Below are positions 1 through 64,000 of a stretch of 64,000 nucleotides of DNA, in pieces. The stretch's first letter is position 1, and each line of letters starts with the position of its first letter. The stretch comes from Armatimonadota bacterium (GTDB lineage: Bacteria; Armatimonadota; Fimbriimonadia; Fimbriimonadales; Fimbriimonadaceae). Below the pieces are notes generated by a model. The model did not search any database. It was not told the origin of the DNA and saw only the letters and a program-made list of their open reading frames with translations. Both the position numbers and the translations under genes were made by a program. The stretch is taken from NCBI GenBank assembly GCA_022563855.1, contig JADFMN010000004.1:62001-126000 (forward strand), read 5' to 3'.

Positions 1-916
1 CCAGCCACTGGGTCATCACGATCCGGTCGGCCGTGACAGTTACTTTCCGTAAGAGTTTCTGGAGGCTGCGCCCGTTCGACTTGTGGATGAACGTCTCGTT
101 TGGCGTGACTATGACGGTCAGCCCTCCATCCGGCGAGGTTTCGAAGTCGATAGCTTCGGGGTACTTGCGGCGTACTTGCGACCACGTCGGTCGCCTGCCA
201 GCGTGCGCTCCCAAGTCGGGAGACACCGCTTCGGGCACCTCATCGGGAATATCACCACCGGCGTCTCCAGGGCCGGGTCTATAATAACCGCCCAAGTACC
301 ATCTGCCCTGATCTCTCGTCAAAGTCCAGTTTGTCGGTGGCATCTCACTATCCGGGTCTGTCGCCAAGCTACCGGTGTGTTCGTTCAGCATTTCATAAAA
401 CTTCTTCATCGTCTGACCATCGAAGTATTCTCCCGCGTCGATCTCACGGTCCAATTCGTGCCAACCCACGTTGCGATAGATTGAACGGCGACGATAAATC
501 CACTTCTCCAAGTCTTCCAAGTCTTTCGGATCAATCGACTTTGTCCCAAGTCCAAATTCTAAATGAAATCCCATGCCTAAAACCTTGGGTGCCACAAACG
601 TCACCCAATAGTCGGTCTGAGGGTTGAGATCATCTGACTTGACGACCGTGACGGTTCCGCTCGCGTCCGTAACGACTACTCTGGCACGACCACCTGAAGC
701 TCGAAGATCTTCGGAAACGATGTGCCAAAAACCGCCGTCCTTCCACAGCCAATACCCCTGTCCGGCGCGCTGGGTGATCGTCGCGACACCTTGCTGACTG
801 ATCCAGAGCGTGCTGCCGGTTCCACCGGGGCTGCCGAGGCCGAGCAGAATACCGACGTCCTCAGCCGAAACGACTGCCGACAAAACGAACATCGAGGCGA
901 TTAGGAACGATCTCAT
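1..916 (-). CDS. Secreted protein of unknown function, cut by the left edge
   Basis: Reading leftward from an ATG at 916 the frame stays open to base 1, giving about 305 codons with no stop, so the C-terminus lies outside the window. Residues 1-18 form a typical signal peptide (MRSFLIASMFVLSAVVSA), so the product is probably exported. The mature part begins with a glycine-rich beta-like stretch and later has a Tyr/Gly/Pro-rich, acidic segment around residues 220-240. I do not recognise a family. The plus-strand ORFs here are shadows of this frame. A TATAAT box lies 22 nt upstream of the start. Confidence 0.75.
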   Translation of the reverse strand, partial: MRSFLIASMFVLSAVVSAEDVGILLGLGSPGGTGSTLWISQQGVATITQRAGQGYWLWKDGGFWHIVSEDLRASGGRARVVVTDASGTVTVVKSDDLNPQTDYWVTFVAPKVLGMGFHLEFGLGTKSIDPKDLEDLEKWIYRRRSIYRNVGWHELDREIDAGEYFDGQTMKKFYEMLNEHTGSLATDPDSEMPPTNWTLTRDQGRWYLGGYYRPGPGDAGGDIPDEVPEAVSPDLGAHAGRRPTWSQVRRKYPEAIDFETSPDGGLTVIVTPNETFIHKSNGRSLQKLLRKVTVTADRIVMTQWL

Positions 917-937
917 CCTTGGCCACCATCCACGGCT

Positions 938-943
938 ATTATA
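938..943 (-). promoter_or_regulatory. -10 box for the leftward secreted-protein gene
   Basis: The minus strand reads TATAAT here, 22 nt before the ATG at 916. No good -35 hexamer is visible at 16-18 nt, so the call rests on the -10 alone. The same bases read TATTAT on the plus strand one base over, so it could also serve the rightward small ORF at 972. Confidence 0.4.
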
Positions 944-971
944 CGACGGGTAGGCTCGAAATGCGGCGGAC

Positions 972-1157
972 ATGAACTATTACGACATTTGGGTGAACCT
1001 GAAACCGGGCACGGACGACATGGAGTTCGTCAAGTGCCTGCGCGCGGCGAAGAGGTCAGGGGCCCTGGAAGAGCTTCACAGCGCGGTCTACAGCAAAGTG
1101 ACCGACTTCAAGGCCGCGCTTTACCGCGACTTCCCTGACCCGGTGCGAGAAGAGTGA
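972..1157 (+). CDS. 61-residue hypothetical protein, coupled to the FAD oxidoreductase
   Basis: A short ORF starting ATG at 972 whose TGA overlaps the GTG start of the next gene (GTGA), a typical translational-coupling arrangement. The N-terminus (MNYYDIWVNLKPG) and the C-terminus (TDFKAALYRDFPDP) remind me of the two ends of the roughly 110-residue DUF6614 family, with the middle missing. That resemblance is from memory. If correct, this is an internally shortened member. No strong ribosome-binding site is visible. Function unknown. Confidence 0.5.
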   Translation: MNYYDIWVNLKPGTDDMEFVKCLRAAKRSGALEELHSAVYSKVTDFKAALYRDFPDPVREE

Positions 1158-2716
1158 AAGACCCCGATCTAGTCATCGTAGGCGGCGGGGTCGGCGGGTG
1201 CGCCGCGGCCCTGGCGGCCTGCCACTTCGAGCTTCGCACCGTCATGACCGAGCAGTACGACTGGATCGGAGGACAGCTCACGTCGCAGTGCGTGCCGCCT
1301 GACGAGAACCCTTGGATCGAAGAGCTTGGCTGCTCTCTGTCTTACAGCGAGTTCCGCCAGCGGGTTCGCGATCATTACGTCGCCCACGAAAAACTCACCG
1401 AAGAGGCCGAGAGCGAAGAGTTTCTGAACCCCGGCGGTGGCTGGGTCAGCCGCCTGTGCCACACGCCGGAGATCGCCCATAGGGTCCTATACGACCTATT
1501 GGACTTATATGTCATATCCGGTCAGCTGCAGATCTGCACCGGGCTTCGCCCTGTCGCTGCGAAGACCGACGGAGACAGGGTCGTCAGCGTCGATTTTATT
1601 GGCGCGTCCGGAAAAGTCGAAACGCTGAGAGCGTCTTTCTTCATCGACGCGACCGAGACGGGCGAGCTCTTACCGATCACCCGCACCGAGTACGTCGTCG
1701 GTGCGGAAAGCAAGAGCGATACGGACGAGCCGCACGCGATCGACGGCGATGTGGAGCCCGACAACGTTCAGGGCATCACTTGGTGCGCCGTGATCGGTTA
1801 TGACAAGGGCGGAAGCCACGTGATCGAGAAGCCCGAGCAGTACGAGTTCTGGAGAAACTATCAGCCGAAGGGCTGGCCGGACAAACTCCTCAGTTTCAAA
1901 GCCGTGCACGCCCAGCGGGGCGCTGCGATCGACTTCCCTCTCTTCGGAAACGGTGGATTCAATCTTTTTTCGTACAGACAGATCGTCGACGGTAAGAAGC
2001 ACAAGGACCGCCGAGAGGACGCGACGGTGATGAACTGGCCTATGAACGACTACTGCGTCGGCTCGATCCTCGACGTGCCCGCCAAGCTTGTCAGGGAGCG
2101 CCTGGAGGCCGCGCGCCAGCTCACGCTCAGCATGCTCTACTGGCTCCAGACTGCGGCCCCCAGGCACGACGGCGGCACCGGCTACCCTGAACTCAGGCTC
2201 CGGCCCGACCTGACTGGCACGGAGGACGGCCTAGCGATGGCGCCATACATCCGCGAGTCGAGGCGGATCAAGGCGATGTTCACGGTCAAAGAGCAGCACA
2301 TAGCCGCCGAATGCAACCCACGCCGTGACCGCGCTCCAGCGTTTGAGGACTCGGTCGGGATCGGCGCCTACCGCATCGACCTGCACCCCACCACGAACGG
2401 GCGGCCGACCATTGACCTCAGCAGCCTCCCATTTCAAATCCCGCTCGGCTGCCTGATCCCTGTGCGAACGAAGAACCTGATCCCAGCCTGCAAGAACATC
2501 GGCACGACTCACATCACGAACGGCTGTTACCGCCTGCACCCGGTCGAGTGGAACGTCGGAGAGGCGGCAGCGGTCATCGTCAAAGTTTGCAGGGAGAGTG
2601 GCGTCTCTCCGCAAGAACTAGGCAGCTCGAAGCCATTGATCCATGAAGTGCAAACGCAGTTGGCCCATTTAGGCGTTTTGACTTCATGGGGCGACCTTCC
2701 CGTACACGCGCTTTAG
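1154..2716 (+). CDS. FAD-dependent oxidoreductase (FAD_oxidored / PF12831 type)
   Basis: A 520-residue flavoprotein. Residues 6-21 hold the dinucleotide-binding fold (VIVGGGVGGCAAALAA), followed by a Glu at the end of the second strand and the segment GGQLTSQ usual in this family. The C-terminal block (IPACKNIGTTHITNG, then a Gly-Glu-Ala-Ala segment) is the second FAD-contact region of PF12831 proteins. The substrate is not evident. Members are often annotated as xanthan-lyase-like or cytoplasmic FAD oxidoreductases. The GTG start overlaps the stop of the 61-residue ORF, and the TAG at 2714-2716 overlaps the stop of the convergent lpxC. Confidence 0.9.
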   Translation: MKDPDLVIVGGGVGGCAAALAACHFELRTVMTEQYDWIGGQLTSQCVPPDENPWIEELGCSLSYSEFRQRVRDHYVAHEKLTEEAESEEFLNPGGGWVSRLCHTPEIAHRVLYDLLDLYVISGQLQICTGLRPVAAKTDGDRVVSVDFIGASGKVETLRASFFIDATETGELLPITRTEYVVGAESKSDTDEPHAIDGDVEPDNVQGITWCAVIGYDKGGSHVIEKPEQYEFWRNYQPKGWPDKLLSFKAVHAQRGAAIDFPLFGNGGFNLFSYRQIVDGKKHKDRREDATVMNWPMNDYCVGSILDVPAKLVRERLEAARQLTLSMLYWLQTAAPRHDGGTGYPELRLRPDLTGTEDGLAMAPYIRESRRIKAMFTVKEQHIAAECNPRRDRAPAFEDSVGIGAYRIDLHPTTNGRPTIDLSSLPFQIPLGCLIPVRTKNLIPACKNIGTTHITNGCYRLHPVEWNVGEAAAVIVKVCRESGVSPQELGSSKPLIHEVQTQLAHLGVLTSWGDLPVHAL

Positions 2717-3519
2717 TCGCTAAAAACGACCGCGTCGCGCAACTTCTGCGCAACGGCGACGTTCGCTGTGTGACCGCTCCGCAACGCCACGACGTTGAGC
2801 AGCTCGACCGGAACGCCAGATAGATACAGGTCGCCGATCAGGTCGAGCATCTTGTGCCGCACGGGCTCATCCTCGAACTTTGTCTCGTTCACATAGCCGT
2901 ATGAGCCGATCAGAAATGCCGTCGTCTCATCGAGCCCCTGTCCAAGCCCTGCCTCGCGCACCATCTCCATCTCGTCTTCGAACGCGAAAGTGCGCGCGGG
3001 CGCGACCTCCTCCGCATACGCGCGAGCACCCAAGGAGATCTCAAAGTGCTGGCTGTGCGGCCAACGGTCTCCGCACTCGAATTCGAATCGCCAAACCCCT
3101 GATCCGCTCGACACTTCGACACGGACGTCATCCTCTTCGTGAACGATTGTTTCGCTCGGCCCGGCGACAGACCGCTCACCGAGAACCGTGAGGCCAGCCG
3201 CGCTGATCCCGTCGAAGTACGCCTTGCTCGCTCCGTCCAGCGCGGGCAACTCGCCGCCGCTCACCATCACCTCGGCGTCCGTTACGCCGTGAGCGGCGAA
3301 GGCGCTCATGAGATGCTCGATAGTGGAGATCGTTCCCAGCTTGGTGCAACGCGCGGTATCGGTCACGTTTTCCGGTATCGACTCGAACCGCTCGCCGTTG
3401 TGAGTGAAGGCGAGGCCGTGCTCGCCAGCCTTGATTTCCACTGTGACGGGTTCGCCGCTGTGCAAGCCCAACCCCTCGAAAACCGCAGGATGTGTTAAAG
3501 TTTTACGCCTAAAGTTCAT
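2713..3519 (-). CDS. lpxC: UDP-3-O-acyl-N-acetylglucosamine deacetylase
   Basis: LpxC carries out the committed step of lipid A synthesis, removing acetate from UDP-3-O-acyl-GlcNAc with a zinc ion. With the start at 3519 the protein has 268 residues, the family's normal length, and all key residues are present: TIEH (Glu68, zinc His69), HKMLD (zinc His222 and Asp226, Lys223), and SGHTAN with the catalytic His250. An upstream ATG at 3540 would add seven unconserved residues and lengthen the overlap with lpxD, so I prefer 3519 (11-bp overlap). It is the last gene of the leftward envelope block. lpxA and fabZ, often adjacent, are not here. Confidence 0.95.
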   Translation of the reverse strand: MNFRRKTLTHPAVFEGLGLHSGEPVTVEIKAGEHGLAFTHNGERFESIPENVTDTARCTKLGTISTIEHLMSAFAAHGVTDAEVMVSGGELPALDGASKAYFDGISAAGLTVLGERSVAGPSETIVHEEDDVRVEVSSGSGVWRFEFECGDRWPHSQHFEISLGARAYAEEVAPARTFAFEDEMEMVREAGLGQGLDETTAFLIGSYGYVNETKFEDEPVRHKMLDLIGDLYLSGVPVELLNVVALRSGHTANVAVAQKLRDAVVFSD

Positions 3520-4555
3520 CACTTCGACGCAGCTCCGCAACCTCGGATTCGAGCTTCTTGATGCGATTGAGAAGCTCTGGCAGGCGGTGCTGCAACGCTA
3601 TCATCCGCATCGCTTCCAGCATTGGAGTGACGGGAGTTCCAAAATACTCGCCAGGCTCTTGCACGTCCTGAAACGCTCCGCTACGACCTCCGAGGACGAC
3701 GCCGTCCGCGATCTTTATATGGTCCGAGACCGCAGCTTGGCCTCCCAACATCACCCGACTTCCCAGCCGCGAACTGCCTCCGATCCCGACCTGCGACGCC
3801 ATCACCGAGTGCGCACCGAGGGTTACGTTGTGTGCGATTTGTACGAGGTTGTCGAGCTTGACGCCGTCGCCGATTCGCGTCTCGCCGCATGTCGCCCGGT
3901 CGATGCAGCTGCCTGCGCCAACTTCGACGTCGTCGCCGATCACAATGCTGCCGACTTGCGGAACTTTCGCGTGCCGTTCTCCGTCCCAATGAAATCCGAA
4001 TCCGTCAGCTCCGATCACTGCGCTGGAATGCACAATGCAGCGGCTACCGAGCGTAACGGATTGGTAGAGAACAACGTGTGGGTAGAGCACGCAATCCGCT
4101 CCGACCTCGCACCGCTCGCCGACGTAGCAGAACGGGTAGACGCGGACGCCTCGACCGATCTTTGCGCCCCGCTCGACGACGCAGTACGGGCCGACAGACG
4201 CCGTGTCGTCGATCGACGCATCCGGCGAAACGACGGCTGTCTCATGAACGCCATCGTTGATCGGCAACTCCTGTTTCATGGCGAACATGACCGCGCCGAA
4301 GGCCTCTCTGGGCGATTCGACGACGATCGCCGGCCGCTCAAACGGCGGTGCGTCTCGATACACAATGATCGCGCCGACGCTCGTGTCCAGGCAGCGCTTG
4401 AGGTACGCGTCCGACTCGGCGAAGGTCAGTCCACGAAGATCGTCGCTGCCCGCCGGTACAACCCGCTCTATCACCAAGTCGCTCGGGCCGCGGCACTCGC
4501 CTCCGACGAGATCAGCGAGCTGCCCTAACGACCAAGTGCAAACTGCTTCCGCCAT
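3509..4555 (-). CDS. lpxD: UDP-3-O-(acyl)glucosamine N-acyltransferase
   Basis: LpxD adds the second acyl chain to the lipid A precursor. The 348-residue protein has the N-terminal uridine-binding domain (about 1-100), a long left-handed beta-helix of hexapeptide repeats (about 105-310) and a C-terminal helical tail that binds ACP in the trimer. The catalytic histidine is His242 in QIAHNV. The start is supported by a GGAGGA ribosome site about 9 nt upstream, even though it places the start 31 bp inside the preceding gene. Translation is probably coupled to its neighbours. Confidence 0.95.
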   Translation of the reverse strand: MAEAVCTWSLGQLADLVGGECRGPSDLVIERVVPAGSDDLRGLTFAESDAYLKRCLDTSVGAIIVYRDAPPFERPAIVVESPREAFGAVMFAMKQELPINDGVHETAVVSPDASIDDTASVGPYCVVERGAKIGRGVRVYPFCYVGERCEVGADCVLYPHVVLYQSVTLGSRCIVHSSAVIGADGFGFHWDGERHAKVPQVGSIVIGDDVEVGAGSCIDRATCGETRIGDGVKLDNLVQIAHNVTLGAHSVMASQVGIGGSSRLGSRVMLGGQAAVSDHIKIADGVVLGGRSGAFQDVQEPGEYFGTPVTPMLEAMRMIALQHRLPELLNRIKKLESEVAELRRSDEL

Positions 4556-5520
4556 GAAACAAAGTCCTCCGTCACGTCCTCTTCCCCGGGGTCATCGCTC
4601 AAAACGTACCCGCGCAGTCGCGCATAAGTTTCGGCGTGGCGCGCTATTTCCTGTTCGGTTTGTTGCCGATTCGGGCTTGCGTTCCACGGTTCGAGCGAGC
4701 CCGGCACTCCATCAACGGTGGCAATGACGCCATCGACTGCGACTAGCACGGCCTCAGGATCGAGCGCCGACCGCTGCACATCTTCAAGCTCGGCTTGAGC
4801 CGCTATGCGCGCCGCCTGTTCAGCGCGATCTATCGCCGCCCTGCGCCTCACATCCAACTCCAACTTGAGCTGATCCATATCTTCGCTCAAGGCTGCGTCG
4901 AGAGCGGCCAACGTTGCGCTAACCGAGTCCCGGTGCTTGCTGTTCGCCAGCGCCAGCTGTTCCCTAAGCTGCTTTGCTCGCTCAAAACGGCTGGTTGCAA
5001 CCTCGTTGCTGGCTGGAGGAACGCGCCGCGAGTCTGGGTCTGGATCAGGAAATCGGGCGAGCCATGCAAGCTCCTGCCACATCTTGCCGACGTGATTTGC
5101 GTGGACCTCGAACTCCTCGCGGATCGCCAGGAAAGTCGTGTCGACGCGCTTGTCGTGCTCCTCCAAAATCGACCTTCTGTGTTCCGCATCGTATGACTCA
5201 ACCTCTCGCAAGTACGTCCCCTCCAACCGTTCTAGCGCTTGCAAATACGCGCGCTCTTGGTTGTCGACATAAGCCTTCATCGCTAAAGCGGCCCGATCCT
5301 CCGCCGAGCCGATGAACAGGCGGCTGCTGTCCAGGTCGTCGATTGATAGCTCGGCACGCGTAAGGTCTTCTCCACCAAGGCGCACGAACTGTATCTGCTC
5401 GCGTTCAGCGTCGGCAGCCGCTGCAAGGTCGATATAAACAAGTTCGGGGTTCGGGCTGCAGCCCAGAACCCCGACGACGCTGATTGCAAATGCGGCTAAT
5501 CCGCTACTGCGAATCCACAT
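4525..5520 (-). CDS. Putative lipoprotein, long coiled coil
   Basis: 331 residues beginning with a hydrophobic leader and the lipobox VLGC (Cys21), so it is probably lipid-anchored. The body is strongly charged and rich in Ala, Glu, Arg and Gln with heptad-like spacing (about residues 60-260), suggesting an extended coiled coil reminiscent of Skp but longer. I do not recognise a family. It lies between skp and lpxD, overlapping both (17 bp and 31 bp), so it is expressed with outer-membrane assembly genes and may act in the periplasm on the same cargo. That role is inference. Confidence 0.8.
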   Translation of the reverse strand: MWIRSSGLAAFAISVVGVLGCSPNPELVYIDLAAAADAEREQIQFVRLGGEDLTRAELSIDDLDSSRLFIGSAEDRAALAMKAYVDNQERAYLQALERLEGTYLREVESYDAEHRRSILEEHDKRVDTTFLAIREEFEVHANHVGKMWQELAWLARFPDPDPDSRRVPPASNEVATSRFERAKQLREQLALANSKHRDSVSATLAALDAALSEDMDQLKLELDVRRRAAIDRAEQAARIAAQAELEDVQRSALDPEAVLVAVDGVIATVDGVPGSLEPWNASPNRQQTEQEIARHAETYARLRGYVLSDDPGEEDVTEDFVSWRKQFALGR

Positions 5521-6151
5521 GCGCTATGACCTCTTCCGTGACGTCGTTCGCCGCGTAGACAGCCGTACTGCGACTGAAGACGACCGTGTACCCGTCCCTC
5601 TTCGCGATCGCCGCACTTGAATCGTACGCCTTTTTGATGGCGTCGCTTTGGGCATCTGCCTCGATGATCTGGAGCTCGCGCTGGAACCCAGCGCCGAATT
5701 CGCTGATTCTTGTAACAGTATCGTCGAGAAGACGACCGTATCGCTGCAGCGTGTTCCTCTCAGCCTCTGTCGGACTCGTCTGGCCGTTGATCCGATCGTA
5801 CTCCGCAGATGCGGCAATGATGTCCTGTTTGACCTTTTCATGTGCCGCCTTCTCTTCTTCCGTAGGCGCGTCTTTCCGCAAGAAGATAATGAGCTGCTCC
5901 GCCTCCTCTTTCGTCATGATCATGTAAAGTTCCATGAAGTCGAGAAGGTCCTGCCGCTTGGTCAACTCCAAGTTGAGCTCGTTCTGAAGTTCTCCAGCCA
6001 ACCTGCTCTCTCGAATCACGCGCTCCAAGTCGACGACGCCAAATTTCTGCGTCCCGCCTTGGAATGCACCGCCGACAATCACAGCCGCAAGGCCGAATGC
6101 CACGACCCAGCCCCCGACTCCAAACGCGCTCAATTTCCTCGTCGTGTTCAT
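5504..6151 (-). CDS. OmpH/Skp family periplasmic chaperone
   Basis: About 215 residues from the ATG at 6151, 10 nt after bamA. An N-terminal signal-anchor (about residues 12-30) is followed by the OmpH opening QKFGVVDLERVIRESR and then a long helical hairpin rich in charged residues, ending in a VVFSRSTAVYAANDVTEEV segment typical of the family. Skp-like proteins hold unfolded outer-membrane proteins in the periplasm and deliver them to BamA, and the bamA-skp-lpxD order is the classical one. An upstream in-frame start at 6220 would overlap bamA heavily and precede the hydrophobic leader, so it was not chosen. Confidence 0.88.
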   Translation of the reverse strand: MNTTRKLSAFGVGGWVVAFGLAAVIVGGAFQGGTQKFGVVDLERVIRESRLAGELQNELNLELTKRQDLLDFMELYMIMTKEEAEQLIIFLRKDAPTEEEKAAHEKVKQDIIAASAEYDRINGQTSPTEAERNTLQRYGRLLDDTVTRISEFGAGFQRELQIIEADAQSDAIKKAYDSSAAIAKRDGYTVVFSRSTAVYAANDVTEEVIAHVDSQ

Positions 6152-6161
6152 TTGTTCATCT

Positions 6162-7979
6162 CTAGAAACTAGTACCGAATGTGAAATGCGTTCGACTCCC
6201 GCCGTCTTGATTAAAGGCAAAGTCGATCCGGATCGGGCCGATGGGCGTCCTAAACGACACGCCGAGTCCGTACCCTAGCCGCAAATCCATTTTACTTGAT
6301 TGAGTGAAGGAATCGATCCCACCGTATCCACCCCACGCTCCACCGTAGTCTGTGAATGCGACGACGCTGAACGATCGCTGAATCGGATACCTGTACTCCA
6401 GTGTCGCCAGGAGCGACTGTTTTCCCCAAAACCGTTGGTTCGTGTAGCCGCGCAGAGAGTCGGACCCCCCAACGAACAGCTGCTCGAAGAACGGCACATC
6501 TCCCGAGATCACACCGTACTTGATGCGGAACGCAACGACGGAGCGGGGCTTATCCACCGGCGTATCTTCCGGCACCGGACTCGACCAGAAACTGCGATAC
6601 TCAAGCGTCGTCCTCAAGAAGTAATTCGGGCCGAGAATTCCTGTGAAGCCTTCGAAAGTACCCGCAATCTTGTTGATGTTCGTGTACGTCGGCTCCAGCA
6701 TAATGCGGGCGAGATGGCCTTCATAAGATTCGACAGATGGGTGCCGCGTGTTGTGATCAAGACCTAGCTGGAGCACGGCGATGACTCCGTCCTGCATTAT
6801 GAAGTTGGTCGCGCCAGGATCAACGTTCAGCGTCAGTAGATTCTCAGCGCGGACTCCTATAAACGCGCGGATCGTGTCGTTGAGAGGCCGACCCACCACG
6901 AATGTACCGCCCGTTCTCCGCTCGTTGAACTGTCCTCCGATCGGGCTGTTGAACCCTCCGATGCCGTTGCCTGTAAAGTGATAAACCACACGCGAATACA
7001 CCCGAGCATTGATGCTCGTGCCGAGCGTGTCGAAGAACCGGTCGCCCCATCCCAACTCTGCGCTCACACCTCCGCCGCGCGTTGCTTGCGATAAGTTGAC
7101 CGATACGGTTTGCCCCATTCCGCGCCAGTTCGACTCGCTGAAACTGATTTGGCCCACCAAGTTGCTTTGCGGATCGAGCGAGACGCCGGCGTTGAATTGA
7201 CCCGTGCGAGCCTCGACGAACACCATCTCCAGGTCGTAGTGGGCTGGCTCGTCCTTCGTGATTGTGCGCGCGGTGATGTTGTCGAACCAGTAGGTCGCGA
7301 ACAACTCTTCCCTATCCCGCCTAAACTGCAGCTCGCTGAACGCTACGCCAGGCTTCGTCTTCATGATTCGACGAATGACGCTCGGTTTCGTACGGTTCAG
7401 GCCGATGAACCTAATGTCGTCGACAATGGGCTCGAGTATGGCGATTCGCAAAGTCCCCTCCGATAGCGGATCGGGCTCTAATCTGTCGATTTGCATGAAG
7501 TACCCCCTGTCGAAGTACTCCTCCTCCAACGCGTCACGGATCAACCGTAGGTTGCGATTGTTGAGAATCCTCCCCAGTTCCTGAATCTCGGTGACGATCT
7601 CTGTTAGGCGCTCTGTCGATACGACCGTGTTGCCAGTGATGAAAACTTCGATGATGATCGGGTTCTCGACCAGGTCGACAACCACCTCAACTTCAAACTC
7701 CGACACGAGTGGGCGTGTGAGGATCTGAACGCCCTTGAAGAACCCGATGTTTAAGATCCTCCCCTCGTCGTTCCGAAGCTCCTCTTGCCGAAGCACGTCG
7801 CCTTCTCTCGTGACCATCGCGGCCATGACGGCCGCACTCGATATGATCTTGTTGCCGCGCACAGTGATCGTCTTGACGATGACGTTCTGGCTATAGGTGA
7901 CGGCGCAAATGGAGAGCAGCGAGATCAGGACACAAAAACGGTTCAACAGATGATGACTCCTAGGCGTTCGCCCGCCCAT
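6162..7979 (-). CDS. bamA: Outer membrane protein assembly factor BamA (Omp85)
   Basis: 605 residues: a signal peptide (about 1-31), three POTRA domains (about 33-110, 111-190, 191-265) and a C-terminal Omp85 barrel. The barrel has the conserved lid-loop region (SLRGY within GGSDSLRGYTNQRFWG) and the late strand RLGYGLGVSFRTPIGPIRIDFAF, ending in Phe as expected for a BAM substrate. Proteobacterial BamA usually has five POTRA domains and about 800 residues, so this is a short form. It lies between tamB and skp on the same strand. Confidence 0.93.
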   Translation of the reverse strand: MGGRTPRSHHLLNRFCVLISLLSICAVTYSQNVIVKTITVRGNKIISSAAVMAAMVTREGDVLRQEELRNDEGRILNIGFFKGVQILTRPLVSEFEVEVVVDLVENPIIIEVFITGNTVVSTERLTEIVTEIQELGRILNNRNLRLIRDALEEEYFDRGYFMQIDRLEPDPLSEGTLRIAILEPIVDDIRFIGLNRTKPSVIRRIMKTKPGVAFSELQFRRDREELFATYWFDNITARTITKDEPAHYDLEMVFVEARTGQFNAGVSLDPQSNLVGQISFSESNWRGMGQTVSVNLSQATRGGGVSAELGWGDRFFDTLGTSINARVYSRVVYHFTGNGIGGFNSPIGGQFNERRTGGTFVVGRPLNDTIRAFIGVRAENLLTLNVDPGATNFIMQDGVIAVLQLGLDHNTRHPSVESYEGHLARIMLEPTYTNINKIAGTFEGFTGILGPNYFLRTTLEYRSFWSSPVPEDTPVDKPRSVVAFRIKYGVISGDVPFFEQLFVGGSDSLRGYTNQRFWGKQSLLATLEYRYPIQRSFSVVAFTDYGGAWGGYGGIDSFTQSSKMDLRLGYGLGVSFRTPIGPIRIDFAFNQDGGSRTHFTFGTSF

Positions 7980-8029
7980 TCAGACGATCTGTAAACTTTA
8001 CCGTTTTGCAACAGCGGGTCGCTCGCCTG

Positions 8030-11000
8030 CTAGAACCTACGAGCCCAACTGAGGCGAATTCGCCACGAAACGTCCTGGGTCGTCGCCAGCCCGAGGCGCA
8101 ACCTACTGAAGAATTTGTCGTGCAGGGGCGGTCGGAACGTCAGTTCCAATTCGTACTTCAACCGCCCGGTCGTAGGCACTGAAAGCTGCCTGCGACCGTG
8201 CAGCATCAAACCTCGAGCGAGCGTCTTTCCCGCGCCAGCGATAGCTAGGTCGAACGGGTTGTAGTCGATCGTGAGGTAATCGAGCTTCAGCCCGGTCGCC
8301 AGCTGGCCTGAAAGAGACGAAGTAACCGACGGCAGTCCAACCGAGAACAAATCTCGCAAGCCCCCCCGGCCGCCGCTCAGCGCCAGTCCTTCGATCAAGT
8401 CCTTTTGACCGAGCATCGCCAGCAACTGTTCTGAATCAAAATCCGGGGGATCGCTCGAAGCCGTAATCCTGAGGCCGCCGGACTCCAGCAAGTTGCCCTG
8501 GATGTTCAGCAGCACGTCGTACCGCTCGTACTCGGCTTCCCCACGCCTAGCCACTACGTACGTCGTCCCCTCGATGTTCACGACGACCTGCGCGAGCGGA
8601 GACCCGATCTCCGATCCGCTGTAAAGCAGATTGATCGTGCCGCCAGACTGTATCTCGATCTTCGCGGTCGGCAAGTTGAACTCTCCTCCAGAGACGGTCA
8701 GCGGTATGGTGATCCTGGGCGATTTCATGCTGCCGGCTAGAGTGCCGCCGCCGAAAAACTGTATCTCGGCCGTCCTTGTGATGAATCTGGAGCCACTGCC
8801 TGCTGTTATGGCGATGCCATCCAGCGTTGGATTCAGTTCAAATGGCCACTCGGCTGCAGACTCGGGAAGCTCGCTCGGAAGCCAGACTGTTAGGTCTGCC
8901 AGATCTACTGTTCCGCCGATAATTGGATCGCTAGCCGTGCCGCCGATGGTCAGATTGCCGGACTGTATCGCAACCGATGAGGCTCGTACCGATGGGGCTC
9001 GAACTGACTTCGGCAGCTTAAACCGGACGTGGAAATCATTGAAATCCGCGGAGCCCTCCAACTGGATTCGGCTGCCCAAGGAGCCGTCCACGTCCAGCGG
9101 ATCGTTCAGCGTAGCATTCAACAAAAGCTCTGCTGAACCGCCCTCGTCGCTCAAAAGATCTATCTGCAAATTAGATTGCAGTCGCTCCCGCGTACCGACA
9201 AGCTGAAGCCTTCCCTGGACGGTTGCGTCTGTCTGGATGGCAGCGAGCGCGGGTACCTCTTGCTGAATTTCGCTCAGCTTTCGCGCATCGAATTCCGCAA
9301 GAAGATTGATCGGCTGTCGTTCGATCGCGTCCTTCTCGAACGCGCTAAACGGCACTTCGCCGGTTATCGTGGCCCACACTCCTTGGTAGAACGCTCGACC
9401 GTGCCTCAGCTCTATCTTGCGGTCCTCGATCACAATCTCGACCCGCCTCAAGCTCAAGGGCAGGTCAATGGCGTCTTTTTCGCTGAAGTAACCGAGATCG
9501 TGCGCAGTCAATGTCGCGTAGCCTGACGGATTATCGGTCGTCCCGCTGAGGGTCAAGGTCAGGTCGTCAATGCGCCCGACCATCGCCGGTGCAGACGGGA
9601 TCAGCTGTTGCAACCACGCCAGTTTGAAGTTCGTTAGGCGTGCCTCTGGCACGTCGAATCGACCGTCGGGAAAGATCGTTCCGCTGCCAGAGAAAGTGGT
9701 GCGATCCATCTCGTCGCCTTGGCTCCAGGTTAACTGATGGATTCGCCATACTCCGTCGTCCCGACTACCGCTTGCCTGGACCTGACCGCCGGAAACTCCG
9801 GACACTTGCAGCGCCTCGAGCGACGCCGAAGGGATCTCAACATTAAGGTTTTCCACCGGTCCAGAAACCTTGACCGTCGCACTGAGCGCCCCGCTCGTTC
9901 TGTCGGCCAGTTCCCGCAGTACCTCGGGTATTCCTTCCACTGATTTGTCCACGATTTTGAATAGATCCTGCACAGACAGACGCGTCGCCGACCCGCTGGC
10001 CTGTAGCAACCTATTCTTCCAGTCGTAGACCGACGGGTCGAGCAGGATGTAGCGCTCAATCGAGCCGATCTGGCCGCTCGCCTGAACCGAATGGCCTTCG
10101 AATACCGCCTTCAGCGACCCACTGCCGACTAGCTGGCCGTTGACCGTCAAGTCGTCCACTGTAAGCGTCGATTCGCCGTCTACGCGGTCGCCCACGCTGA
10201 AAGTCAGAGAGCTTTCTCCGGACACTGATCCTTCTAGACTGGCGACGCCGATATCGACCGGCGCGAGGCCGAGCGGTAAGGATTCGAACTCCGACTTGAC
10301 CGTCGCCGTACTAGTTTCGAAGTTGAACGCTCCGGTAGAGCGGAAAAGGCCATCACCGACTCCGAACACGCTGCTTGTCAGCTTTGCAGAGTAGCGATCG
10401 ACGTCGAATTGCAGCCGTGAGTCTCTAAATGGAACGCCGTAAACGAGAGCCTCCGGCACGGACACACTGGCGAGAAGTCGGGGTTGTTCAAGGCTGCCGG
10501 AAAGAACGCCTCCTGTGATCTGCACCGATCCGACGAACTCCGGTCCGACCCAATCCTGCAGCAATAGACCGTCACCCACTAGACTGCCGACGAGATTGTG
10601 CGTCGTCCAATCCATTCCGACCGAAGCGAGGATGCGCGAAGCGCCGATTCGAGCAACGGTGTCGTACGCCCAAATCTGGTCGCGGTCGACATATATTTTC
10701 GCAAGTATTTGTGGGATGTTGCGACCGAAGATTTCTGCGCCGTAGACCTCCGCACTGATTTCCAACAGCGGATCCTGGCGCGTGCCGGAGACCGTCCCTT
10801 CGACGAACGCCAAGCCAGCCAGCCGATCGTAGAGACCGTTGACATCGATCCCGCCGCCGTGCAAAGTGAAATCGAGGTTGTCATCCCAGTCCATCAGGCC
10901 GCTCGCCGTGAGCACTCCGTTTCCACCGACCATGGACAGCCGATCGAGAGTCACACCGTCGCCGTCGATATGCGCTCTGCCCTCGAAAACCCCCAGGGAA

Positions 11001-12460
11001 AACGGCGGGTCCCCTTCAGCCAGCCGCACTGTGCTGGAGCCGCGAACATACAAGTCGATGAGCGGCTGGGCGAGCGTTCCAGTAATGGTCGCGTTCGCCG
11101 CGAAGTCGCCACGAACGCGGTCGGTACCCAGCCGCTGAGCAATACGATCCAGCTGCCCGCCATCGCCGATCACGAAGCCCGCTATGGCGCCCGTTGCGTA
11201 CTCGACGGAGAACGACCCTCGGAACGGCACACCTTCCCACTTTGCTTGATCGATCTCGGTGCCGAACCTCTCTGAACTGACCGCAATAGAACCTACGACG
11301 TCCGTCACGGTCTCGCCGAGGGCAGTCAGCGAATCGGCGTTCGTCTCGCCGTTCAGGGTCAATACGCCGTGATGGACATCTATCCAACCATCGAGAGAAG
11401 CGTTCGTGAAATCGAGCTCACGCGGTACGAAGCTTCGGATTAGCGGCGGTAAGTCCGCGACGGTGGGCACCTCGGCCGAGAGGCGACCCGCGATGCGGAA
11501 GCCCTTGCTCCACTGCAGCTGCCCGTCAAAATCGTACGACGTTCCGCCCATTTGGCCGTCAGCGACGATGCGCAGATCCCCGCCGACTGCTGCTACGGTG
11601 GCTTTGATCGAACTGTCGGTGAGCGTCTCCGACGTCGAAATACCGTCGCCATGGACTTGCAGGGAAGCTAGCAAGGATGCGCCTTCGTCGTCGAAGGTCA
11701 GCGTCGCGCTGCCGTCCAGTATAAGGGAGAAAGCGGTCACGTTCGCCCACTCGCCGAGAACAGCAGGATCCAAGAACCGATTGATTACCGGAAGCAGCGA
11801 CGCAACGTCGTCATTACCCCACCTTGTTGCAATCTTCTTCAAACGTCCGTCAGAAATCTCAAGACGAAACTCCGCGTCGCTAACCGCGTCCGCATCCAGG
11901 CGCCATGCGGCGTAAAGATCATCGCCTGCGCCATCAACGTGCAGCCTCTTGATCTGCGCCTGCACGACTCGTGAGATCGCCTTAGTGTGGTCGCGATACT
12001 CTATGTCAATTGAATCGAACACTAAAGTAAACGTTGTGTCGCGCTCTCGTTCGTCGGACTTCGGAAGAAGCCGATCTATGTCGAAGCTGCCGTCTTCCCA
12101 GCGATTGACTAACAGGTCGGCGTTGTGACCTCGAATCAGAGCGCGCGAACCGTCCATCACGATTTCGAGCCGGGCAATGCCTGCGGACCGTTCTCCGTCT
12201 GGATCGAACACCTCTACGTTGAGAAGAACGAGCTCCCGCTCCTTGATATCGATGCTGAACGACTGGGCGCGCATCGTCGCCGTGCCGTACTCAGTCTCGT
12301 ACGACAGTTCGACGGGTGCGCCGGGCGCGGTGAGGACGGTGAGACAGCGCAACGCGTAGGAGCCGCCCAAGACCGCCATCAGGACGACCGGCGCCCATCC
12401 CACCAGCGCTACGGTAAGCGCGAACAACGCTCGCCAGCAGACGTGCAGCGCGTTCTGCAT
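8030..12460 (-). CDS. tamB: TamB/DUF490 domain protein (lipid or outer-membrane transport bridge)
   Basis: A 1476-residue protein with an N-terminal membrane anchor (about 12-38), a very long region of repetitive beta-strands (AsmA-like groove) and a C-terminal DUF490 domain containing the family signature around FDSEQLLAMLGQ and a final amphipathic strand ending in ...RRF. Proteins of this kind span the periplasm and are implicated in phospholipid transfer and, with Omp85 partners, in outer-membrane assembly. It sits directly upstream of bamA on the same strand, the usual partner arrangement where TamA is absent. Confidence 0.92.
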   Translation of the reverse strand: MQNALHVCWRALFALTVALVGWAPVVLMAVLGGSYALRCLTVLTAPGAPVELSYETEYGTATMRAQSFSIDIKERELVLLNVEVFDPDGERSAGIARLEIVMDGSRALIRGHNADLLVNRWEDGSFDIDRLLPKSDERERDTTFTLVFDSIDIEYRDHTKAISRVVQAQIKRLHVDGAGDDLYAAWRLDADAVSDAEFRLEISDGRLKKIATRWGNDDVASLLPVINRFLDPAVLGEWANVTAFSLILDGSATLTFDDEGASLLASLQVHGDGISTSETLTDSSIKATVAAVGGDLRIVADGQMGGTSYDFDGQLQWSKGFRIAGRLSAEVPTVADLPPLIRSFVPRELDFTNASLDGWIDVHHGVLTLNGETNADSLTALGETVTDVVGSIAVSSERFGTEIDQAKWEGVPFRGSFSVEYATGAIAGFVIGDGGQLDRIAQRLGTDRVRGDFAANATITGTLAQPLIDLYVRGSSTVRLAEGDPPFSLGVFEGRAHIDGDGVTLDRLSMVGGNGVLTASGLMDWDDNLDFTLHGGGIDVNGLYDRLAGLAFVEGTVSGTRQDPLLEISAEVYGAEIFGRNIPQILAKIYVDRDQIWAYDTVARIGASRILASVGMDWTTHNLVGSLVGDGLLLQDWVGPEFVGSVQITGGVLSGSLEQPRLLASVSVPEALVYGVPFRDSRLQFDVDRYSAKLTSSVFGVGDGLFRSTGAFNFETSTATVKSEFESLPLGLAPVDIGVASLEGSVSGESSLTFSVGDRVDGESTLTVDDLTVNGQLVGSGSLKAVFEGHSVQASGQIGSIERYILLDPSVYDWKNRLLQASGSATRLSVQDLFKIVDKSVEGIPEVLRELADRTSGALSATVKVSGPVENLNVEIPSASLEALQVSGVSGGQVQASGSRDDGVWRIHQLTWSQGDEMDRTTFSGSGTIFPDGRFDVPEARLTNFKLAWLQQLIPSAPAMVGRIDDLTLTLSGTTDNPSGYATLTAHDLGYFSEKDAIDLPLSLRRVEIVIEDRKIELRHGRAFYQGVWATITGEVPFSAFEKDAIERQPINLLAEFDARKLSEIQQEVPALAAIQTDATVQGRLQLVGTRERLQSNLQIDLLSDEGGSAELLLNATLNDPLDVDGSLGSRIQLEGSADFNDFHVRFKLPKSVRAPSVRASSVAIQSGNLTIGGTASDPIIGGTVDLADLTVWLPSELPESAAEWPFELNPTLDGIAITAGSGSRFITRTAEIQFFGGGTLAGSMKSPRITIPLTVSGGEFNLPTAKIEIQSGGTINLLYSGSEIGSPLAQVVVNIEGTTYVVARRGEAEYERYDVLLNIQGNLLESGGLRITASSDPPDFDSEQLLAMLGQKDLIEGLALSGGRGGLRDLFSVGLPSVTSSLSGQLATGLKLDYLTIDYNPFDLAIAGAGKTLARGLMLHGRRQLSVPTTGRLKYELELTFRPPLHDKFFSRLRLGLATTQDVSWRIRLSWARRF

Positions 12461-12525
12461 CTCTTAAACTTCAGGTTATCAGAGGCCGCCCTGAAAAGCA
12501 ATGCGCCGACGACAAATCAGGCGCG

Positions 12526-13425
12526 CTATGCCTGAATCGCCGCTGAGCGCATTCGATCAAGCCGCTCCTTCATGACCTTCTCGCTAAACTCGATAGCGTT
12601 ATAGGAAGAACGAACGAAAGGGGCGCTCGCTACGAACGCAAAGCCGAGTTCTTCTCCGATCGTCGCGAACTCTTTGAAAACTTCGGGGTGGATGTACTCG
12701 ACGACCGGCAAGTGCGACATGGTCGGGCGGAGGTACTGGCCGATGGTCACGGCGTCGACCCCGCACTCGCGCAAGTCCTTGAGCGTCTGAACGATCTCCT
12801 CTTTCGTCTCGCCCAGCCCGAGCATCAGGCCGGACTTCGTGTAGATCTTCGGGTCGATTCTCTTGACGGTCTTCAACACGTCCAGCGACCTTTGGTACCG
12901 CGCTTGCGGACGAACGATCTTCTGCAGTCGGCTGACCGTTTCGACGTTGTGGTTGTAGATTTCGGGACGCGCGTCGCACACGATCTTGATCAAGTCCTCG
13001 CGGCCCTGGAAGTCCGGAGTCAGCACCTCGATAATGACGAGCGGCAAACGCCTTTGCAACGCCTTGATCGTCTTGGCAAACTGCTCCGCTCCTTGGTCTT
13101 TCAGATCGTCGCGGTTGACGCTCGTGACGACCACGTGCTTGAGGCCGAGATCCTCGGTCGTCTTTGCGATGTTCGCAGGCTCGAACGGATCGACGTCCAG
13201 GCCCTTGCCGACTTTGATCGCGCAAAACCCGCACGAACGAGTGCACGTGTCCCCAAGGATCATGAACGTCGCCGTCTTCTTCGACCAGCACTCGGCAAGG
13301 TTGGGGCAGCGCGCTTCCTCGCACACGGTGTGGAGGTTCTTCGCGCGCATCATGCGCTGCACCTCCTGGATCGTGTCCGGACGGGGCAGCCGGATTCTCA
13401 ACCAGTCCGGAAGCCGTTGCACCAT
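12526..13425 (-). CDS. lipA: Lipoyl synthase (radical SAM)
   Basis: LipA inserts two sulfurs into protein-bound octanoyl chains to form lipoate. All six cluster cysteines are seen: Cys35, Cys40 and Cys46 for the auxiliary cluster (CEEARCPNLAEC) and Cys61, Cys65 and Cys68 in the radical SAM motif CTRSCGFC. The C-terminal RSSY segment that ligates the auxiliary cluster is also present. The length of 299 residues is normal. A TATAAT box ends only 6 nt before the ATG, so the transcript is probably leaderless. lipB is not in the window. Confidence 0.96.
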   Translation of the reverse strand: MVQRLPDWLRIRLPRPDTIQEVQRMMRAKNLHTVCEEARCPNLAECWSKKTATFMILGDTCTRSCGFCAIKVGKGLDVDPFEPANIAKTTEDLGLKHVVVTSVNRDDLKDQGAEQFAKTIKALQRRLPLVIIEVLTPDFQGREDLIKIVCDARPEIYNHNVETVSRLQKIVRPQARYQRSLDVLKTVKRIDPKIYTKSGLMLGLGETKEEIVQTLKDLRECGVDAVTIGQYLRPTMSHLPVVEYIHPEVFKEFATIGEELGFAFVASAPFVRSSYNAIEFSEKVMKERLDRMRSAAIQA

Positions 13426-13431
13426 GGGTGA

Positions 13432-13437
13432 ATTATA
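13432..13437 (-). promoter_or_regulatory. -10 element of lipA (leaderless)
   Basis: Minus-strand TATAAT followed by six nucleotides (TCACCC) and the lipA ATG. Transcription starting about 7 nt after the -10 would begin at or beside the start codon, leaving no room for a Shine-Dalgarno site. A possible -35 (GAGACA) lies at 13459-13454 with a 16-nt spacer. Confidence 0.6.
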
Positions 13438-13483
13438 GCAGTTGGGCTGCTCGTGTCTCGGGCCGTTCTACCGGGGTCTCAAG

Positions 13484-15892
13484 CTACATCATCGAGTTCG
13501 GATCAACGTCGATATGTACGCGCACGCTCTGCTTGTCCAGCCCTTCCAAGGCTTCTGCGATTGGGAGCACGTTTGCGTCCTTTGACAGCTTTATCAGTAG
13601 GTGTCTGCGCCACTCGTTCTTGATCTTCGCTATCGCACACTCCGTTGGACCGAGCAGCTCAACTTCGGGCAGCGCCGCCTTCAATCGCTCGCCGGCGTCT
13701 GCCGCGACCGCAACGACGTCGTGCCTGGTCGACCCCGCGAACTGGACGTTGACGAGCCGGTAGAAAGGAGGATAGTGCGCCTCGCGGCGCTCTTCGAGGA
13801 TGACCTTGTAGAACGATTCGAAGTCGTGGTCTCGCGCGCACAGCACCGCGACGTGGTCGGGATTCATCGTCTGGATCACGACCTCGCCCGGCGACTGACC
13901 GCGACCTGCCCTTCCCGCGACCTGGCTCAACAGCTGAAACGTCCGCTCCGACGCACGAAAGTCGGGAATGCTGAGCGACGTGTCGGCGGCGATCACCCCG
14001 ACGAGCGTGACGTTCGGAAAGTCCAGCCCCTTCGCGACCATCTGTGTGCCGACCAGCACGTCGATCTCGCCAGATCGAAACTTCGCCAGGATCTCTTCGA
14101 GGGCGCCCCTTCGGCGGGCCACATCCCGATCCAGTCGCGCGACCACGGCGTTCGGAAACTCGGTTTTCACGGCCTCCTCTACTTTCTCCCCCCCGATCCC
14201 AAACGGCGCGACCCGATTGCCTTCGCACTCCGGGCATGAGTCCGGCGCAACCTCGAAGTACCCGCAGTGGTGGCACCTCAGTTTCCGGTCGTGCCGATGG
14301 TATTTCAGCGAGACCGCGCAGCGGGTGCAGACGAATCGGTGAGCGCAGTCGCGGCACATCAAGAACGGCGCGTACGCCCGTCGATTCAGGAACAGGATCA
14401 CCTGCTCTTTCTTGGCCAGCCTTTTCTCGATCCCGTCCCGCAGGGAGTCGGTGAAAATCGAGAGCCTGTGATCTCGGTACAGGTCCGTCAGATCCTCGAT
14501 GTGGACGTTCGGAAGTTTTGCGCTAGCAGCGCGTTTCGGCAGCCGCAGCAGTTTGTAGTCGCCGGCTTCTGCCGCTGCGTAAGACTCGATGCTCGGCGTA
14601 GCAGAGCCGAACAGAACCGGCGCAGAGAACTCCCTTGCGAGAAACTCAGCGAGCCGGTGCGAGTGGTACCTCGGGGCGTTCTCCTGCTTGTAGCTCGCCT
14701 CGTGCTCCTCGTCTACGATGATCAGGCCGAGGTTGGTCAGCGGCGCGAACAGCGCGGACCGTGCGCCGAGGATCACCGGAGCCTCGCCAGAGCGCACTCT
14801 CATCCAGCTCTCCAGACGATCCAGCGGGCTCATGTTGCTGTGCAGGACGGCGACCGACTTGCCGAACCGCTCGCGCAGCTGCGCGATCACTTGCGCGGTC
14901 AGCGCGATCTCTGGCACCAAGTACAGAACTTGTTTGCCCCGCTGAAGCGCCTCGGCGGCCGCGCGCAAGTACACTTCGGTCTTCCCCGAGCCGGTCACTC
15001 CATACAGCAAGAACCTTTCGAAACTCCCATCCTTGATTGCCTTCGTGACGGCTTTGATCGCAACTGCTTGATCTTTGTTCGGCGTGGGCGGTGGGGCTGC
15101 GAGACCGGGCTCTGATTCCACGCGGTCGAGCAGCCCTCCTTCGATGAGCGCCTTGATCGTCTGGTCGCTGACACCGCCCAGCGCCTTGATCTCGGCGATT
15201 GAAAACGCCGCTGCCTCAGACCCCTGCAGGCGCATCAGCGTCACCGACTGAGCAGGCCTCTTCTTCCCCGGCCCTTTTAGGAACTTCTCGATCTTGTCGC
15301 TGTCGGCAGTGAGGCGCAGCATCCCTTGCACCCTCTTTCCTGGGCCGCCCATCGACACTGACATCCCACGCACGACCAAGCCTCGCCGCTCCAAGGCGCG
15401 CAGAGCGTTGCGCGATCCTCTTGGCAGCGGCTTGCGCGGCGAGTCCTCTAGCTCGCCGGCATCGACCAGCGTCGCCAAGGCCTCGCTCTGCGCTGGCGTC
15501 AGTGCCTCGTCCGGTTTTTTGGTCGAAGCCGGTTGCCACACCGTCACGAGGCGGTCGCGAATACCTGGCGGCGAAATCAAGCCGATTGCCATGGGGAGCG
15601 GCGAAAGCGTCTGCCGCGCCACCTCGTGAGCGAGTGCGATCGAACTCTCAGGAAGAGTCAGCCCATCGATCTTCGGCCCAAGCGGCTTCAGCAGCTTCTC
15701 CGCGAACCCCAATTCCGACGGGGGCGTCTCACGAAGCCGCACGACGAAACCAAGAACCCGCCGAGGCCCGAGCGGCACGAAGTAAGCCTCGCCAATCCGC
15801 GTGTCTGCCGTCGCGCTATACGTGTAGACAGCGTGAACGCCGGCAGACTTTGAGTCGATGCCGATGTCAGCGACGAGGATTTTTGGGGACAC
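13484..15892 (-). CDS. priA: Primosomal replication helicase PriA (replication restart)
   Basis: An 802-residue superfamily-2 helicase that reloads the replisome at stalled forks. It shows an N-terminal DNA-binding domain, Walker A (GVTGSGKTEVY), the DEEH box, and between the helicase lobes the zinc-binding cysteine set (CRDC, CTRC, CHHC, CPEC). Later motifs include LVGTQMVAKGLDFPNVTLV and QVAGRAGRG. The start is GTG at 15892. The inverted-repeat cassette with the S23-type gene lies just upstream, so the promoter region of priA may have been altered by that insertion. Confidence 0.96.
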   Translation of the reverse strand: MSPKILVADIGIDSKSAGVHAVYTYSATADTRIGEAYFVPLGPRRVLGFVVRLRETPPSELGFAEKLLKPLGPKIDGLTLPESSIALAHEVARQTLSPLPMAIGLISPPGIRDRLVTVWQPASTKKPDEALTPAQSEALATLVDAGELEDSPRKPLPRGSRNALRALERRGLVVRGMSVSMGGPGKRVQGMLRLTADSDKIEKFLKGPGKKRPAQSVTLMRLQGSEAAAFSIAEIKALGGVSDQTIKALIEGGLLDRVESEPGLAAPPPTPNKDQAVAIKAVTKAIKDGSFERFLLYGVTGSGKTEVYLRAAAEALQRGKQVLYLVPEIALTAQVIAQLRERFGKSVAVLHSNMSPLDRLESWMRVRSGEAPVILGARSALFAPLTNLGLIIVDEEHEASYKQENAPRYHSHRLAEFLAREFSAPVLFGSATPSIESYAAAEAGDYKLLRLPKRAASAKLPNVHIEDLTDLYRDHRLSIFTDSLRDGIEKRLAKKEQVILFLNRRAYAPFLMCRDCAHRFVCTRCAVSLKYHRHDRKLRCHHCGYFEVAPDSCPECEGNRVAPFGIGGEKVEEAVKTEFPNAVVARLDRDVARRRGALEEILAKFRSGEIDVLVGTQMVAKGLDFPNVTLVGVIAADTSLSIPDFRASERTFQLLSQVAGRAGRGQSPGEVVIQTMNPDHVAVLCARDHDFESFYKVILEERREAHYPPFYRLVNVQFAGSTRHDVVAVAADAGERLKAALPEVELLGPTECAIAKIKNEWRRHLLIKLSKDANVLPIAEALEGLDKQSVRVHIDVDPNSMM

Positions 15893-15918
15893 TTTTATGA
15901 ACTACACTCCGGGGTAGC

Positions 15919-15958
15919 GTTCGGATTGGTTCGGATTAGTTCGGATTCGTTCGGGTTT
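15919..15958. repeat. Array of 10-bp repeats, left side of the S23 cassette
   Basis: Four tandem decamers of the form GTTCGGATTG with changes at the last positions. A matching array in the opposite orientation lies at 16381-16427, so together they form inverted arrays around a roughly 420-bp segment that holds only the four-helix-bundle gene. The left array lies 27 bp upstream of the priA start codon. Confidence 0.85.
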
Positions 15959-15969
15959 GCCTTTCACTT

Positions 15970-16362
15970 TCATTCTTCTTCTAGGTTGCCGTACATTTCG
16001 CTGATCTCTTTGACGATGTTCCCTTCGACCTTCGTCGTCAGATTTGAAAGCATCGAGCCGATCTTCGCCGTCCGATCGACGAGAGATTCGATATCGTCGA
16101 TGAATCCGATCTCGTGGGAGACGATGAGCAAGGTTTCGAGTTCGTTGATCGATCCTTTGGCTATCCGCAAGTACTGAGAATACGATCGGGGCGTTCGCCG
16201 TCCGTACCCTTCGGCGATATTCGCCGGAACAGAGACCGCCGCTCTGCGAATCTGAGACGTCAGCCCAAATTTCTCCTCGCCAGGAAACGTCGCCGTCAAC
16301 CGATACAGATCAACGACCAAATCCATGCTCAGCCGCCAAACATCAAGCTCTTTATAACCCAT
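15970..16362 (-). CDS. Four helix bundle protein (23S rRNA intervening-sequence / S23 family)
   Basis: 130 residues with the family's hallmark patterns: an N-terminal YKELDVW, then GLTSQIRRAAVSVPANIAEG and the YLRIAKGSINELET segment. The family forms a pentameric four-helix bundle. It is known from insertions in 23S rRNA genes and is widespread as stand-alone genes, and its fold is shared with the Avd accessory protein of diversity-generating retroelements. No reverse transcriptase is nearby. The gene is bracketed by inverted decamer arrays (15919-15958 and 16381-16427), suggesting it moves or was captured as a cassette. Molecular function unknown. Confidence 0.9.
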   Translation of the reverse strand: MGYKELDVWRLSMDLVVDLYRLTATFPGEEKFGLTSQIRRAAVSVPANIAEGYGRRTPRSYSQYLRIAKGSINELETLLIVSHEIGFIDDIESLVDRTAKIGSMLSNLTTKVEGNIVKEISEMYGNLEEE

Positions 16363-16380
16363 CTCAGCTCACATTGCAAA

Positions 16381-16427
16381 TCCGAACCAATCCGAACTAA
16401 TCCGAACTAACCCGAACCAACCCGAAC
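16381..16427. repeat. Array of 10-bp repeats, right side of the S23 cassette
   Basis: Nearly five decamers (TCCGAACCAA, TCCGAACTAA twice, CCCGAACCAA, then CCCGAAC), the reverse complement of the left-side unit. On the minus strand the outer part of this array encodes the last residues (DVRVGSG) and the stop codon of the sulfatase gene, so the array has been taken into a coding sequence. Confidence 0.85.
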
Positions 16428-17876
16428 GTCCCCCGCCGCCCGCCTCTCCGCCTCCAACAACCGCAGCATCCCATCGCGAATCGCAGCGTAATCAGGATCG
16501 TCGAACACGGAGTTCTTCTCGCGCGGGTCGTTCTGGAGGTCGAACAGCTCCCACTCGTCGAGGTCGTAGTAGTAGGCGATCTTGAAGCGGTCGGTGCGCG
16601 CGCCGTAGTGCCGCGGCACGTTGTGAACGCCCTTCTCGTAGTAGTGGTAGTACATCGAGCGACGCCAGTTGCCCGGACGCTCGCCGCGCAGCAGCGGCAT
16701 GAGGCTCGCTCCTTGCATACCGTCCGGATCTGCCGCGCCCGCCAGGTCCAAGAACGTCTGCGCGAAATCCAGATTGAGGACGATGTCCTCGTTGCGCGCC
16801 CCGGGCTCGGTCGTGCCCGGCCACTTGACGATCAGCGGTGTGCGCAGAGACGGCTCATAAATCCAACGCTTGTCGTACCAGCCGTAATCGCCGAGATAGA
16901 AGCCTTGATCGGATGCGTAAACGACGATCGTGTGGTCGGCGAGCCCCGCATCCTCCAGGTAATCCAGAACCCGACCGACCGAGTCGTCCACTGACTGGAT
17001 GCACCGCAGGTAGTCCTTGATGTACCGCTGGTACTTGTAGCGAACCAGGTCGTCTCCGGACAGATTGGCGTTGGCGAACCACTCGTTTCGCGGTCCGTAC
17101 GCCGCATTCCAGAGCGCTTTCTGCTCGTCGTTCAGCCGCTCGGGGGCGTCGCCGATCTTCAGGTCGTAAGCCAGTTGGAGATGGTCGCGCACGCTCATCT
17201 CCTGGGTCTTCGCGCCGGAGTTGCGGTTCGACCAGTCGTCGAACAGGTCCACCGGCTCGGGGATGTCGATCCCTTCGTACAGGTTCAGATACTTCGGCCC
17301 GGGCCTCCACGCACGGTGCGGCGCCTTGTGCTGCAGCATCAGCATGAACGGCTCGTCGCCGCGCCGCTCGCTCATCCAGTCGATCGCCTTGTCGGTGACT
17401 ATGTCGGTGACGTAGCCGGTCACTCGGTACCGTCCGTCGGCGTTGATGAAGTCCGGGTTGTAGTAGCTCCCCTGCCCCGGCAGGATGTCGAAGTAGTCGA
17501 ACCCGGTCGGCGTGCTTCTCAGGTGCCACTTGCCGATGAGCGCGGTTTCGTAGCCCGCCTGCTGCAAGAGTTTCGGGAAGGTCTGCTGCTCGCCGTCGAA
17601 CGTCGTGCCGTTGTCGCGGACTCCGTTGAGGTGGCTGTGCTTGCCGGTCAGGATCACGGCCCTGCTCGGCGCGCAGATCGAGTTCGTGACGAAGCAGTTC
17701 TCGAACAGCATTCCGGCGGCGGCCAGGCGGTCGATGTTCGGCGTTTCGTTGATGACCGATCCGTAAGCGCCGATCGCGTGGCTAGCGTGGTCGTCGGTGA
17801 AAATGAAGACGATATTCGGTCGCGCCTGAGGCTGTGTGAAGAGGCCACCGACGATCAACGCGCTTGCCAAGAGCAT
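16407..17876 (-). CDS. Secreted sulfatase (alkaline-phosphatase superfamily)
   Basis: 489 residues with a short signal peptide (about 1-18), the N-terminal [10 protein letters not shown] metal-binding strand (Asp28, Asp29) and the sulfatase motif CAPSR at 68-72, whose cysteine would be converted to formylglycine. Other expected pieces are present: GKWHL, the late [20 protein letters not shown] metal-binding segment and a C-terminal ELFDLQNDP domain. It likely hydrolyses sulfate esters of polysaccharides outside the cytoplasm. The substrate is unknown. The final residues and the stop codon are supplied by the decamer repeat array, so the original C-terminus may have been replaced. Confidence 0.93.
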
Positions 17877-17893
17877 TGAGCGAAGTTACCTGA

Positions 17894-19369
17894 TCAAGGC
17901 CCTTCTGAAATATCCATCGTAATCCCGACCACCCTGTCTTCTTTGTACACAATCGTGAGCTGGTACTTTGCCGAAAACTGGCCGCTTCCGAAACCGGAAT
18001 CGTACTCCCAATCATAGATGTGCACCCAGTATCCAGCAAGCCTGGCATACGACGTCGCGTAGCCGATCTTCTCGTACACGTCTGAGAAATTTGATCCAAG
18101 GCCAAAGCCGTGCTCGGTCTTCCATTCGCCAATGTCTCGCTCCGTCTGCTCTGATAGATAGACATGAGGATTCCAGATGGCTACTGTGATAAATCTATGA
18201 GTCCCGTCTGCGTCGCCAGACAGTACGTAGTAATTCCCGTTTGCGTCCTTCAACGCCTCCGGTCTCGCGCCCTGTCCCTCAATCGACTTGGGGCCGATCT
18301 TGAGCGTCAAGAACGGCGCGTCCTTCAGGCTCTTGATTTCCTTTCGGTTGATTCGCCAAATCGCCCTACTCGCCAAATCGCCAACCGTGTAAACCGTAGC
18401 GAGCGAGCCCGCAAACCTCTGGTAGCTCACTCGGATAGGACGTAGATTATCGATAGCGTTCAACAGCTGATAAACGGCGCCCTGCCCCTCTGCCACCAGC
18501 GCGTCAAAAATCGGATCGCCTTGAAAAAACGCACCACCTGGAACGAGAAACGCCCTCGGCTTGACGCTATGGAGCTGGCTGACCATCTGTTGCACCCTTG
18601 TGTATTGATCCGAATCTGCCAGGAGGTCTTCATTGAGTTCTGGATCCGGGACGCCTGACCTGTACACCCGATCCGAGACACCACGATACAATCTTCCAGC
18701 GAGCCTGCAAACAGAACGTGAAATATCCTCATGAAGACCACTGTAGCGCGCTTTGCCCGTTGCCGAAAACTCCTCAGCCCTTATCGCCTGCCACTTCAAG
18801 ACCTGTGCTAGCAACCTAAGCGCTTCCGCGTTGTCGCCAGTCATGTAGTAGCCGACAGCACGGTTGTAAATCCGCTTGAAATACGTTGCCACCAATCCGC
18901 CCTCGATAAAGGTGCCCGCTGGCGGGTACTTTCGGAATGAGTCTGCTACCAGGTCAACAAGGTCGCTTCGTCCTGACGCTTCGAGACCGATGAGGCCTGG
19001 ATACGCCGTCCTGTCTCTCCAGAACGGCGAGCCTTGCTCTCGGTTGGAGATAGCTAGGTCGATGTCGACCTGGCCAAAGTCTGCCTTGACCTCTCGGACT
19101 ATTCCGTCCAGACTGACCGCGCGCAGTTTCTCGCCTTCGCTGATTGGAAGGATCCAGCCGTAGCTCTCGATAAACTTGTCGCGCGTATAAACGGGGCGCG
19201 ACAGTTCATCTTTAAAAAGCACAAGCTCGACTTTGTGAAACGGTAGCCCCTTAATCTCCGGCATCCCGCACTCTTGCAGAACTGCGACTGCAGACCTCGT
19301 CTGCTCAAGAACACTGATTTGCGGGCGTTCCTGCCCGATGATGAGCGCCCCGATTACGGCAACTAACAT
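17894..19369 (-). CDS. Secreted protein of unknown function
   Basis: 491 residues starting with a hydrophobic leader (MLVAVIGALIIGQ), so probably exported. No catalytic motif or known domain is recognised. The middle (about 150-260) looks helical, with a segment GYYMTGDNAEALRLLAQVL resembling a single TPR-like unit. The C-terminal third is rich in aromatic beta-strand patterns. It lies 17 bp upstream of the sulfatase on the same strand and may be cotranscribed with it. Confidence 0.75.
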   Translation of the reverse strand: MLVAVIGALIIGQERPQISVLEQTRSAVAVLQECGMPEIKGLPFHKVELVLFKDELSRPVYTRDKFIESYGWILPISEGEKLRAVSLDGIVREVKADFGQVDIDLAISNREQGSPFWRDRTAYPGLIGLEASGRSDLVDLVADSFRKYPPAGTFIEGGLVATYFKRIYNRAVGYYMTGDNAEALRLLAQVLKWQAIRAEEFSATGKARYSGLHEDISRSVCRLAGRLYRGVSDRVYRSGVPDPELNEDLLADSDQYTRVQQMVSQLHSVKPRAFLVPGGAFFQGDPIFDALVAEGQGAVYQLLNAIDNLRPIRVSYQRFAGSLATVYTVGDLASRAIWRINRKEIKSLKDAPFLTLKIGPKSIEGQGARPEALKDANGNYYVLSGDADGTHRFITVAIWNPHVYLSEQTERDIGEWKTEHGFGLGSNFSDVYEKIGYATSYARLAGYWVHIYDWEYDSGFGSGQFSAKYQLTIVYKEDRVVGITMDISEGP

Positions 19370-19453
19370 ATTGAATTAGACGACTGCAGATTCAACGAGG
19401 TTCTTCAATGCTTGTGATATGCAGGACGCATACGTGCATGTTGCGCGACATGC

Positions 19454-19459
19454 TATAAC
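19454..19459 (+). promoter_or_regulatory. -10 element of the methyltransferase gene (leaderless)
   Basis: TATAAC with seven nucleotides before the ATG at 19467 and no Shine-Dalgarno site between them. Same geometry as at lipA and DUF58. Confidence 0.45.
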
Positions 19460-19466
19460 GGTACCA

Positions 19467-20297
19467 ATGTTAGAGATCGAGAGTACAGTCGAAGGGCACT
19501 ACTCCACGGGCGGGCTGCTGGATCGCGTGCAACAGGCGGTGGAGGCGGGAGGCCTCGATTGGGATGCGCTGACTGCCGCCGATCTCGGGCCGATCGACCA
19601 CTTCCACATCCGCGGCCGCGACGCGACGCTGGAGATGATCAGTCTGGCCCAGTTCAAACCGGAAATGACCGTTCTCGACGTCGGCTGCGGCCTCGGCGGG
19701 CCGACGCGGGCGCTTGCAGCGGAAGTCGGGTGCCAAGTTCACGGCGTCGACCTCACAGATGAGTTCGTCGAAACCGCGACAGCTCTGACGGAAAGAACCG
19801 GGCTTTCGGACCGCGCGACTTTCGAGTGCTGCAGCGTGCTCGATCTGCCGCACGAATCCGCCAGCTTCGACGGCGTGCTGATGCAGCACCTCAACATGAA
19901 CATCGCGGAAAAGCCCCGGCTGTTCTCAGAACTCGCTCGCGTCTTGCGGCCCGGCGGCACGCTCGCTATGCACGAGATTCTCGCGGATCGGGCGGACCAG
20001 CCGTACTTCCCCGTCCCCTGGGCGTCTGCGCCCGAAGGGAGCTTCATGTGCCAAGAGTCGGCGTTTCGCGAACACCTGGCCGACGCTGGGTTCAAGATCG
20101 GTGAGTTTCGCGACGTCACGCAGGAGTCAGCCGATTGGTTCGGCGCCGTGCTGGCCAAGACCGCCGAGTCCGGCCCGCCCAAGATGGGTCTGCACGTGCT
20201 GCTCGGCCCAAGATTCGGCGAGATGGCCAAGAACACCTTCAAGAGCCTGTCTGAAAACAGGGTCAAGGTCGTCATGGCCGTGTGCAAGAAAGGCTAG
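19467..20297 (+). CDS. SAM-dependent methyltransferase (class I, small-molecule type)
   Basis: 276 residues with motif I as VLDVGCGLGGPTRALA, an acidic residue closing the second strand (HGVDL), and the later LARVLRPGGTLAMHEI that is typical of UbiE/sarcosine-type methyltransferases. The gap between motif I and the C-terminal half holds the usual substrate-recognition helices, but the substrate cannot be read from sequence. The start at 19467 follows a TATAAC box and fits the conserved N-terminus better than the upstream ATG at 19419. It is a single-gene unit, divergent from the unknown secreted protein. Confidence 0.9.
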   Translation: MLEIESTVEGHYSTGGLLDRVQQAVEAGGLDWDALTAADLGPIDHFHIRGRDATLEMISLAQFKPEMTVLDVGCGLGGPTRALAAEVGCQVHGVDLTDEFVETATALTERTGLSDRATFECCSVLDLPHESASFDGVLMQHLNMNIAEKPRLFSELARVLRPGGTLAMHEILADRADQPYFPVPWASAPEGSFMCQESAFREHLADAGFKIGEFRDVTQESADWFGAVLAKTAESGPPKMGLHVLLGPRFGEMAKNTFKSLSENRVKVVMAVCKKG

Positions 20298-20605
20298 CTC
20301 CGGAGTGCGTGTGCCTTGGCACCGCTCGTCTGATAGGAGCTTGCCCCGGTCGAATTTCGACAAGGTTCTTCCAAGTCGTCCGCTTTGCCGTCGCCTGGTC
20401 GTCGCCCCATAGTCGCTCTTGTTCAACGTTCAGGATTACGCCCAAGCCGATTGGACGGGGGCGAGATGCGGACTCGAAATCGTGCTGCGAGAGCCGTCCC
20501 GTCAACCGCGCTCCTTTCCTTCGATCCGCTCAGGACAGGCTCGCTCAGGATGACGGTTGAGGGGACTAGGCGAAGCACTCTGCATTCAGCACTCAGCACT
20601 CTACA
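20298..20605. other. Intergenic region with a dispersed repeat
   Basis: About 300 bp between two convergent genes. No convincing ORF is seen. It contains one copy of a 28-bp repeat (20528-20555) that recurs at 46042-46069, followed by a simple string of CATTCAGCACTCAGCACTC-like near-repeats just before the ABC transporter's stop codon. No clear hairpin terminator was found. Confidence 0.6.
20528..20555 (+). repeat. Dispersed 28-bp repeat, copy 1
   Basis: Begins GCTCAGGACAGGCTC and ends CTCAGGATGACG. The copy at 46042-46069 differs at a single base. Both are intergenic. Translated in one frame it gives AQDRLxQDD, a peptide I recall from many spurious annotations, which suggests a repeat scattered across unrelated genomes. 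Confidence 0.8.
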
Positions 20606-23068
20606 CTAACCCTTCGCCGCCGTGAACTTCAGCGACGTCAGGTACCGAATCTGCACGACCGTGAAGCCGACGAGGATCGCGCCCATCACCCACGCCGCGG
20701 CGGTCGCGTAGCCGAACTTGAGGAACACGAACGCGTTGGTCCACACCTCGAAACCGACCGTGTGCGTTGCGTGCAGCGGCCCGCCCGCCGTCAGCACGAA
20801 GATGTTCTCCATCGCCTTGAACCCGGCGATGAACACGCCCAGCAGGTTGATGAGCATCAGCGGCTTGAGCCCCGGCAGGGTGATGTACCGGATCTTCTGC
20901 CGCCAGTTCGCGCCGTCAATGTCTGCAGCCTCGTACCGCTCGTCTGGCACGTTCTTCATCGCGGCGAGGTATAGGATCGAACCCGGCCCCGCACCAGCCC
21001 AAATGCCCGGCAGCACGACAGCGAACATCGCAAGCGACGGATCGCCGAGCCAGTCGTGCGTGAGCGGAACCGCCGCGCCTGTCAGGTTGTTCCACGCGTT
21101 GATGAAAGGAGAAACAAGCCCGTTGATCACGCCCGCCTCGCTACGGTCGTACAGCTGCCGCCAAAGAAAAGCGATCACGATTGGGCTGGTCATCGCCGGC
21201 AGGAAGAACAATGTGCGGAAGAACACTTTCCAGCGCGGAATCTCGTTCAGACCAATCGCCAAGAAGACCGGTATCAGGAACCCGATCAGGATCGTCAGAC
21301 CGACGTAGACGAAGCTGTTGCCGATCGACTTCCAGAACAACTGCTCGTTGAATACGGCGATGAAGTTGTCCAGCCCGACCCACGTCGTCTCGCCCATGAT
21401 CCGGTAATCCTGGAACGCGATCACAAGCCCGTGCATCAGAGGCCAGTACGACCAGACGAACACGCTCAAGCAGGCTGGAATGAGCGCAAAAACGAGGAAT
21501 CGCAGCCGCCCGCGCCTCTTCAATCCTGCCGGAACATCGTGCGTCTTCGGCGCTGCCGCGGCCTTGCGCCAAGCCCATACGATCACCGCCAGAACAGTCA
21601 GGCCGAACGCGATCGCGATGCCGAGCGCCCACGCCCTGCGCGCGCGCATGATCTCAGCAGGCGTGTAGCCCAGCAGCTTGCGATCCACCTCCGCCGCGAC
21701 CTCCGCGAGAATCTCCGATGCCGGCTTGTGCGGGTAGAGGATCGCTTGATCGAGCGCGCTGTCAAGCACGACGTACACCTGCTGGCAGTTGCGGCCGTAC
21801 GGCTCCGGCTTGCCTGTGGAAAAGAGGTTCCGGTTCGCCTCGACGTACGCGGGATCGACGGCTGAGGCGAGGTCTTCGTAACCAAACTCGCTGAGCAGCA
21901 CAGGGTTGACCAAGTGGCCGAGTCCGAGCTCGACGAACGCGTCGGTCTGCACGCGCGCCGCGTCCTGCCCGACGAAGAACTTGATGAACTTCCAGCACGC
22001 CGCGAGCCTCTCGGGATCCTTGACGTTGGCGTTGATCGCCCACATCCCTGCGTTCACTTCGTTCTTCCGTCCGGCCGGCCCCGCAGGCATCGCGCCGATC
22101 CCGATCAGAGCAGGGTTGAGGTCGCTGATGCTCAGCACGACGTCGTTCGTGTAGGCGAACCACATCGAGATCTTGCCGGACGCAATGTCTGCGCCGAACG
22201 ATGGCGACAGCGCCGCGGCGGGGCCAACTGTGCGCCCGTCCGGACCGACCCACTTGTCGAGCGCAAGCTTGCGGAAGAAGTCCAGCGCGACCGCGCCCTC
22301 AGGCGTCGCGAACGCTGACTTCCAGTATCCGCCCCCGGCCTCCTCCACGACCTCGCCGCCTGCCTGCCAGACGAAGTTGACCCAGTGGTACGCCTTGCCG
22401 CCCAAACCCGAGCTGAACCCGAAACCCGACCGGCCGGGAGCGGACTCGGTCAGCCGCTGCGCGTACTCGTAGAACTCGTCCCAATCCTGGGGCGGAAGCG
22501 CAGGGTCGAGCCCTGCCTCCAGGAAGTGATCCTTGCGAAAGTACAGCGCCTGCGCGACCTGATAGAACGGCACGGCGTACACGCGACCATCGAAGCTGCG
22601 GACGACCTCCATAACCGTCCGGTTAAACCGGCTCTCTACTTCTGGATCGCCTGCGATCAGATCGTCGAGCGGGCGGCAGAACCCCTGCTCAACGTAGTTG
22701 TAGTACTGCCGAAAGTTGACGTAGAACACGTCGGGCGCAGTGTCGGCGGCCATCGAGATCAGGAACGAGCTTTCCGCGAACTCGTTGGCCAATTCGAGCC
22801 CGCCGGCGTTCACGACCCGAATACCCGGATTTTGGCGGTGAAACTCGTCGAACACCGCCCATCGAGCCAGGGATCGCGAATCCGTTGCCTCTCTAGGTGG
22901 GATGCCCTGGTACGGGCCGGCCATCATGCGGACGGTTATCGGCTTCTGGGCTAAAGAAACCGCTGTCAAGGCTGTGAACAGCACAAATAGGCTGGCTGCG
23001 CGACGCACGGTGAATGAAGGCGAGTATACGCACCGGAAGTAGCTGCCTGTGCAGCAATCCGGCTGCAC
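20606..23068 (-). CDS. ABC sugar transporter: solute-binding protein fused to its permease
   Basis: 820 residues joining two parts normally made separately. Residues about 22-475 are an extracellular solute-binding protein (family 1, maltose-type) after a signal peptide ending near SLAQ. A transmembrane helix (about 480-500) leads into a MalF/UgpA-type permease with six helices and the EAA loop (YEAADIDGANWRQKI). The second permease (MalG type) and the ATPase are not adjacent, so they must be encoded elsewhere. The start at 23068 is GTG, and a second GTG at 23008 lies directly before the signal peptide and is an equally good choice. Confidence 0.88.
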   Translation of the reverse strand: MQPDCCTGSYFRCVYSPSFTVRRAASLFVLFTALTAVSLAQKPITVRMMAGPYQGIPPREATDSRSLARWAVFDEFHRQNPGIRVVNAGGLELANEFAESSFLISMAADTAPDVFYVNFRQYYNYVEQGFCRPLDDLIAGDPEVESRFNRTVMEVVRSFDGRVYAVPFYQVAQALYFRKDHFLEAGLDPALPPQDWDEFYEYAQRLTESAPGRSGFGFSSGLGGKAYHWVNFVWQAGGEVVEEAGGGYWKSAFATPEGAVALDFFRKLALDKWVGPDGRTVGPAAALSPSFGADIASGKISMWFAYTNDVVLSISDLNPALIGIGAMPAGPAGRKNEVNAGMWAINANVKDPERLAACWKFIKFFVGQDAARVQTDAFVELGLGHLVNPVLLSEFGYEDLASAVDPAYVEANRNLFSTGKPEPYGRNCQQVYVVLDSALDQAILYPHKPASEILAEVAAEVDRKLLGYTPAEIMRARRAWALGIAIAFGLTVLAVIVWAWRKAAAAPKTHDVPAGLKRRGRLRFLVFALIPACLSVFVWSYWPLMHGLVIAFQDYRIMGETTWVGLDNFIAVFNEQLFWKSIGNSFVYVGLTILIGFLIPVFLAIGLNEIPRWKVFFRTLFFLPAMTSPIVIAFLWRQLYDRSEAGVINGLVSPFINAWNNLTGAAVPLTHDWLGDPSLAMFAVVLPGIWAGAGPGSILYLAAMKNVPDERYEAADIDGANWRQKIRYITLPGLKPLMLINLLGVFIAGFKAMENIFVLTAGGPLHATHTVGFEVWTNAFVFLKFGYATAAAWVMGAILVGFTVVQIRYLTSLKFTAAKG

Positions 23069-23128
23069 TCAAGGCATAATGAAGGAACCAACCTAAAACA
23101 AGATTGGAAAATTACTTTACGTTAATGG

Positions 23129-23157
23129 TTGACAAATAGTGCATATATGTCTATACT
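23129..23157 (+). promoter_or_regulatory. Promoter of recA
   Basis: TTGACA at 23129-23134 and TATACT at 23152-23157, separated by exactly 17 bp: a near-consensus housekeeping promoter. The spacer holds the 8-bp palindrome CATATATG. I looked for a LexA operator of the CTG-N10-CAG or GAAC-N4-GTTC kind and saw none, so SOS control is not evident. Confidence 0.85.
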
Positions 23158-23184
23158 TTGACCGTTTCGAGTAGGAGTATTACC

Positions 23185-24234
23185 GTGGCAACGAAGGAAA
23201 TCAAGAAGGATCGCGCACTGGAACTGGCCCTGCAGAACTTGGAAAAGCAGTTCGGCAAAGGAGCTGTCATACAGCTGGGAGGCGACGATCTGCCGTCCGT
23301 CGAGTCAATATCAACCGGGTCGCTGAGCCTCGATCTAGCGCTGGGCGGCGGCATCCCGCGAGGCAGGATCACTGAGATCTACGGAACTGAGGGCAGCGGC
23401 AAGACGACGATAGCGCTTCACATCATCGCCGAGGCCCAGAAAGCGGGCGGCATGGCGCTGTTCATCGACGCTGAGCACGCCATGGACATCGAATACGCCA
23501 AGGTGCTAGGCGTCGACGTTGATCGGCTGTACGTCGCCCAGCCCACGACGGGCGAGGAGGCGCTGCAGATCATGGACGGCATGGTGTCCTCGGGCGCGAT
23601 CGACCTCATCGTTCTGGATTCCGTCGCAGCGCTCGTGCCGAAGGCCGAGATCGATGGCGATATGGGCGACGTCCATGTCGGCCTGCAGGCTCGAATGATG
23701 AGCCAGGCGCTCCGCAAACTCGGCGGATCGATCAGCAGGACTAACACGGCGGTAGTCTTCATCAATCAGATCCGAGAAAAGATCGGAGTGATGTTCGGCA
23801 ATCCGGAGACCACTCCGGGCGGCAGAGCCCTCAAGTTCTGGGCTACGGTTCGGCTGGAGATTCGTCGCGGAGAGCTCCTGAAAGACGGCACCGAGGCGTT
23901 CGGCGCCCGCTGCAGGGTCAAAGTCGTCAAAAACAAGGTGGCTCCGCCGTTTCGGCGAGCCGAGTTCGACATCATTTTCGGCAAGGGCGTGAGCCGCTCC
24001 GGCGATCTGCTCGACCTCGCCGTCGAGCACAACCTCATCACCAAGGCCGGGACGTACTACAACTACGGCGAAACCCGCCTCGGGCAGGGCCGTGAGAACG
24101 CTCGGACCTTCCTTGACGAAAACTCGGAGATGTTCACCGAGCTGGACGGCAAAATTCGAGAACTGCTCGTAACGAAGCCGACTAAAGTCAAAGTTGCCGA
24201 TACGGCGGTAGTTGCGGCGAACGGCAAACAGTGA
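23185..24234 (+). CDS. recA: Recombinase RecA
   Basis: 349 residues, the normal length. RecA forms filaments on single-stranded DNA, catalyses strand exchange and activates SOS responses. Walker A is GTEGSGKT at about 67-74, and the Walker B region ([22 protein letters not shown]), the L2 loop area ([20 protein letters not shown]) and the conserved FGKGA are all present. The start is GTG at 23185 with a TAGGAG ribosome site 7 nt upstream. The earlier TTG at 23158 overlaps the -10 box and is unlikely. recX follows with a GTGA overlap. Confidence 0.97.
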
Positions 24235-24692
24235 GCCAGTTAAAGCTGACTGAGTTCGACGAGGCCCTCAAGTCGGCTCTAACCTGGCTAGCAGGGCGCG
24301 ACCGCTCGGAGCATGAGCTGAGAGAGAGGCTCAAGGCTCAAGGCTCGACCGCTGAGACCTCCGATGCCGTCATTGAGAGTCTCATTGAGCGCGGCATAGT
24401 CGACGATCTGCGCCTGGCCAGCCGACTGGTCGAGCAAGCGGCAAGCACCAAGGGCGTGCTACGAATTAGGCTTGAACTGCAGAAAAGGCGCATCTGCGAG
24501 GCGACGGCAAACGCGGCGCTGGACGCGCTGGACGGCCAACCTGAGCTTCAACGGGCGAAAGACCTCTTGAACGAGCGGTTTTCAGGTTCGCGCGAAGTCG
24601 GCCGCGCCACAAGATTACTCGCCCGGCGCGGATTTGCAGAGGAAGCTGTCCGAGAGGCCGTCGAGCAGCACTTCGAACTCCTGGACTCCTAG
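24231..24692 (+). CDS. recX: RecA regulator RecX
   Basis: 153 residues, helical throughout, with the three-helix repeat pattern of Rec[18 protein letters not shown] near the N-terminus, then [19 protein letters not shown] and [18 protein letters not shown] at the C-terminus. RecX binds and disassembles or restrains RecA filaments. The GTG start overlaps the recA stop (GTGA), so the two are translationally coupled. Confidence 0.93.
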
Positions 24693-24772
24693 TCGGCCGG
24701 TTTCAACCTAGTGTATGCTTGCTCAGCCTCTGGCTCACCGTATTTCGTGACGCCAGTCGCACGCAGGCGGAC

Positions 24773-25558
24773 TTGAGCGAATACACCATCCTGTTTCTCG
24801 GCGACATCGTAGGGCGGCCCGGTCGAAAGATCGTCTCGGAGCGGCTTCCCATGCTGATCAGTGAGCACAATCCGACGTTCGTCGTCGCAAACGGCGAGAA
24901 CTGCGCAAGCGGAGTGGGGATCACTCAGGACATAGCCGAGGACCTGTTCAAAATCGGCATCGACGCGATCACTCTCGGCAACCACGCGTTCAACCGGAGA
25001 GAGGTGTTCGAGTACCTAGACGGGGACCGGCCGATAGTCAGGCCGGCTAACCTGCCTGCTGCGGCCCCCGGCAAAGGCGTAACCGTGGTTGAAAAGAACG
25101 GAGTTCGATTGCACGTCGTCAACCTGTGCGGCCGAGTCTATATGACCGGATACGACGACCCGTTCCCTGCAATAGACCGGATTCTCGAGGAGCTGGACTC
25201 GCCGAACGTGCTGGTCGACTTTCACGCAGAAGCGACAAGCGAGAAAATGGCGTTCGGATTTCACGTCGACGGCAGGGTCAGCGCAGTCCTGGGAACCCAT
25301 ACTCACGTCACGACGGCCGACGAAACGGTGCTGGAGCGCGGCACCGCGTTTATCTCCGATGTCGGCATGTGCGGACCCGTCCCCAGCGTCCTCGGCATGG
25401 ACAAAGACGTAATTTTGCGGAGATTTCTCACATCCATGCCCACAAGATTTGAGGTTGCGCAACAACCTGGTGTAATCTCTGGGGTACTGATTCGCGTCGA
25501 AGGAACTACAGGTCGCGCCAAGTCGATAACTCGAATTCGCTACCCGGATCAGCGTTGA
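24773..25558 (+). CDS. ymdB: YmdB-family metallophosphoesterase (TIGR00282)
   Basis: A calcineurin-like phosphoesterase. The family member YmdB of Bacillus hydrolyses 2',3'-cyclic nucleotides. Metal and active-site motifs seen: FLGDIVGRPGR at the N-terminus, NGENCASGVG, LGNHAFNRREV, VDFHAEATSEK and GTHTHVTTADE. The TTG at 24773 gives 261 residues, the typical length, and begins right at the conserved N-terminus (SEYTILFLGD). The upstream TTG at 24719 would add 18 unconserved residues. It follows recX, and a small PKD-type protein overlaps its end. Confidence 0.9.
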   Translation: MSEYTILFLGDIVGRPGRKIVSERLPMLISEHNPTFVVANGENCASGVGITQDIAEDLFKIGIDAITLGNHAFNRREVFEYLDGDRPIVRPANLPAAAPGKGVTVVEKNGVRLHVVNLCGRVYMTGYDDPFPAIDRILEELDSPNVLVDFHAEATSEKMAFGFHVDGRVSAVLGTHTHVTTADETVLERGTAFISDVGMCGPVPSVLGMDKDVILRRFLTSMPTRFEVAQQPGVISGVLIRVEGTTGRAKSITRIRYPDQR

Positions 25559-25566
25559 GGAATGAA

Positions 25567-26499
25567 ATGAACCTTATCAGCAAACTTGCCACCATCGCTT
25601 TAGTTGCCGCAGTCGCAGGCCAAGCGGTCGCCCAGGACCTATACACTTCGACGAGCAGCTTGCCCGATCAAGGAATCTCGGTCAGTGCCTGGGGCAGCGG
25701 CACGATCGCTGAGACGGACGAAATGGCGTTCGAAGGTTCAACCTCAATTCGAGTTTCGTCCCGCAACTTCTTCCAAGGCGGCATCATCAGCTTTTCGACG
25801 CCCATCGATCTTGCGAGCGCAACAGCCGAATCGAGCAATATGCTTCAGCTAGTCCTTCAGGCGCCGGACGAAACTGTCACACTCGGTGGCGGCGCGGCGG
25901 GCGGCGGTCGAGGCGGTCGAGGCGGACTCGGTGGCTTGGGCGGCGGCGGTGGCCTTGCCGGCGGCGGCGAAGAAGTGGCTTCCTCTATCGATGCAGGACT
26001 ATCAACAGTTCGCTGTATCATCACCACGTCAGATGGAAAGAAGTCCGAAGTTTTCTTTGATCTGACATCTGCACTGCCTGACAACAAAGGATGGATGAGA
26101 GTCGGCGTTCCATTGGTCGCGATTCGTGGATTCTCAAGCAGTAACAAACAGATAACTTCTTTAGCTTTTTCCGGCGATACGATCGGTAGCTTTTACCTTG
26201 GTTCCATCCACATTCTGAACGATACGACGCCGATCTGGGGCGAGCCTAATGTGCGAGAATTGAACCTGGCATTCGGTGATGAATTCGTGTTCTTCGCCAG
26301 CGCCTCTGCGGGAGCAACGTCACTGAGATACACATGGGATTTCGATTCCTCAGACGGTGTCGATATCGATTCTGAGGGCAGGGTGGTAAGGCGAACGTTT
26401 AGAGTGTCCGGTGATTTTATTGTTACCTTAACGATTCATGACGCGTACGGCCTTAAGGAGCCTTACAGCACAATAATTCTCGTAACAGTTAACCCTTAA
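25567..26499 (+). CDS. Secreted glycine-rich protein with a C-terminal PKD-type domain
   Basis: 310 residues from the ATG at 25567 (GAGGA site 5 nt upstream). A signal peptide ends at GQAVAQ (about residue 23). The N-terminal half looks like a carbohydrate-binding or beta-sandwich domain interrupted by a nearly pure Gly/Arg/Leu stretch at about 105-135. The C-terminal 80 residues match a PKD (Ig-like) domain: YTWDFDSSDG then FRVSGDFIVTLTIHDAYG. Such domains mediate adhesion or protein contacts outside the cell. Partner and ligand are unknown. Confidence 0.8.
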   Translation: MNLISKLATIALVAAVAGQAVAQDLYTSTSSLPDQGISVSAWGSGTIAETDEMAFEGSTSIRVSSRNFFQGGIISFSTPIDLASATAESSNMLQLVLQAPDETVTLGGGAAGGGRGGRGGLGGLGGGGGLAGGGEEVASSIDAGLSTVRCIITTSDGKKSEVFFDLTSALPDNKGWMRVGVPLVAIRGFSSSNKQITSLAFSGDTIGSFYLGSIHILNDTTPIWGEPNVRELNLAFGDEFVFFASASAGATSLRYTWDFDSSDGVDIDSEGRVVRRTFRVSGDFIVTLTIHDAYGLKEPYSTIILVTVNP

Positions 26500-26555
26500 G
26501 GGCTGTGTGTTTGTGCAGAGTTGGCTGTGATTGAATCGTCAACTCTGCTAGGTTA

Positions 26556-27353
26556 ATGCTGACTCGCATCTTGACCGCGCTAGTAGCGATTCCGCTGGCG
26601 CTGTTCGTCATTTTGACACCCCTCAGTTGGCCGCTGTTGGCTGTGTTTGCAGCCATCCTGGTCAGCGGTGGGCTGGAGATTGCCCGGCTCCTCAACTCCC
26701 GCGGCTTGATTCCGCTCGCCCTTGGGGGAAGCCTAGTCGCGGTTGCAGCGATCAAAGCGCCGCTTGAGTTGGTCCCTTCCCTAATTCTGGGCGGCTGGGC
26801 GATTGGCACCATCGGCCTCGCCTGCAATCTTCAGGCAAGGTGGGTGCGCTCTGCGCTGCTCGGCGCCTGGCTCGGATCTGGTCTGCTGGCATGCTATGCC
26901 CTTCACGATCTCGTCCCAGTCGAATTCTTGGGTTATGGCAATGGCCTCGTGCTTGCGGTTATTCCCCTTTGGGTCGGCGACTCCGCCGCGTACTTCGTTG
27001 GAAAGGCGGTCGGTCGCCGACTGCTCGCTCCCAAGATCTCTCCGAGCAAGACGGTCGAAGGTTCGGTCGCCAATTTGATCGGATGCCTGATCGCAGCGTT
27101 TGCGATCGGTCGGTACTCGGGCCTGCCCTGGTCTGTGTCGCTGGCGTTCGGCTTGTCCACCGGCTTGTTCGGTCAGGTCGGCGACTTGTTGCAGAGCAAG
27201 CTCAAGCGCGACGCTGGCGTCAAGGACAGCGGAGGCCTGCTTCCCGGTCACGGCGGTATCCTAGACAGACTTGATTCCTTGCTTTACTCCGCGCCGATCA
27301 GCCTCTGGTGCGCGATCCTGTTTGCCAGCAGTATGTTTCACGTGAAACCGTAA
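26556..27353 (+). CDS. cdsA: Phosphatidate cytidylyltransferase (CDP-diglyceride synthase)
   Basis: 265 residues, mostly transmembrane helices, making CDP-diacylglycerol for phospholipid synthesis. The family signature is clear near the C-terminus: SPSKTVEGS, then GDLLQSKLKRDAGVKDSGGL and LPGHGGILDRLDSL. The final residues MFHVKP are encoded by a perfect 14-bp parS-type palindrome that runs up to the stop codon, an unusual constraint on the C-terminus. Confidence 0.95.
   Translation: MLTRILTALVAIPLALFVILTPLSWPLLAVFAAILVSGGLEIARLLNSRGLIPLALGGSLVAVAAIKAPLELVPSLILGGWAIGTIGLACNLQARWVRSALLGAWLGSGLLACYALHDLVPVEFLGYGNGLVLAVIPLWVGDSAAYFVGKAVGRRLLAPKISPSKTVEGSVANLIGCLIAAFAIGRYSGLPWSVSLAFGLSTGLFGQVGDLLQSKLKRDAGVKDSGGLLPGHGGILDRLDSLLYSAPISLWCAILFASSMFHVKP
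27335..27348. other. parS centromere site (ParB-binding), copy 1
   Basis: GTTTCACGTGAAAC, a perfect 14-bp palindrome that matches the well-known bacterial parS consensus, preceded by T as in the 16-bp form. It lies within the last codons of cdsA. An identical copy is at 28348-28361. parS sites are bound by ParB and cluster near the replication origin. Confidence 0.88.
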
Positions 27354-27360
27354 GACTCTT

Positions 27361-28338
27361 ATGATCGCTATCGACGTCGCCGACCTGGTCAAGACGTTCG
27401 ACGTCACTGAGAGGCGCGATGGCGCGCTCGGGGGCCTCCTCGGACTGTTCGCTCCGAAAAGGAAGCGGGTCGAGGCTGTGCGGGGAGTCACCTTTTCGAT
27501 CCCGAGGGGGCAAATAGTCGGTTTCCTGGGGCCAAACGGCGCGGGCAAGACGACAACCCTCAAAATTCTTTCCGGCATTCTCCGCGCCACATCAGGGAAA
27601 GTGTCGGTCCTTGGGTACTCCCCGTTTGATCGCGACCATCGTATGCTAAGGCGGATTGCGCTCGTCATGGGCAATAAGCAGCAGCTGTGGTGGGATCTGC
27701 CAGCCATGGACAGTTTTGAGGTCTTAAGGGAGATTTACGGCGTTCCGAACTCAGAGTATCAAGCGCGGCTCGACCTTTTGGTCAATCTGATGCAACTTGA
27801 GGGCGAGGTCAACACTCAGGTTAGACGCTTGAGCCTCGGCGAACGCATGAAATGTGAGTTGGTCGCCTCGTTGCTGCACGGGCCCGAGGTCCTGTTCCTC
27901 GACGAACCTACCATTGGGTTGGACGTGGTCAGCCAGCGGCGAATTCGAGGCTTCCTGCGGCAGTACAACGAGCAAACCGGCTGCACGATCGTCCTGACGA
28001 GCCACTACATGGCGGACGTTCAGGCGCTTGCGGAGCGTCTTATCGTGATCGACAAGGGAGCACTCGTCTTCGACGGCACTTCCGAGGAGCTGGCGGGTCG
28101 GTATTCGAACCGGAGAATCCTCAGGCTCACGTTCGAAAGTACGGCGGTCCCGCCTAGCCTCGGCGAGTTTGGCCAGATCGTCTCTCAAGAGGGCAGCAGC
28201 ATCTCCCTATCGGTCGACAGGGCAAAAGCGCCGGAGACGGTATCGCGCATCCTCCAACAACACACGGTACGCGACATCGCAATCGACGATATCTCGCTCG
28301 ATGAGGTGATTCACGACCTTTTCACGGGCCGCGAGTAA
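27361..28338 (+). CDS. ABC transporter ATP-binding protein (ABC-2 / drug-export type)
   Basis: 325 residues. Walker A GPNGAGKTTTLKIL, an ABC signature LSLGERMKCELVASLL, Walker B VLFLDEPTIGLD and a switch histidine (SHYM) are all present, with a C-terminal extension (about 245-325) typical of DrrA/NatA-like exporters. The gene starts 7 bp after cdsA and no membrane partner follows: the next gene is valS. It is therefore an orphan ATPase here, presumably working with a permease encoded elsewhere. The two parS sites lie just before and just after it. Confidence 0.92.
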   Translation: MIAIDVADLVKTFDVTERRDGALGGLLGLFAPKRKRVEAVRGVTFSIPRGQIVGFLGPNGAGKTTTLKILSGILRATSGKVSVLGYSPFDRDHRMLRRIALVMGNKQQLWWDLPAMDSFEVLREIYGVPNSEYQARLDLLVNLMQLEGEVNTQVRRLSLGERMKCELVASLLHGPEVLFLDEPTIGLDVVSQRRIRGFLRQYNEQTGCTIVLTSHYMADVQALAERLIVIDKGALVFDGTSEELAGRYSNRRILRLTFESTAVPPSLGEFGQIVSQEGSSISLSVDRAKAPETVSRILQQHTVRDIAIDDISLDEVIHDLFTGRE

Positions 28339-28347
28339 GGCTGCCAT

Positions 28348-28361
28348 GTTTCACGTGAAAC
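28348..28361. other. parS centromere site (ParB-binding), copy 2
   Basis: The same perfect palindrome GTTTCACGTGAAAC, in the short gap between the ABC ATPase and valS, 1013 bp from copy 1. Two exact copies this close would be very unlikely by chance. Confidence 0.88.
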
Positions 28362-28406
28362 GTCTTGGTACACTGGTCGGCAACCTTTCACGACAGGAAA
28401 GCAAAA

Positions 28407-31016
28407 TTGCAGGAACCGACTCTATCTTCAAAATACGACGCTTCTCAGGTTGAATCCAAGTGGTACGCAAGGTGGGATTCGGCGGGCCTGTTTGAACCTG
28501 ATTCCAACCCCGGCAAGCCCACGTATACGATCACGATCCCGCCGCCGAATATCACCGGGTCACTGCATATGGGCCATGCGCTCTGCTATCCACTTCAGGA
28601 TCTGTTCGGCCGGTACCGTAGAATGCGCGGCGACGCGGTGCTGATCCTTCCAGGCCAGGATCACGCCGGCATAGCCACCCAGAGCCTGATCGACAAGAAG
28701 CTTCGGGAGGAGGGCACCAGTGCGACCGAGATCGGTCGAGAGGCGTTCGTGGACCGTACCTGGGAGTGGCGCAAGGAGAGCGGTGGGCTGATCCTGAACC
28801 AGCTCCGGTCTCTCGGCTGCGCGTTCGACTGGAGCAAGGAACGGTTCACGCTCGACGACAGGTACGCAGACGCCGTTCTGAAGGTGTTCATCGACTGGTT
28901 CAACCGCGGGCTGATCTACCGCGGCAAGCGCGTCGTGAACTGGGATCCGGTGCTCAAGACCAGTGTGTCGGACATCGAAACGGAGCGCAAGCTCGTCCAA
29001 GGCAAGCTATACCACATCCGCTACCCGTTCGCTGATGGGTCAGGCTCAGTCACCGTCGCCACCACTAGGCCGGAGACGATGCTCGCGGACGTCGCGGTGG
29101 CCGTTCACCCAAAGGACGAGCGGTACAAGAGCCTAGTCGGCAAGACTATCACGCTTCCACTTGTCGAGAGAGAGATACCGCTGATCGAGGACGAATACGC
29201 AGATCCCGAGTACGGCACAGGGGCAGTTAAGATAACTCCTGGCCACGACGCAAACGACTTTGAGGTCGGGCAGCGCCACGACCTGCCCCTGCTCATCCTG
29301 TTCGACGAGTCGGCCAGGATCACCGAAGACGGGGGTGCATACGCCGGTATGAGCAGAGAAGAAGCCCGAAAGCGGATCGTCGCCGACCTTGAGGACCAAG
29401 GACTCCTCGAGAAGGCCGAGCCGCACGAGATTTCAGTCCTCGTCAGCGATCGAAGCAAGAGCTTTATCGAACCCCTCGCCAGCGAACAGTGGTTCGTCCG
29501 GCAGACGGAGCTGGCCCAGGAAGCCATCCGCGTTGTTGAGCAAGGAGAAGTTCGATTTGTACCTGATAGGTATACTGATGTCTACCTTTCTTGGATGAAG
29601 AACATCCATGACTGGTGTATCAGCCGACAGCTCTGGTGGGGCCACCGAATCCCGGTCTATTACACCGAAGACGGCACTGCGTACGCGGCTTTGAGCTGGG
29701 AGGACGCCCAATCCCAGGCAAGCGATAAGAAAATCGTCCGTCAGGACAACGACGTGCTGGACACCTGGTTCTCGAGCGGCCTGTGGCCGTTCGCCACGCT
29801 CGGCTGGCCAGAAAAGAGCGACGACCTCAAGAACCACTACCCGACCGACGTACTCGTCACCGCCAGGGACATAATCTACCTCTGGGTCGCCCGCATGATC
29901 ATGATGGGGCTCGACCTCCACGGCGAAATTCCGTTCCGAACCGTCTATATTTACGCTACGGTGCTCACAGAGGACGGCCAGCGAATGAGCAAGAGCCTGG
30001 GTACTGGCATCGACCCGATCGAGATCATCGAATCAAGGGGTGCGGACGCCCTCAGATACGCCCTGTTCAACCAGACTGGGTCGAACCAAGATATGCGCTA
30101 CGGCGAGCGCAGGATCGACGAGGCACGAAACTTCTGCAACAAAATCTGGAACGCAACCCGATTTGTTCTCATGAACCTGGACGGTTTCGACGGGAGGGAG
30201 CCTGAAAAACTCGAACCGGTCGACCAGTGGTTGCTGAGCAAGCTTGTTCAAACCGAAAACTCCGTCCGCAAGGCGTTTGACGAGTACGACATTCAGAGTG
30301 CAACGCAAGCGCTGTACCGGTTCTTCTGGACGAACTTGTGCGACTGGTACATCGAGGTGAGCAAGGCTCGCTTAGCCTCGCAGGAGGCGCGACACGTGCC
30401 GCAGTGGGTGCTGACGACGTGCCTCGACGCGTTCCTAAAGATGATGCACCCGATTATGCCGCACATCACCGAGGAGATTTACGCACATCTGCCGATCGAG
30501 GGGAAGGCGGAGTTTCTCATGCAGGCGAGCTGGCCCGTGCTACCTGATTCGTACCTGCAGCCCGAGGCGGAGGATCTCGTCGAATCGTGGATCGAGTCGA
30601 CCCGTGCGCTGAGATCGCTCAGGGCCGACCTTGGGCTCGCGGCCATGAAGTCCGTGCCGCAGGCTCATTTTGAAGGTGATCTGAGGGGTGGCGAGGAGAT
30701 CATCGCCGGACAGGCGTGGGTCGAGGAGCTCTCGCAGGGCCGACCGAACGGTAGGTTCATCTCAATCACGTCCGGCAGCGTGGATTTCCACCTTGCTACC
30801 GCCGGCCTCGTCGATGAGGCGACAGAAACGGCTCGTCTAACCAAACAGTTGGCCAGGTTCAAAGCAAACCTAGCGAAGGCTCAACAGAAGTTGGCCAATC
30901 CGAACTTCGTCGAACGAGCAAAGCCAGAGGTGGTCGAGAAAGAGCGAGAGGCGGCCAAGGAGCTGGAAGACCTCATCCGCAAGACTAAGGAGCGGATCGA
31001 GATGTTCGAAAGTTAG
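28407..31016 (+). CDS. valS: Valyl-tRNA synthetase
   Basis: About 869 residues from the TTG at 28407, which has an AGGAAAG site upstream. It charges tRNA-Val. The class I signature is HMGH in PPPNITGSLHMGHA, the KMSKS loop reads RMSKS, the editing domain lies between them, and the C-terminus carries the coiled-coil arm (TKQLARFKANLAKAQQKLANPNF). A start at 28365 is also open but precedes the conserved N-terminus. The 3' end overlaps the convergent metallo-beta-lactamase gene by 32 bp. Confidence 0.96.
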   Translation: MQEPTLSSKYDASQVESKWYARWDSAGLFEPDSNPGKPTYTITIPPPNITGSLHMGHALCYPLQDLFGRYRRMRGDAVLILPGQDHAGIATQSLIDKKLREEGTSATEIGREAFVDRTWEWRKESGGLILNQLRSLGCAFDWSKERFTLDDRYADAVLKVFIDWFNRGLIYRGKRVVNWDPVLKTSVSDIETERKLVQGKLYHIRYPFADGSGSVTVATTRPETMLADVAVAVHPKDERYKSLVGKTITLPLVEREIPLIEDEYADPEYGTGAVKITPGHDANDFEVGQRHDLPLLILFDESARITEDGGAYAGMSREEARKRIVADLEDQGLLEKAEPHEISVLVSDRSKSFIEPLASEQWFVRQTELAQEAIRVVEQGEVRFVPDRYTDVYLSWMKNIHDWCISRQLWWGHRIPVYYTEDGTAYAALSWEDAQSQASDKKIVRQDNDVLDTWFSSGLWPFATLGWPEKSDDLKNHYPTDVLVTARDIIYLWVARMIMMGLDLHGEIPFRTVYIYATVLTEDGQRMSKSLGTGIDPIEIIESRGADALRYALFNQTGSNQDMRYGERRIDEARNFCNKIWNATRFVLMNLDGFDGREPEKLEPVDQWLLSKLVQTENSVRKAFDEYDIQSATQALYRFFWTNLCDWYIEVSKARLASQEARHVPQWVLTTCLDAFLKMMHPIMPHITEEIYAHLPIEGKAEFLMQASWPVLPDSYLQPEAEDLVESWIESTRALRSLRADLGLAAMKSVPQAHFEGDLRGGEEIIAGQAWVEELSQGRPNGRFISITSGSVDFHLATAGLVDEATETARLTKQLARFKANLAKAQQKLANPNFVERAKPEVVEKEREAAKELEDLIRKTKERIEMFES

Positions 31017-31857
31017 TCACCCGAACGAATTTGCCTTCTTCGAGGCGGAACGACACCGTGCCGACCGAGTCCGTACGCCAGACGGATGCCCCAGATTGGA
31101 TTGCCCGCAGCACTGCCGACGGGTGCGGATGCCCGTAGACGTTGTTTCGACCAGCGCTGAATACGACGTGCTCCGGGGTTGTCGCCGCAAGCCAGAGCCG
31201 ACTGGTCGCGCCCTTGCTGCCGTGGTGGCCTGCCTGCAAGACGTCTACGTCCCAGTCTATGCCCGCTGCGATCGCGCCCTGCTCGACCTCCTGGCCGGCG
31301 TCTCCAGTTAGCAGTACGGCCGCGCCCTCAACCCCGGCCATCACAAACATCGAGCCGTCGTTAGCACTCGTGCTCGGTGTAACATTGGGAGAGTACAAGT
31401 CGAGCCTTAGGTCGCCTAGTTCCGCCCACGAGTGTCCTGCAACAAATTTGAATTTGCCGACCGGCAAGCCGGACTGCCGCATGATCGAAAGCATTTTCTC
31501 ATCGTTGCTGAAGTGTCCTGCGACGAGGACGCGACCGATGCGATACCGATGCGCCAATGCCGAAAGCCCGCCAGCATGATCGCCGTCGGGATGGGTCAGA
31601 ACGATCACGTCGATCTTCCTGACGCCGAGCTTGCGCAGCGCAGGGATCACGATACGGTCGCCCGCGTCGTAGCCGTCGTGCCTCGGGCCGGTATCAACGA
31701 GGACGACCCAGTCCTCGTGCAAGATCACCGTGCAGTCGCCTTGACCGACGGACAGGAAGTGCACCGAGGTGCCAGCGTGCGATGACCTCTCAGCCAGTAA
31801 AGCCCCGAAAAGCAAGGCTCCCACGAGCAGAACAAATAAACTAAGACGACCTAACAT
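30985..31857 (-). CDS. ComEC-type metallo-beta-lactamase domain protein (separate C-terminal half)
   Basis: 290 residues from the ATG at 31857: one membrane helix (about 1-22), then a metallo-beta-lactamase fold with FLSVGQGDCTVI, DTGPRH, the metal motif THPDGDHAGG and a late LQAGHHGSKGA. This is the domain usually fused to the C-terminus of ComEC, the DNA uptake channel, where it is thought to degrade the non-transported strand. Here it is a separate gene, starting 17 bp inside the end of the channel gene. An upstream in-frame start at 31974 lies within that gene and was not chosen. Confidence 0.88.
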   Translation of the reverse strand: MLGRLSLFVLLVGALLFGALLAERSSHAGTSVHFLSVGQGDCTVILHEDWVVLVDTGPRHDGYDAGDRIVIPALRKLGVRKIDVIVLTHPDGDHAGGLSALAHRYRIGRVLVAGHFSNDEKMLSIMRQSGLPVGKFKFVAGHSWAELGDLRLDLYSPNVTPSTSANDGSMFVMAGVEGAAVLLTGDAGQEVEQGAIAAGIDWDVDVLQAGHHGSKGATSRLWLAATTPEHVVFSAGRNNVYGHPHPSAVLRAIQSGASVWRTDSVGTVSFRLEEGKFVRVTNFRTSRSAP

Positions 31858-33214
31858 ACGGCTTCCAAATGAGTGCAAGGCCGACGTAAATGAACGGCAG
31901 CCAGTACGCCGACATGGCGGGGACAAAGACGCTGGCGTACGGAATCCGACCGAGCGTCTCGATCGTCGCGACAACCCAGCCGACGAACGGTTCTACCGCA
32001 ACGGCCAGCATTCCGTCAGCAAGGGCAGGGAACACAAGCGATATGCCCCAGCACAGCAGCGATCCGCAGACGATCACGCCGAGAAGCGGTACGGTCAGTA
32101 GGTTCGCGAGCACGCCGACTACTGGAATCTCGCCAAAGTGGTACGCAAGCAGGGGCGAAACAGCCAGCGTCACGATGAAGCTCGACTTCACCACGCCGAC
32201 GCCCCACTGACGTAGAACGTGGAGCATCGACGTAGGCTCAGCGTCGAACTCGCGCGGCATGAACAGCACCAGGCTGAGGACGGCGGCCGTAGAAAGCTGA
32301 AAGCCGACGTTTAGAGCCATCTCCGGTGCGATCAGCAAAGCGACGATTCCGGCAGCCGACAGCGCTGACAGCCCGTCGATCGGACGGCGCCATAAATACG
32401 CCGTTGCGAGAATTACAGCGGTAATCACCGCTCTCAGAATAGGAGGCCGCATCCCTGCCGCGCCTGCGTAGATCAGCAAGCAGACGGTGAGGATGGCTAG
32501 CTGCCAAACACGGGGCACCCGCGTTCGACCAAGCAGGAACATCAGCCCAAGCGCGGTGACGATCACGTGCAACCCCGACGTCGAGACGATGTGCGCAGTG
32601 CCCGTTGCCCGCAGGCTCCGCCAAAACTCCGGCGTCAGTTCATCCGTCGCGCTGAAGCACACGCTGTCGATGATGTTTCCAGACCGCTCGCCGGCGGCGC
32701 TTCCTATGAACCGGCGAAAGCTGTGCCGAACCCAAAGGCCGGCTCGCCAGAAAGGCAGTCCGCTCCTGATTCGCTCGAACGAATCAACCTTCAGCCTCCG
32801 CGATGCGCCTCTCAGTCGGCCCTGCCCCTCGTTGAGAGGCGAGACCTCGCCTACGACGCGCAACCGATCCCCCAAAGCAACGTCCGAGCCTAGCGGGAAC
32901 CGCGCCCAATACCGAACGCCGTCTGCCTCGATGACCGCAGACATGCCTACCGCAGTATCGCGCGGCATCGTCAGCACGCTGGCGTTCACGGCAATCTGCT
33001 CTTCACGAACCTCCGTGGCCAAGTTCATCGGCGGACTCAACCACCAGGCAACGCCGGCTGCGAACAGAGGCAACGCTCGCTTCCAGTGCGCTTTCGGCAG
33101 CAGGGTCAGCGGGAGGACGAACAGAACGTTCCACGGGCTCCAAGCAGCGGCCGCCCCAACGCACAGCCCCGCGAAAACGAGCAGGAGAGGCCGATTCTCG
33201 AACTCATCCCGCAT
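31841..33214 (-). CDS. comEC: ComEC/Rec2-type competence channel, membrane part
   Basis: 457 residues: an N-terminal pair of helices, the DUF4131-like OB domain (about 60-150) and the Competence domain with many helices, including the signature HIVSTSGLHVI and AGMRPPILRAV. It would move single-stranded DNA across the inner membrane during natural transformation. Full ComEC proteins are 700-800 residues; this one ends right where the metallo-beta-lactamase domain should begin, and that domain follows as the overlapping next gene. It starts 5 bp after DUF721, in an operon with recF. Confidence 0.9.
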   Translation of the reverse strand: MRDEFENRPLLLVFAGLCVGAAAAWSPWNVLFVLPLTLLPKAHWKRALPLFAAGVAWWLSPPMNLATEVREEQIAVNASVLTMPRDTAVGMSAVIEADGVRYWARFPLGSDVALGDRLRVVGEVSPLNEGQGRLRGASRRLKVDSFERIRSGLPFWRAGLWVRHSFRRFIGSAAGERSGNIIDSVCFSATDELTPEFWRSLRATGTAHIVSTSGLHVIVTALGLMFLLGRTRVPRVWQLAILTVCLLIYAGAAGMRPPILRAVITAVILATAYLWRRPIDGLSALSAAGIVALLIAPEMALNVGFQLSTAAVLSLVLFMPREFDAEPTSMLHVLRQWGVGVVKSSFIVTLAVSPLLAYHFGEIPVVGVLANLLTVPLLGVIVCGSLLCWGISLVFPALADGMLAVAVEPFVGWVVATIETLGRIPYASVFVPAMSAYWLPFIYVGLALIWKPYVRSS

Positions 33215-33219
33215 GGCGA

Positions 33220-33519
33220 TTACTCTCGCTTACGAGGCCGCGTTCCGATCCTGATCTCCTGAAACAGCCCTCTCTCACCGGCGAGAGCGTTCAATCGCGA
33301 CAGAATCTCCTCCTTCCGCATTGCCAGCTCTTGCGCCCAGGCCGAACCGGACGCAGTGACCCAAACAGTTCCACGATCGAATCGGTCCGGCTCGGTCTTC
33401 TCGGCGAGCAGCGTCCCGACCACCTCTTCCCACCTTCGCATCACCTTCTGCGCCCGAGCGCCTCGCAACACCTCGGCGTGCCCGATGGCCGTTGGCATGA
33501 TGTCTTGCAGCTTCTTCAT
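33220..33519 (-). CDS. DUF721 (DciA-like) protein
   Basis: 99 residues from the ATG at 33519, whose ATGA overlaps the recF stop. The family signature is present: RWEEVVGTLLAEKTEPDRF, GTVWVTASGSAWAQELAMRKEEIL, and the closing IRIGTRP. DUF721 proteins include DciA, the ancestral loader of the replicative helicase, and commonly sit beside recF and gyrB near the origin. A longer in-frame start at 33732 lies wholly within recF and is not supported. Confidence 0.88.
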   Translation of the reverse strand: MKKLQDIMPTAIGHAEVLRGARAQKVMRRWEEVVGTLLAEKTEPDRFDRGTVWVTASGSAWAQELAMRKEEILSRLNALAGERGLFQEIRIGTRPRKRE

Positions 33520-34625
33520 CGCTCTCGCACTGCGCCGCATCGTACCTCGAACAGTTTTGACCGCCCGATCAGTTCGGTGCCTGCCTGCTCCGGCTCGGTG
33601 CAGGTCAAGAACACTTGCCCACCTTCCTCGAGCGCCTTCGCCACCAAGTTCGATCTCCGGGATTCGTCGAGATCGGAGAACACGTCGTCCAAGAGCAGAA
33701 TCGGAGGGACGCCGGTTATGTCGATCGCGCACTGCAGCGTCGCCAGCTTGATCGCGATCACCGCCGTGCGCTGTTGCCCCTGTGACGCGAAATGTCGTGC
33801 TAGCCGACCCTCGACTAGCACGTCCAGATCGTCTCTGTGTGGCCCACAGGTCGTGAAACCACGTTGGACGTCCGCCGACCGAGCCGACTGTAGCCTGGAA
33901 AGCAAATCATCGGAGTTCTCTGCGTCGTCTTTCGGCGCGTATTTGATCTCCAATGACTCGCCGGCGCTCAGCTGCGCATGGGCGGACGGCGCCGTTTGCT
34001 GCAATCGCTCGGTCCACCCTTTCCGAATCGCTCGAATCTTCACGCCGTGCTCAGCCAAGATCGCTTCGTAGGTCGCAAACAGCTCATCCGAGGGAAGAGA
34101 CTCCTGTGCGGCTCTCAGCAGGGCGTTTCGCTGCGCTAGGGTCTTCCGGTACACCGTCAGGTGCTGGAGGTACGCAGGGTAGAGCTGTGCCAGCTCTGTG
34201 TCCATGAAATGACGGCGGTCCGACGGCTCGCCGCGCGCAATCAGAAGGTCCAACGCAGAAAACGACACGCTCGGCAAACGCCCGAGCACGTCGGAGGCAC
34301 GCGGTAGAGACGCGCCGTTCAGTTTGACCATCTTCCGAACACCGACCTTGAGTTCGACTCCGATCGTCGTTCCACTGGGATTGATCTCCGCGTGTATGCT
34401 AGCCTGGCTGCGCCCCTCGCGAATGGCCAGAGCGTCCTTGGTCGCTCTGAGAAGCCGACCCGTCGAAACCAAGTGAATGCTCTCGAGCAGATTCGTCTTG
34501 CCCTGCCCGTTCGCGCCGTAAATGATGTTGCAGCCTGGGTGCGGATTGATCTCGGCAAAGTCGATGTTGCGAAAATCATCGACCTTGAGATGGGCGAGAG
34601 TAGAGATCGTCTCGGGGTTGTCCAC
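33516..34625 (-). CDS. recF: DNA replication and repair protein RecF
   Basis: 369 residues of the SMC-like ATPase family that helps load RecA at gaps. Walker A is GANGQGKTNLLESI (about 35-48), the signature region is SQGQQRTAVIAIKLA, and Walker B is ILLLDDVFSDLDESRR. The start is GTG at 34625, with AGGA 7 nt upstream on the minus strand. dnaA, dnaN and gyrB, its usual company, are not in view. It leads a four-gene overlapping operon (recF, DUF721, comEC, MBL). Confidence 0.95.
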   Translation of the reverse strand: MDNPETISTLAHLKVDDFRNIDFAEINPHPGCNIIYGANGQGKTNLLESIHLVSTGRLLRATKDALAIREGRSQASIHAEINPSGTTIGVELKVGVRKMVKLNGASLPRASDVLGRLPSVSFSALDLLIARGEPSDRRHFMDTELAQLYPAYLQHLTVYRKTLAQRNALLRAAQESLPSDELFATYEAILAEHGVKIRAIRKGWTERLQQTAPSAHAQLSAGESLEIKYAPKDDAENSDDLLSRLQSARSADVQRGFTTCGPHRDDLDVLVEGRLARHFASQGQQRTAVIAIKLATLQCAIDITGVPPILLLDDVFSDLDESRRSNLVAKALEEGGQVFLTCTEPEQAGTELIGRSKLFEVRCGAVRER

Positions 34626-34843
34626 AGATGTTTCCTATATCCTATCTATTTATGAGAGAACTTATTATTACTATTAGAGCCGGTTTGCGGTGGACAACGC
34701 TCATCAACTAAGCTCAACCCAAACCTGGCGAGAGAGAGCGATCGGCGTGGAGACGACTGTGGGTAAGGGAAGGACAAGTCAGGGCAATCACGTCCAATCA
34801 AAGCATCGCACAGGCTTACCCCACGCTTTCCACAGAGCAGTTC
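34618..34843. other. Candidate replication origin upstream of recF
   Basis: The gap between recF and the RDD gene holds an AT-rich block (about 34628-34678, from TTTCCTATATCCTATC to TTATTATTACTATTAG) in an otherwise GC-rich neighbourhood, and four DnaA-box-like nonamers with one or two mismatches to TTATCCACA: TTGTCCACA (34618-34626), GGTGGACAA (34689-34697, reverse), TGTGGGTAA (34758-34766, reverse) and CTTTCCACA (34826-34834). recF and a DUF721 gene are adjacent and two parS sites lie 6-7 kb away, both typical of origin regions. No box is perfect and the first overlaps the recF start, so this may be only the recF promoter region. Confidence 0.35.
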
Positions 34844-35587
34844 TCAGAACAGTTTCTTCTGACGGCCGTACTTCATGATGACCGCTTCCATCTGGTACAC
34901 GGGATGGACGTTCTCGACCGGCAGAATGCCCTCCTTAGTGGCGAACGGTTTCCATATCTCCTCGACGCTCCGGATTTGCACCGTCGGCGGCAGCTGCGGA
35001 AATCGGTCGCAAAGCCTCTTGATCGCAAAGTATTCCTCGGTCGTCATGCTGTCCAACTCGCCGACCGTGTCTTCTAGCGGGTGCAGACCGTATCGGTGCG
35101 GCGTCGGCTGGAACTGGGGATTTGCGCGTGGAACGTGAATCACCAACGTGCCGGCAACGAGATCACCGAGCCGCTGCGACCGTTCATTAAGGAATATTGC
35201 CACTAACCCGACGATGTAAAAGCCCAGGAAATCCGCGATTCGCATCAGGTTGCGGAAGGCCGCACCCCGCAAGGTAACAGGGGTTCCGTCAGCGGAGACC
35301 ACCTTGATCCCCATCACCTTCTTCCCAATCGTGAACCCGTTCCAAAAAGCCTCTTGAAGGATGAAGTAAAGGAAAATCGTTGCGAAGATGATGAATATCA
35401 TCAGGCCGAGGGCCATCTCGCCGAACCCGATTACGGCGAGAAACCCCCCCGCGAAGGCGACTATGTTGAGAATGATGAACAGAAGGACAGCGTCCAGCAA
35501 GTGCGCTAGAATCCGACTCCCCAGTCCAGCCAGCCGGTAGCTGACGACCGCTTTTTCTGGAGTCAGCACAAAATGCTGGTCATTCAT
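34844..35587 (-). CDS. RDD family membrane protein
   Basis: 247 residues. The RDD motif region reads RILAHLLDAVLLFII, followed by two further helices, and KKVMGIKVVSADGTPVTLRGAAFRNLMR is the conserved loop of the family. The cytoplasmic C-terminal 90 residues are soluble. Function is unsettled in general, with ion or osmolyte transport suggested for some members. It is divergent from the DUF58 gene, with which RDD genes often cluster. A TACAAT box ends 6 nt before its ATG. Confidence 0.9.
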   Translation of the reverse strand: MNDQHFVLTPEKAVVSYRLAGLGSRILAHLLDAVLLFIILNIVAFAGGFLAVIGFGEMALGLMIFIIFATIFLYFILQEAFWNGFTIGKKVMGIKVVSADGTPVTLRGAAFRNLMRIADFLGFYIVGLVAIFLNERSQRLGDLVAGTLVIHVPRANPQFQPTPHRYGLHPLEDTVGELDSMTTEEYFAIKRLCDRFPQLPPTVQIRSVEEIWKPFATKEGILPVENVHPVYQMEAVIMKYGRQKKLF

Positions 35588-35593
35588 GCGAGA

Positions 35594-35603
35594 ATTGTAT
35601 CAT
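35594..35603. promoter_or_regulatory. Shared divergent -10 elements of the RDD and DUF58 genes
   Basis: The ten bases ATTGTATCAT hold TACAAT on the minus strand (35599-35594, six nt before the RDD ATG) and TATCAT on the plus strand (35598-35603, seven nt before the DUF58 ATG), overlapping by two bases. The whole gap between the two start codons is 23 bp, so both transcripts would be leaderless and mutually exclusive at a given moment. Confidence 0.6.
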
Positions 35604-35610
35604 CTGAACG

Positions 35611-36921
35611 ATGATTGTGCCGACGCGCCTGTTTTGGTGGCTCGTTGCAGCCGGGATTCCCATGGCGGCGATCGGTATTGTCGTGCCTGGATTCGAGCGG
35701 ATTCTCGTTCCGTGGAACATTGCGCTATTCGTGCTTTTGATCGTGACCGGCCTAGTGGCCCGAGGCTGGAACATCCTGCGCATCGAGCGGCAAACGAACT
35801 CGATTCTCTCCGTCCGAGTTCCGAACGTGGTAACGCTGAAGCTTGAAAACCTGACCGACACCGATCTCTATGTCCGCGTCCGGGACGAAGCGCCCGCTGG
35901 ATGCACGACTACAAAAAACGACTTTGAAGTTCGGATCCCCGCTGCGCGCGAGGTGGAGTTGAAGTACACGGTGACGCCAGAAGAGCGGGGGTCGCAGGAG
36001 TTTCCAGGAACGTGGGTGCGGTACAAAGCCTCGTTGGGTCTGGCATGGGTTCAAAAAAAGTACGACAACGCCGAACGCGCCGCCGTCTATCCGAACATTA
36101 GGGCACTGAGCGAGTTCGACCTGCTGCGCCAAAAGGGGCGTCTCAGCTTAATGGGCGTCCGTCGTTCAAGGGCTAAGGGGCTCGGCCAGGAGTTCGAGTC
36201 GCTGCGCGACTACAACGACGATGATTTTCGACTCATAGATTGGAAGTCGACGGCGCGCAGGGGCAAGCTGGTCGTCAAGAACTTTGAACAAGAGCGCAAC
36301 CAAGCGGTTATCGTCTGCCTCGACGTCGGCCGGCACATGCTAGCCGAGGTCGAGGGGCGGAAGAAGCTTGACTACGCGCTCGATGCCGCACTTCTCTTGC
36401 TGCACACTGCGGAGAAGATGGGCGATCAGGTTGGACTGCTGCTGTTCAGCGACGTCGTGGTCAGGTTCATTCCGCCCAAGCGCGGCCGCTCTCAGGTCGC
36501 AACGATCCTCGACACGGTCCACGCGATTCACGCCGAGCCGGTACAGCCGAGCTACGAGGGCGCGTTCGCGTACTTGGCATCGCGCTGGAAGCGCAGGTCG
36601 CTGATCGTCGTGTTCACCGACGCCGAGAACGAAAGTCAGGCTGCCGAACTATCTTCGTCCCTCATGTACCTGAATCGGCGGCACCTTCTCATGGTCGTGC
36701 GCGTTGCGGACCCGCGGCTCAGGGAGCTGTTGGAGCAGGATATTCGTAACCCAGACGATCTGTTCCTGCGGGCGTCTGCGCGCTGGTACTTCAACGACCG
36801 ACGCCTAGCGGATAGAAAGCTCGTGGCGGCCGGGATCGGGAGCATCGAAGCCGAGCCGAGCGACCTTTCGGCCGCGCTGGTGTCGTCGTACCTGCGCGTG
36901 AAGGAGCTCTCGCTGATCTAG
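35611..36921 (+). CDS. DUF58 protein (von Willebrand A-like domain, membrane-anchored)
   Basis: 436 residues with two N-terminal helices, a beta-rich extracytoplasmic domain (about 60-150) and the DUF58 signature GLGQEFESLRDYNDDDFR leading into a vWA-like fold with VIVCLDVGRHM, a degenerate MIDAS motif. DUF58 proteins usually work with MoxR-type AAA+ ATPases and other vWA proteins in envelope stress or assembly. No moxR gene lies adjacent here. The RDD gene is divergent. Confidence 0.9.
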   Translation: MIVPTRLFWWLVAAGIPMAAIGIVVPGFERILVPWNIALFVLLIVTGLVARGWNILRIERQTNSILSVRVPNVVTLKLENLTDTDLYVRVRDEAPAGCTTTKNDFEVRIPAAREVELKYTVTPEERGSQEFPGTWVRYKASLGLAWVQKKYDNAERAAVYPNIRALSEFDLLRQKGRLSLMGVRRSRAKGLGQEFESLRDYNDDDFRLIDWKSTARRGKLVVKNFEQERNQAVIVCLDVGRHMLAEVEGRKKLDYALDAALLLLHTAEKMGDQVGLLLFSDVVVRFIPPKRGRSQVATILDTVHAIHAEPVQPSYEGAFAYLASRWKRRSLIVVFTDAENESQAAELSSSLMYLNRRHLLMVVRVADPRLRELLEQDIRNPDDLFLRASARWYFNDRRLADRKLVAAGIGSIEAEPSDLSAALVSSYLRVKELSLI

Positions 36922-36930
36922 CGGGTAACG

Positions 36931-38658
36931 ATGTCTCACATTTCCGACTCGCAATCTCTCGGCGATCTGCTCCGCCGCTCGGTGAAGCGGTTCAGCGGTC
37001 GGCAGGCGCTCATGGTGCCGGAGGAGAAGGGGTTCCGGAGGGTCAGTTTTGACGAGCTGTACGACGAGGCTTATCGGTATGCGGGCGCACTGCGCGCTGC
37101 GGGCGCGGAGAAGGGCGAGCGGCTGTGCATCGTCGGCGAGACCTGCGTGCAATGGGCTCTGGTCGATTGGGCAGCTCAAACGTTGGGGGTCGTGACAGTT
37201 CCGATCTATCCAACTTTGCCGGCGGACCAGGCACAGTACATAGCATCCGACAGCGGCGCGAATTTGATCATAGTTGGCGACGGAACGCAGGCCGCGAAGT
37301 TTCAGGGGTTGGACGGAGTGAAGGTTGTCGGGTGGTCAGACGGTGCGGGCGTCCCGTCTCTGTTCGACCAAGACGCAACGCTGACGCGCGTCGAGTGGGA
37401 GAAGGGCATCGACGCCGTCGAGCGACACGAGCTGGCGACGCTGATCTACACCAGCGGAACGACCGGCCCGCCAAAAGGCGTGATGCTTTCGCACGACAAT
37501 TTCATTTCGATCTGCGCCGATATTCCGGTCGCTCTGCCGGTCGATGAGACAGATGTGTTTCTCGTCTTCCTTCCGCTGTCGCACGTGTTCGCGCGGCTCG
37601 CCGGTCACGTGCTGCCGACGGCTATCGGCGCGACGATCGCGTACGCTGGTTCGGTCGCGTCAATTGCGTCGGACATGGTCGAGGTTCGACCGACGATCAT
37701 GTTCGTCGTTCCTCGGTTTCTCGAGTCGGTCCGCGCCCGCATCATCGCCGGTGTCAAGAAACAGTCTCCGATGAAGCAGCGGCTTTTCAACATGGCGCTT
37801 GCGCAGGGTTTGAAGAAGCAGCGCGGCGAGTTTGCGCCGCTTGGCGGCTTGCTCGACAAACTTGTCGGAGAAAAAATCCGCGCGCGAACAGGAGGAAAAC
37901 TTAAGTTCTTCGTCTCGGGCGGCGCGGCGCTTTCGCCGCACGTCAGCGAGTTCTACATCGCGTTCGGACTGACTGTCTTGCAGGGGTACGGGCTGACGGA
38001 GACGACGGCGGCGAGCTGTCTCAATTCACCCGACGACAACCGTCCCGAAACCGTCGGCAAACCGCTCGGCTGCGTCGAGTTCAAGATCGCGGAAGACGGC
38101 GAGATTCTGCAGCGCGGGGCGAGCGTGATGTTGGGGTATTACAACCTTTCCGAAGCATCGAAAGAAGCGATCGGCGCGGACGGCTGGTTCCACACTGGCG
38201 ACATCGGCGAATTGGACGCAGGGAGCTTGAAAATCACAGATCGCAAGAAGGATCTGCTGGTTTTGGGCAACGGAAAAAACGTCGCGCCGCTGCACGTTGA
38301 GAGCACGATCAAGGAGAGCGACTTCATCGAAGAGGCGGTGCTGTTCGGCGACGGCATGGAGTACTGCTGCGCGCTGATCGTGCCAGAGTTTGACCGCATC
38401 AAAACGTGGCTGAAAGAGAAGGGCGAAAGCGAAGGCGACAACGCGAAGATCGTCGAGCGCGACGACGTAAAAGCGCTCATCAAGTCGGAAATAAAAACTG
38501 CGAACAGCAAGCTCGCAGATTACGAAAGGGCGAAGAAGCACGTGCTGCTCAGCAAACCTTTCACACTCGAAACCGGAGAGCTGACGCCATCGCTAAAAGT
38601 GAAACGTCGCGTAGTGAAGGAGATGTATGCCAACGAGCTTCAGTCTATGAAGCGCTAG
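36931..38658 (+). CDS. Long-chain acyl-CoA synthetase (AMP-forming)
   Basis: 575 residues of the ANL superfamily, activating long-chain fatty acids to acyl-CoA. The AMP-binding motif is LIYTSGTTGPPKGVMLSH, the adenine-binding segment is LQGYGLTETTAAS, and the hinge region reads DGWFHTGDIGELDAGSLKITDRKKDLLVL. The C-terminal lysine lies within the SLKVKRRVV segment. It starts 9 bp after the DUF58 gene without a ribosome site and is followed by a hairpin terminator at 38668-38689. Confidence 0.93.
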   Translation: MSHISDSQSLGDLLRRSVKRFSGRQALMVPEEKGFRRVSFDELYDEAYRYAGALRAAGAEKGERLCIVGETCVQWALVDWAAQTLGVVTVPIYPTLPADQAQYIASDSGANLIIVGDGTQAAKFQGLDGVKVVGWSDGAGVPSLFDQDATLTRVEWEKGIDAVERHELATLIYTSGTTGPPKGVMLSHDNFISICADIPVALPVDETDVFLVFLPLSHVFARLAGHVLPTAIGATIAYAGSVASIASDMVEVRPTIMFVVPRFLESVRARIIAGVKKQSPMKQRLFNMALAQGLKKQRGEFAPLGGLLDKLVGEKIRARTGGKLKFFVSGGAALSPHVSEFYIAFGLTVLQGYGLTETTAASCLNSPDDNRPETVGKPLGCVEFKIAEDGEILQRGASVMLGYYNLSEASKEAIGADGWFHTGDIGELDAGSLKITDRKKDLLVLGNGKNVAPLHVESTIKESDFIEEAVLFGDGMEYCCALIVPEFDRIKTWLKEKGESEGDNAKIVERDDVKALIKSEIKTANSKLADYERAKKHVLLSKPFTLETGELTPSLKVKRRVVKEMYANELQSMKR

Positions 38659-38667
38659 TTTGGGAGT

Positions 38668-38689
38668 GCGGTGATTCATCACCGCTTTT
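38668..38689 (+). terminator. Hairpin terminator after the acyl-CoA synthetase
   Basis: GCGGTGAT and ATCACCGC pair as an 8-bp stem with a minimal loop, followed by TTTT. It lies 10 bp after the stop codon. In one frame the surrounding bases read ECGDSSPLF, a peptide I recall from many unrelated annotations, so the hairpin may be one copy of a dispersed element serving as a terminator. Confidence 0.7.
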
Positions 38690-38885
38690 CTCGGCGAGGC
38701 ACGAAACGGGCTCATTAGTCCGGTGTGACGAATAAGTCCTGAGTCTTGTTCTCGTATTGGCGGGATTCGTACTGTTCAATCGCGTGCAGTGCCCAACCTG
38801 CCTGGCAGCCAATCGGATCATCGTACGATTCACTATCTTCTTCCAATTGCTGAACAAACTCATCGGTAAGTTCTACCCTCCTATA

Positions 38886-39326
38886 CTACCCCTTGTAGCG
38901 AAGATCGTAAGATCCTTTAACGTGGGTCAACTTCATGCGATCATCGCCGTCGAATTCGTAGTCGTAGCGACCCGTTTGGTTGCCTGCAAAACAATTGCCG
39001 CAGCGTGACATATGGTCGACGAAGAACGATCCTTTGTCAACGTGCCAACGTCGAAACGACATGCCAGGCCCGTCCGCCACCTGCGAATCGCTTTCAAGGA
39101 TGAATGCCGATGCTCGGAACCCGTACATCTCGGGCTCTTCTTGCATCCACATGCCGACAAAGTTGTTTGGCTGCGTCCCATGCGGACGGTGAGGATGACC
39201 GCGCAGCGGATCCACTATCGAGTAGATCATTCCCATTCCGGGAAACGGGGCAAGAACGAACAGCGCAGGGACTGCAACGCAAGCGGTGACTGCTAACCGT
39301 TTGATGAGCCGCTTGTTAATCTTCAT
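38886..39326 (-). CDS. Small exported or membrane-anchored protein, unknown function
   Basis: About 146 residues from the ATG at 39326, which has a GGAAG site 9 nt upstream. A single hydrophobic segment (about 10-30) is followed by a soluble domain with a lipocalin- or beta-barrel-like alternation (FVGMWMQEEP, FILESDSQVADGPG, RYDYEFDGDDRMKLTHV) and a CGNC motif near residue 120. I do not recognise the family. It overlaps the preceding small gene by 11 bp, so the two form a pair. Confidence 0.6.
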   Translation of the reverse strand: MKINKRLIKRLAVTACVAVPALFVLAPFPGMGMIYSIVDPLRGHPHRPHGTQPNNFVGMWMQEEPEMYGFRASAFILESDSQVADGPGMSFRRWHVDKGSFFVDHMSRCGNCFAGNQTGRYDYEFDGDDRMKLTHVKGSYDLRYKG

Positions 39327-39549
39327 AGCCATCAACTTCCATTATTTCAGCTGCTGTGACCTCGTCCAACGTGTCCGCTTCGAATAGACGCCACTCGAAG
39401 TAAACACCGTCTCGTTCCAAATTCCGCTTGGTCCGCTCTAGCAACGGGCTTGCTGGCGCGATCGAGCCGAACAGCGTCACACCGATGAGCGCGATTACAG
39501 CGAAATAGACGCTGATCCGCGATACCAACAGAAACCTCTTGCCGTACAT
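39316..39549 (-). CDS. Small single-pass membrane protein, unknown function
   Basis: 77 residues: a positively charged N-terminus, one transmembrane helix (about 8-30) and an acidic tail ending EIMEVDGYED. No family recognised. It is coupled to the next small gene by an 11-bp overlap and is divergent from the dgcA-like gene. Confidence 0.55.
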   Translation of the reverse strand: MYGKRFLLVSRISVYFAVIALIGVTLFGSIAPASPLLERTKRNLERDGVYFEWRLFEADTLDEVTAAEIMEVDGYED

Positions 39550-39551
39550 TC

Positions 39552-39581
39552 TTGGGCCCTCGCTCTACCCCTCGGTATCAT
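39552..39581 (+). promoter_or_regulatory. Promoter of the dgcA-dgcN operon (near-leaderless)
   Basis: TTGGGC at 39552-39557 and TATCAT at 39576-39581 with an 18-bp spacer. Only eight nucleotides separate the -10 from the ATG at 39590, so the leader is at most one or two bases. Confidence 0.5.
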
Positions 39582-39589
39582 TGTATCAG

Positions 39590-40642
39590 ATGCTGGAGCT
39601 AACGACAAGAACAATCGAGCTGGTGAAGCAGCACCCGCTGCAGATCAGCAGGGGCACCAGCGCGGGCTCTAGCAACGTTTTCGTTTGCATCTCAGACGGC
39701 GAGCACACCGGTATCGGCGAGTGCGCGCCGGGGGTCGGCGAAGACGAGGAAGACCAGGCCCAGCGCGCCGTGAATCAGATCGCGGACCTCGCTGGCGCCG
39801 GCCTCTACGACCTGGCGATCCACGAGACCTACGAGCGCATGAACACCATGGGGATGGACGCGCCAGCTATGGCGGCGGTCGATTGCGCGCTGTGGGACCT
39901 GCTCGGCAAACAGGCGAACACCCCGCTCTACAAGCTGTTCGGCCTGTGCAAGCCGTTCGTGCCGACCTCGATCACGATCGGCATCAACCCGCCGGAAGTC
40001 ATCAAGGAACGCATCCCCGAAATGGTCAAAGAGTGGACGGACTTCGAAGCGCGCTCGCTCAAGATCAAGCTCGGAAATCCGAAAGGGATAGAGGCCGACA
40101 AGGCGAGCTACGAAGCCGCCAGGGAAGCCGCGAAGCCGTTTCAGATGAGCCTGCGAATCGACGCGAACGGTGGCTGGAGCGTCAGTGAGGCCAAGCACAT
40201 GATGGCGTGGCTCGCCGACCGCGACTGCGAATACGTCGAGCAACCGCTGGCGAAAGGCGAAGAGGACGCGCTGCCGGAGATCTTCGAAGGCAGGCCACTG
40301 CCGATCTTCCTCGACGAGTCGATCCGCACGAGCGCAGACGTCCCGCAGAACGCAGACCGTTGCGACGGCGTGAACATGAAGCTGATGAAGACAGGCGGCC
40401 TCACCGAAGCCCTGCGCCTCGTCGCAACTGCGCGTGCACACGGTCTGAAGACGATGATCGGATGCATGGGCGAATCGAGCATCGCAATCGCCGCGGGCTG
40501 CAGCATTGGCGCGCTCATGGATTACATCGACCTCGACGCGCACTTCAATCTGGCGCCCGATCCTGCTGGCGGAACAAAGACCGTAGCAGGCGTCGTCGTC
40601 CCTACCAACCACCCCGGACACGGGGCCTACTTGAAGGAATAG
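39590..40642 (+). CDS. dgcA: Enolase-superfamily epimerase/racemase, N-acetyl-D-glutamate racemase (DgcA) or Ala-Glu epimerase type
   Basis: 350 residues of the mandelate racemase/enolase superfamily. Catalytic and metal residues are in place: Lys158 and Lys160 in SLKIKLG, metal ligands Asp191 (RIDANGGW), Glu217 (EQPL) and Asp242 (LDES), and the second-base lysine at 264 or 267 in NMKLMKTGG. The fold alone suggests an L-Ala-D/L-Glu epimerase of murein peptide recycling. The directly coupled DUF1611 gene instead matches the described DgcA-DgcN pair, in which DgcA racemises N-acetyl-D-glutamate. The upstream ATG at 39539 precedes the promoter and was rejected. Confidence 0.88.
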   Translation: MLELTTRTIELVKQHPLQISRGTSAGSSNVFVCISDGEHTGIGECAPGVGEDEEDQAQRAVNQIADLAGAGLYDLAIHETYERMNTMGMDAPAMAAVDCALWDLLGKQANTPLYKLFGLCKPFVPTSITIGINPPEVIKERIPEMVKEWTDFEARSLKIKLGNPKGIEADKASYEAAREAAKPFQMSLRIDANGGWSVSEAKHMMAWLADRDCEYVEQPLAKGEEDALPEIFEGRPLPIFLDESIRTSADVPQNADRCDGVNMKLMKTGGLTEALRLVATARAHGLKTMIGCMGESSIAIAAGCSIGALMDYIDLDAHFNLAPDPAGGTKTVAGVVVPTNHPGHGAYLKE

Positions 40643-41670
40643 TGCTGCAATCCGGCGACAGAATCGCGATCTACATGGAGGGCGCGCTCGCGAGTCGCGG
40701 CAGCAAGATGGGGATCGGCACGCTTCGGTATTCGCCGCACGTAATCGCGTGCTTGATCGACAGCGAAAACGCAGGCCAGGACGTCGTTGCACTCACTGGA
40801 GTTGATCGCAGCGTGCCAATCGTTGCGAGTCTCAATGAGGCGAAGGAGCTCGGAGCCAACGTGCTGCTGCTCGGCATCGCGCCACCAGGCGGGTTGATTC
40901 CGGTCGAGTGGTACGCGACGTTGGACGAGGCGGTCGGCATGGGGTTAAGCATCGTCAACGGCCTGCACGATCTGCTGTCGACGCGATATCCGAATCTGGC
41001 AGACGGCCAGTGGATTTGGGACATTCGCCAAGAGCCGGACGGCGTCGGCGTCGGCACGGGCGAAGCGCGCAACTTGAAGAACAAGAGGGTCTTGTTCGTC
41101 GGCACGGATATGTCGGTCGGCAAGATGACCGCAGGGCTGGAGCTGCACAAGCTGGCTCGCTCGCGCGGCATAAACGCGGAGTTCATCGCGACCGGCCAGG
41201 TGGGGATCACGATCATGGGTCGCGGCGTTCCTCTGGACTGCATCCGTGTCGACTTTGCCGCAGGCGCGATGGAACGGGCAGTGCTTGACGCATCAACCTC
41301 AGAGCTCGTCATCATCGAAGGCCAGGGGTCGCTCGTCCACCCCGGCAGCAGCTCGACGCTGCCGCTGCTGCGCGGCGCGCAGCCGACTCATCTCGTGCTG
41401 TGCCACCGCGCCGGGATGACCGAATTGATCGACCAGCCGTGGGTGAAGATCCCGCCCCTGAAAGACCTCGCGCAACAGTACGAAGACCTCGCCGAGGTTT
41501 GCGGCGTCTTCCGACGACCGGTGACTGCTGCGATCTGTCTGAACACGTCTCACCTCCCCGAAAAAGACGCCGAGCGGGTTCTTCGAGAGACGGAGAGGGA
41601 GGTCGGTATGCCCGTTTGCGACGCAGTTCGATTTGGTGCAGAGCGCATTCTCGATGCGCTTAATTGCTAG
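40642..41670 (+). CDS. dgcN: DUF1611 family protein, DgcN-type N-acyltransferase
   Basis: 342 residues with an N-terminal Rossmann-like domain and a P-loop NTPase-like C-terminal domain (GTDMSVGKM at 154-162, then LVIIEGQGSLVHPGSSS). The GTG start shares one base with the dgcA stop (TAGTG) and has GAAGGA just upstream. DUF1611 proteins paired with an epimerase have been described as DgcN, which acetylates D-glutamate for use through N-acetyl-L-glutamate. The assignment rests on family plus neighbour. The extended frame upstream is a shadow of dgcA. Confidence 0.85.
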   Translation: MLQSGDRIAIYMEGALASRGSKMGIGTLRYSPHVIACLIDSENAGQDVVALTGVDRSVPIVASLNEAKELGANVLLLGIAPPGGLIPVEWYATLDEAVGMGLSIVNGLHDLLSTRYPNLADGQWIWDIRQEPDGVGVGTGEARNLKNKRVLFVGTDMSVGKMTAGLELHKLARSRGINAEFIATGQVGITIMGRGVPLDCIRVDFAAGAMERAVLDASTSELVIIEGQGSLVHPGSSSTLPLLRGAQPTHLVLCHRAGMTELIDQPWVKIPPLKDLAQQYEDLAEVCGVFRRPVTAAICLNTSHLPEKDAERVLRETEREVGMPVCDAVRFGAERILDALNC

Positions 41671-41687
41671 TCCGAAGCGTACATAAA

Positions 41688-42398
41688 CTAGCGACGAGCG
41701 GCGACGAGCAGCTTGCGCCACTTCGGCTCGCGGAGGTCGTCGGTCGCGACGCCCTTGTTGCCTTTGCTGCTGTGGATGAAGAACGCTCCGCCTTCGGCGG
41801 TGAACCCCATGAAGATGCCCGTGTGGCCGATCAGCCCGCGCTTCTCTTCCCAAAAATACAGCCGGTCGCCGGGCTTCAAATCCTCGATACGCGCCACAGC
41901 CTTGCCGACCTTGTACTGCTCTGCGGCCGTCCGCGGAAGGTCCACGCCGATCTGCGCGAACAGCTCCTTCACGAAGCCGGAGCAGTCGATCCCGCTCTTC
42001 AGGTCGTTGCCACCCCACTTGTACGGCGTCCCCATGTACTTGTAGCTCATGGCGAGGACGGATTTCGCGTCGCCCGTAGGCAATCCCGTTCCTTTGGTCT
42101 TTTTCGGGATCGTCACGTTGTACGGCAGTCGCGCGATCTTGTCGTCGGGGATGAACCCGTGCTTCCCGTTTCGGAGCAGAACCTTGAGCCACCCTTCCTT
42201 CTCGTACGAGTTGATGACCAGGTACTCGAACGGCTTAACGTTGTAGTAAACGGTCGAGCGCGTGCTGGCCGTGCGATAGATCTTCGTCGCCTCGGTTGCC
42301 TGCCCCAGTTTGCCTAGCGTGATCCGCTCCTCGTCCTGAGCGAAAACGCTCACGGCGAAGAGTAGGCTGAGGGCAAGGGCGGAAAACTGGCGTCGCAT
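41688..42398 (-). CDS. Secreted NlpC/P60 peptidoglycan endopeptidase with SH3 domain
   Basis: 236 residues: a signal peptide (about 1-20), a bacterial SH3 domain (about 30-90) and an NlpC/P60 domain with catalytic Cys139 (DCSGF), His192 (GHTGIF) and a third polar residue near His209. Such enzymes cut D-gamma-Glu-diamino-acid bonds in wall peptides, releasing fragments that contain D-Glu. It faces the dgcA-dgcN pair, which could consume D-Glu; that link is inference. A TATAAT box lies 16 nt before the ATG. Confidence 0.92.
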   Translation of the reverse strand: MRRQFSALALSLLFAVSVFAQDEERITLGKLGQATEATKIYRTASTRSTVYYNVKPFEYLVINSYEKEGWLKVLLRNGKHGFIPDDKIARLPYNVTIPKKTKGTGLPTGDAKSVLAMSYKYMGTPYKWGGNDLKSGIDCSGFVKELFAQIGVDLPRTAAEQYKVGKAVARIEDLKPGDRLYFWEEKRGLIGHTGIFMGFTAEGGAFFIHSSKGNKGVATDDLREPKWRKLLVAARR

Positions 42399-42414
42399 CG
42401 GCGGTAAGGTTCAA

Positions 42415-42420
42415 ATTATA
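42415..42420 (-). promoter_or_regulatory. -10 element of the NlpC/P60 gene
   Basis: Minus-strand TATAAT, 16 nt before the ATG at 42398. The -35 region overlaps the end of purQ and is weak (GTGAAG at 17 bp). Confidence 0.5.
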
Positions 42421-42439
42421 GGCGATTTTCGCAATTCCT

Positions 42440-43126
42440 TCACTGCGCAGAGACGAGATTCAGACCTTGAAGGATCAGTCGCCCGTCCGTACCGCCTAAG
42501 ATTTCGGCAGTAGCGCGCTCTGGGTGCGGCATCATTCCCAATACGTTGCCCGCCCGGTTCAATACCCCCGCAATGTTGCCGATCGAGCCGTTCGGGTTGG
42601 CGTTATCCGAGGCATTACCGTTTGAGTCCACGTACAGGAACGCGATCTGGTCGTTCCGGCGCAGTTCCTCAAGCTCTGAATCCTGGCATATGTACCGGCC
42701 CTCTCCGTGCGCGATCGGGAGCTCGAACACGCGGTCCACCCCTTGCGTCCATAGGCTGGAGCGGTTGACTGCCTGTAGCTGCACGTTCTTGCAGACGAAC
42801 AGCTCGCTCCCGTTGAGCAGCAGCGCGCCAGGGAGAACCCCGCTCTCGCACAAGACTTGAAACCCGTTGCAGACGCCGATGATCGGCCTTCCCTCAATTG
42901 CGAACGCCTTGATCGCAGACATGATCGGCGCGCGCGCGGCAACCGCGCCGCACCGCAAGTAGTCGCCGTAAGAAAACCCGCCAGGAATGAACACGGCGTC
43001 GAATCCGATGAGGTCGTCGTAGTCGTGCCACACGTAATCAGCGTCGACTCCGATCTGTTCACGCAGCGCGTATAGGGCGTCCTGATCGCAGTTCGATCCC
43101 GGAAACTGGACGACGGCAACCCTCAC
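42440..43126 (-). CDS. purQ: Phosphoribosylformylglycinamidine synthase, glutaminase subunit
   Basis: 228 residues, a class I glutamine amidotransferase supplying ammonia to PurL in purine synthesis. The oxyanion/nucleophile segment is GVCNGFQVL with its cysteine, and the later His-Glu pair is in MPHPERA. The N-terminus VAVVQFPGSNCDQD is diagnostic. The GTG start overlaps the purS stop (GTGA), giving normal length. The long upstream extension in the same frame is a shadow of purS. purL is not in the window. Confidence 0.95.
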   Translation of the reverse strand: MRVAVVQFPGSNCDQDALYALREQIGVDADYVWHDYDDLIGFDAVFIPGGFSYGDYLRCGAVAARAPIMSAIKAFAIEGRPIIGVCNGFQVLCESGVLPGALLLNGSELFVCKNVQLQAVNRSSLWTQGVDRVFELPIAHGEGRYICQDSELEELRRNDQIAFLYVDSNGNASDNANPNGSIGNIAGVLNRAGNVLGMMPHPERATAEILGGTDGRLILQGLNLVSAQ

Positions 43127-43356
43127 TCGGCGACCTCGACTCGGTAATCCTCGATCACGGGATTGGCCAGCAGCTTGTCGCACATCTCGTTCACTCGCGA
43201 CTCGTCGTAACCCTCGACCTCGAGGGTGATGAGTTTGCCGATTCGCACTTCGGAAACCTCGTCGAAGCCAAGCTTGGCGAGTGAGCTTGCGATGGTCTTG
43301 CCCGCAGAATCGAGCAGGGAGGGTTTGAGCGTCACAAAAATCCTGACCGAAGCCAT
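43123..43356 (-). CDS. purS: Phosphoribosylformylglycinamidine synthase subunit PurS
   Basis: 77 residues, the small subunit that bridges PurL and PurQ. It shows the typical FVTLKPSLLDSAGKTI, the GFDEVSEVRIGKLITLEVEG core and NPVIEDYRVEV near the end. Translationally coupled to purQ. Confidence 0.94.
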   Translation of the reverse strand: MASVRIFVTLKPSLLDSAGKTIASSLAKLGFDEVSEVRIGKLITLEVEGYDESRVNEMCDKLLANPVIEDYRVEVAE

Positions 43357-43398
43357 GGAACAATTTTGGCAGAACGCGCGGCGGGCTCGCCGGGATCG

Positions 43399-45075
43399 CT
43401 ACGCGGCGACCGACGAGTCGAAATCAAATGAGATGTCCAGTTGCGTCTTCTGCTCGAGGTTGATGACGAACGGAGTGAACAGCGTGCCGTACCGAACCTC
43501 CGGAGCCGGCGTGAAGTTCTTGTTGCTCGACGTCGCCTCAAGACCTGCGCCTAGCAACATCAGCGTGAATCCCGGTGCGTCGCGCTTGCACACGAGCGAC
43601 AACCCCGTGACGGACTCTTTGATCCATACATCACGGCGAGCTTGATCGTGCCAATAGAGCTCATCCGGCGAGAAGAACCTAAAACGGGACTGCTTGAGGA
43701 GCATGAGCGTGTCCTGCAAGTGGCGCTCAGAGTTCTGGTCGACGCACTTGGAGACTCTCAGACTGAACTGAAAGCATCCCTCAACCCGCGCAGTGGATGA
43801 GATGAGTTTATGAATGGCAGCCAGCGGTGTAGTCGTTCCGGGTAAGTGAGCGCAGTACGGCAGTTCGCGGATCTCGAACGGTTCGCCGCCAAACCGAAGC
43901 GGACGGAACATCTGGCACGTGCCGAACAGGTAACCGACCGAACCTGGCTGGACTCCGCCCTTGGACAGAGAGAGCCGAGAGCCTGCGCGCTCTGCCGACG
44001 CGTAGAACCGCGTGTACCCTTGCCACCGCCCGTCCTCGGGGCGCACGCAGGACACACCCTTGGAACCGGCCGTGCGGCTGACCATCAGGTGCTGAGTCCT
44101 CAGGCCGACGTTCTCCCCGTCCACGGACTCCCGGTACAGCAAGCCGATCGAGTGGCCCCAGTCCCTGAGCAGCCGCAGAACGTCGGCGGGCAGCCCAGGC
44201 GGCGCCACCATCCAGGCAGGCCGCATTCCGAAGTTCATCATGATCCTGCGGATTTGCATTACGGTGTCGACGTCTGGGATGTCGCAGTCTATTCCAGCCG
44301 TGGCGACCGTTTTGGCGTTGTCCGGCCATTTCCAAAGCAGGTAGAACGGCTTTTCGCAAGTTTCGATCGATTCAACGATTGCCCTAATCCAAATCTCGCG
44401 GATCACGTCCGCGTGCGGCGTTGCGAAAATCGGCGAAGGGCACCCTTCGACGCACTCGCGATCCTTAGCGTAGTCGAAAACTGTGCCGTCCTCGGCCCGC
44501 AGCACGCCATCCGCAAGGTCGATGCTGTCATCGCCTGGACCAACGGCGTCGCACGATACCGCTCGGCCCATCAGCATCAGGCTCAACGTTCTGCCTACGT
44601 GCGGGCCGAAGTAGATAGCACGGGCTGTTCGCTTCAGCAGGCACTCGCCGTTGCTCTCCGCCAGCACGCATTTCCCGTCGATAGCTTCAGCCCGCTCGCC
44701 GCCGAAGAACAGCGATGCAGCCGACCCGTCCGGCCACAGCCGGTCTGACGTCTCTGGAGCTTCGATGCGAGCCCTCGAGTACCGCTGGTCAGAAACGTGC
44801 CGCAGACCGATCTCTGCCGATAGCCCCCAGGTTGAACCGCTCACGACAAGCCGTCCACCTTGCTCTTGCCAAGCCTGAATGCTCGATTGCTCAGATGCGC
44901 TGAGCACGCTGGCGCCGCAAAGAAGCAGAACGTCCAGGTGATCGATATAGTCGAGCATAGTTCGTTCGACCTCGACATACGGAAGGCCAGCATGGCCGAG
45001 GGCCTCTCGATACCATGCGGCGTAGACGTCACCGTCGGCAAGCAACAGCCCAAGTTGCGCGTAGCCGCTTTTCAC
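43399..45075 (-). CDS. Unknown protein with ThuA/amidotransferase-like and deacetylase-like parts
   Basis: 558 residues, GTG start. The first 110 residues resemble a glutamine-amidotransferase-like fold used in glycan-related proteins (LDVLLLCGASVLSASEQ, then GGRLVVSGSTWG). Residues about 240-330 look like a polysaccharide-deacetylase (NodB) barrel: TVATAGIDCDIPDVDT, then MRPAWMVAPPGLPADVLRLL and GHSIGLLYRE, where an aspartate and a histidine sit where metal ligands would be expected, although the usual HxxxH is not seen. The C-terminal 150 residues are beta-rich. There is no signal peptide. I cannot assign a function; a glycan-related role is a guess. Confidence 0.65.
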   Translation of the reverse strand: MKSGYAQLGLLLADGDVYAAWYREALGHAGLPYVEVERTMLDYIDHLDVLLLCGASVLSASEQSSIQAWQEQGGRLVVSGSTWGLSAEIGLRHVSDQRYSRARIEAPETSDRLWPDGSAASLFFGGERAEAIDGKCVLAESNGECLLKRTARAIYFGPHVGRTLSLMLMGRAVSCDAVGPGDDSIDLADGVLRAEDGTVFDYAKDRECVEGCPSPIFATPHADVIREIWIRAIVESIETCEKPFYLLWKWPDNAKTVATAGIDCDIPDVDTVMQIRRIMMNFGMRPAWMVAPPGLPADVLRLLRDWGHSIGLLYRESVDGENVGLRTQHLMVSRTAGSKGVSCVRPEDGRWQGYTRFYASAERAGSRLSLSKGGVQPGSVGYLFGTCQMFRPLRFGGEPFEIRELPYCAHLPGTTTPLAAIHKLISSTARVEGCFQFSLRVSKCVDQNSERHLQDTLMLLKQSRFRFFSPDELYWHDQARRDVWIKESVTGLSLVCKRDAPGFTLMLLGAGLEATSSNKNFTPAPEVRYGTLFTPFVINLEQKTQLDISFDFDSSVAA

Positions 45076-45213
45076 TGTATTGGCGTACTCCGTCCCCTTG
45101 ATTCAGTTTTCGGCTCACGAGCCTGCGAACATTATGCTCCTGCCGCAACACGGCGTTCAGTAGGCTGCAGAACCCAGATCGCACCACGGGATTTGAACCA
45201 ACAAATAGGTCAT

Positions 45214-45248
45214 GTTACACAAATAAACATAAATCGTATAATTGTGTA
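45214..45248 (+). promoter_or_regulatory. tetR promoter with flanking inverted repeat (likely operator)
   Basis: TATAAT at 45237-45242 with GTTACA at 45214-45219, spacer 17. TACACAA (45216-45222) and TTGTGTA (45242-45248) form an inverted repeat that frames the promoter core with a 19-bp gap, as expected for autorepression by a dimeric TetR protein. The leader before the ATG at 45254 would be about five bases. Confidence 0.55.
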
Positions 45249-45253
45249 GTACC

Positions 45254-45859
45254 ATGATTGTTATGCCAGTTGCGGAAGCAGTCTCAACGGAACAGGCGAT
45301 TCTGGACGCCGCCGATCGGATGATCGGTCGCTACGGCCTGCGCAAGACGACCATGGAGGACGTGGCCCGGGAAGCCGGGTTCAGCCGCGGGACCGTCTAC
45401 GGCTACTTCAGGTCCAAGCAGGACCTGGCCTTGGCGTCGATCGACCGCGTGGTCATGCAGGCGCACGAGCAGATGGATAGGGAGTCGCGAACCGGCGAGA
45501 CTCCGGCCGAGCGGCTGTATCGGATGCTCGTCGCACGGGTGGCAGCCAGGATCGAAAAGGTGCGGGATAGCACCCAGAGCCTCGACACGATCTTCGCCGA
45601 GGTCCGGCCAGCGTATATGCAGAGGAGACGGGCGTACTTCGATCAAGAGGCGCGGATGCTGGCTGAGGTCATCGAGCACGGCCAGCGGATGAACGACTTC
45701 GGCACGATGAACGCCTTAGAGACGGCGCAGCTCTTCGTCGAGGCCACGAACGCCTACATCCCGTACAGCCTCAGCCTAGAAGAACTCCAACAGCCTGGGG
45801 ACCTTCAGGGCCGAATTGAGAAAATGGCGGCGATTCTCGTCGCCGGAATCAGTCGATAA
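45254..45859 (+). CDS. TetR/AcrR family transcriptional regulator
   Basis: About 201 residues. The N-terminal helix-turn-helix is clear: AILDAADRMIGRYGLRKTTM, then EDVAREAGFSRGTVYGYF, followed by the helix SKQDLALASID. The C-terminal ligand-binding domain is helical and unassigned. No transporter or enzyme gene is adjacent, so the main target seems to be its own promoter, with others elsewhere. The ATG at 45254 follows the promoter; a second ATG at 45263 is possible. Confidence 0.92.
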   Translation: MIVMPVAEAVSTEQAILDAADRMIGRYGLRKTTMEDVAREAGFSRGTVYGYFRSKQDLALASIDRVVMQAHEQMDRESRTGETPAERLYRMLVARVAARIEKVRDSTQSLDTIFAEVRPAYMQRRRAYFDQEARMLAEVIEHGQRMNDFGTMNALETAQLFVEATNAYIPYSLSLEELQQPGDLQGRIEKMAAILVAGISR

Positions 45860-45924
45860 TTGCTTGCGGCAAGCACTGGCCCGGAGGCCGGGGAAGGCAT
45901 CTCGGCACGCCTCAGATAGAGCGG

Positions 45925-45948
45925 CGTCCTCCTGGGCGACCTTGGCTT
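45925..45948 (-). repeat. Dispersed 24-bp repeat, copy 1
   Basis: Its minus strand begins AAGCCAAGGTCGCCC and ends GAGGACG, identical over 24 bp to 56581-56604 on the plus strand. Both copies are intergenic. Confidence 0.8.
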
Positions 45949-46041
45949 TCGCTCCCCTGTTCATTTGACTTGCAGCGCTGGAAGCTGAAATGGCAGGAGC
46001 CAGTCGCAAGCGAGGTGTCACAGGATCCTCTCCTTCGTCAA

Positions 46042-46069
46042 GCTCAGGACAGGCTCACTCAGGATGACG
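46042..46069 (+). repeat. Dispersed 28-bp repeat, copy 2
   Basis: Differs from the copy at 20528-20555 at one base in 28 (A for G in the middle CTC-ACTC section). Confidence 0.8.
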
Positions 46070-46160
46070 TGCCACGCCCCAAGCGAACACGGACAAACTC
46101 TGCGGGCCTGACCGTGGCACACCAAACCCCCGAACCCCCCGCAGGTAACCTAACGTCGCT

Positions 46161-48170
46161 ATGGCCAAGCGCCCAATTACGGCGGCCGACCTGCTGAAGA
46201 TTCAGTTCGTCTCCGACCCGCAGATGAGCCCTGACGGATCGCGAGTCCTGTTCGTAAAGACGCACGTCGACAAGGACAAGAACAAGTACGTCGGTAACCT
46301 CTTTACCGTCGATGTCGAGAGCGGCGAAGTAAAGCAGTGGACGCAGGGCGAGAAGCCTGGCGGCATGGGGCGCTGGTCGCCTGACGGCTCTTCGATAGCC
46401 TTCGTTGCCGGTCGCGTTGACAGTTCGTCGCAGGTTTTCATCCTGCCGACCGAAGGAGGCGAGGCGCGCAAGCTGACGTCGCTGCCAGAGGGCGCGATCG
46501 GTGAGATCAAGTGGTCGCCAGACGGACTGCGCATCGCCTTCACCTTCCGCGAGGTTGCCGAAGATCGCACGAGCAAAGCAAGCAAAGAGCGCAAAGAGAA
46601 AGGCGGAAGCCCGCCGCCGTGGGAGATCGACGAGCTGTGGTACCGCATGGACGAAGACGGTTACTTCGGCGGCCAGAGGTTCAAGCTGTACGTCGTCGAC
46701 GTCGCGACCGGCGAGCACCGAATGCTGTACGGCAAGGACAAGCTCGGATTCTACAGTTTCGACTGGCTGCCGAACAGCTCCGGCCTCGCGGTCGCGCACT
46801 CGGCGCACCGCAAAGAGCCATTGCTGAAAAAGCCGAACGACCAGGTCTACATCGTGCCGCTCAACGGCAAGGTCAAGATGATCTCCGGCCTCGCGAAAGG
46901 GCCGAAGGGGAACCTCAAAGTCTCGCCGGACGGAAAGCAGGTCGCGTTCCTCGGCGACCACATCCAAGAAGAGGTGTGGGGCATGCGGAACACCCGGCTT
47001 TACGTTGCGCCGATGCGCGGCGGCGGGCAGAGGTGCCTCAGCGAACGGTCCGACTTCTGCCTCGCAACGTACACCCTGAGCGACACCGGTGCGGGGGGAG
47101 AGGGCGTTCTCGAATGGGCGCCGAACGGCAAGAGCATTTTCGTCATGGCCGGCACCGAGGGCACCGCGCAAATCGGCAAAGTCTCGGTCGCAAGAGGCGG
47201 AGTCAAGCTCCTGACAGAGGGCCAACACGTGCTCGCGCCAGGTTCAACAAGCGCGGACGGCAAGATGATGGCTCTCACGCGAGGCACGACAACCTCTCCA
47301 GCAGAGGTCGCCGTCTTCGACGGAGAGGAAGTCAGGGTACTAACGGATTTCAACAAGCAGCTCTTGAAAGATATCGAGATTTCAAAGCCGGTCGGTACGT
47401 GGGTGACCTCTGCAGACGGAACGAAAGTCCACACCTGGGTCATGAAGCCGCCACGGTTCAAGAGAGGCCGGAAGTACCCGGCGGTCTTGGAGATCCACGG
47501 CGGGCCGCACTGCCAGTACGGCTGGGCGTTCTTCCACGAGTTCCAACTGCTCGCCGCGCAGGGTTACGTCGTGGTGTTCAGCAACCCGCGCGGGTCGAAG
47601 GGGTACGGCGAGGCGTTCTGCGAGGCGATCCGGCGCGATTGGGGCAACAAGGACTGGGCCGACGTCGAGGCCGTCAAGGATTGGATGGCTTCGCGGAGCT
47701 ACGTCAACACGAAGAAGATGGGCGTGATGGGCGGCTCGTACGGCGGGTTCATGACCAACTGGGCGATCGGCCACACCAACGACTTCGTCGGCGCGATCAC
47801 CGACCGCTGCGTGTTCAACTGGACCTCGATGGCCGGCAACAGCGACTTCCCGCTCAACCGCGACGACTACTTCGGCGGCTGCGCGTGGGGACCGCTCAAG
47901 AACATCGAGGATCTATGGCGACAGTCGCCGTGCTCCAGCTTCGACAAGGTCAAGACCCCGACGCTCGTGATACACAGCGAGGGCGACCTGCGCTGCAACG
48001 TCGAGCAGGCCGAGCAGGTGTTCTACGTGCTGAAGTCGATCGGTGTCGAGACGCGCTTCGTGCGGTATCCGGCGAACTCCTCTCACGGCCTCTCCCGCAA
48101 CGGCCCCCCGGACCTGCGGATTCACCGGCTTGGGGAGATCGTAGACTGGTGGAAAAGGTGGCTACAATAG
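46161..48170 (+). CDS. S9 family peptidase (prolyl oligopeptidase / acylaminoacyl-peptidase type)
   Basis: 669 residues: an N-terminal beta-propeller with TolB/PD40-like blades (QMSPDGSRVLFV, RWSPDGSSIAFVAG, KVSPDGKQVAFLG) and a C-terminal alpha/beta hydrolase. The serine is Ser526 in GGSYGG, the aspartate lies in SEGDLRC and the histidine in NSSHGLSR. No signal peptide, so likely cytoplasmic, acting on short peptides. The start ATG at 46161 is preceded by no strong ribosome site. An extended frame inside this gene on the same strand is a shadow. Confidence 0.94.
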   Translation: MAKRPITAADLLKIQFVSDPQMSPDGSRVLFVKTHVDKDKNKYVGNLFTVDVESGEVKQWTQGEKPGGMGRWSPDGSSIAFVAGRVDSSSQVFILPTEGGEARKLTSLPEGAIGEIKWSPDGLRIAFTFREVAEDRTSKASKERKEKGGSPPPWEIDELWYRMDEDGYFGGQRFKLYVVDVATGEHRMLYGKDKLGFYSFDWLPNSSGLAVAHSAHRKEPLLKKPNDQVYIVPLNGKVKMISGLAKGPKGNLKVSPDGKQVAFLGDHIQEEVWGMRNTRLYVAPMRGGGQRCLSERSDFCLATYTLSDTGAGGEGVLEWAPNGKSIFVMAGTEGTAQIGKVSVARGGVKLLTEGQHVLAPGSTSADGKMMALTRGTTTSPAEVAVFDGEEVRVLTDFNKQLLKDIEISKPVGTWVTSADGTKVHTWVMKPPRFKRGRKYPAVLEIHGGPHCQYGWAFFHEFQLLAAQGYVVVFSNPRGSKGYGEAFCEAIRRDWGNKDWADVEAVKDWMASRSYVNTKKMGVMGGSYGGFMTNWAIGHTNDFVGAITDRCVFNWTSMAGNSDFPLNRDDYFGGCAWGPLKNIEDLWRQSPCSSFDKVKTPTLVIHSEGDLRCNVEQAEQVFYVLKSIGVETRFVRYPANSSHGLSRNGPPDLRIHRLGEIVDWWKRWLQ

Positions 48171-48223
48171 TAGACATACGTCGGCTAGTTATGTTACCAT
48201 CATCTTGCAGGGAGAATTTACTG

Positions 48224-49099
48224 ATGGGTGATCAAGAATTTGGAAGTTCGTGGACAAGTGACAAGCTAAGAGTATTGAGGGAGTACCTTAGCGCGTATCT
48301 CCACATCCTTAGGGGGCCAAAAGCCAAGGGATTCTACAGACTGACATATCTGGATGCATTTGCGGGTACCGGGAATATTGCGATAGGGAAGCGCGACCCA
48401 AGGGGGCAGGATCGGCTGATTGATGTCGGGGACGAAGAGACCCTAATTGCCGGCAGTGCCCGAGTAGCGCTCGAGCAGGAAATGAGTTTCGACGAGTACG
48501 TCTTCATTGAGCAAAGTTCAGCTAAGGTTGCGCGATTGGAATCGCTCAAGAACGAGTATCCAGAGCGGGCCGACAAAATTCGTGTCGTAAGAGAAGACGC
48601 GAACTCGTTCCTTCAGAGCTGGTCGAAAACAGTATCGAGGCAAACCAGGGCAGTTGTGTTCATCGACCCATTCGGAATGCAGCTCTCTTGGGAGACGATG
48701 GTTTCGCTCGCAGAAACCGGATGTTGCGATGTGTGGATTCTGTTTCCCCTCAGCGCAGTGAACCGTGTTCTAACCGAGAAGGGAAAGTTGCCCGACCAGT
48801 GGGCAAGCAGGCTTGACGTTTTCTTTGGCACCAAGGAGTGGAGGAAGGCGTTTTACAAGGAGCGAGAGGTTGAAACCCTGTTTGGTACCGAGATCGAAAC
48901 TATCCGACAGGCGGATTTCAGTGCCATTTCGGAGTATTTCGCAGACAGGCTAAACGGCATATTTGCCGCCACAATCCGAGAGCCAAGAGTCTTAAGAAAC
49001 AGTCGAGGTACACCGCTCTTCTTGCTTTCATTTGCTACCGCAAATCCTAAATCGGTTAAGGTAGCGATTCGAGTAGCTCAGTACCTAGCGGAGAAATAA
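48224..49099 (+). CDS. tcmP: Three-Cys-motif partner protein TcmP
   Basis: 291 residues. TYLDAFAGTG at 41-50 looks like a SAM-binding motif I, and VVFIDPFGMQ (about 142-151) resembles a degenerate amino-methyltransferase DPPY site; FIEQSS lies between them. This matches the TcmP family, always encoded beside a three-cysteine (Gp37/Gp68-type) protein, as here. The biochemical role of the pair is not established to my knowledge. The ATG at 48224 has GGGAG upstream; another in-frame ATG is at 48191. Codon usage looks less GC-rich than its neighbours, hinting at transfer. Confidence 0.85.
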   Translation: MGDQEFGSSWTSDKLRVLREYLSAYLHILRGPKAKGFYRLTYLDAFAGTGNIAIGKRDPRGQDRLIDVGDEETLIAGSARVALEQEMSFDEYVFIEQSSAKVARLESLKNEYPERADKIRVVREDANSFLQSWSKTVSRQTRAVVFIDPFGMQLSWETMVSLAETGCCDVWILFPLSAVNRVLTEKGKLPDQWASRLDVFFGTKEWRKAFYKEREVETLFGTEIETIRQADFSAISEYFADRLNGIFAATIREPRVLRNSRGTPLFLLSFATANPKSVKVAIRVAQYLAEK

Positions 49100-49819
49100 A
49101 TGGCTTCGACAAGCTCGATCGAGTGGACGAACATGACGTGGAACCCGGTGACGGGATGCACGAAGGTCAGTCAGGGCTGTAAGCACTGCTACGCCGAGCG
49201 CATGGCGAAGCGGCTCAAGGCGATGGGTACGGAGCGGTACAAAAACGGGTTCAAACTGACCCTCCATCCTGATCTGATCGAACTGCCGAAGCAATGGAAA
49301 AAGCCGCGCCTTATCTTCGTGAACTCCATGAGCGACCTCTTCCACGAGAATATCCCGCTGGAGTTCATCGAACAGATATTCACGACGATCAAGGAGTGCC
49401 CGCAGCACACTTTCCAGGTGCTAACGAAGCGGAGCGAGCGACTGTCGCAGGTAGCCGGGGAGCTTGAATGGCCTGAGAATCTGTGGATGGGGGTCAGCAT
49501 CGAGGACGACCGCGTTATACAGCGTGTCCATGATCTGCGGACAGTTCCTGCGGCTGTAAGATTCCTCTCTTGTGAACCGCTCATCGGCCCGCTGGACGAT
49601 CTTCCGCTCGACGGGATCCACTGGGTCATCGTCGGGGGCGAGTCCGGCCCGAAGGCGAGACCGATGGACGGTGACTGGGCCCGCTCGATCCGAGCCCAAT
49701 GCTATGACGCCAATGTCAAGTTTTTCTTCAAGCAGTGGGGCGGTGTGCGCAAGCATGTGACCGGCAGGGAGCTTGACGGAAAATTCTACGATGACATGCC
49801 GGCGCGCGCATTTTCGTAG
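49100..49819 (+). CDS. Phage Gp37/Gp68 family (DUF5131) three-Cys-motif protein
   Basis: 239 residues. The N-terminus [14 protein letters not shown] is diagnostic of DUF5131, with cysteines 20, 27 and 30 spaced C-x6-C-x2-C, suggesting an Fe-S cluster as in radical SAM-like proteins. Later motifs NSMSDLFHE and [14 protein letters not shown] are also typical. It begins right after the tcmP stop (TAA then ATG), so the two are one unit. Found in phages and mobile regions. Function unknown. Confidence 0.9.
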
Positions 49820-50134
49820 TCACCACGTATACACTCAAACGTACGTCGGGTACCCGGTCGGTGGCGGGTCGTGGAGCTTCACGCCGCTGACGAATCGGCA
49901 AAAGGTGTCCGAAAAACGTCCCCTCTCCCGGAGCGGAGTTTTCGGCAAAACCGCAGGTCACCAGTTCCGGGGGAGGGACAGGGAGGGGGTAGAAAGCAGT
50001 ACTTTGGCGAAGACTGAGCAGCGCCTCCAATCTGGCGACCCGTCCCGTCTGCGCAGGGCAGGCGCTCGCTCATGACATCCCGCCCGACCGCCGCGCGTCT
50101 ATCCAGTAGACTCGCCTCGAAAGGAGCCGGCAAA
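49820..50134. other. Intergenic region without a supported gene
   Basis: About 315 bp. It includes a segment near 49918-49990 (CCCTCTCCCGGAGCGGAG and a G-rich AGGGACAGGGAGGGG) that looks like repeat debris. The only ORFs are short and lack ribosome sites. AAAGGAG at the right end is the ribosome site of the next gene. Confidence 0.55.
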
Positions 50135-50746
50135 ATGCTGACCGCGATCTTATTAACGATACTCGCTACCTCGCCTTCCACGTACGCAAACGACGTCGTC
50201 TACAAGCTGGACGGAGTAGGCATCATCGCTCCAGATGAGACTGCGGCACGGTACGCGATCGCGAGGCTCAGAGAGCTGAACAAGGGGTTCTACCGGGTCG
50301 AACCGATGGACGACGGCACTTTCTACCTCGACTACAGTCGGAGCCTGCTCCACGATCCGCAAAGAGTGTCGACCATTCTCAAAGGCGAATACAGAGAACC
50401 GGATGTCCACGTCGCGCAAGGCGCGGTGGAGGAGGAGGGCGCGCGGTCCAGTACTTTCGCTAAGAGGGTCGAAGGCGGACTGTCGGTGACCGCCAGTTCC
50501 AGCGACCTGCACGACGTCCTCTTCGACGTCATGAAGGAAGCGCGGCGCTCGTACCAAGTCGGGCCGAGAGTCAATGGGGTGGTCACGTTCAGTTACACCT
50601 CAGAATCGATCGAGTCGATCGTGGGCATACTTTCGCGACAGGTCAACGCCCTGTTCTTGATCGAAGGCAAAGATCTGATCTTTATCGACGACGCTGGCAT
50701 TATAAAGAGGAGGAACGTCGGCTTTCGCGGCATCCGTCCCTATTGA
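50135..50746 (+). CDS. Secreted protein with an STN/secretin-N-like domain
   Basis: 203 residues from the ATG at 50135, which has AAAGGAG about 9 nt upstream. A signal peptide (about 1-18) is followed by a beta-rich region and then a segment, about 110-180, that matches the pattern of secretin/TonB N-terminal domains: GLSVTASSSDLHDVLFDVM, GVVTFSYTSESIESIVGIL, FLIEGKDLIFI. No secretin pore is nearby. Possibly a stand-alone periplasmic adaptor. Function not known. Confidence 0.75.
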   Translation: MLTAILLTILATSPSTYANDVVYKLDGVGIIAPDETAARYAIARLRELNKGFYRVEPMDDGTFYLDYSRSLLHDPQRVSTILKGEYREPDVHVAQGAVEEEGARSSTFAKRVEGGLSVTASSSDLHDVLFDVMKEARRSYQVGPRVNGVVTFSYTSESIESIVGILSRQVNALFLIEGKDLIFIDDAGIIKRRNVGFRGIRPY

Positions 50747-51006
50747 TGCGCGGGTGCGGTGGGCAACAGAGCCTGGCCAACGAACACACGCGTCGATACA
50801 GCGACGCCCTCTATTTCATGCCTCCGCGCTTGCAGTCTGCAGGGTTCTTTCTGTGAGTTGCCGACCCGGCTAGCCGGCCCCCCAGCGCCGCGATTCTGTA
50901 CAAAAAGATCGAAAAACCCGAACCCAGTTGGCTCGCAGCCGTCAAACATAACGCAGGGAAGCGACTGCTGCGGCAGGAGGCTGCGTCATGGATATATATA
51001 TCTGAT

Positions 51007-51219
51007 ATGTTACAGACAGATACAAACCTGCAATGGGAAAAACTCAAGGTTGCTGAGCCCAAGCACGAGTTCAGCTACGGCACCATCTACCGGGGCAAGG
51101 TTCCCGGCGGCTGGCTCATCACCATGTTTTGGACGACTGGCCACAGCGATGGCGGGGTCACGATGACCTTCATGCCCGACTCCGACCATAGCTGGGACGG
51201 CGGAACGCTGCCGAACTGA
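51007..51219 (+). CDS. 70-residue hypothetical protein
   Basis: A short ORF with WEKLKVAEP, KVPGGWLITMFW and VTMTFMPDSDHSWDGG, a pattern I recall from small conserved hypothetical proteins with a GGWL...PDPxHxW layout. No ribosome site is seen and the upstream sequence is a TATATATAT run. Modest support. Confidence 0.5.
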   Translation: MLQTDTNLQWEKLKVAEPKHEFSYGTIYRGKVPGGWLITMFWTTGHSDGGVTMTFMPDSDHSWDGGTLPN

Positions 51220-51401
51220 CCCGGCGACAAAGCCGAGTTCAAATCCCCGGTCGCACGGAGAACGCAGTGCGCCGGGCGAGCCCGATTGCGCTAGCCCGGC
51301 AACAAATCTTCTCAATTTCGCGTGGCATGGCTGTCCCGATGTGTGCCGGGATCAACCATCAGCTTGAGTTACTTCCGACGATAAGGTCAGAATCTATCCT
51401 G

Positions 51402-51698
51402 ATGGAGCAAAAGAAGGGCAGCCTCTTGGATGAGTTGAACAAGAACCACAGGCAGTGGGCATTGGGCGGAATCATCGGTCCACCACTGTTCGGCGACGCT
51501 TGGATCGGCAGCGTCATCGGTATTTGGGGAGCCGATTTACTCACGTACTTCGCATTGGGCACTTGTGCTATGGCGACTTTCCTGCTTCCGATTCGCGCGA
51601 TAGTCTGCCTGATCGACAAAGACGATTTCCGCGTTGTGCTGATGTTCCTCGGCTTGGCAGCGATCAACGCGCCGTTCCTGTATTTCTTCTTGCGATAA
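51402..51698 (+). CDS. Small membrane protein, unknown function
   Basis: 98 residues from the ATG at 51402. A charged N-terminus (MEQKKGSLLDELNKNHRQW) precedes three hydrophobic segments (about 22-35, 42-65, 78-96). No family recognised. An in-frame start at 51267 would add a stretch with no conserved look. Confidence 0.5.
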   Translation: MEQKKGSLLDELNKNHRQWALGGIIGPPLFGDAWIGSVIGIWGADLLTYFALGTCAMATFLLPIRAIVCLIDKDDFRVVLMFLGLAAINAPFLYFFLR

Positions 51699-51790
51699 CA
51701 CCCAGACCGCAACAACCTTTCACCAGGTGTAAACCCGCACCGCCGACCGACACTGGCTGACGGTAGCGAGTCCGCAATCAAAAGGACGAT

Positions 51791-52405
51791 CTACTTCAGC
51801 GCCTTGAGATAGATGTCCTTGTACTCGATATCCATCTCAAGCCCGCCATGGAGCTGCAGCGCGAGGCGTCCCTCGGTGCGGCCCTTCGGGTCGTCGATGT
51901 CCGTGATGACCACGCCGTTCACCTTGATCAGGTAGTGCGTGCCGATAGCGGTGACCTCTAGATCGGTCCACTCTCCCGGCTTGTACTTCGACTGATCGTG
52001 AAGCTTGAAGTCGGGGAAGTGCACCCAGCCGCGACCGCCGGTCTCGTAGATCCCGCCGGTCTCCAAAGAAGTGTCGACCTCGACCTGGAACCCGTGCACG
52101 ATCACCTCGTCGTCGACCCTCTCGGTGCGGAAGTAGAACCCGCTGTCGCCCGCGCGGATGCGGAACTTGAGCTTCGCAGTGAAGTTCTTGACCGGGTCCT
52201 TCCAAAGAAGAATCCCCTGCGGCTGGTCTTTGGTGCTGGTGCCGGCGATAACGCCGTCCTTGACCTCCCACTTCCCCCCGCCGATCGCGGTCCATCCGTC
52301 AAGCGTCTTGCCATCGAAGATACTTTCGTCGTTTGAGAACTGCTGGCCAGACGCGAGCACTGCGCAGACTGCGACAACGACTAAAACGGATCGTCGAACG
52401 AGCAT
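51791..52405 (-). CDS. DUF1080 secreted beta-jelly-roll protein (3-keto-disaccharide hydrolase type)
   Basis: 204 residues with a signal peptide (about 1-20) and the DUF1080 pattern: IFDGKTLDGWTAIGGGKWEV, RAGDSGFYFRTE, GWVHFPDFKLHDQSKYKPGE, and the closing EGRLALQLHGG. The concanavalin-like domain binds or cleaves sugars; some members hydrolyse 3-keto-glucosides. The substrate is unknown. Confidence 0.9.
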   Translation of the reverse strand: MLVRRSVLVVVAVCAVLASGQQFSNDESIFDGKTLDGWTAIGGGKWEVKDGVIAGTSTKDQPQGILLWKDPVKNFTAKLKFRIRAGDSGFYFRTERVDDEVIVHGFQVEVDTSLETGGIYETGGRGWVHFPDFKLHDQSKYKPGEWTDLEVTAIGTHYLIKVNGVVITDIDDPKGRTEGRLALQLHGGLEMDIEYKDIYLKALK

Positions 52406-52567
52406 GACGACATTCTGGCGCATTCGGCGCGGGCCACGCGAGCCTGCCGTTCAGCCGACAGCAACCGCTCGATCTTCGTCGACCGATTCTGTGGACGTCA
52501 CAACTACGGCAACCGAAGCAGGGGCCATAATGCTGATCACGGCGTAAGGCAGGGGTGAGGCCGTAGG

Positions 52568-54472
52568 TTGCAAGTGTTACCCCTGTCCGAGCGGTTGAAA
52601 GAGGCAGTGCGAAGTGGATCGCCAGAAGAGGCGCTTTCCGCGCTTTTCGTGCGCGAACTGGGTTGGGTGCCGGGGGAAGGAGCCGACGTCGTCGCACTTT
52701 CGGGATCGCTCTCGCTCGTGATTGTGGCCGATTCTAACACAGCGCCGAGGGCTCGGGAGATTGGCGCAGTGCTCGACTCGGACTCGCGCACGATGACGTT
52801 GCTAGCGCTGACAGAGGGCACAGTATCCCGTCTCGATATAGACCGCGAGCACCCAAAGTCGATGGTATTGGACAGGCTGCGTCTGCTGCGCCGCGAGCAG
52901 GGCGTGCACGAGCGGGACGAAGCCAAGGATGATCGAAGGCTGGCCGCGTGCTTTCAAGCCAAAGGAATCGCCGACTCGTTCCTCGCCGACTATCGTAGCT
53001 TGTTCGAGAAGTACGTAGATCGAGTTGAGCCGATGCCGGCAGCGAGGTCGCGATCAGCCGCGGTGCAAGATTCGCGGGCTCTGAGAGGCCAGCTTCTGAA
53101 TCGTTGCCTGATCCGTGTGCTGCTGCTTGCGTTTTTGCAGAGCAAAGGGTGGTTCAGATTCGCGGACAGCCAGAACTACATCGCCGAACTGTATCGCGCG
53201 TGGAAGGCCGCACCGGGCGCGTACCGATTTCACCAGCGGCTCGCGATCCTGTTCTTCAACGCCCTCAACCAGCCGTCGGCAGCTGCGCGAGAGTTGCTCC
53301 GCCCGCAGGTCGGAGACGTTCCGCATCTCGGCGGGGGCATCTTCTCCCCTGAGCAGTTCGAGAGCGAGTCGGCGGTGATCCCCGACGAGCTGTTCGACGA
53401 GCTGATCGGTGAGAACGGCCTGTTGGGGAAGTACGAGTTTTCGACCAAGGAGAGCGGGCCGAACGAAACGGTTGTCGCCGTCAATCCGGAAATTCTCGGC
53501 GCGGTGTTCAGCGCGTTCATTCAAGGCGACGACAAGGCGGCAATCGTCGACACGAAGTCTCTGCGCGAGGGTTGTCGCGGTGTTATCGCTGCGCACATGG
53601 ACACCGCCCCGGCGTTGGATCTGCCGCCCGAGCGCAAGCGGCTCAAGGAGTGGATGGTGCGCGTGAGAGCGATCAACATCATCGACGAGGAGTGCGGCGC
53701 GGGTTCGTACCTTGTGGCGATGCTCGAAGAGATCACCGCGCTGATCGAACGCATCTCGAAACAGCTGGGGAATCGACCTCTCCGTCGATCTGCGTTGAAG
53801 GCACAAGTCGCAAAGGACAACCTCAGGGGGCTCGACAAGAGCGATTTGGCGGTTCAAGTGACGATGATGAGGCTCGCGCTAGCCATTCTTTCAGAAGAGT
53901 CTGACGATGCGCCTCTCGCTCTCCCAAACTTGCGGCAGGTCGTCCGCGTCGGGGGCGCGCTGAAACCAGATCGGCCCGCTTCCATTCGACCGGTTCCTCC
54001 AGAAAGCGCAGAGGTCGAGTACAAGTCGACGTTCGAGTGGAACTCGCGCAAGGGCGCCCGCGACCCTTCGCTTCGCCTTGCGACGCTCAAGACCGTTGCA
54101 GCGTTTCTGAACAGCGAGGGCGGCAAGCTGTATCTCGGAGTGAGCGACTCCGGAGAGCCGATCGGGCTTGCGGGCGACTTCGGTCTTTTCTCCGAGGGCG
54201 GATCGCGGGACGGCTTCGAGGGCAAGCTGCGCGAAGCGCTGAAGAACCACTTGGAGCCGCTACCGCTTGGCAACGTATCGATCATGTGGCAGAGATTCGG
54301 CGATCTCGACGTTTGCGTCGTCTGCGTGACGCCAACCTCGACAGTCACGTACGTCCGGAGCAAAGACGACCACGGCCAACAGGTCGAGTCGATCTACGTG
54401 CGAGACGGGAACCGAACGTTGGACCTCAAGGGCAAACAGCGCGACCAGTTCGTGTTATCGCGGCATTCTTGA
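52568..54472 (+). CDS. Truncated type IIG/Eco57I-like methyltransferase fused to an AlbA_2 (Schlafen-type) domain
   Basis: 634 residues with an architecture I do not recognise as known. Residues 1-150 look like a type IIG N-terminal region without a visible PD-ExK nuclease motif. Residues 160-320 follow the helical connector (GGGIFSPEQFE, IPDELFDELI, VNPEILGAVFSAFI). Residues 370-465 are the SAM-binding half of an N6-adenine methyltransferase, with motif I altered to IIDEECGAGSYL and then LRGLDKSDLAVQ and LPNLRQVVRVGGAL. The catalytic NPPY half and target-recognition domain are missing. In their place residues 479-600 form an AlbA_2 domain (EVEYKST, FLNSEGGKLYLGVSDSGEPIGL). TTG start at 52568; a GTG at 52574 is equally possible. 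Confidence 0.8.
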   Translation: MQVLPLSERLKEAVRSGSPEEALSALFVRELGWVPGEGADVVALSGSLSLVIVADSNTAPRAREIGAVLDSDSRTMTLLALTEGTVSRLDIDREHPKSMVLDRLRLLRREQGVHERDEAKDDRRLAACFQAKGIADSFLADYRSLFEKYVDRVEPMPAARSRSAAVQDSRALRGQLLNRCLIRVLLLAFLQSKGWFRFADSQNYIAELYRAWKAAPGAYRFHQRLAILFFNALNQPSAAARELLRPQVGDVPHLGGGIFSPEQFESESAVIPDELFDELIGENGLLGKYEFSTKESGPNETVVAVNPEILGAVFSAFIQGDDKAAIVDTKSLREGCRGVIAAHMDTAPALDLPPERKRLKEWMVRVRAINIIDEECGAGSYLVAMLEEITALIERISKQLGNRPLRRSALKAQVAKDNLRGLDKSDLAVQVTMMRLALAILSEESDDAPLALPNLRQVVRVGGALKPDRPASIRPVPPESAEVEYKSTFEWNSRKGARDPSLRLATLKTVAAFLNSEGGKLYLGVSDSGEPIGLAGDFGLFSEGGSRDGFEGKLREALKNHLEPLPLGNVSIMWQRFGDLDVCVVCVTPTSTVTYVRSKDDHGQQVESIYVRDGNRTLDLKGKQRDQFVLSRHS

Positions 54473-54481
54473 CTTGCGGGG

Positions 54482-54487
54482 TAGTGT
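54482..54487 (+). promoter_or_regulatory. -10 element of the PHP-domain gene (leaderless)
   Basis: TAGTGT, six nucleotides (GGGAAA) before the ATG at 54494. Fits the TAnnnT pattern seen at other starts but is the weakest example. Confidence 0.35.
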
Positions 54488-54493
54488 GGGAAA

Positions 54494-55822
54494 ATGGAAA
54501 GGCTTATTCCGGCAGCGGTCGCGCTTGCGGCCACTTGGATCATCGGCGTAGGAGTGTTCGACGAAAATGCGGGGTTTCCTCCAGTGAATGAAGCGGTGTC
54601 CGACGACGTTCTAGAGGACACTACCGCTGCCCGCTGGTGGAAAGGCAACCTCCACACCCACACGTTTTGGAGCGACGGCGACGACTATCCGGAGATGGTC
54701 GTCGACTGGTACCGGAGCCGCGACTACAACTTCCTGGCGCTCTCCGACCACAACATCCTGAGCGACAAGGAGCTTTGGATGGACATGAGCGGCGGCCGCG
54801 GCGCAGGGAGGCCGCTCGTGCGTTATCTCGACCGGTTCGGCGACGACTGGGTCGAGACGCGAGTGCGAAACAACAAGACGCAAGTCCGACTCAAGACCCT
54901 GAGCGAATTCCGAGGGCTGTTCGAGGAGCCCGGCGAGTTCCTGTTGATCCAAAGCGAGGAGATAACCGACAGCGCGGAGGGCAAGCCGGTACACGTAAAC
55001 GCCACGAACATTCAAGAACTGATCAGGCCGCAGCGAGGCAAGACGGTGTTCGAGGCGATGCAGAACAACGTGAACGCAGTCTTGGAGCAGCGCGAGCGCA
55101 CTGGAGTTCCGATGTTCCCGCACATCAACCATCCGAACTTCGGGTGGGCCGTGACCGCCGAAGACCTGATGAAGCTTGAGGGAGAGAAGTTCTTCGAGGT
55201 GTACAACGGGCACCCGTCGGTCCGAAACTTCGGCGACGCGAACCACGCGGGCGGAGAGCTCATGTGGGACATCATCCTGACGGTGCGGCTCGCGGAGCTT
55301 GGCAAAGAGGTGATGTACGGCATGGCGACGGACGACGCGCACAACTATTTCAGTTACCAGATCGGGAGAGCCAACCCCGGCCGAGCCTGGGTCGTGGTGC
55401 GGGCTGTCGAACTGACAGCCGCGAGCATCGTGGCGGCGATGGAGCGCGGCGACTTCTACGGCTCTACCGGCGTCGTGCTGCGCAATATCGTTTATGATGG
55501 AAAGAGTTTGAGCATCGAGATCGAACCGGAGGAGGGAGTCACTTACCAAACGATGTTCATCGGCACCCGTCGCGGGTACGACCGGAGTAGCGAGCCGATC
55601 CTGAACGCCGACGGAGCGCCGCTCGCGGTCACCCGCAAGTACAGCGACGAAATCGGCGAGGTCTTCTCCGTGGTCGATGGGCTGTCGGCGTCTTACACGC
55701 TTCACGGCGACGAGATATACGTCCGTGCGAAGGTGGTCTCCAGCAAGACGAAGGTGAACCCGTTCACTGCAGGCGAGACCGAGGTCGCCTGGGTGCAGCC
55801 CGTCGTCCCTGGGACCGAGTGA
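54494..55822 (+). CDS. Secreted PHP-domain metallophosphoesterase
   Basis: 442 residues with an N-terminal hydrophobic leader (about 1-22). The PHP metal-binding motif is NLHTHTFWSDG, continued by FLALSDHN and later FPHINHPNFGW and ATDDAHNY. The C-terminal 120 residues form a beta domain. PHP proteins hydrolyse phosphoesters; this exported form has no known substrate. It ends 4 bp from the convergent cyclic-nucleotide-binding gene. Confidence 0.88.
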   Translation: MERLIPAAVALAATWIIGVGVFDENAGFPPVNEAVSDDVLEDTTAARWWKGNLHTHTFWSDGDDYPEMVVDWYRSRDYNFLALSDHNILSDKELWMDMSGGRGAGRPLVRYLDRFGDDWVETRVRNNKTQVRLKTLSEFRGLFEEPGEFLLIQSEEITDSAEGKPVHVNATNIQELIRPQRGKTVFEAMQNNVNAVLEQRERTGVPMFPHINHPNFGWAVTAEDLMKLEGEKFFEVYNGHPSVRNFGDANHAGGELMWDIILTVRLAELGKEVMYGMATDDAHNYFSYQIGRANPGRAWVVVRAVELTAASIVAAMERGDFYGSTGVVLRNIVYDGKSLSIEIEPEEGVTYQTMFIGTRRGYDRSSEPILNADGAPLAVTRKYSDEIGEVFSVVDGLSASYTLHGDEIYVRAKVVSSKTKVNPFTAGETEVAWVQPVVPGTE

Positions 55823-55826
55823 TCTG

Positions 55827-56303
55827 CTACAGCGGTGCGTGCTCCCAGTGGTCGTACGTCTTCGCCCGCAGGTCCTCCATCACGGTCGCCGACTGGCGCA
55901 GCCGCATGCTGAGAACTCGCGAGAGGTTCGCGAGCATCGTGAACCCGACCTCCCTGTTCTGCGACATGTACGCTCGCAGCTCTTTCGCCGGGAGACGCGC
56001 GAACTTCACCTGGCCCATGCAGACCGCCGTAGCAGAGCGCGGTCCGGCATCGACCAGCGCGACCTCGCCGATCACAGAGCCGGGACCGCAGTCGCCCATC
56101 TTGTCGCCTTTGTCGGTGTAGACGCACACGGTCCCCTCCAAAATCACGAACAGGTCGCTGCTCTTGTCGTCCTTCTTGATCAGACACTCGTCGGCCAGCA
56201 GGCACCCGAACTCGGCCAGTTCGGCGATTTGGTCGATCTCTTCGTCCGACAGTCCGGCGACAAGGTAGTTCTTCTTGAATACGTCTGCGTAGTCAGCGAT
56301 CAT
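55827..56303 (-). CDS. Cyclic nucleotide-binding domain protein without HTH
   Basis: 158 residues from the ATG at 56303, with GGAGA 8 nt upstream. The cNMP-binding beta-roll is complete: LFVILEGTVCVYTDKGDK, then the phosphate-binding cassette GPGSVIGEVALVDAGPRSATAVC. No DNA-binding domain follows, so it is probably a stand-alone sensor or partner protein rather than a Crp regulator. Confidence 0.88.
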   Translation of the reverse strand: MIADYADVFKKNYLVAGLSDEEIDQIAELAEFGCLLADECLIKKDDKSSDLFVILEGTVCVYTDKGDKMGDCGPGSVIGEVALVDAGPRSATAVCMGQVKFARLPAKELRAYMSQNREVGFTMLANLSRVLSMRLRQSATVMEDLRAKTYDHWEHAPL

Positions 56304-56580
56304 TTGCAATTCTCCAGAACAGTAGCTGAGTCAACCTGTTCAACATCAGCCATGGTTCCACCGGGGTTCGTAGAGCCCCGCTCCATGATACTGGCGGCAG
56401 GTGGTCGGGCGTCAATACGGACCGGCAATTTTCCGCGCAGTTGTGGTTCGAGCGTGCCACGGTCAGGCCCGAAGGGCTTGTCCGTGCCGCCGTTCAACGG
56501 GAGGGCGAGCGTCCCCGCGAGCCGCGCGAACTAAGGGTTTCCATCGTCCAGCGGCAGTTGCGAAGTGATGTGTGGACCGC

Positions 56581-56604
56581 AAGCCAAGGTCGCCCAGGAG
56601 GACG
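56581..56604 (+). repeat. Dispersed 24-bp repeat, copy 2
   Basis: Identical to the reverse complement of 45925-45948. Confidence 0.8.
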
Positions 56605-56629
56605 ACCCTCCATGGGGAAGTCCCGAACC

Positions 56630-56681
56630 CAGTTGGCAGTTTGCAGTTGGCAGTTCCACGAACCGCGAACCTCCGTACAAA
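56630..56681 (+). repeat. 52-bp direct repeat, copy 1
   Basis: Begins CAGTTGGCAGTTTGC and ends GAACCTCCGTACAAA. The second copy starts 77 bp further on and differs at two bases. Confidence 0.85.
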
Positions 56682-56706
56682 GCAGAACCAACCCGAACAC
56701 AGTTCT

Positions 56707-56758
56707 CAGTTGGCAGATTGCAGTTGGCAGATCCACGAACCGCGAACCTCCGTACAAA
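56707..56758 (+). repeat. 52-bp direct repeat, copy 2
   Basis: Matches 56630-56681 with two T-to-A changes. The 25-bp spacer between copies includes GAACCAACCCGAAC. Confidence 0.85.
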
Positions 56759-56803
56759 CCCGAACCCCCAAACTTCTCAACATCCAAAGTAAACTCCAAG
56801 CCA

Positions 56804-57370
56804 ATGACTCAAACCCGAGACGATGCCTGGAACCTGCTTTGCGAGCACACGCCGAGCGACAGCCTGCGACGGCACTGCATGGGAGCGGAAACCTGCATGC
56901 GGTGGTACGCCGAGAAGCTGGGAGAGGACGTCGAGAAGTGGGGCATCGCCGGGCTCTTGCACGACTTCGACTACGAGCAGCACCCCGACGAGCATCCGCT
57001 TTGGGGGATTGCGCTGCTGAAAGACCAAGGGTGGCCGGAAGACGTGATCCAGGCCATCGGAGCGCACTACACCGCCAAGACCGGAGTCGAGCCGACCGCG
57101 CCGATGGACAAGTACCTCTTCGCCTGCGACGAGCTGAGCGGGTTCATCACGGCGGTCACCTACGTCCGACCGAGCAAGAGCATCATGGAGGTGAAGGTCA
57201 AGAGCGTGACCAAAAAGCTCAAGACGCTCAACTTCGCCGCAGGGGTCAACCGCGACGATGTGTACAACGGAGCCGAGGTCATCGGGACCGACCTGAACGA
57301 GCACATCGGCAACTGCATCACGGCGATGCAGGGGAACGCCGAGGCGCTCGGCCTCAAGGGCGACGTCTAG
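56804..57370 (+). CDS. HD-domain hydrolase
   Basis: 188 residues from the ATG at 56804, the start of similarity to HD phosphohydrolases: His24 in LRRHCMGAE, then His53-Asp54 in GLLHDFDYE, and a following aspartate in the KYLFACDELSG segment. HD enzymes act on nucleotides or phosphoesters. The frame stays open upstream through the repeat region, but that part is low-complexity repeat. It has no ribosome site; TAAACT lies eight bases before the ATG. Its stop overlaps the convergent OstA-like gene by 4 bp. Confidence 0.88.
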   Translation: MTQTRDDAWNLLCEHTPSDSLRRHCMGAETCMRWYAEKLGEDVEKWGIAGLLHDFDYEQHPDEHPLWGIALLKDQGWPEDVIQAIGAHYTAKTGVEPTAPMDKYLFACDELSGFITAVTYVRPSKSIMEVKVKSVTKKLKTLNFAAGVNRDDVYNGAEVIGTDLNEHIGNCITAMQGNAEALGLKGDV

Positions 57371-58683
57371 GCGCCTCCGTCGTCGTCATCAGTGAACACG
57401 GTTGCAGCGAAGTTGTTGCCGGTGACCCGTTCGTTGTCCTCGTTCGTCGAGAGAGTAATGTCCGTCGCTTTGAACCGGTCGCCGATCGACAGCAGCAGCA
57501 TTGCGTCCTGTTTTCCCTCGCTGCTGAGCAGTGTAAGCGTCTCGGCTTCGCCATCGTAGAGCGCGCTGTGCGCCCACCCGAACCTCCAACCTGACGCCAA
57601 GTCCTGCCGCGCAAACGGATTCCCGGTGATGACGGCCCGCCGTTCGCCGTCCTTGTACCAGTACTCGACCTGGTCGGCGACGACCTTGGTAGGGAACTTG
57701 CGAATGTTCTCTGTGTCGCGCAGGGCTTCGATCTGCTCGTCGGTTGCGGCCTGCGGATCGGTCGGCGTGCCGTCGCGGTCCATCCGGGGCACGTCCAGTA
57801 TCTTGGTCTCCTCGAGCTTCTCGTCGTCCTCGGCTTTGATGAGCATCGTGACAGAGCCGACGAGCTTCACTCTGCGCTCGTCGCGGTAGACCGTCGCTTC
57901 GTCGCACTTCAAGTTGACGTCGACGCTCCAGTACCGCACGTTCCCGGTCGCGATCAGCACGTCCTCCTCGCGGTAGTGGGTGACGAAATCGGCGACGACG
58001 ATGATCTCGCCATCGGTTGCGCGGGCCTCTTCGTAGCGGCCCACATCCCCAACGATCTCCATATGGAGGCCGTGGATCTGCCATTCGCGGCGTTCGTCTT
58101 GGACCGGGTCCTGCAGCTTTCCGGTCCACGAAACTTCGCCTGCAGTCAGGATTCTGCCATCGGTGACATACCCCACTTCGGATGCGATCAAATAACCTCC
58201 GTCGAGCGTCCCGGTCACTTCACCTTGGATCGTCAGAGTGCCGGTGTCCTTGTCGTACTGAAACTCGTCGGCGAACAAGTCCATCCGATCGTTCCAAACG
58301 TGTACGCCCTCGTCGGCGAGCAGCTGTCGAGTGTAGTACCGATACACCGCTCGCTCGGCTTCGTAAAAAAAGTCGTCGTCTTCCTCCATCCAGAAGTGGC
58401 CGTTTCGGACGCCGGTCATCGTAATCGTGCTTCGGTCTCTTGTCACCGACGCCGAGTCCACGGTTGCGCTTGACGTCAAGCGGTCGAACTCGTGAATTTT
58501 GAACTCGAAGTTTGAGATCGCAATCCCCTCGGTCGCTCCGAGCGGCTCGTCCCCGCCACGGAACTTCACGAACGCGTCGGCGCGCAGTATCTCCGCCATC
58601 GAAACCCAGCCGACGCCGATGGTCAGCAGCGCAACGGCGGGCACTCCAATTATGCGAACCACTTTCTTAGCTGATCGTGACAT
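57367..58683 (-). CDS. OstA/LptA-LptC-like periplasmic protein
   Basis: 438 residues with an N-terminal membrane anchor (about 8-30). The rest is a string of repeated short beta-strands of OstA type, for example ADEFQYDKDTGTLTIQGEV, RYEEARATDGEIIVVADF and VNLKCDEATVYRDERRVKL, as in proteins that carry lipopolysaccharide across the periplasm. The length exceeds LptA (about 185) and LptC (about 190), as if both were joined. It is the last gene of the leftward envelope operon and overlaps the preceding lipoprotein gene by 17 bp. Confidence 0.78.
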   Translation of the reverse strand: MSRSAKKVVRIIGVPAVALLTIGVGWVSMAEILRADAFVKFRGGDEPLGATEGIAISNFEFKIHEFDRLTSSATVDSASVTRDRSTITMTGVRNGHFWMEEDDDFFYEAERAVYRYYTRQLLADEGVHVWNDRMDLFADEFQYDKDTGTLTIQGEVTGTLDGGYLIASEVGYVTDGRILTAGEVSWTGKLQDPVQDERREWQIHGLHMEIVGDVGRYEEARATDGEIIVVADFVTHYREEDVLIATGNVRYWSVDVNLKCDEATVYRDERRVKLVGSVTMLIKAEDDEKLEETKILDVPRMDRDGTPTDPQAATDEQIEALRDTENIRKFPTKVVADQVEYWYKDGERRAVITGNPFARQDLASGWRFGWAHSALYDGEAETLTLLSSEGKQDAMLLLSIGDRFKATDITLSTNEDNERVTGNNFAATVFTDDDDGGA

Positions 58684-59545
58684 TGACAACTTTCAGATCG
58701 TCCGGCGAATTCAGTGTGACAGGCTCGGACCCGGTTTTGTTTCCAGACGTCGCCACGATAGTGTACGTTCCAGCGGGCACCCAGAAGCGGTATTGAGCGG
58801 CGATATCGGCAATGGTAGTCCGGATCGTCGTTCCCCCCTGCTTGATCTCGACGGTCGCGCCGATGCCATCGCCGACAGGGAGTATCGTTCCGGTGATGTT
58901 GAACGGCGGCGGCGGCGGATCGCCGGAGCTCTCGGGCGAGAGCGGAATGGTGCCGACCTCTATTACGCCGCCGATCGGCGTCGTAGGCGGGCTGAACAGA
59001 CGAGTCACGAACTCCTGCTTAGTGACCTCCCCGATCAGATCCCCGAACGCGGCGGGACTGCTGAACGAGTACGCGACTTCGATAAGCGTGAATTCTCCGC
59101 TGACGTCTGTGACCGCGCTTCTGCCTGCAAGCTTGACGGTTGCGTCTGCGAGAGCGCTGAGATCAGACGCGTCGACGACGGTACCGTGCACGGTGATCAG
59201 GTCAGGTCCGATGTAAAGATCGCCGATATCCACGGTGCCTTGCACCGGCGGAAAGGTGAAGGTCATGACAACCGGAGGCTCCCCGCCGCCGGCGGAATAG
59301 CTGACTAGCACGCTGTCCGTGTTGACTGAAACCTCGAGCGTGAAGGACCCGTCCACGATGTCCGATTGGGTCGAGCCGAGGCCTGCGGCAACGCTTGCTG
59401 GCGGATCCGGCGCAGCGTTGCTCTCGATCCAAAGTATGCGACCTACTAGAATCGCGTTGGCCGGGCCGCCTCCGCCCCCTCCTCCCCCAGCGCATCCAAG
59501 CAAGACGAGTCCAGCAAGGAAGATCGCAGCGCAGCCGCGCCTCAA
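58667..59545 (-). CDS. Lipoprotein with carboxypeptidase-regulatory-like domains
   Basis: 292 residues. The leader ends in LVLLGC, a lipobox with Cys18, followed by a run of glycines. Two beta-sandwich segments (about 110-180, with the pattern VHGTVVDASDLSALADATVKL; and about 215-290, with ITGTILPVGDGIGATVEI) are of the CarboxypepD_reg type, found in outer-membrane and surface proteins. The TTG start overlaps the stop of the upstream gene (TTGA). Confidence 0.8.
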   Translation of the reverse strand: MRRGCAAIFLAGLVLLGCAGGGGGGGGPANAILVGRILWIESNAAPDPPASVAAGLGSTQSDIVDGSFTLEVSVNTDSVLVSYSAGGGEPPVVMTFTFPPVQGTVDIGDLYIGPDLITVHGTVVDASDLSALADATVKLAGRSAVTDVSGEFTLIEVAYSFSSPAAFGDLIGEVTKQEFVTRLFSPPTTPIGGVIEVGTIPLSPESSGDPPPPPFNITGTILPVGDGIGATVEIKQGGTTIRTTIADIAAQYRFWVPAGTYTIVATSGNKTGSEPVTLNSPDDLKVVNVTIS

Positions 59546-62292
59546 CGGCCTGCCCCCGTTCGCACTATAAACTTGTGGGTCTGCGCACGAGCGATGAACA
59601 TATATCGCCCTCGTCCGATGTACCTGCGCGTTCTGTCTGCGTCGAGGTCGATGAGGGTAAGCGACTTGCGCCTCATCATCGGCTTGAACTCAAGAACGTA
59701 GCGCCTGCCCGGCACGAGTCCCTCGGCCAAGATCGAGAACTCATCCTGTGACCCCCAGAGACGTATGTCCTTGTAAAGCCGTCTTCCGTTCGCAATCGAC
59801 AGCTGCATGCCTGCGGGGTTTGGCGGAAGGGTAACGTCTTCGCTCGGTCGTACCGCCCGGAGTCCGTTTGTGGCCTGTCCGATGACGATCGGCGAACGCG
59901 ACCGGAGCGGATCTCGAAGAACGATCTCGGTCTCCCACCGTTTCGGTGTGTACGACCAGTATTCGGGCAGACCAAGCGGCCTGAGCGATCCGCCGCCGAC
60001 GCCAGACCGCGAGCGGTGCGAGGCCGGAACGAAAATCAGAACTGCGCCTTCCGGGCGCAGCGCCCTCACGAAGTACGACTTGCCCGGCTGCAAGACTGTG
60101 ACGGGCAGGATCGTCCCCGTATCGGGATTGCCTCCGGCTGGCGCAAACTCGAAGACTGTGCTGCCGACCGACACGCCAGCCGCCTCGATGAAAGTTGAAA
60201 CGGATTCGGACGAGACGGTGACGAGCAGATCGCTGGTGCTGATCGACTCTTGGAACGGGACGGAGACCATGTTCCAGCCGGGCTGCAGCGAAACGACCAC
60301 CGGCACGTCCGGCGCGGTTCGGCCGTCGACCTGCACCGTCGCCGCCGATCCAGCCCGAACGAAATACCCCAATCCCGACAGGAATTGACCTTCGGTTGGG
60401 AACAGATCGAACGAGTTTGTCACTGCGTTCCACCTCGCGAACAGCGTTTCGCCGAAAGACTGCTGCAGCAGATCGGCGGGGTGAATCCGGTACGGCTGCA
60501 GCGGCAAGCCGATCATCTCCAGCCGAGCGAGCTTGTTGAGCTGATAGGAAACCTCCATCGTCGGCGGTCGAAGATCGAGCCCGATGCTGCCGACGCTTTT
60601 GTTCACCTTTCGCGTGAAAGCCTCTACAGGTCCTGCGCCGACGTCTAGGAATACTCGAACGATGAGCGCTTGCCCTTTGTCGTAGGACGTATCGGAAATC
60701 AACGTACCGAACGCAAAGTTGAGAACCGGAATATCTGTTGCCGATCCGCCGACCCAGTCGACCGATACGCTGTACTCTCCGGGTGACAAAGCCGGCAGCC
60801 CGGTCAACGTGCCGTAGAAGTTCTTCGGCGTGGGATCGGTGATGGTTGCGATCGCTCCTGCCGGCAAGTACAGTCGCGCGTTGTTCCCTTCAAACGGTAG
60901 ATCGACGGCCACCCGGTACGGCTCGCCGCCGAACGTCGCCTCTGGGAAGTTCGGAACGACCGAGCCCCATGCGGCTGTCACGTTGATCAAGTCGTCCTGT
61001 GCGTTCGTGAAGAACCTCACGAAGTCCGGGCGCCAAAAGATCGGATAGCTGCGACCGGTCAGCAAAGTCTCGTCGCCGAACTTGTCTGTGCGAAAGGCGT
61101 TCAGCACAATCCCGAAGACGCCGAAGTCACCGGACACGGCAGGAGGAATTGGAAACGCCTCCGCGAGAAGCTTGAGGCCTGGCGTCAGCGTGTTGTCGAG
61201 TATGTACTGCCTCTTAGTCCACGGCTCGAACTCCAAGCCCTCCACCGTTGTGCCAGGCTGGCCGGTGAGGAAGTCCAGCACATCCTGCCCCAGTTGCAAC
61301 AGCTGTGGCTCGGTCTGATAGCCGGCAGGAGCCGCGTAGTAACGGCCGTTGAACTCGGCGAAGAAACCTGGGTACTGAACGCCGACTTTCAGCCACGTCG
61401 TCCCAACCATTTTGTACCGCAGCAGGAAAATGCCTCCGGTGTTGCCGCCCGGCGGCAGGGGCGTGTCGAGCAGGTTCGGGGCGATGAAAGCAGGTCCGCC
61501 CAATGCCGGCTGGTTGTACCAGTCGTAAAACACCGTGACGTCGTACAGGCTTTCTAGGGTCAGCTCGACCTCCTCGGACGTGACGGGATTAGGAATGCTG
61601 CCGGCTGAGCGCGAGACCATCATCGCCGCCGCCCGCACGAATCCCTCTTGATACGACTCAAACGGATAGGTCTTGTCGCCAGCGTAAGCGAGCAGCATCG
61701 TGTGGATGTAGTTGACCGCTGTGGCCGCCGGACTGAAAAAGACGGGGAATCGGATTTCCGGGCCGTCGGGACCGTTCGGCACGTAGTACCCGCCGGCGAC
61801 GGCCAACCGGTCTTGGATGTCGGCGTCGTAGTTGAGGACGTGAACAACTCCACCGACGTCCGGCATTCCGAAGATGGCGTTCATCGCCGGCCTTGCCGCG
61901 GTGAACACAGACTCCAGCCACGCTCGGTACTCGGCAGGAAAGGCTCGCGCGCCGGCAGTGTCGAACGTCGGTATGATATCTGCGCCAAAACCGCGCCCGC
62001 TCGGGTTGAGCGGCAGCGGCACGCCGTTCTCAGTCAGGATTACGCGAACTGGCAGCGTGAAGACGTCCTGCGGCAATCCGTGCTCTATCCTGAAGAGCCG
62101 ACTGGCTTCGCTGAGCGTCGCGGTCCGACGGGCGTACTGTCGCACGGCCGCGTCGGCAAGGTCCATGATATCGGAGCGCGAGCGAGAACCGCCGACCTCG
62201 ACATACAGGTCGCTTGCGCCCGCCAATCCGGCAATAAATGTAGCGGCGGCCGCCACGATGAGCGGCCGCGAGATGCTCCGAACCAAGTTCAC
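59542..62292 (-). CDS. Large secreted protein of unknown function
   Basis: 916 residues with a signal peptide (about 1-26) and a GTG start that has GAGGTAA upstream. The N-terminal half (to about 500) has a gluzincin-like overall look but no HExxH is present. The C-terminal half has beta-sandwich segments and a pattern of PGWNMVSVPF, PGKSYFVRALRPEG, found in surface proteins of the FlgD/T9SS-tail kind. No family is recognised. It sits between two lipoproteins in the same operon. Confidence 0.78.
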   Translation of the reverse strand: MNLVRSISRPLIVAAAATFIAGLAGASDLYVEVGGSRSRSDIMDLADAAVRQYARRTATLSEASRLFRIEHGLPQDVFTLPVRVILTENGVPLPLNPSGRGFGADIIPTFDTAGARAFPAEYRAWLESVFTAARPAMNAIFGMPDVGGVVHVLNYDADIQDRLAVAGGYYVPNGPDGPEIRFPVFFSPAATAVNYIHTMLLAYAGDKTYPFESYQEGFVRAAAMMVSRSAGSIPNPVTSEEVELTLESLYDVTVFYDWYNQPALGGPAFIAPNLLDTPLPPGGNTGGIFLLRYKMVGTTWLKVGVQYPGFFAEFNGRYYAAPAGYQTEPQLLQLGQDVLDFLTGQPGTTVEGLEFEPWTKRQYILDNTLTPGLKLLAEAFPIPPAVSGDFGVFGIVLNAFRTDKFGDETLLTGRSYPIFWRPDFVRFFTNAQDDLINVTAAWGSVVPNFPEATFGGEPYRVAVDLPFEGNNARLYLPAGAIATITDPTPKNFYGTLTGLPALSPGEYSVSVDWVGGSATDIPVLNFAFGTLISDTSYDKGQALIVRVFLDVGAGPVEAFTRKVNKSVGSIGLDLRPPTMEVSYQLNKLARLEMIGLPLQPYRIHPADLLQQSFGETLFARWNAVTNSFDLFPTEGQFLSGLGYFVRAGSAATVQVDGRTAPDVPVVVSLQPGWNMVSVPFQESISTSDLLVTVSSESVSTFIEAAGVSVGSTVFEFAPAGGNPDTGTILPVTVLQPGKSYFVRALRPEGAVLIFVPASHRSRSGVGGGSLRPLGLPEYWSYTPKRWETEIVLRDPLRSRSPIVIGQATNGLRAVRPSEDVTLPPNPAGMQLSIANGRRLYKDIRLWGSQDEFSILAEGLVPGRRYVLEFKPMMRRKSLTLIDLDADRTRRYIGRGRYMFIARAQTHKFIVRTGAGR

Positions 62293-62307
62293 TAAAGTCA
62301 GTTACCT

Positions 62308-63621
62308 CTATCCTAGGAAGGAGTCAATGGCCGTGATCGTTCGAGCTGACCAGTCACCGTTCACTCCCAGGACGAGGTAATAGTATGTCTTGCCGGGCAC
62401 CAGGCCAGGGCCGTTGTAGACGTAAGAGGTGCCAAATGCGGGGTCGAGTTCGTTGCTCCAGAAGACGTCGACCCCTACGCCGGGGAACTCTTCGAACAGG
62501 AAAACGATGTACTCTGAGGCCAGCGAGCCCGCTTGCCACCGGAACGTTAGGGGTCCGAACGATGGGGGGAGCAGCGTTAATGGAGCAAGCGTGTCTACCA
62601 CGACCCTGTCACTCAGTTCGCTCTCCGATCCCGCGGCCGGATAGTCCGTTGCGATGGCTGTGACCGCATAAGAGTACGTCGAGGCTGTGCCGACGCTCAT
62701 GTCGACGTAGTACCCGGCTAGCGGGTCGGCCAGAAAGTCGAGGAACGAAAGCGCTCCGAACGCCGAGTTCGCTCTGTAAATGCCGAAGCCAAGAAGGTCA
62801 GGGCTCGTTGGATCATCCCAGAACACATCGACTTCGACAAGCGTCCCAACAGGAAGGTGTGCTTGACTGTTCTGCTCGCCGGTTGCCATCGCTTCTCGAC
62901 GAGGATCTATCTGTGACTTGACGTACTCGATCGCGTCGACGCCAAAACCGCGGCCAGCCAGTCCGAAGCCGGGAGAGACCCAGGAAACCGCTTCGACCCC
63001 GGTCGGAGGCTCCATGAACGGTGAACCGGCGTTGCCCAGTACGAAGTTCAGCGTGCGCGACTCGCGCGCTGACAGCACGACGTCCTCTTGGTCGGAGCGG
63101 AACGTTCGAGCCGTTGCGCTGATCGTGTAGACGTAATCCGGCAGAAGGTTCGACAGTAAGTAAACGCCATCGGCATTCGTAAACGTTCTCGCGCTGCTAC
63201 CGGCGCCGTTGTAGGCGTACACCGAAACGTTCTCAAGGAGGAACCCCTCTCGATCCTTCACTACGCCGTGTACGTGTGCCGCTTCGCTAGCGACTCCGAC
63301 GATGATGTTGACGCTCTGCGTGACCTCGTTTTCAAAGTCGAGCGTCCAGTTGACTCCGAGGTACCTGACTCCGTTCTTAAAAATCTCCGCCTGGACGCGC
63401 ACCTCGCCTGCACGCACGTTCTCAAGGACATAGGCGCCTGTCGGCGAAGTGAACGTTAGCGCATCGTCCGTCCACACCTTCGCGTCGCGCACCGGGTTGT
63501 TGTCGATGTCTAGAACCGTGCCAGTAATCGACGACGTGAATGGTCCGCTAAAGCCGCCACAACCGCCGAGGCCGGCGCATATCACGCAAGCTAGAACAGG
63601 AATCCAAAGTGCTTTTCGCAT
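62308..63621 (-). CDS. Lipoprotein with carboxypeptidase-regulatory and fibronectin-like domains
   Basis: 437 residues from the ATG at 63621 (AGGTGA site 7-8 nt upstream). The leader ends AGLGGC, a lipobox. Two CarboxypepD_reg-like segments follow: SITGTVLDIDNNPVRDAKVW and HVHGVVKDREGFLLENVSVY. After about residue 200 there is a fibronectin-type region with DVFWDDPTSPDLLGFGIYR and the closing GLVPGKTYYYLVLGVNG. Probably on the cell surface or in the periplasm. Function unknown. Confidence 0.82.
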   Translation of the reverse strand: MRKALWIPVLACVICAGLGGCGGFSGPFTSSITGTVLDIDNNPVRDAKVWTDDALTFTSPTGAYVLENVRAGEVRVQAEIFKNGVRYLGVNWTLDFENEVTQSVNIIVGVASEAAHVHGVVKDREGFLLENVSVYAYNGAGSSARTFTNADGVYLLSNLLPDYVYTISATARTFRSDQEDVVLSARESRTLNFVLGNAGSPFMEPPTGVEAVSWVSPGFGLAGRGFGVDAIEYVKSQIDPRREAMATGEQNSQAHLPVGTLVEVDVFWDDPTSPDLLGFGIYRANSAFGALSFLDFLADPLAGYYVDMSVGTASTYSYAVTAIATDYPAAGSESELSDRVVVDTLAPLTLLPPSFGPLTFRWQAGSLASEYIVFLFEEFPGVGVDVFWSNELDPAFGTSYVYNGPGLVPGKTYYYLVLGVNGDWSARTITAIDSFLG

Positions 63622-63665
63622 GGCTTTCACCTGGGACAAGATCAAACGCTTCACAAGCCTATCCG

Positions 63666-64000
63666 TTACGAGCGGTAAAAGTCGAACACGAGATCAATGT
63701 CGAATCCGCGCGAACTGTACGCCCCGGTAGATATGAACGGATCGCTGTTGCGGACGTTCCGAATCCGGTAAGCGAATTGAAGCGCCAGGCTCCTCCATAT
63801 TTGATACCGGTACGTGACCCCTACGTCAGACTCGATTTGCGCAAGATAACCAGTAGTATTACCGGCCCGAACGTTCACTGCCAACGAATGTCGTGACCCG
63901 AGTCGGTACCCGAGCGCGGCGTCAACGCTAGCCGAGTTTTGGCCGAACGTTCCGCTTCCGCCCGAGAGCATGAGCCCGTAAATCACCGAGTACGACCAAA
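63666..64000 (-). CDS. C-terminal part of an outer-membrane beta-barrel protein, cut by the right edge
   Basis: The frame is open to the window edge, so only the last 110 residues are visible. They alternate polar and hydrophobic residues in strands (ASVDAALGYRLGSRHSLAV, VGVTYRYQIWRSLALQFAY, FDIDLVFDFYRS), as in barrel proteins, although the last residue is serine rather than aromatic. It heads the leftward operon of lipoproteins and the OstA-like gene. Confidence 0.7.
   Translation of the reverse strand, partial: WSYSVIYGLMLSGGSGTFGQNSASVDAALGYRLGSRHSLAVNVRAGNTTGYLAQIESDVGVTYRYQIWRSLALQFAYRIRNVRNSDPFISTGAYSSRGFDIDLVFDFYRS

What the first reader, a model, noticed from the sequence alone, without database searches (positions are those of the whole stretch)
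52568..54472. Methyltransferase without its catalytic half, fused to an AlbA_2 (Schlafen-type) domain
Seen: a type IIG-like N-terminal and helical connector region, a SAM-binding half with motif I changed from the usual DPxCGSGxF to DEECGAGSY, then no NPPY motif and no target-recognition domain. The protein runs into an AlbA_2 domain with its ExExKST and FxNSxGGxLxxGVxD signatures. Known: type IIG enzymes are restriction-modification proteins, and AlbA_2 domains occur in Schlafen-like and defence-associated proteins. Inferred: a restriction scaffold turned into a nucleic-acid or SAM sensor with an AlbA_2 output, possibly a one-gene antiviral or regulatory system.
Basis: partly seen in the sequence, partly recalled or inferred. 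Interest (0 to 1): 0.85.

Follow-up and report, generated by a model that had tools for sequence, protein, structure and literature searches.

The report
Dead DNA methyltransferase joined to Schlafen nuclease
A family of bacterial proteins, found so far only in one family of Armatimonadota, arose when a DNA-restriction-type enzyme lost its methylating half but kept a Schlafen-like nuclease end (the kind that cuts tRNA in human antiviral proteins), and its variable, come-and-go evolution suggests a compact immune protein, although nobody has tested this.

Summary
The reading is right: window 52568-54472 encodes 634 aa with a type IIG/MmeI-like helical connector and MTase half (to motif III), no NPPY, no TRD, then AlbA_2. 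The junction is not an assembly artefact. Homologues with it ("short forms") occur in 16 genomes, with further-reduced AlbA_2 versions in 6 more, all in one family (85 genomes searched) and in no other genome of 291 Armatimonadota searched. They form one clade beside complete MTase-TRD-AlbA_2 proteins paired with HKD-SNF2 helicases, one of them in this genome. So a defence methyltransferase lost motif IV to TRD once; its MTase half then decayed (identity 28% vs 42% in complete forms; motif I lost in all ten tested), while AlbA_2 became the conserved part (50% vs 34%) and keeps E479-E484-K486, the triad essential for SLFN11 tRNase activity. A SAM sensor is unlikely. The gene sits at a mostly fixed locus (S9 peptidase-[Vsr]-short form-HD hydrolase), with a clean empty site in one sister genome and, in one genus, alleles far more diverged than their flanks. 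Best model: a Schlafen-type RNase effector controlled by a non-catalytic restriction scaffold; antiviral role inferred, untested.

The parts
52568..54472 (+). the gene: pseudo-methyltransferase / AlbA_2 fusion, 634 aa
52568..52912 (+). N-terminal alpha/beta domain, residues 1-115; conserved only in the longest short forms; no recognised fold
52913..53632 (+). MmeI/PglX-like helical and connector region, residues 116-355
53633..53962 (+). N-terminal half of the MTase fold (to motif III, LPNLRQVVRVGGAL), residues 356-465; no motif IV
53690..53716 (+). motif I position, DEECGAGSY, residues 375-383 (DPACGSGAY in complete relatives)
53963..53992 (+). junction / low-confidence linker, residues 466-475; same position in all short forms that keep the MTase half
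53993..54469 (+). AlbA_2 (Schlafen-type) domain, residues 476-634
54002..54025 (+). E479-x4-E484-x-K486, same spacing as SLFN11 E209/E214/K216
54401..54418 (+). RDGNRT motif, residues 612-617; R612 invariant in short, reduced, standalone and complete forms
56786..57370 (+). HD(IG)-domain hydrolase; directly after, often overlapping, the short form in relatives; two genes away here
46161..48170 (+). S9 peptidase, conserved upstream neighbour of the locus in relatives
57367..58689 (-). LptD_N-like protein, conserved downstream neighbour in several relatives

Best explanation
The protein descends, by one loss of the segment from MTase motif IV through the target-recognition domain, from a complete type IIG/PglX-like adenine methyltransferase with a C-terminal AlbA_2 domain that belonged to an HKD(PLD)-SNF2-helicase restriction-type defence system. 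It can no longer methylate. Shown by sequence and model: the domains, the lost motifs, the single clade, the decay of the MTase half, and the kept E-E-K nuclease motif. Inferred: the remaining scaffold works as a fast-evolving sensor or docking part that holds the AlbA_2 domain off, or assembles it into a dimer, and an intruder-linked nucleic acid or protein releases it; AlbA_2 then acts as a Schlafen-type endoribonuclease (tRNA the likeliest substrate), stopping translation in the infected cell. The coupled HD hydrolase, and in some relatives Vsr, may be partners.
For: Single clade 13/13, 100/99 support, on the MTase half, and none of 13 short forms has NPP[YFWI] against 19 of 19 complete forms. 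AlbA_2 of short forms plus Armatimonad standalone copies form a supported set (97) whose next larger supported set adds mostly AlbA_2 of complete forms. Constraint moved: MTase half 27.9% and AlbA_2 50.3% median identity in short forms, 42.0% and 33.9% in complete ones. E479/E484/K486 in 20 of 22 short and 6 of 6 reduced forms; the corresponding three residues are essential in SLFN11, whereas D252 is not (PMC9482658). Fold match to SAMD9 and SLFN RNase domains. Immune-like variation: in G004/G076 the short forms have pS 0.67-0.80 against 0.02-0.54 for flanking genes; empty site in G015 against G075; tandem triplets in G004 and G076, in each of which one copy has lost E-E-K. Bacterial Schlafen-linked systems are reported as tRNA-cleaving anti-phage modules (cited in PMC12839542).
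Against: No phage or tRNA data. The locus is a mostly stable one among housekeeping genes, not a defence island; restriction to one family is unusual for a mobile immune gene. Fast divergence of the N-terminal half can also be plain relaxed constraint, and dN/dS is low (0.04-0.16). AlbA_2 domains also act as nucleic-acid-binding parts without cleavage (SLFN5 lacks a catalytic residue and is nuclease-deficient). The high dS in G004/G076 could reflect hidden paralogy, and in genus g47 dS is close to the flanks.
Confidence: 0.5

Rival explanations
1. Domesticated regulator: the scaffold binds DNA and AlbA_2 binds nucleic acid without cutting, controlling the neighbouring S9/HD genes or a stress response.
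For: Mostly conserved chromosomal locus with S9 peptidase, HD hydrolase, purS/purQ and hisG; start/stop overlap with the HD gene in several genomes; low dN/dS; ordinary base composition.
Against: Absent from about three quarters of the family (22 of 85 carry it), clean empty site, alleles far more diverged than flanks in one genus, tandem expansions; full RNase motif kept.
Confidence: 0.25
2. Part of a DNA repair or restriction unit with the Vsr endonuclease: the scaffold brings a nicking enzyme to modified or mismatched DNA, AlbA_2 being the DNA-binding arm.
For: Vsr (TIGR00632 above its cut-off) lies directly upstream, overlapping or nearly so, in G016, G007, G068, G066 and G065; Vsr-type nucleases are effectors in ARMADA helicases (PMC12458937).
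Against: 11 of 16 short-form genomes have no Vsr beside it, the window included; Vsr also occurs without the short form (G010, and behind lepA in G000).
Confidence: 0.12
3. Decaying relic of a restriction gene with no present function.
For: MTase half diverges fast and is deleted stepwise, down to about 345-aa versions.
Against: Open frames across genera; AlbA_2 at 50% median identity; dN/dS 0.04-0.16; E-E-K kept in nearly all.
Confidence: 0.05
4. SAM-sensing switch with AlbA_2 output.
For: The Rossmann half with a glycine-rich loop is still modelled; the closest relatives G078/G079 keep DSPCGTGSY and DAPCGTGTK.
Against: Motif I degenerate in most members and deleted in G022, G004:C54 and G076; the whole MTase half is gone in reduced forms.
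Confidence: 0.05
5. Assembly chimera or a deletion unique to this genome.
For: None found.
Against: Same junction in independent genomes, among them single-contig chromosomes (G007, G076); single copy in a 358-kb contig.
Confidence: 0.01

Closest known systems
MmeI-type / type IIG (IIL) restriction-methyltransferases
   Same: Helical connector and MTase N-half fold (5hr4, Z 18.1)
   Different: No motif IV, no TRD, no recognised nuclease domain, motif I decayed, AlbA_2 added
BREX PglX/BrxX and DISARM DrmMI methyltransferases
   Same: Same MTase superfamily; PglX structures align over 133-467 (Z about 12.8)
   Different: Those keep the catalytic motif and work with PglZ/BrxC or DrmABC; none were found beside this gene
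Complete MTase-TRD-AlbA_2 proteins beside HKD-SNF2 helicases (e.g. G000:C2 = L022; L157-L159)
   Same: Same N- and C-terminal domains in the same order; the inferred parent type
   Different: They have NPPY and TRD, DPACGSGAY, and a helicase partner; the fusion itself was not found described in the library searched
Schlafen RNases (SLFN11/13/14) and the SAMD9 tRNase domain
   Same: AlbA_2 fold; E-x4-E-x-K at the SLFN11 spacing
   Different: Only one AlbA_2 lobe here, MTase scaffold instead of SLFN linker/helicase; activity not shown
Bacterial Schlafens reported as tRNA-cutting anti-phage effectors (preprint cited in PMC12839542)
   Same: AlbA_2 effector with another domain as possible sensor
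   Different: Sensor here is a dead methyltransferase scaffold; that preprint was not readable here

Membership tests
Type IIG restriction-modification enzyme | Catalytic motif IV (NPPY/F) | tested here: not met
   absent in all 13 short forms searched, present in 19/19 complete relatives
Type IIG restriction-modification enzyme | SAM motif I | tested here: not met
   DEECGAGSY; DPACGSGAY or AF in all nine complete forms
Type IIG restriction-modification enzyme | Target-recognition domain | tested here: not met
   AlbA_2 follows motif III within about 15 residues
Type IIG restriction-modification enzyme | N-terminal nuclease domain | tested here: inconclusive
   residues 1-132 modelled at pLDDT 69, no significant fold match
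Type IIG restriction-modification enzyme | MmeI-like helical connector and MTase N-half | tested here: met
   5hr4_C Z 18.1, rmsd 3.6 over 278 residues
Schlafen / AlbA_2 superfamily (PF04326) | AlbA_2 domain above the curated cut-off | tested here: met
   54.7 bits, cut-off 25.3
Schlafen-type RNase | E, E, K active-site residues at SLFN11 spacing | tested here: met
   E479, E484, K486; E209, E214, K216 essential in SLFN11
Schlafen-type RNase | tRNA/RNA cleavage | not testable with these tools
   needs biochemistry
BREX / DISARM | Intact PglX/DrmMI methyltransferase with partner genes | tested here: not met
   no catalytic motif; the neighbours tested are not BREX/DISARM genes
Known anti-phage system (PADLOC, NCBIfam) | Curated full-length model match | tested here: not met
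   only partial matches to IIG/PglX models

The most novel reading that the evidence does not exclude
A restriction-derived immune receptor: a catalytically dead methyltransferase scaffold, freed from its helicase partner, acts alone or with an HD hydrolase as a diversifying sensor that fires a Schlafen tRNase, kept as a presence/absence locus with exchangeable alleles in one bacterial family.
Probability: 0.3. Interest if true: 0.8.

Novelty: new variant of a known kind. Interest (0 to 1): 0.6.

Why it matters
It offers a series of intermediates (complete enzyme, motif-free enzyme, MTase half deleted, about 345-aa AlbA_2 remnant) showing how a modification enzyme is stripped to its effector while the effector's active site is kept. 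It gives a directly testable case of a pseudoenzyme methyltransferase possibly acting as sensor or scaffold, and it points to complete MTase-AlbA_2 / HKD-SNF2 operons as a source of Schlafen-type effectors in restriction systems.

Tried and rejected
Assembly chimera: rejected. SAM sensor: motif I and later the whole MTase half lost in relatives. Phage origin: no relative in viral contigs (a single-protein query, so close relatives only); PHROGs only a weak AlbA_2 match. PDB sequence search with the whole protein: no hit. N-terminal domain as a degenerate nuclease: model and fold search inconclusive. Vsr as obligate partner: only 5 of 16 genomes. Literature searches found no description of MTase-AlbA_2 fusions, but the library is incomplete.

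Full report
WHAT IS THERE. Window 52568-54472 (+) is one open frame of 634 aa, single copy in a 358-kb contig of a 3.18-Mb genome. Pfam gives SLFN_AlbA_2 (479-617, 1.8e-14) and a sub-threshold MmeI_Mtase (356-439, 4e-6); PADLOC gives partial type IIG and PglX matches. AlphaFold2 on 15 short forms gave pLDDT 87. Residues 96-465 align to MmeI 157-462 (Z 18.1, rmsd 3.6, 278 residues) and 133-467 to BREX PglX (Z about 12.8); 465-634 align to the SAMD9 tRNase domain (Z 12.7-13.0), DIP2311 (12.6) and SLFN14/5/13/11 (10-11).

NOT A CHIMERA. The nearest annotated homologues are Armatimonadota, several labelled Fimbriimonadaceae or Fimbriimonadia. Searches of 41 relatives, the class (113 genomes) and the phylum (291) found short forms only in the window's own family: G000, G002, G004, G007, G016, G022, G065, G066, G068, G075-G079, G099, G100. 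A further-reduced gene of 343-368 aa sits at the same HD-linked place in G094-G098 and G101; its N-terminal part matches the short-form profile weakly, but all six score above 1200 shuffles. That makes 22 of the family's 85 genomes (85).

WHERE IT CAME FROM. Complete relatives (about 1000-1320 aa) carry DPACGSG and NPPY, those scanned with Pfam also a TaqI-type specificity domain, and several a C-terminal AlbA_2: own genome L022, G100, G076, G060, G006, G040, and outside the phylum in Acidobacteriota, Desulfobacteraceae and Zixiibacteriota. In L022, L157, L158 and L159 they lie next to an HKD(PLD)-SNF2 helicase. On the MTase half, 13 short forms are one clade (100/99); none has NPP[YFWI], while 19/19 complete forms do, and short forms break off right after motif III. 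On AlbA_2, short forms and Armatimonad standalone copies form a supported set (97), and the next larger one (95) adds AlbA_2 domains, about half of them from complete forms (a quick tree). A single internal loss of motif IV to TRD is the simplest account; separate re-fusion is not excluded.

WHAT STAYED UNDER CONSTRAINT. Median pairwise identity is 27.9% (MTase half) and 50.3% (AlbA_2) in ten short forms, AlbA_2 higher in 45/45 pairs; in nine complete forms it is 42.0% and 33.9%. Motif I is altered in all ten short forms compared and the motif-I region is missing in G022, G004:C54 and G076. E479, E484 and K486 are kept in 20/22 short and 6/6 reduced forms; the two exceptions are one copy of the tandem triplet in G004 and in G076. 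In SLFN11, E209, E214 and K216 (same spacing) are essential, D252 is not, the dimer is the active form and one active site suffices (PMC9482658). D527 (GVxD) is less conserved, in keeping with that.

LOCUS AND VARIATION. The fullest arrangement is G065: purQ-purS / S9 / Vsr / short form / HD / LptD_N / 916-aa-like protein. Subsets of these neighbours recur in most other genomes; the tandem triplets of G004 and G076 lie elsewhere, beside guaB. Vsr is directly upstream in five genomes. Short form and HD gene overlap by 4 bp in L154, L162, L165 and L166. The window keeps S9, HD, LptD_N and the 916-aa gene, with a TcmP/DUF5131 pair between S9 and the short form, and two genes between the short form and HD. 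G015 has an empty site between S9 and the next gene where its genus-mate G075 has the short form. Between G004 and G076, flanking genes have pS 0.02-0.54 (S9 dS 0.26, HD 0.31) and the four short-form pairs 0.67-0.80 (dS 1.7 to saturation): the alleles are more diverged than their surroundings, by exchange or hidden paralogy. In genus g47 the gene has dS close to its flanks but the highest, or (behind HD) the second-highest, dN nearby. dN/dS is 0.04-0.16 where measurable, so the protein is under selection.

HOW IT PROBABLY WORKS. Shown: it cannot be an ordinary methyltransferase; it keeps a complete Schlafen RNase motif; its N-terminal half is diverse and its AlbA_2 part conserved. Inferred: a Schlafen-type RNase effector held on a non-catalytic restriction scaffold, firing on an infection-linked cue. 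A nucleic-acid-binding regulator is the main rival. Its place among housekeeping genes is the strongest argument against a simple defence gene; presence/absence, divergent alleles and tandem expansion are the arguments for one.

NOVELTY. Literature in hand describes Schlafen RNases beside BREX and BREX-related systems (fused to a minimal histidine kinase and wHTH), HKD-SNF2 effectors in Type-2 BREX-related systems, and Vsr-type nucleases in ARMADA (PMC12839542, PMC12458937), but no MTase-AlbA_2 fusion or its dead derivative was found. I class it as a new variant of a known kind.

Noticed in passing
window 48200-49819: TcmP (TIGR04474) followed directly by a DUF5131/radical-SAM-like gene: the PADLOC candidate defence pair PDC-M41A/B; TcmP has lower GC3 (0.56) than its neighbours and the pair lies in the S9-short form interval.
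   Followed up: partly
L022:4097-15076 (own genome C2): Operon with HKD-SNF2 helicase, complete MTase-TRD-AlbA_2, a second AlbA_2 protein (294 aa), two unknown small proteins, an AAA ATPase (IetA-like) and an unknown 335-aa protein; no BREX-related DUF499 or DUF3780 among the genes scanned.
   Followed up: partly
L026:1633-7263 and L150:5812-11435: Tandem triplets of short forms beside guaB in two genomes of one genus; one copy in each has lost the nuclease residues, perhaps a dead dimer partner. In L150 that copy seems split into two frames.
   Followed up: partly
L031:6613-7128, L032:6498-6902, L034:5875-6453, L160:6153-6746, L161:6382-6897: Standalone AlbA_2 genes of 134-197 aa, one clade beside the short forms, two of them in the window's own genome.
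   Followed up: partly
L168:5089-8217 (G010): S9-Vsr-HD operon without the short form: Vsr overlaps HD by 4 bp, so Vsr can be coupled to HD directly.
   Followed up: no
L169:6019-6486 and L176:5282-5755: In the window's genus Vsr sits behind lepA, away from the short form, with no C5-methyltransferase noticed beside it (neighbours not scanned).
   Followed up: no
L038:4303-5436: Fic-family gene between S9 and Vsr/short form in G068; with TcmP in the window it hints that this interval takes up conflict-type genes.
   Followed up: no
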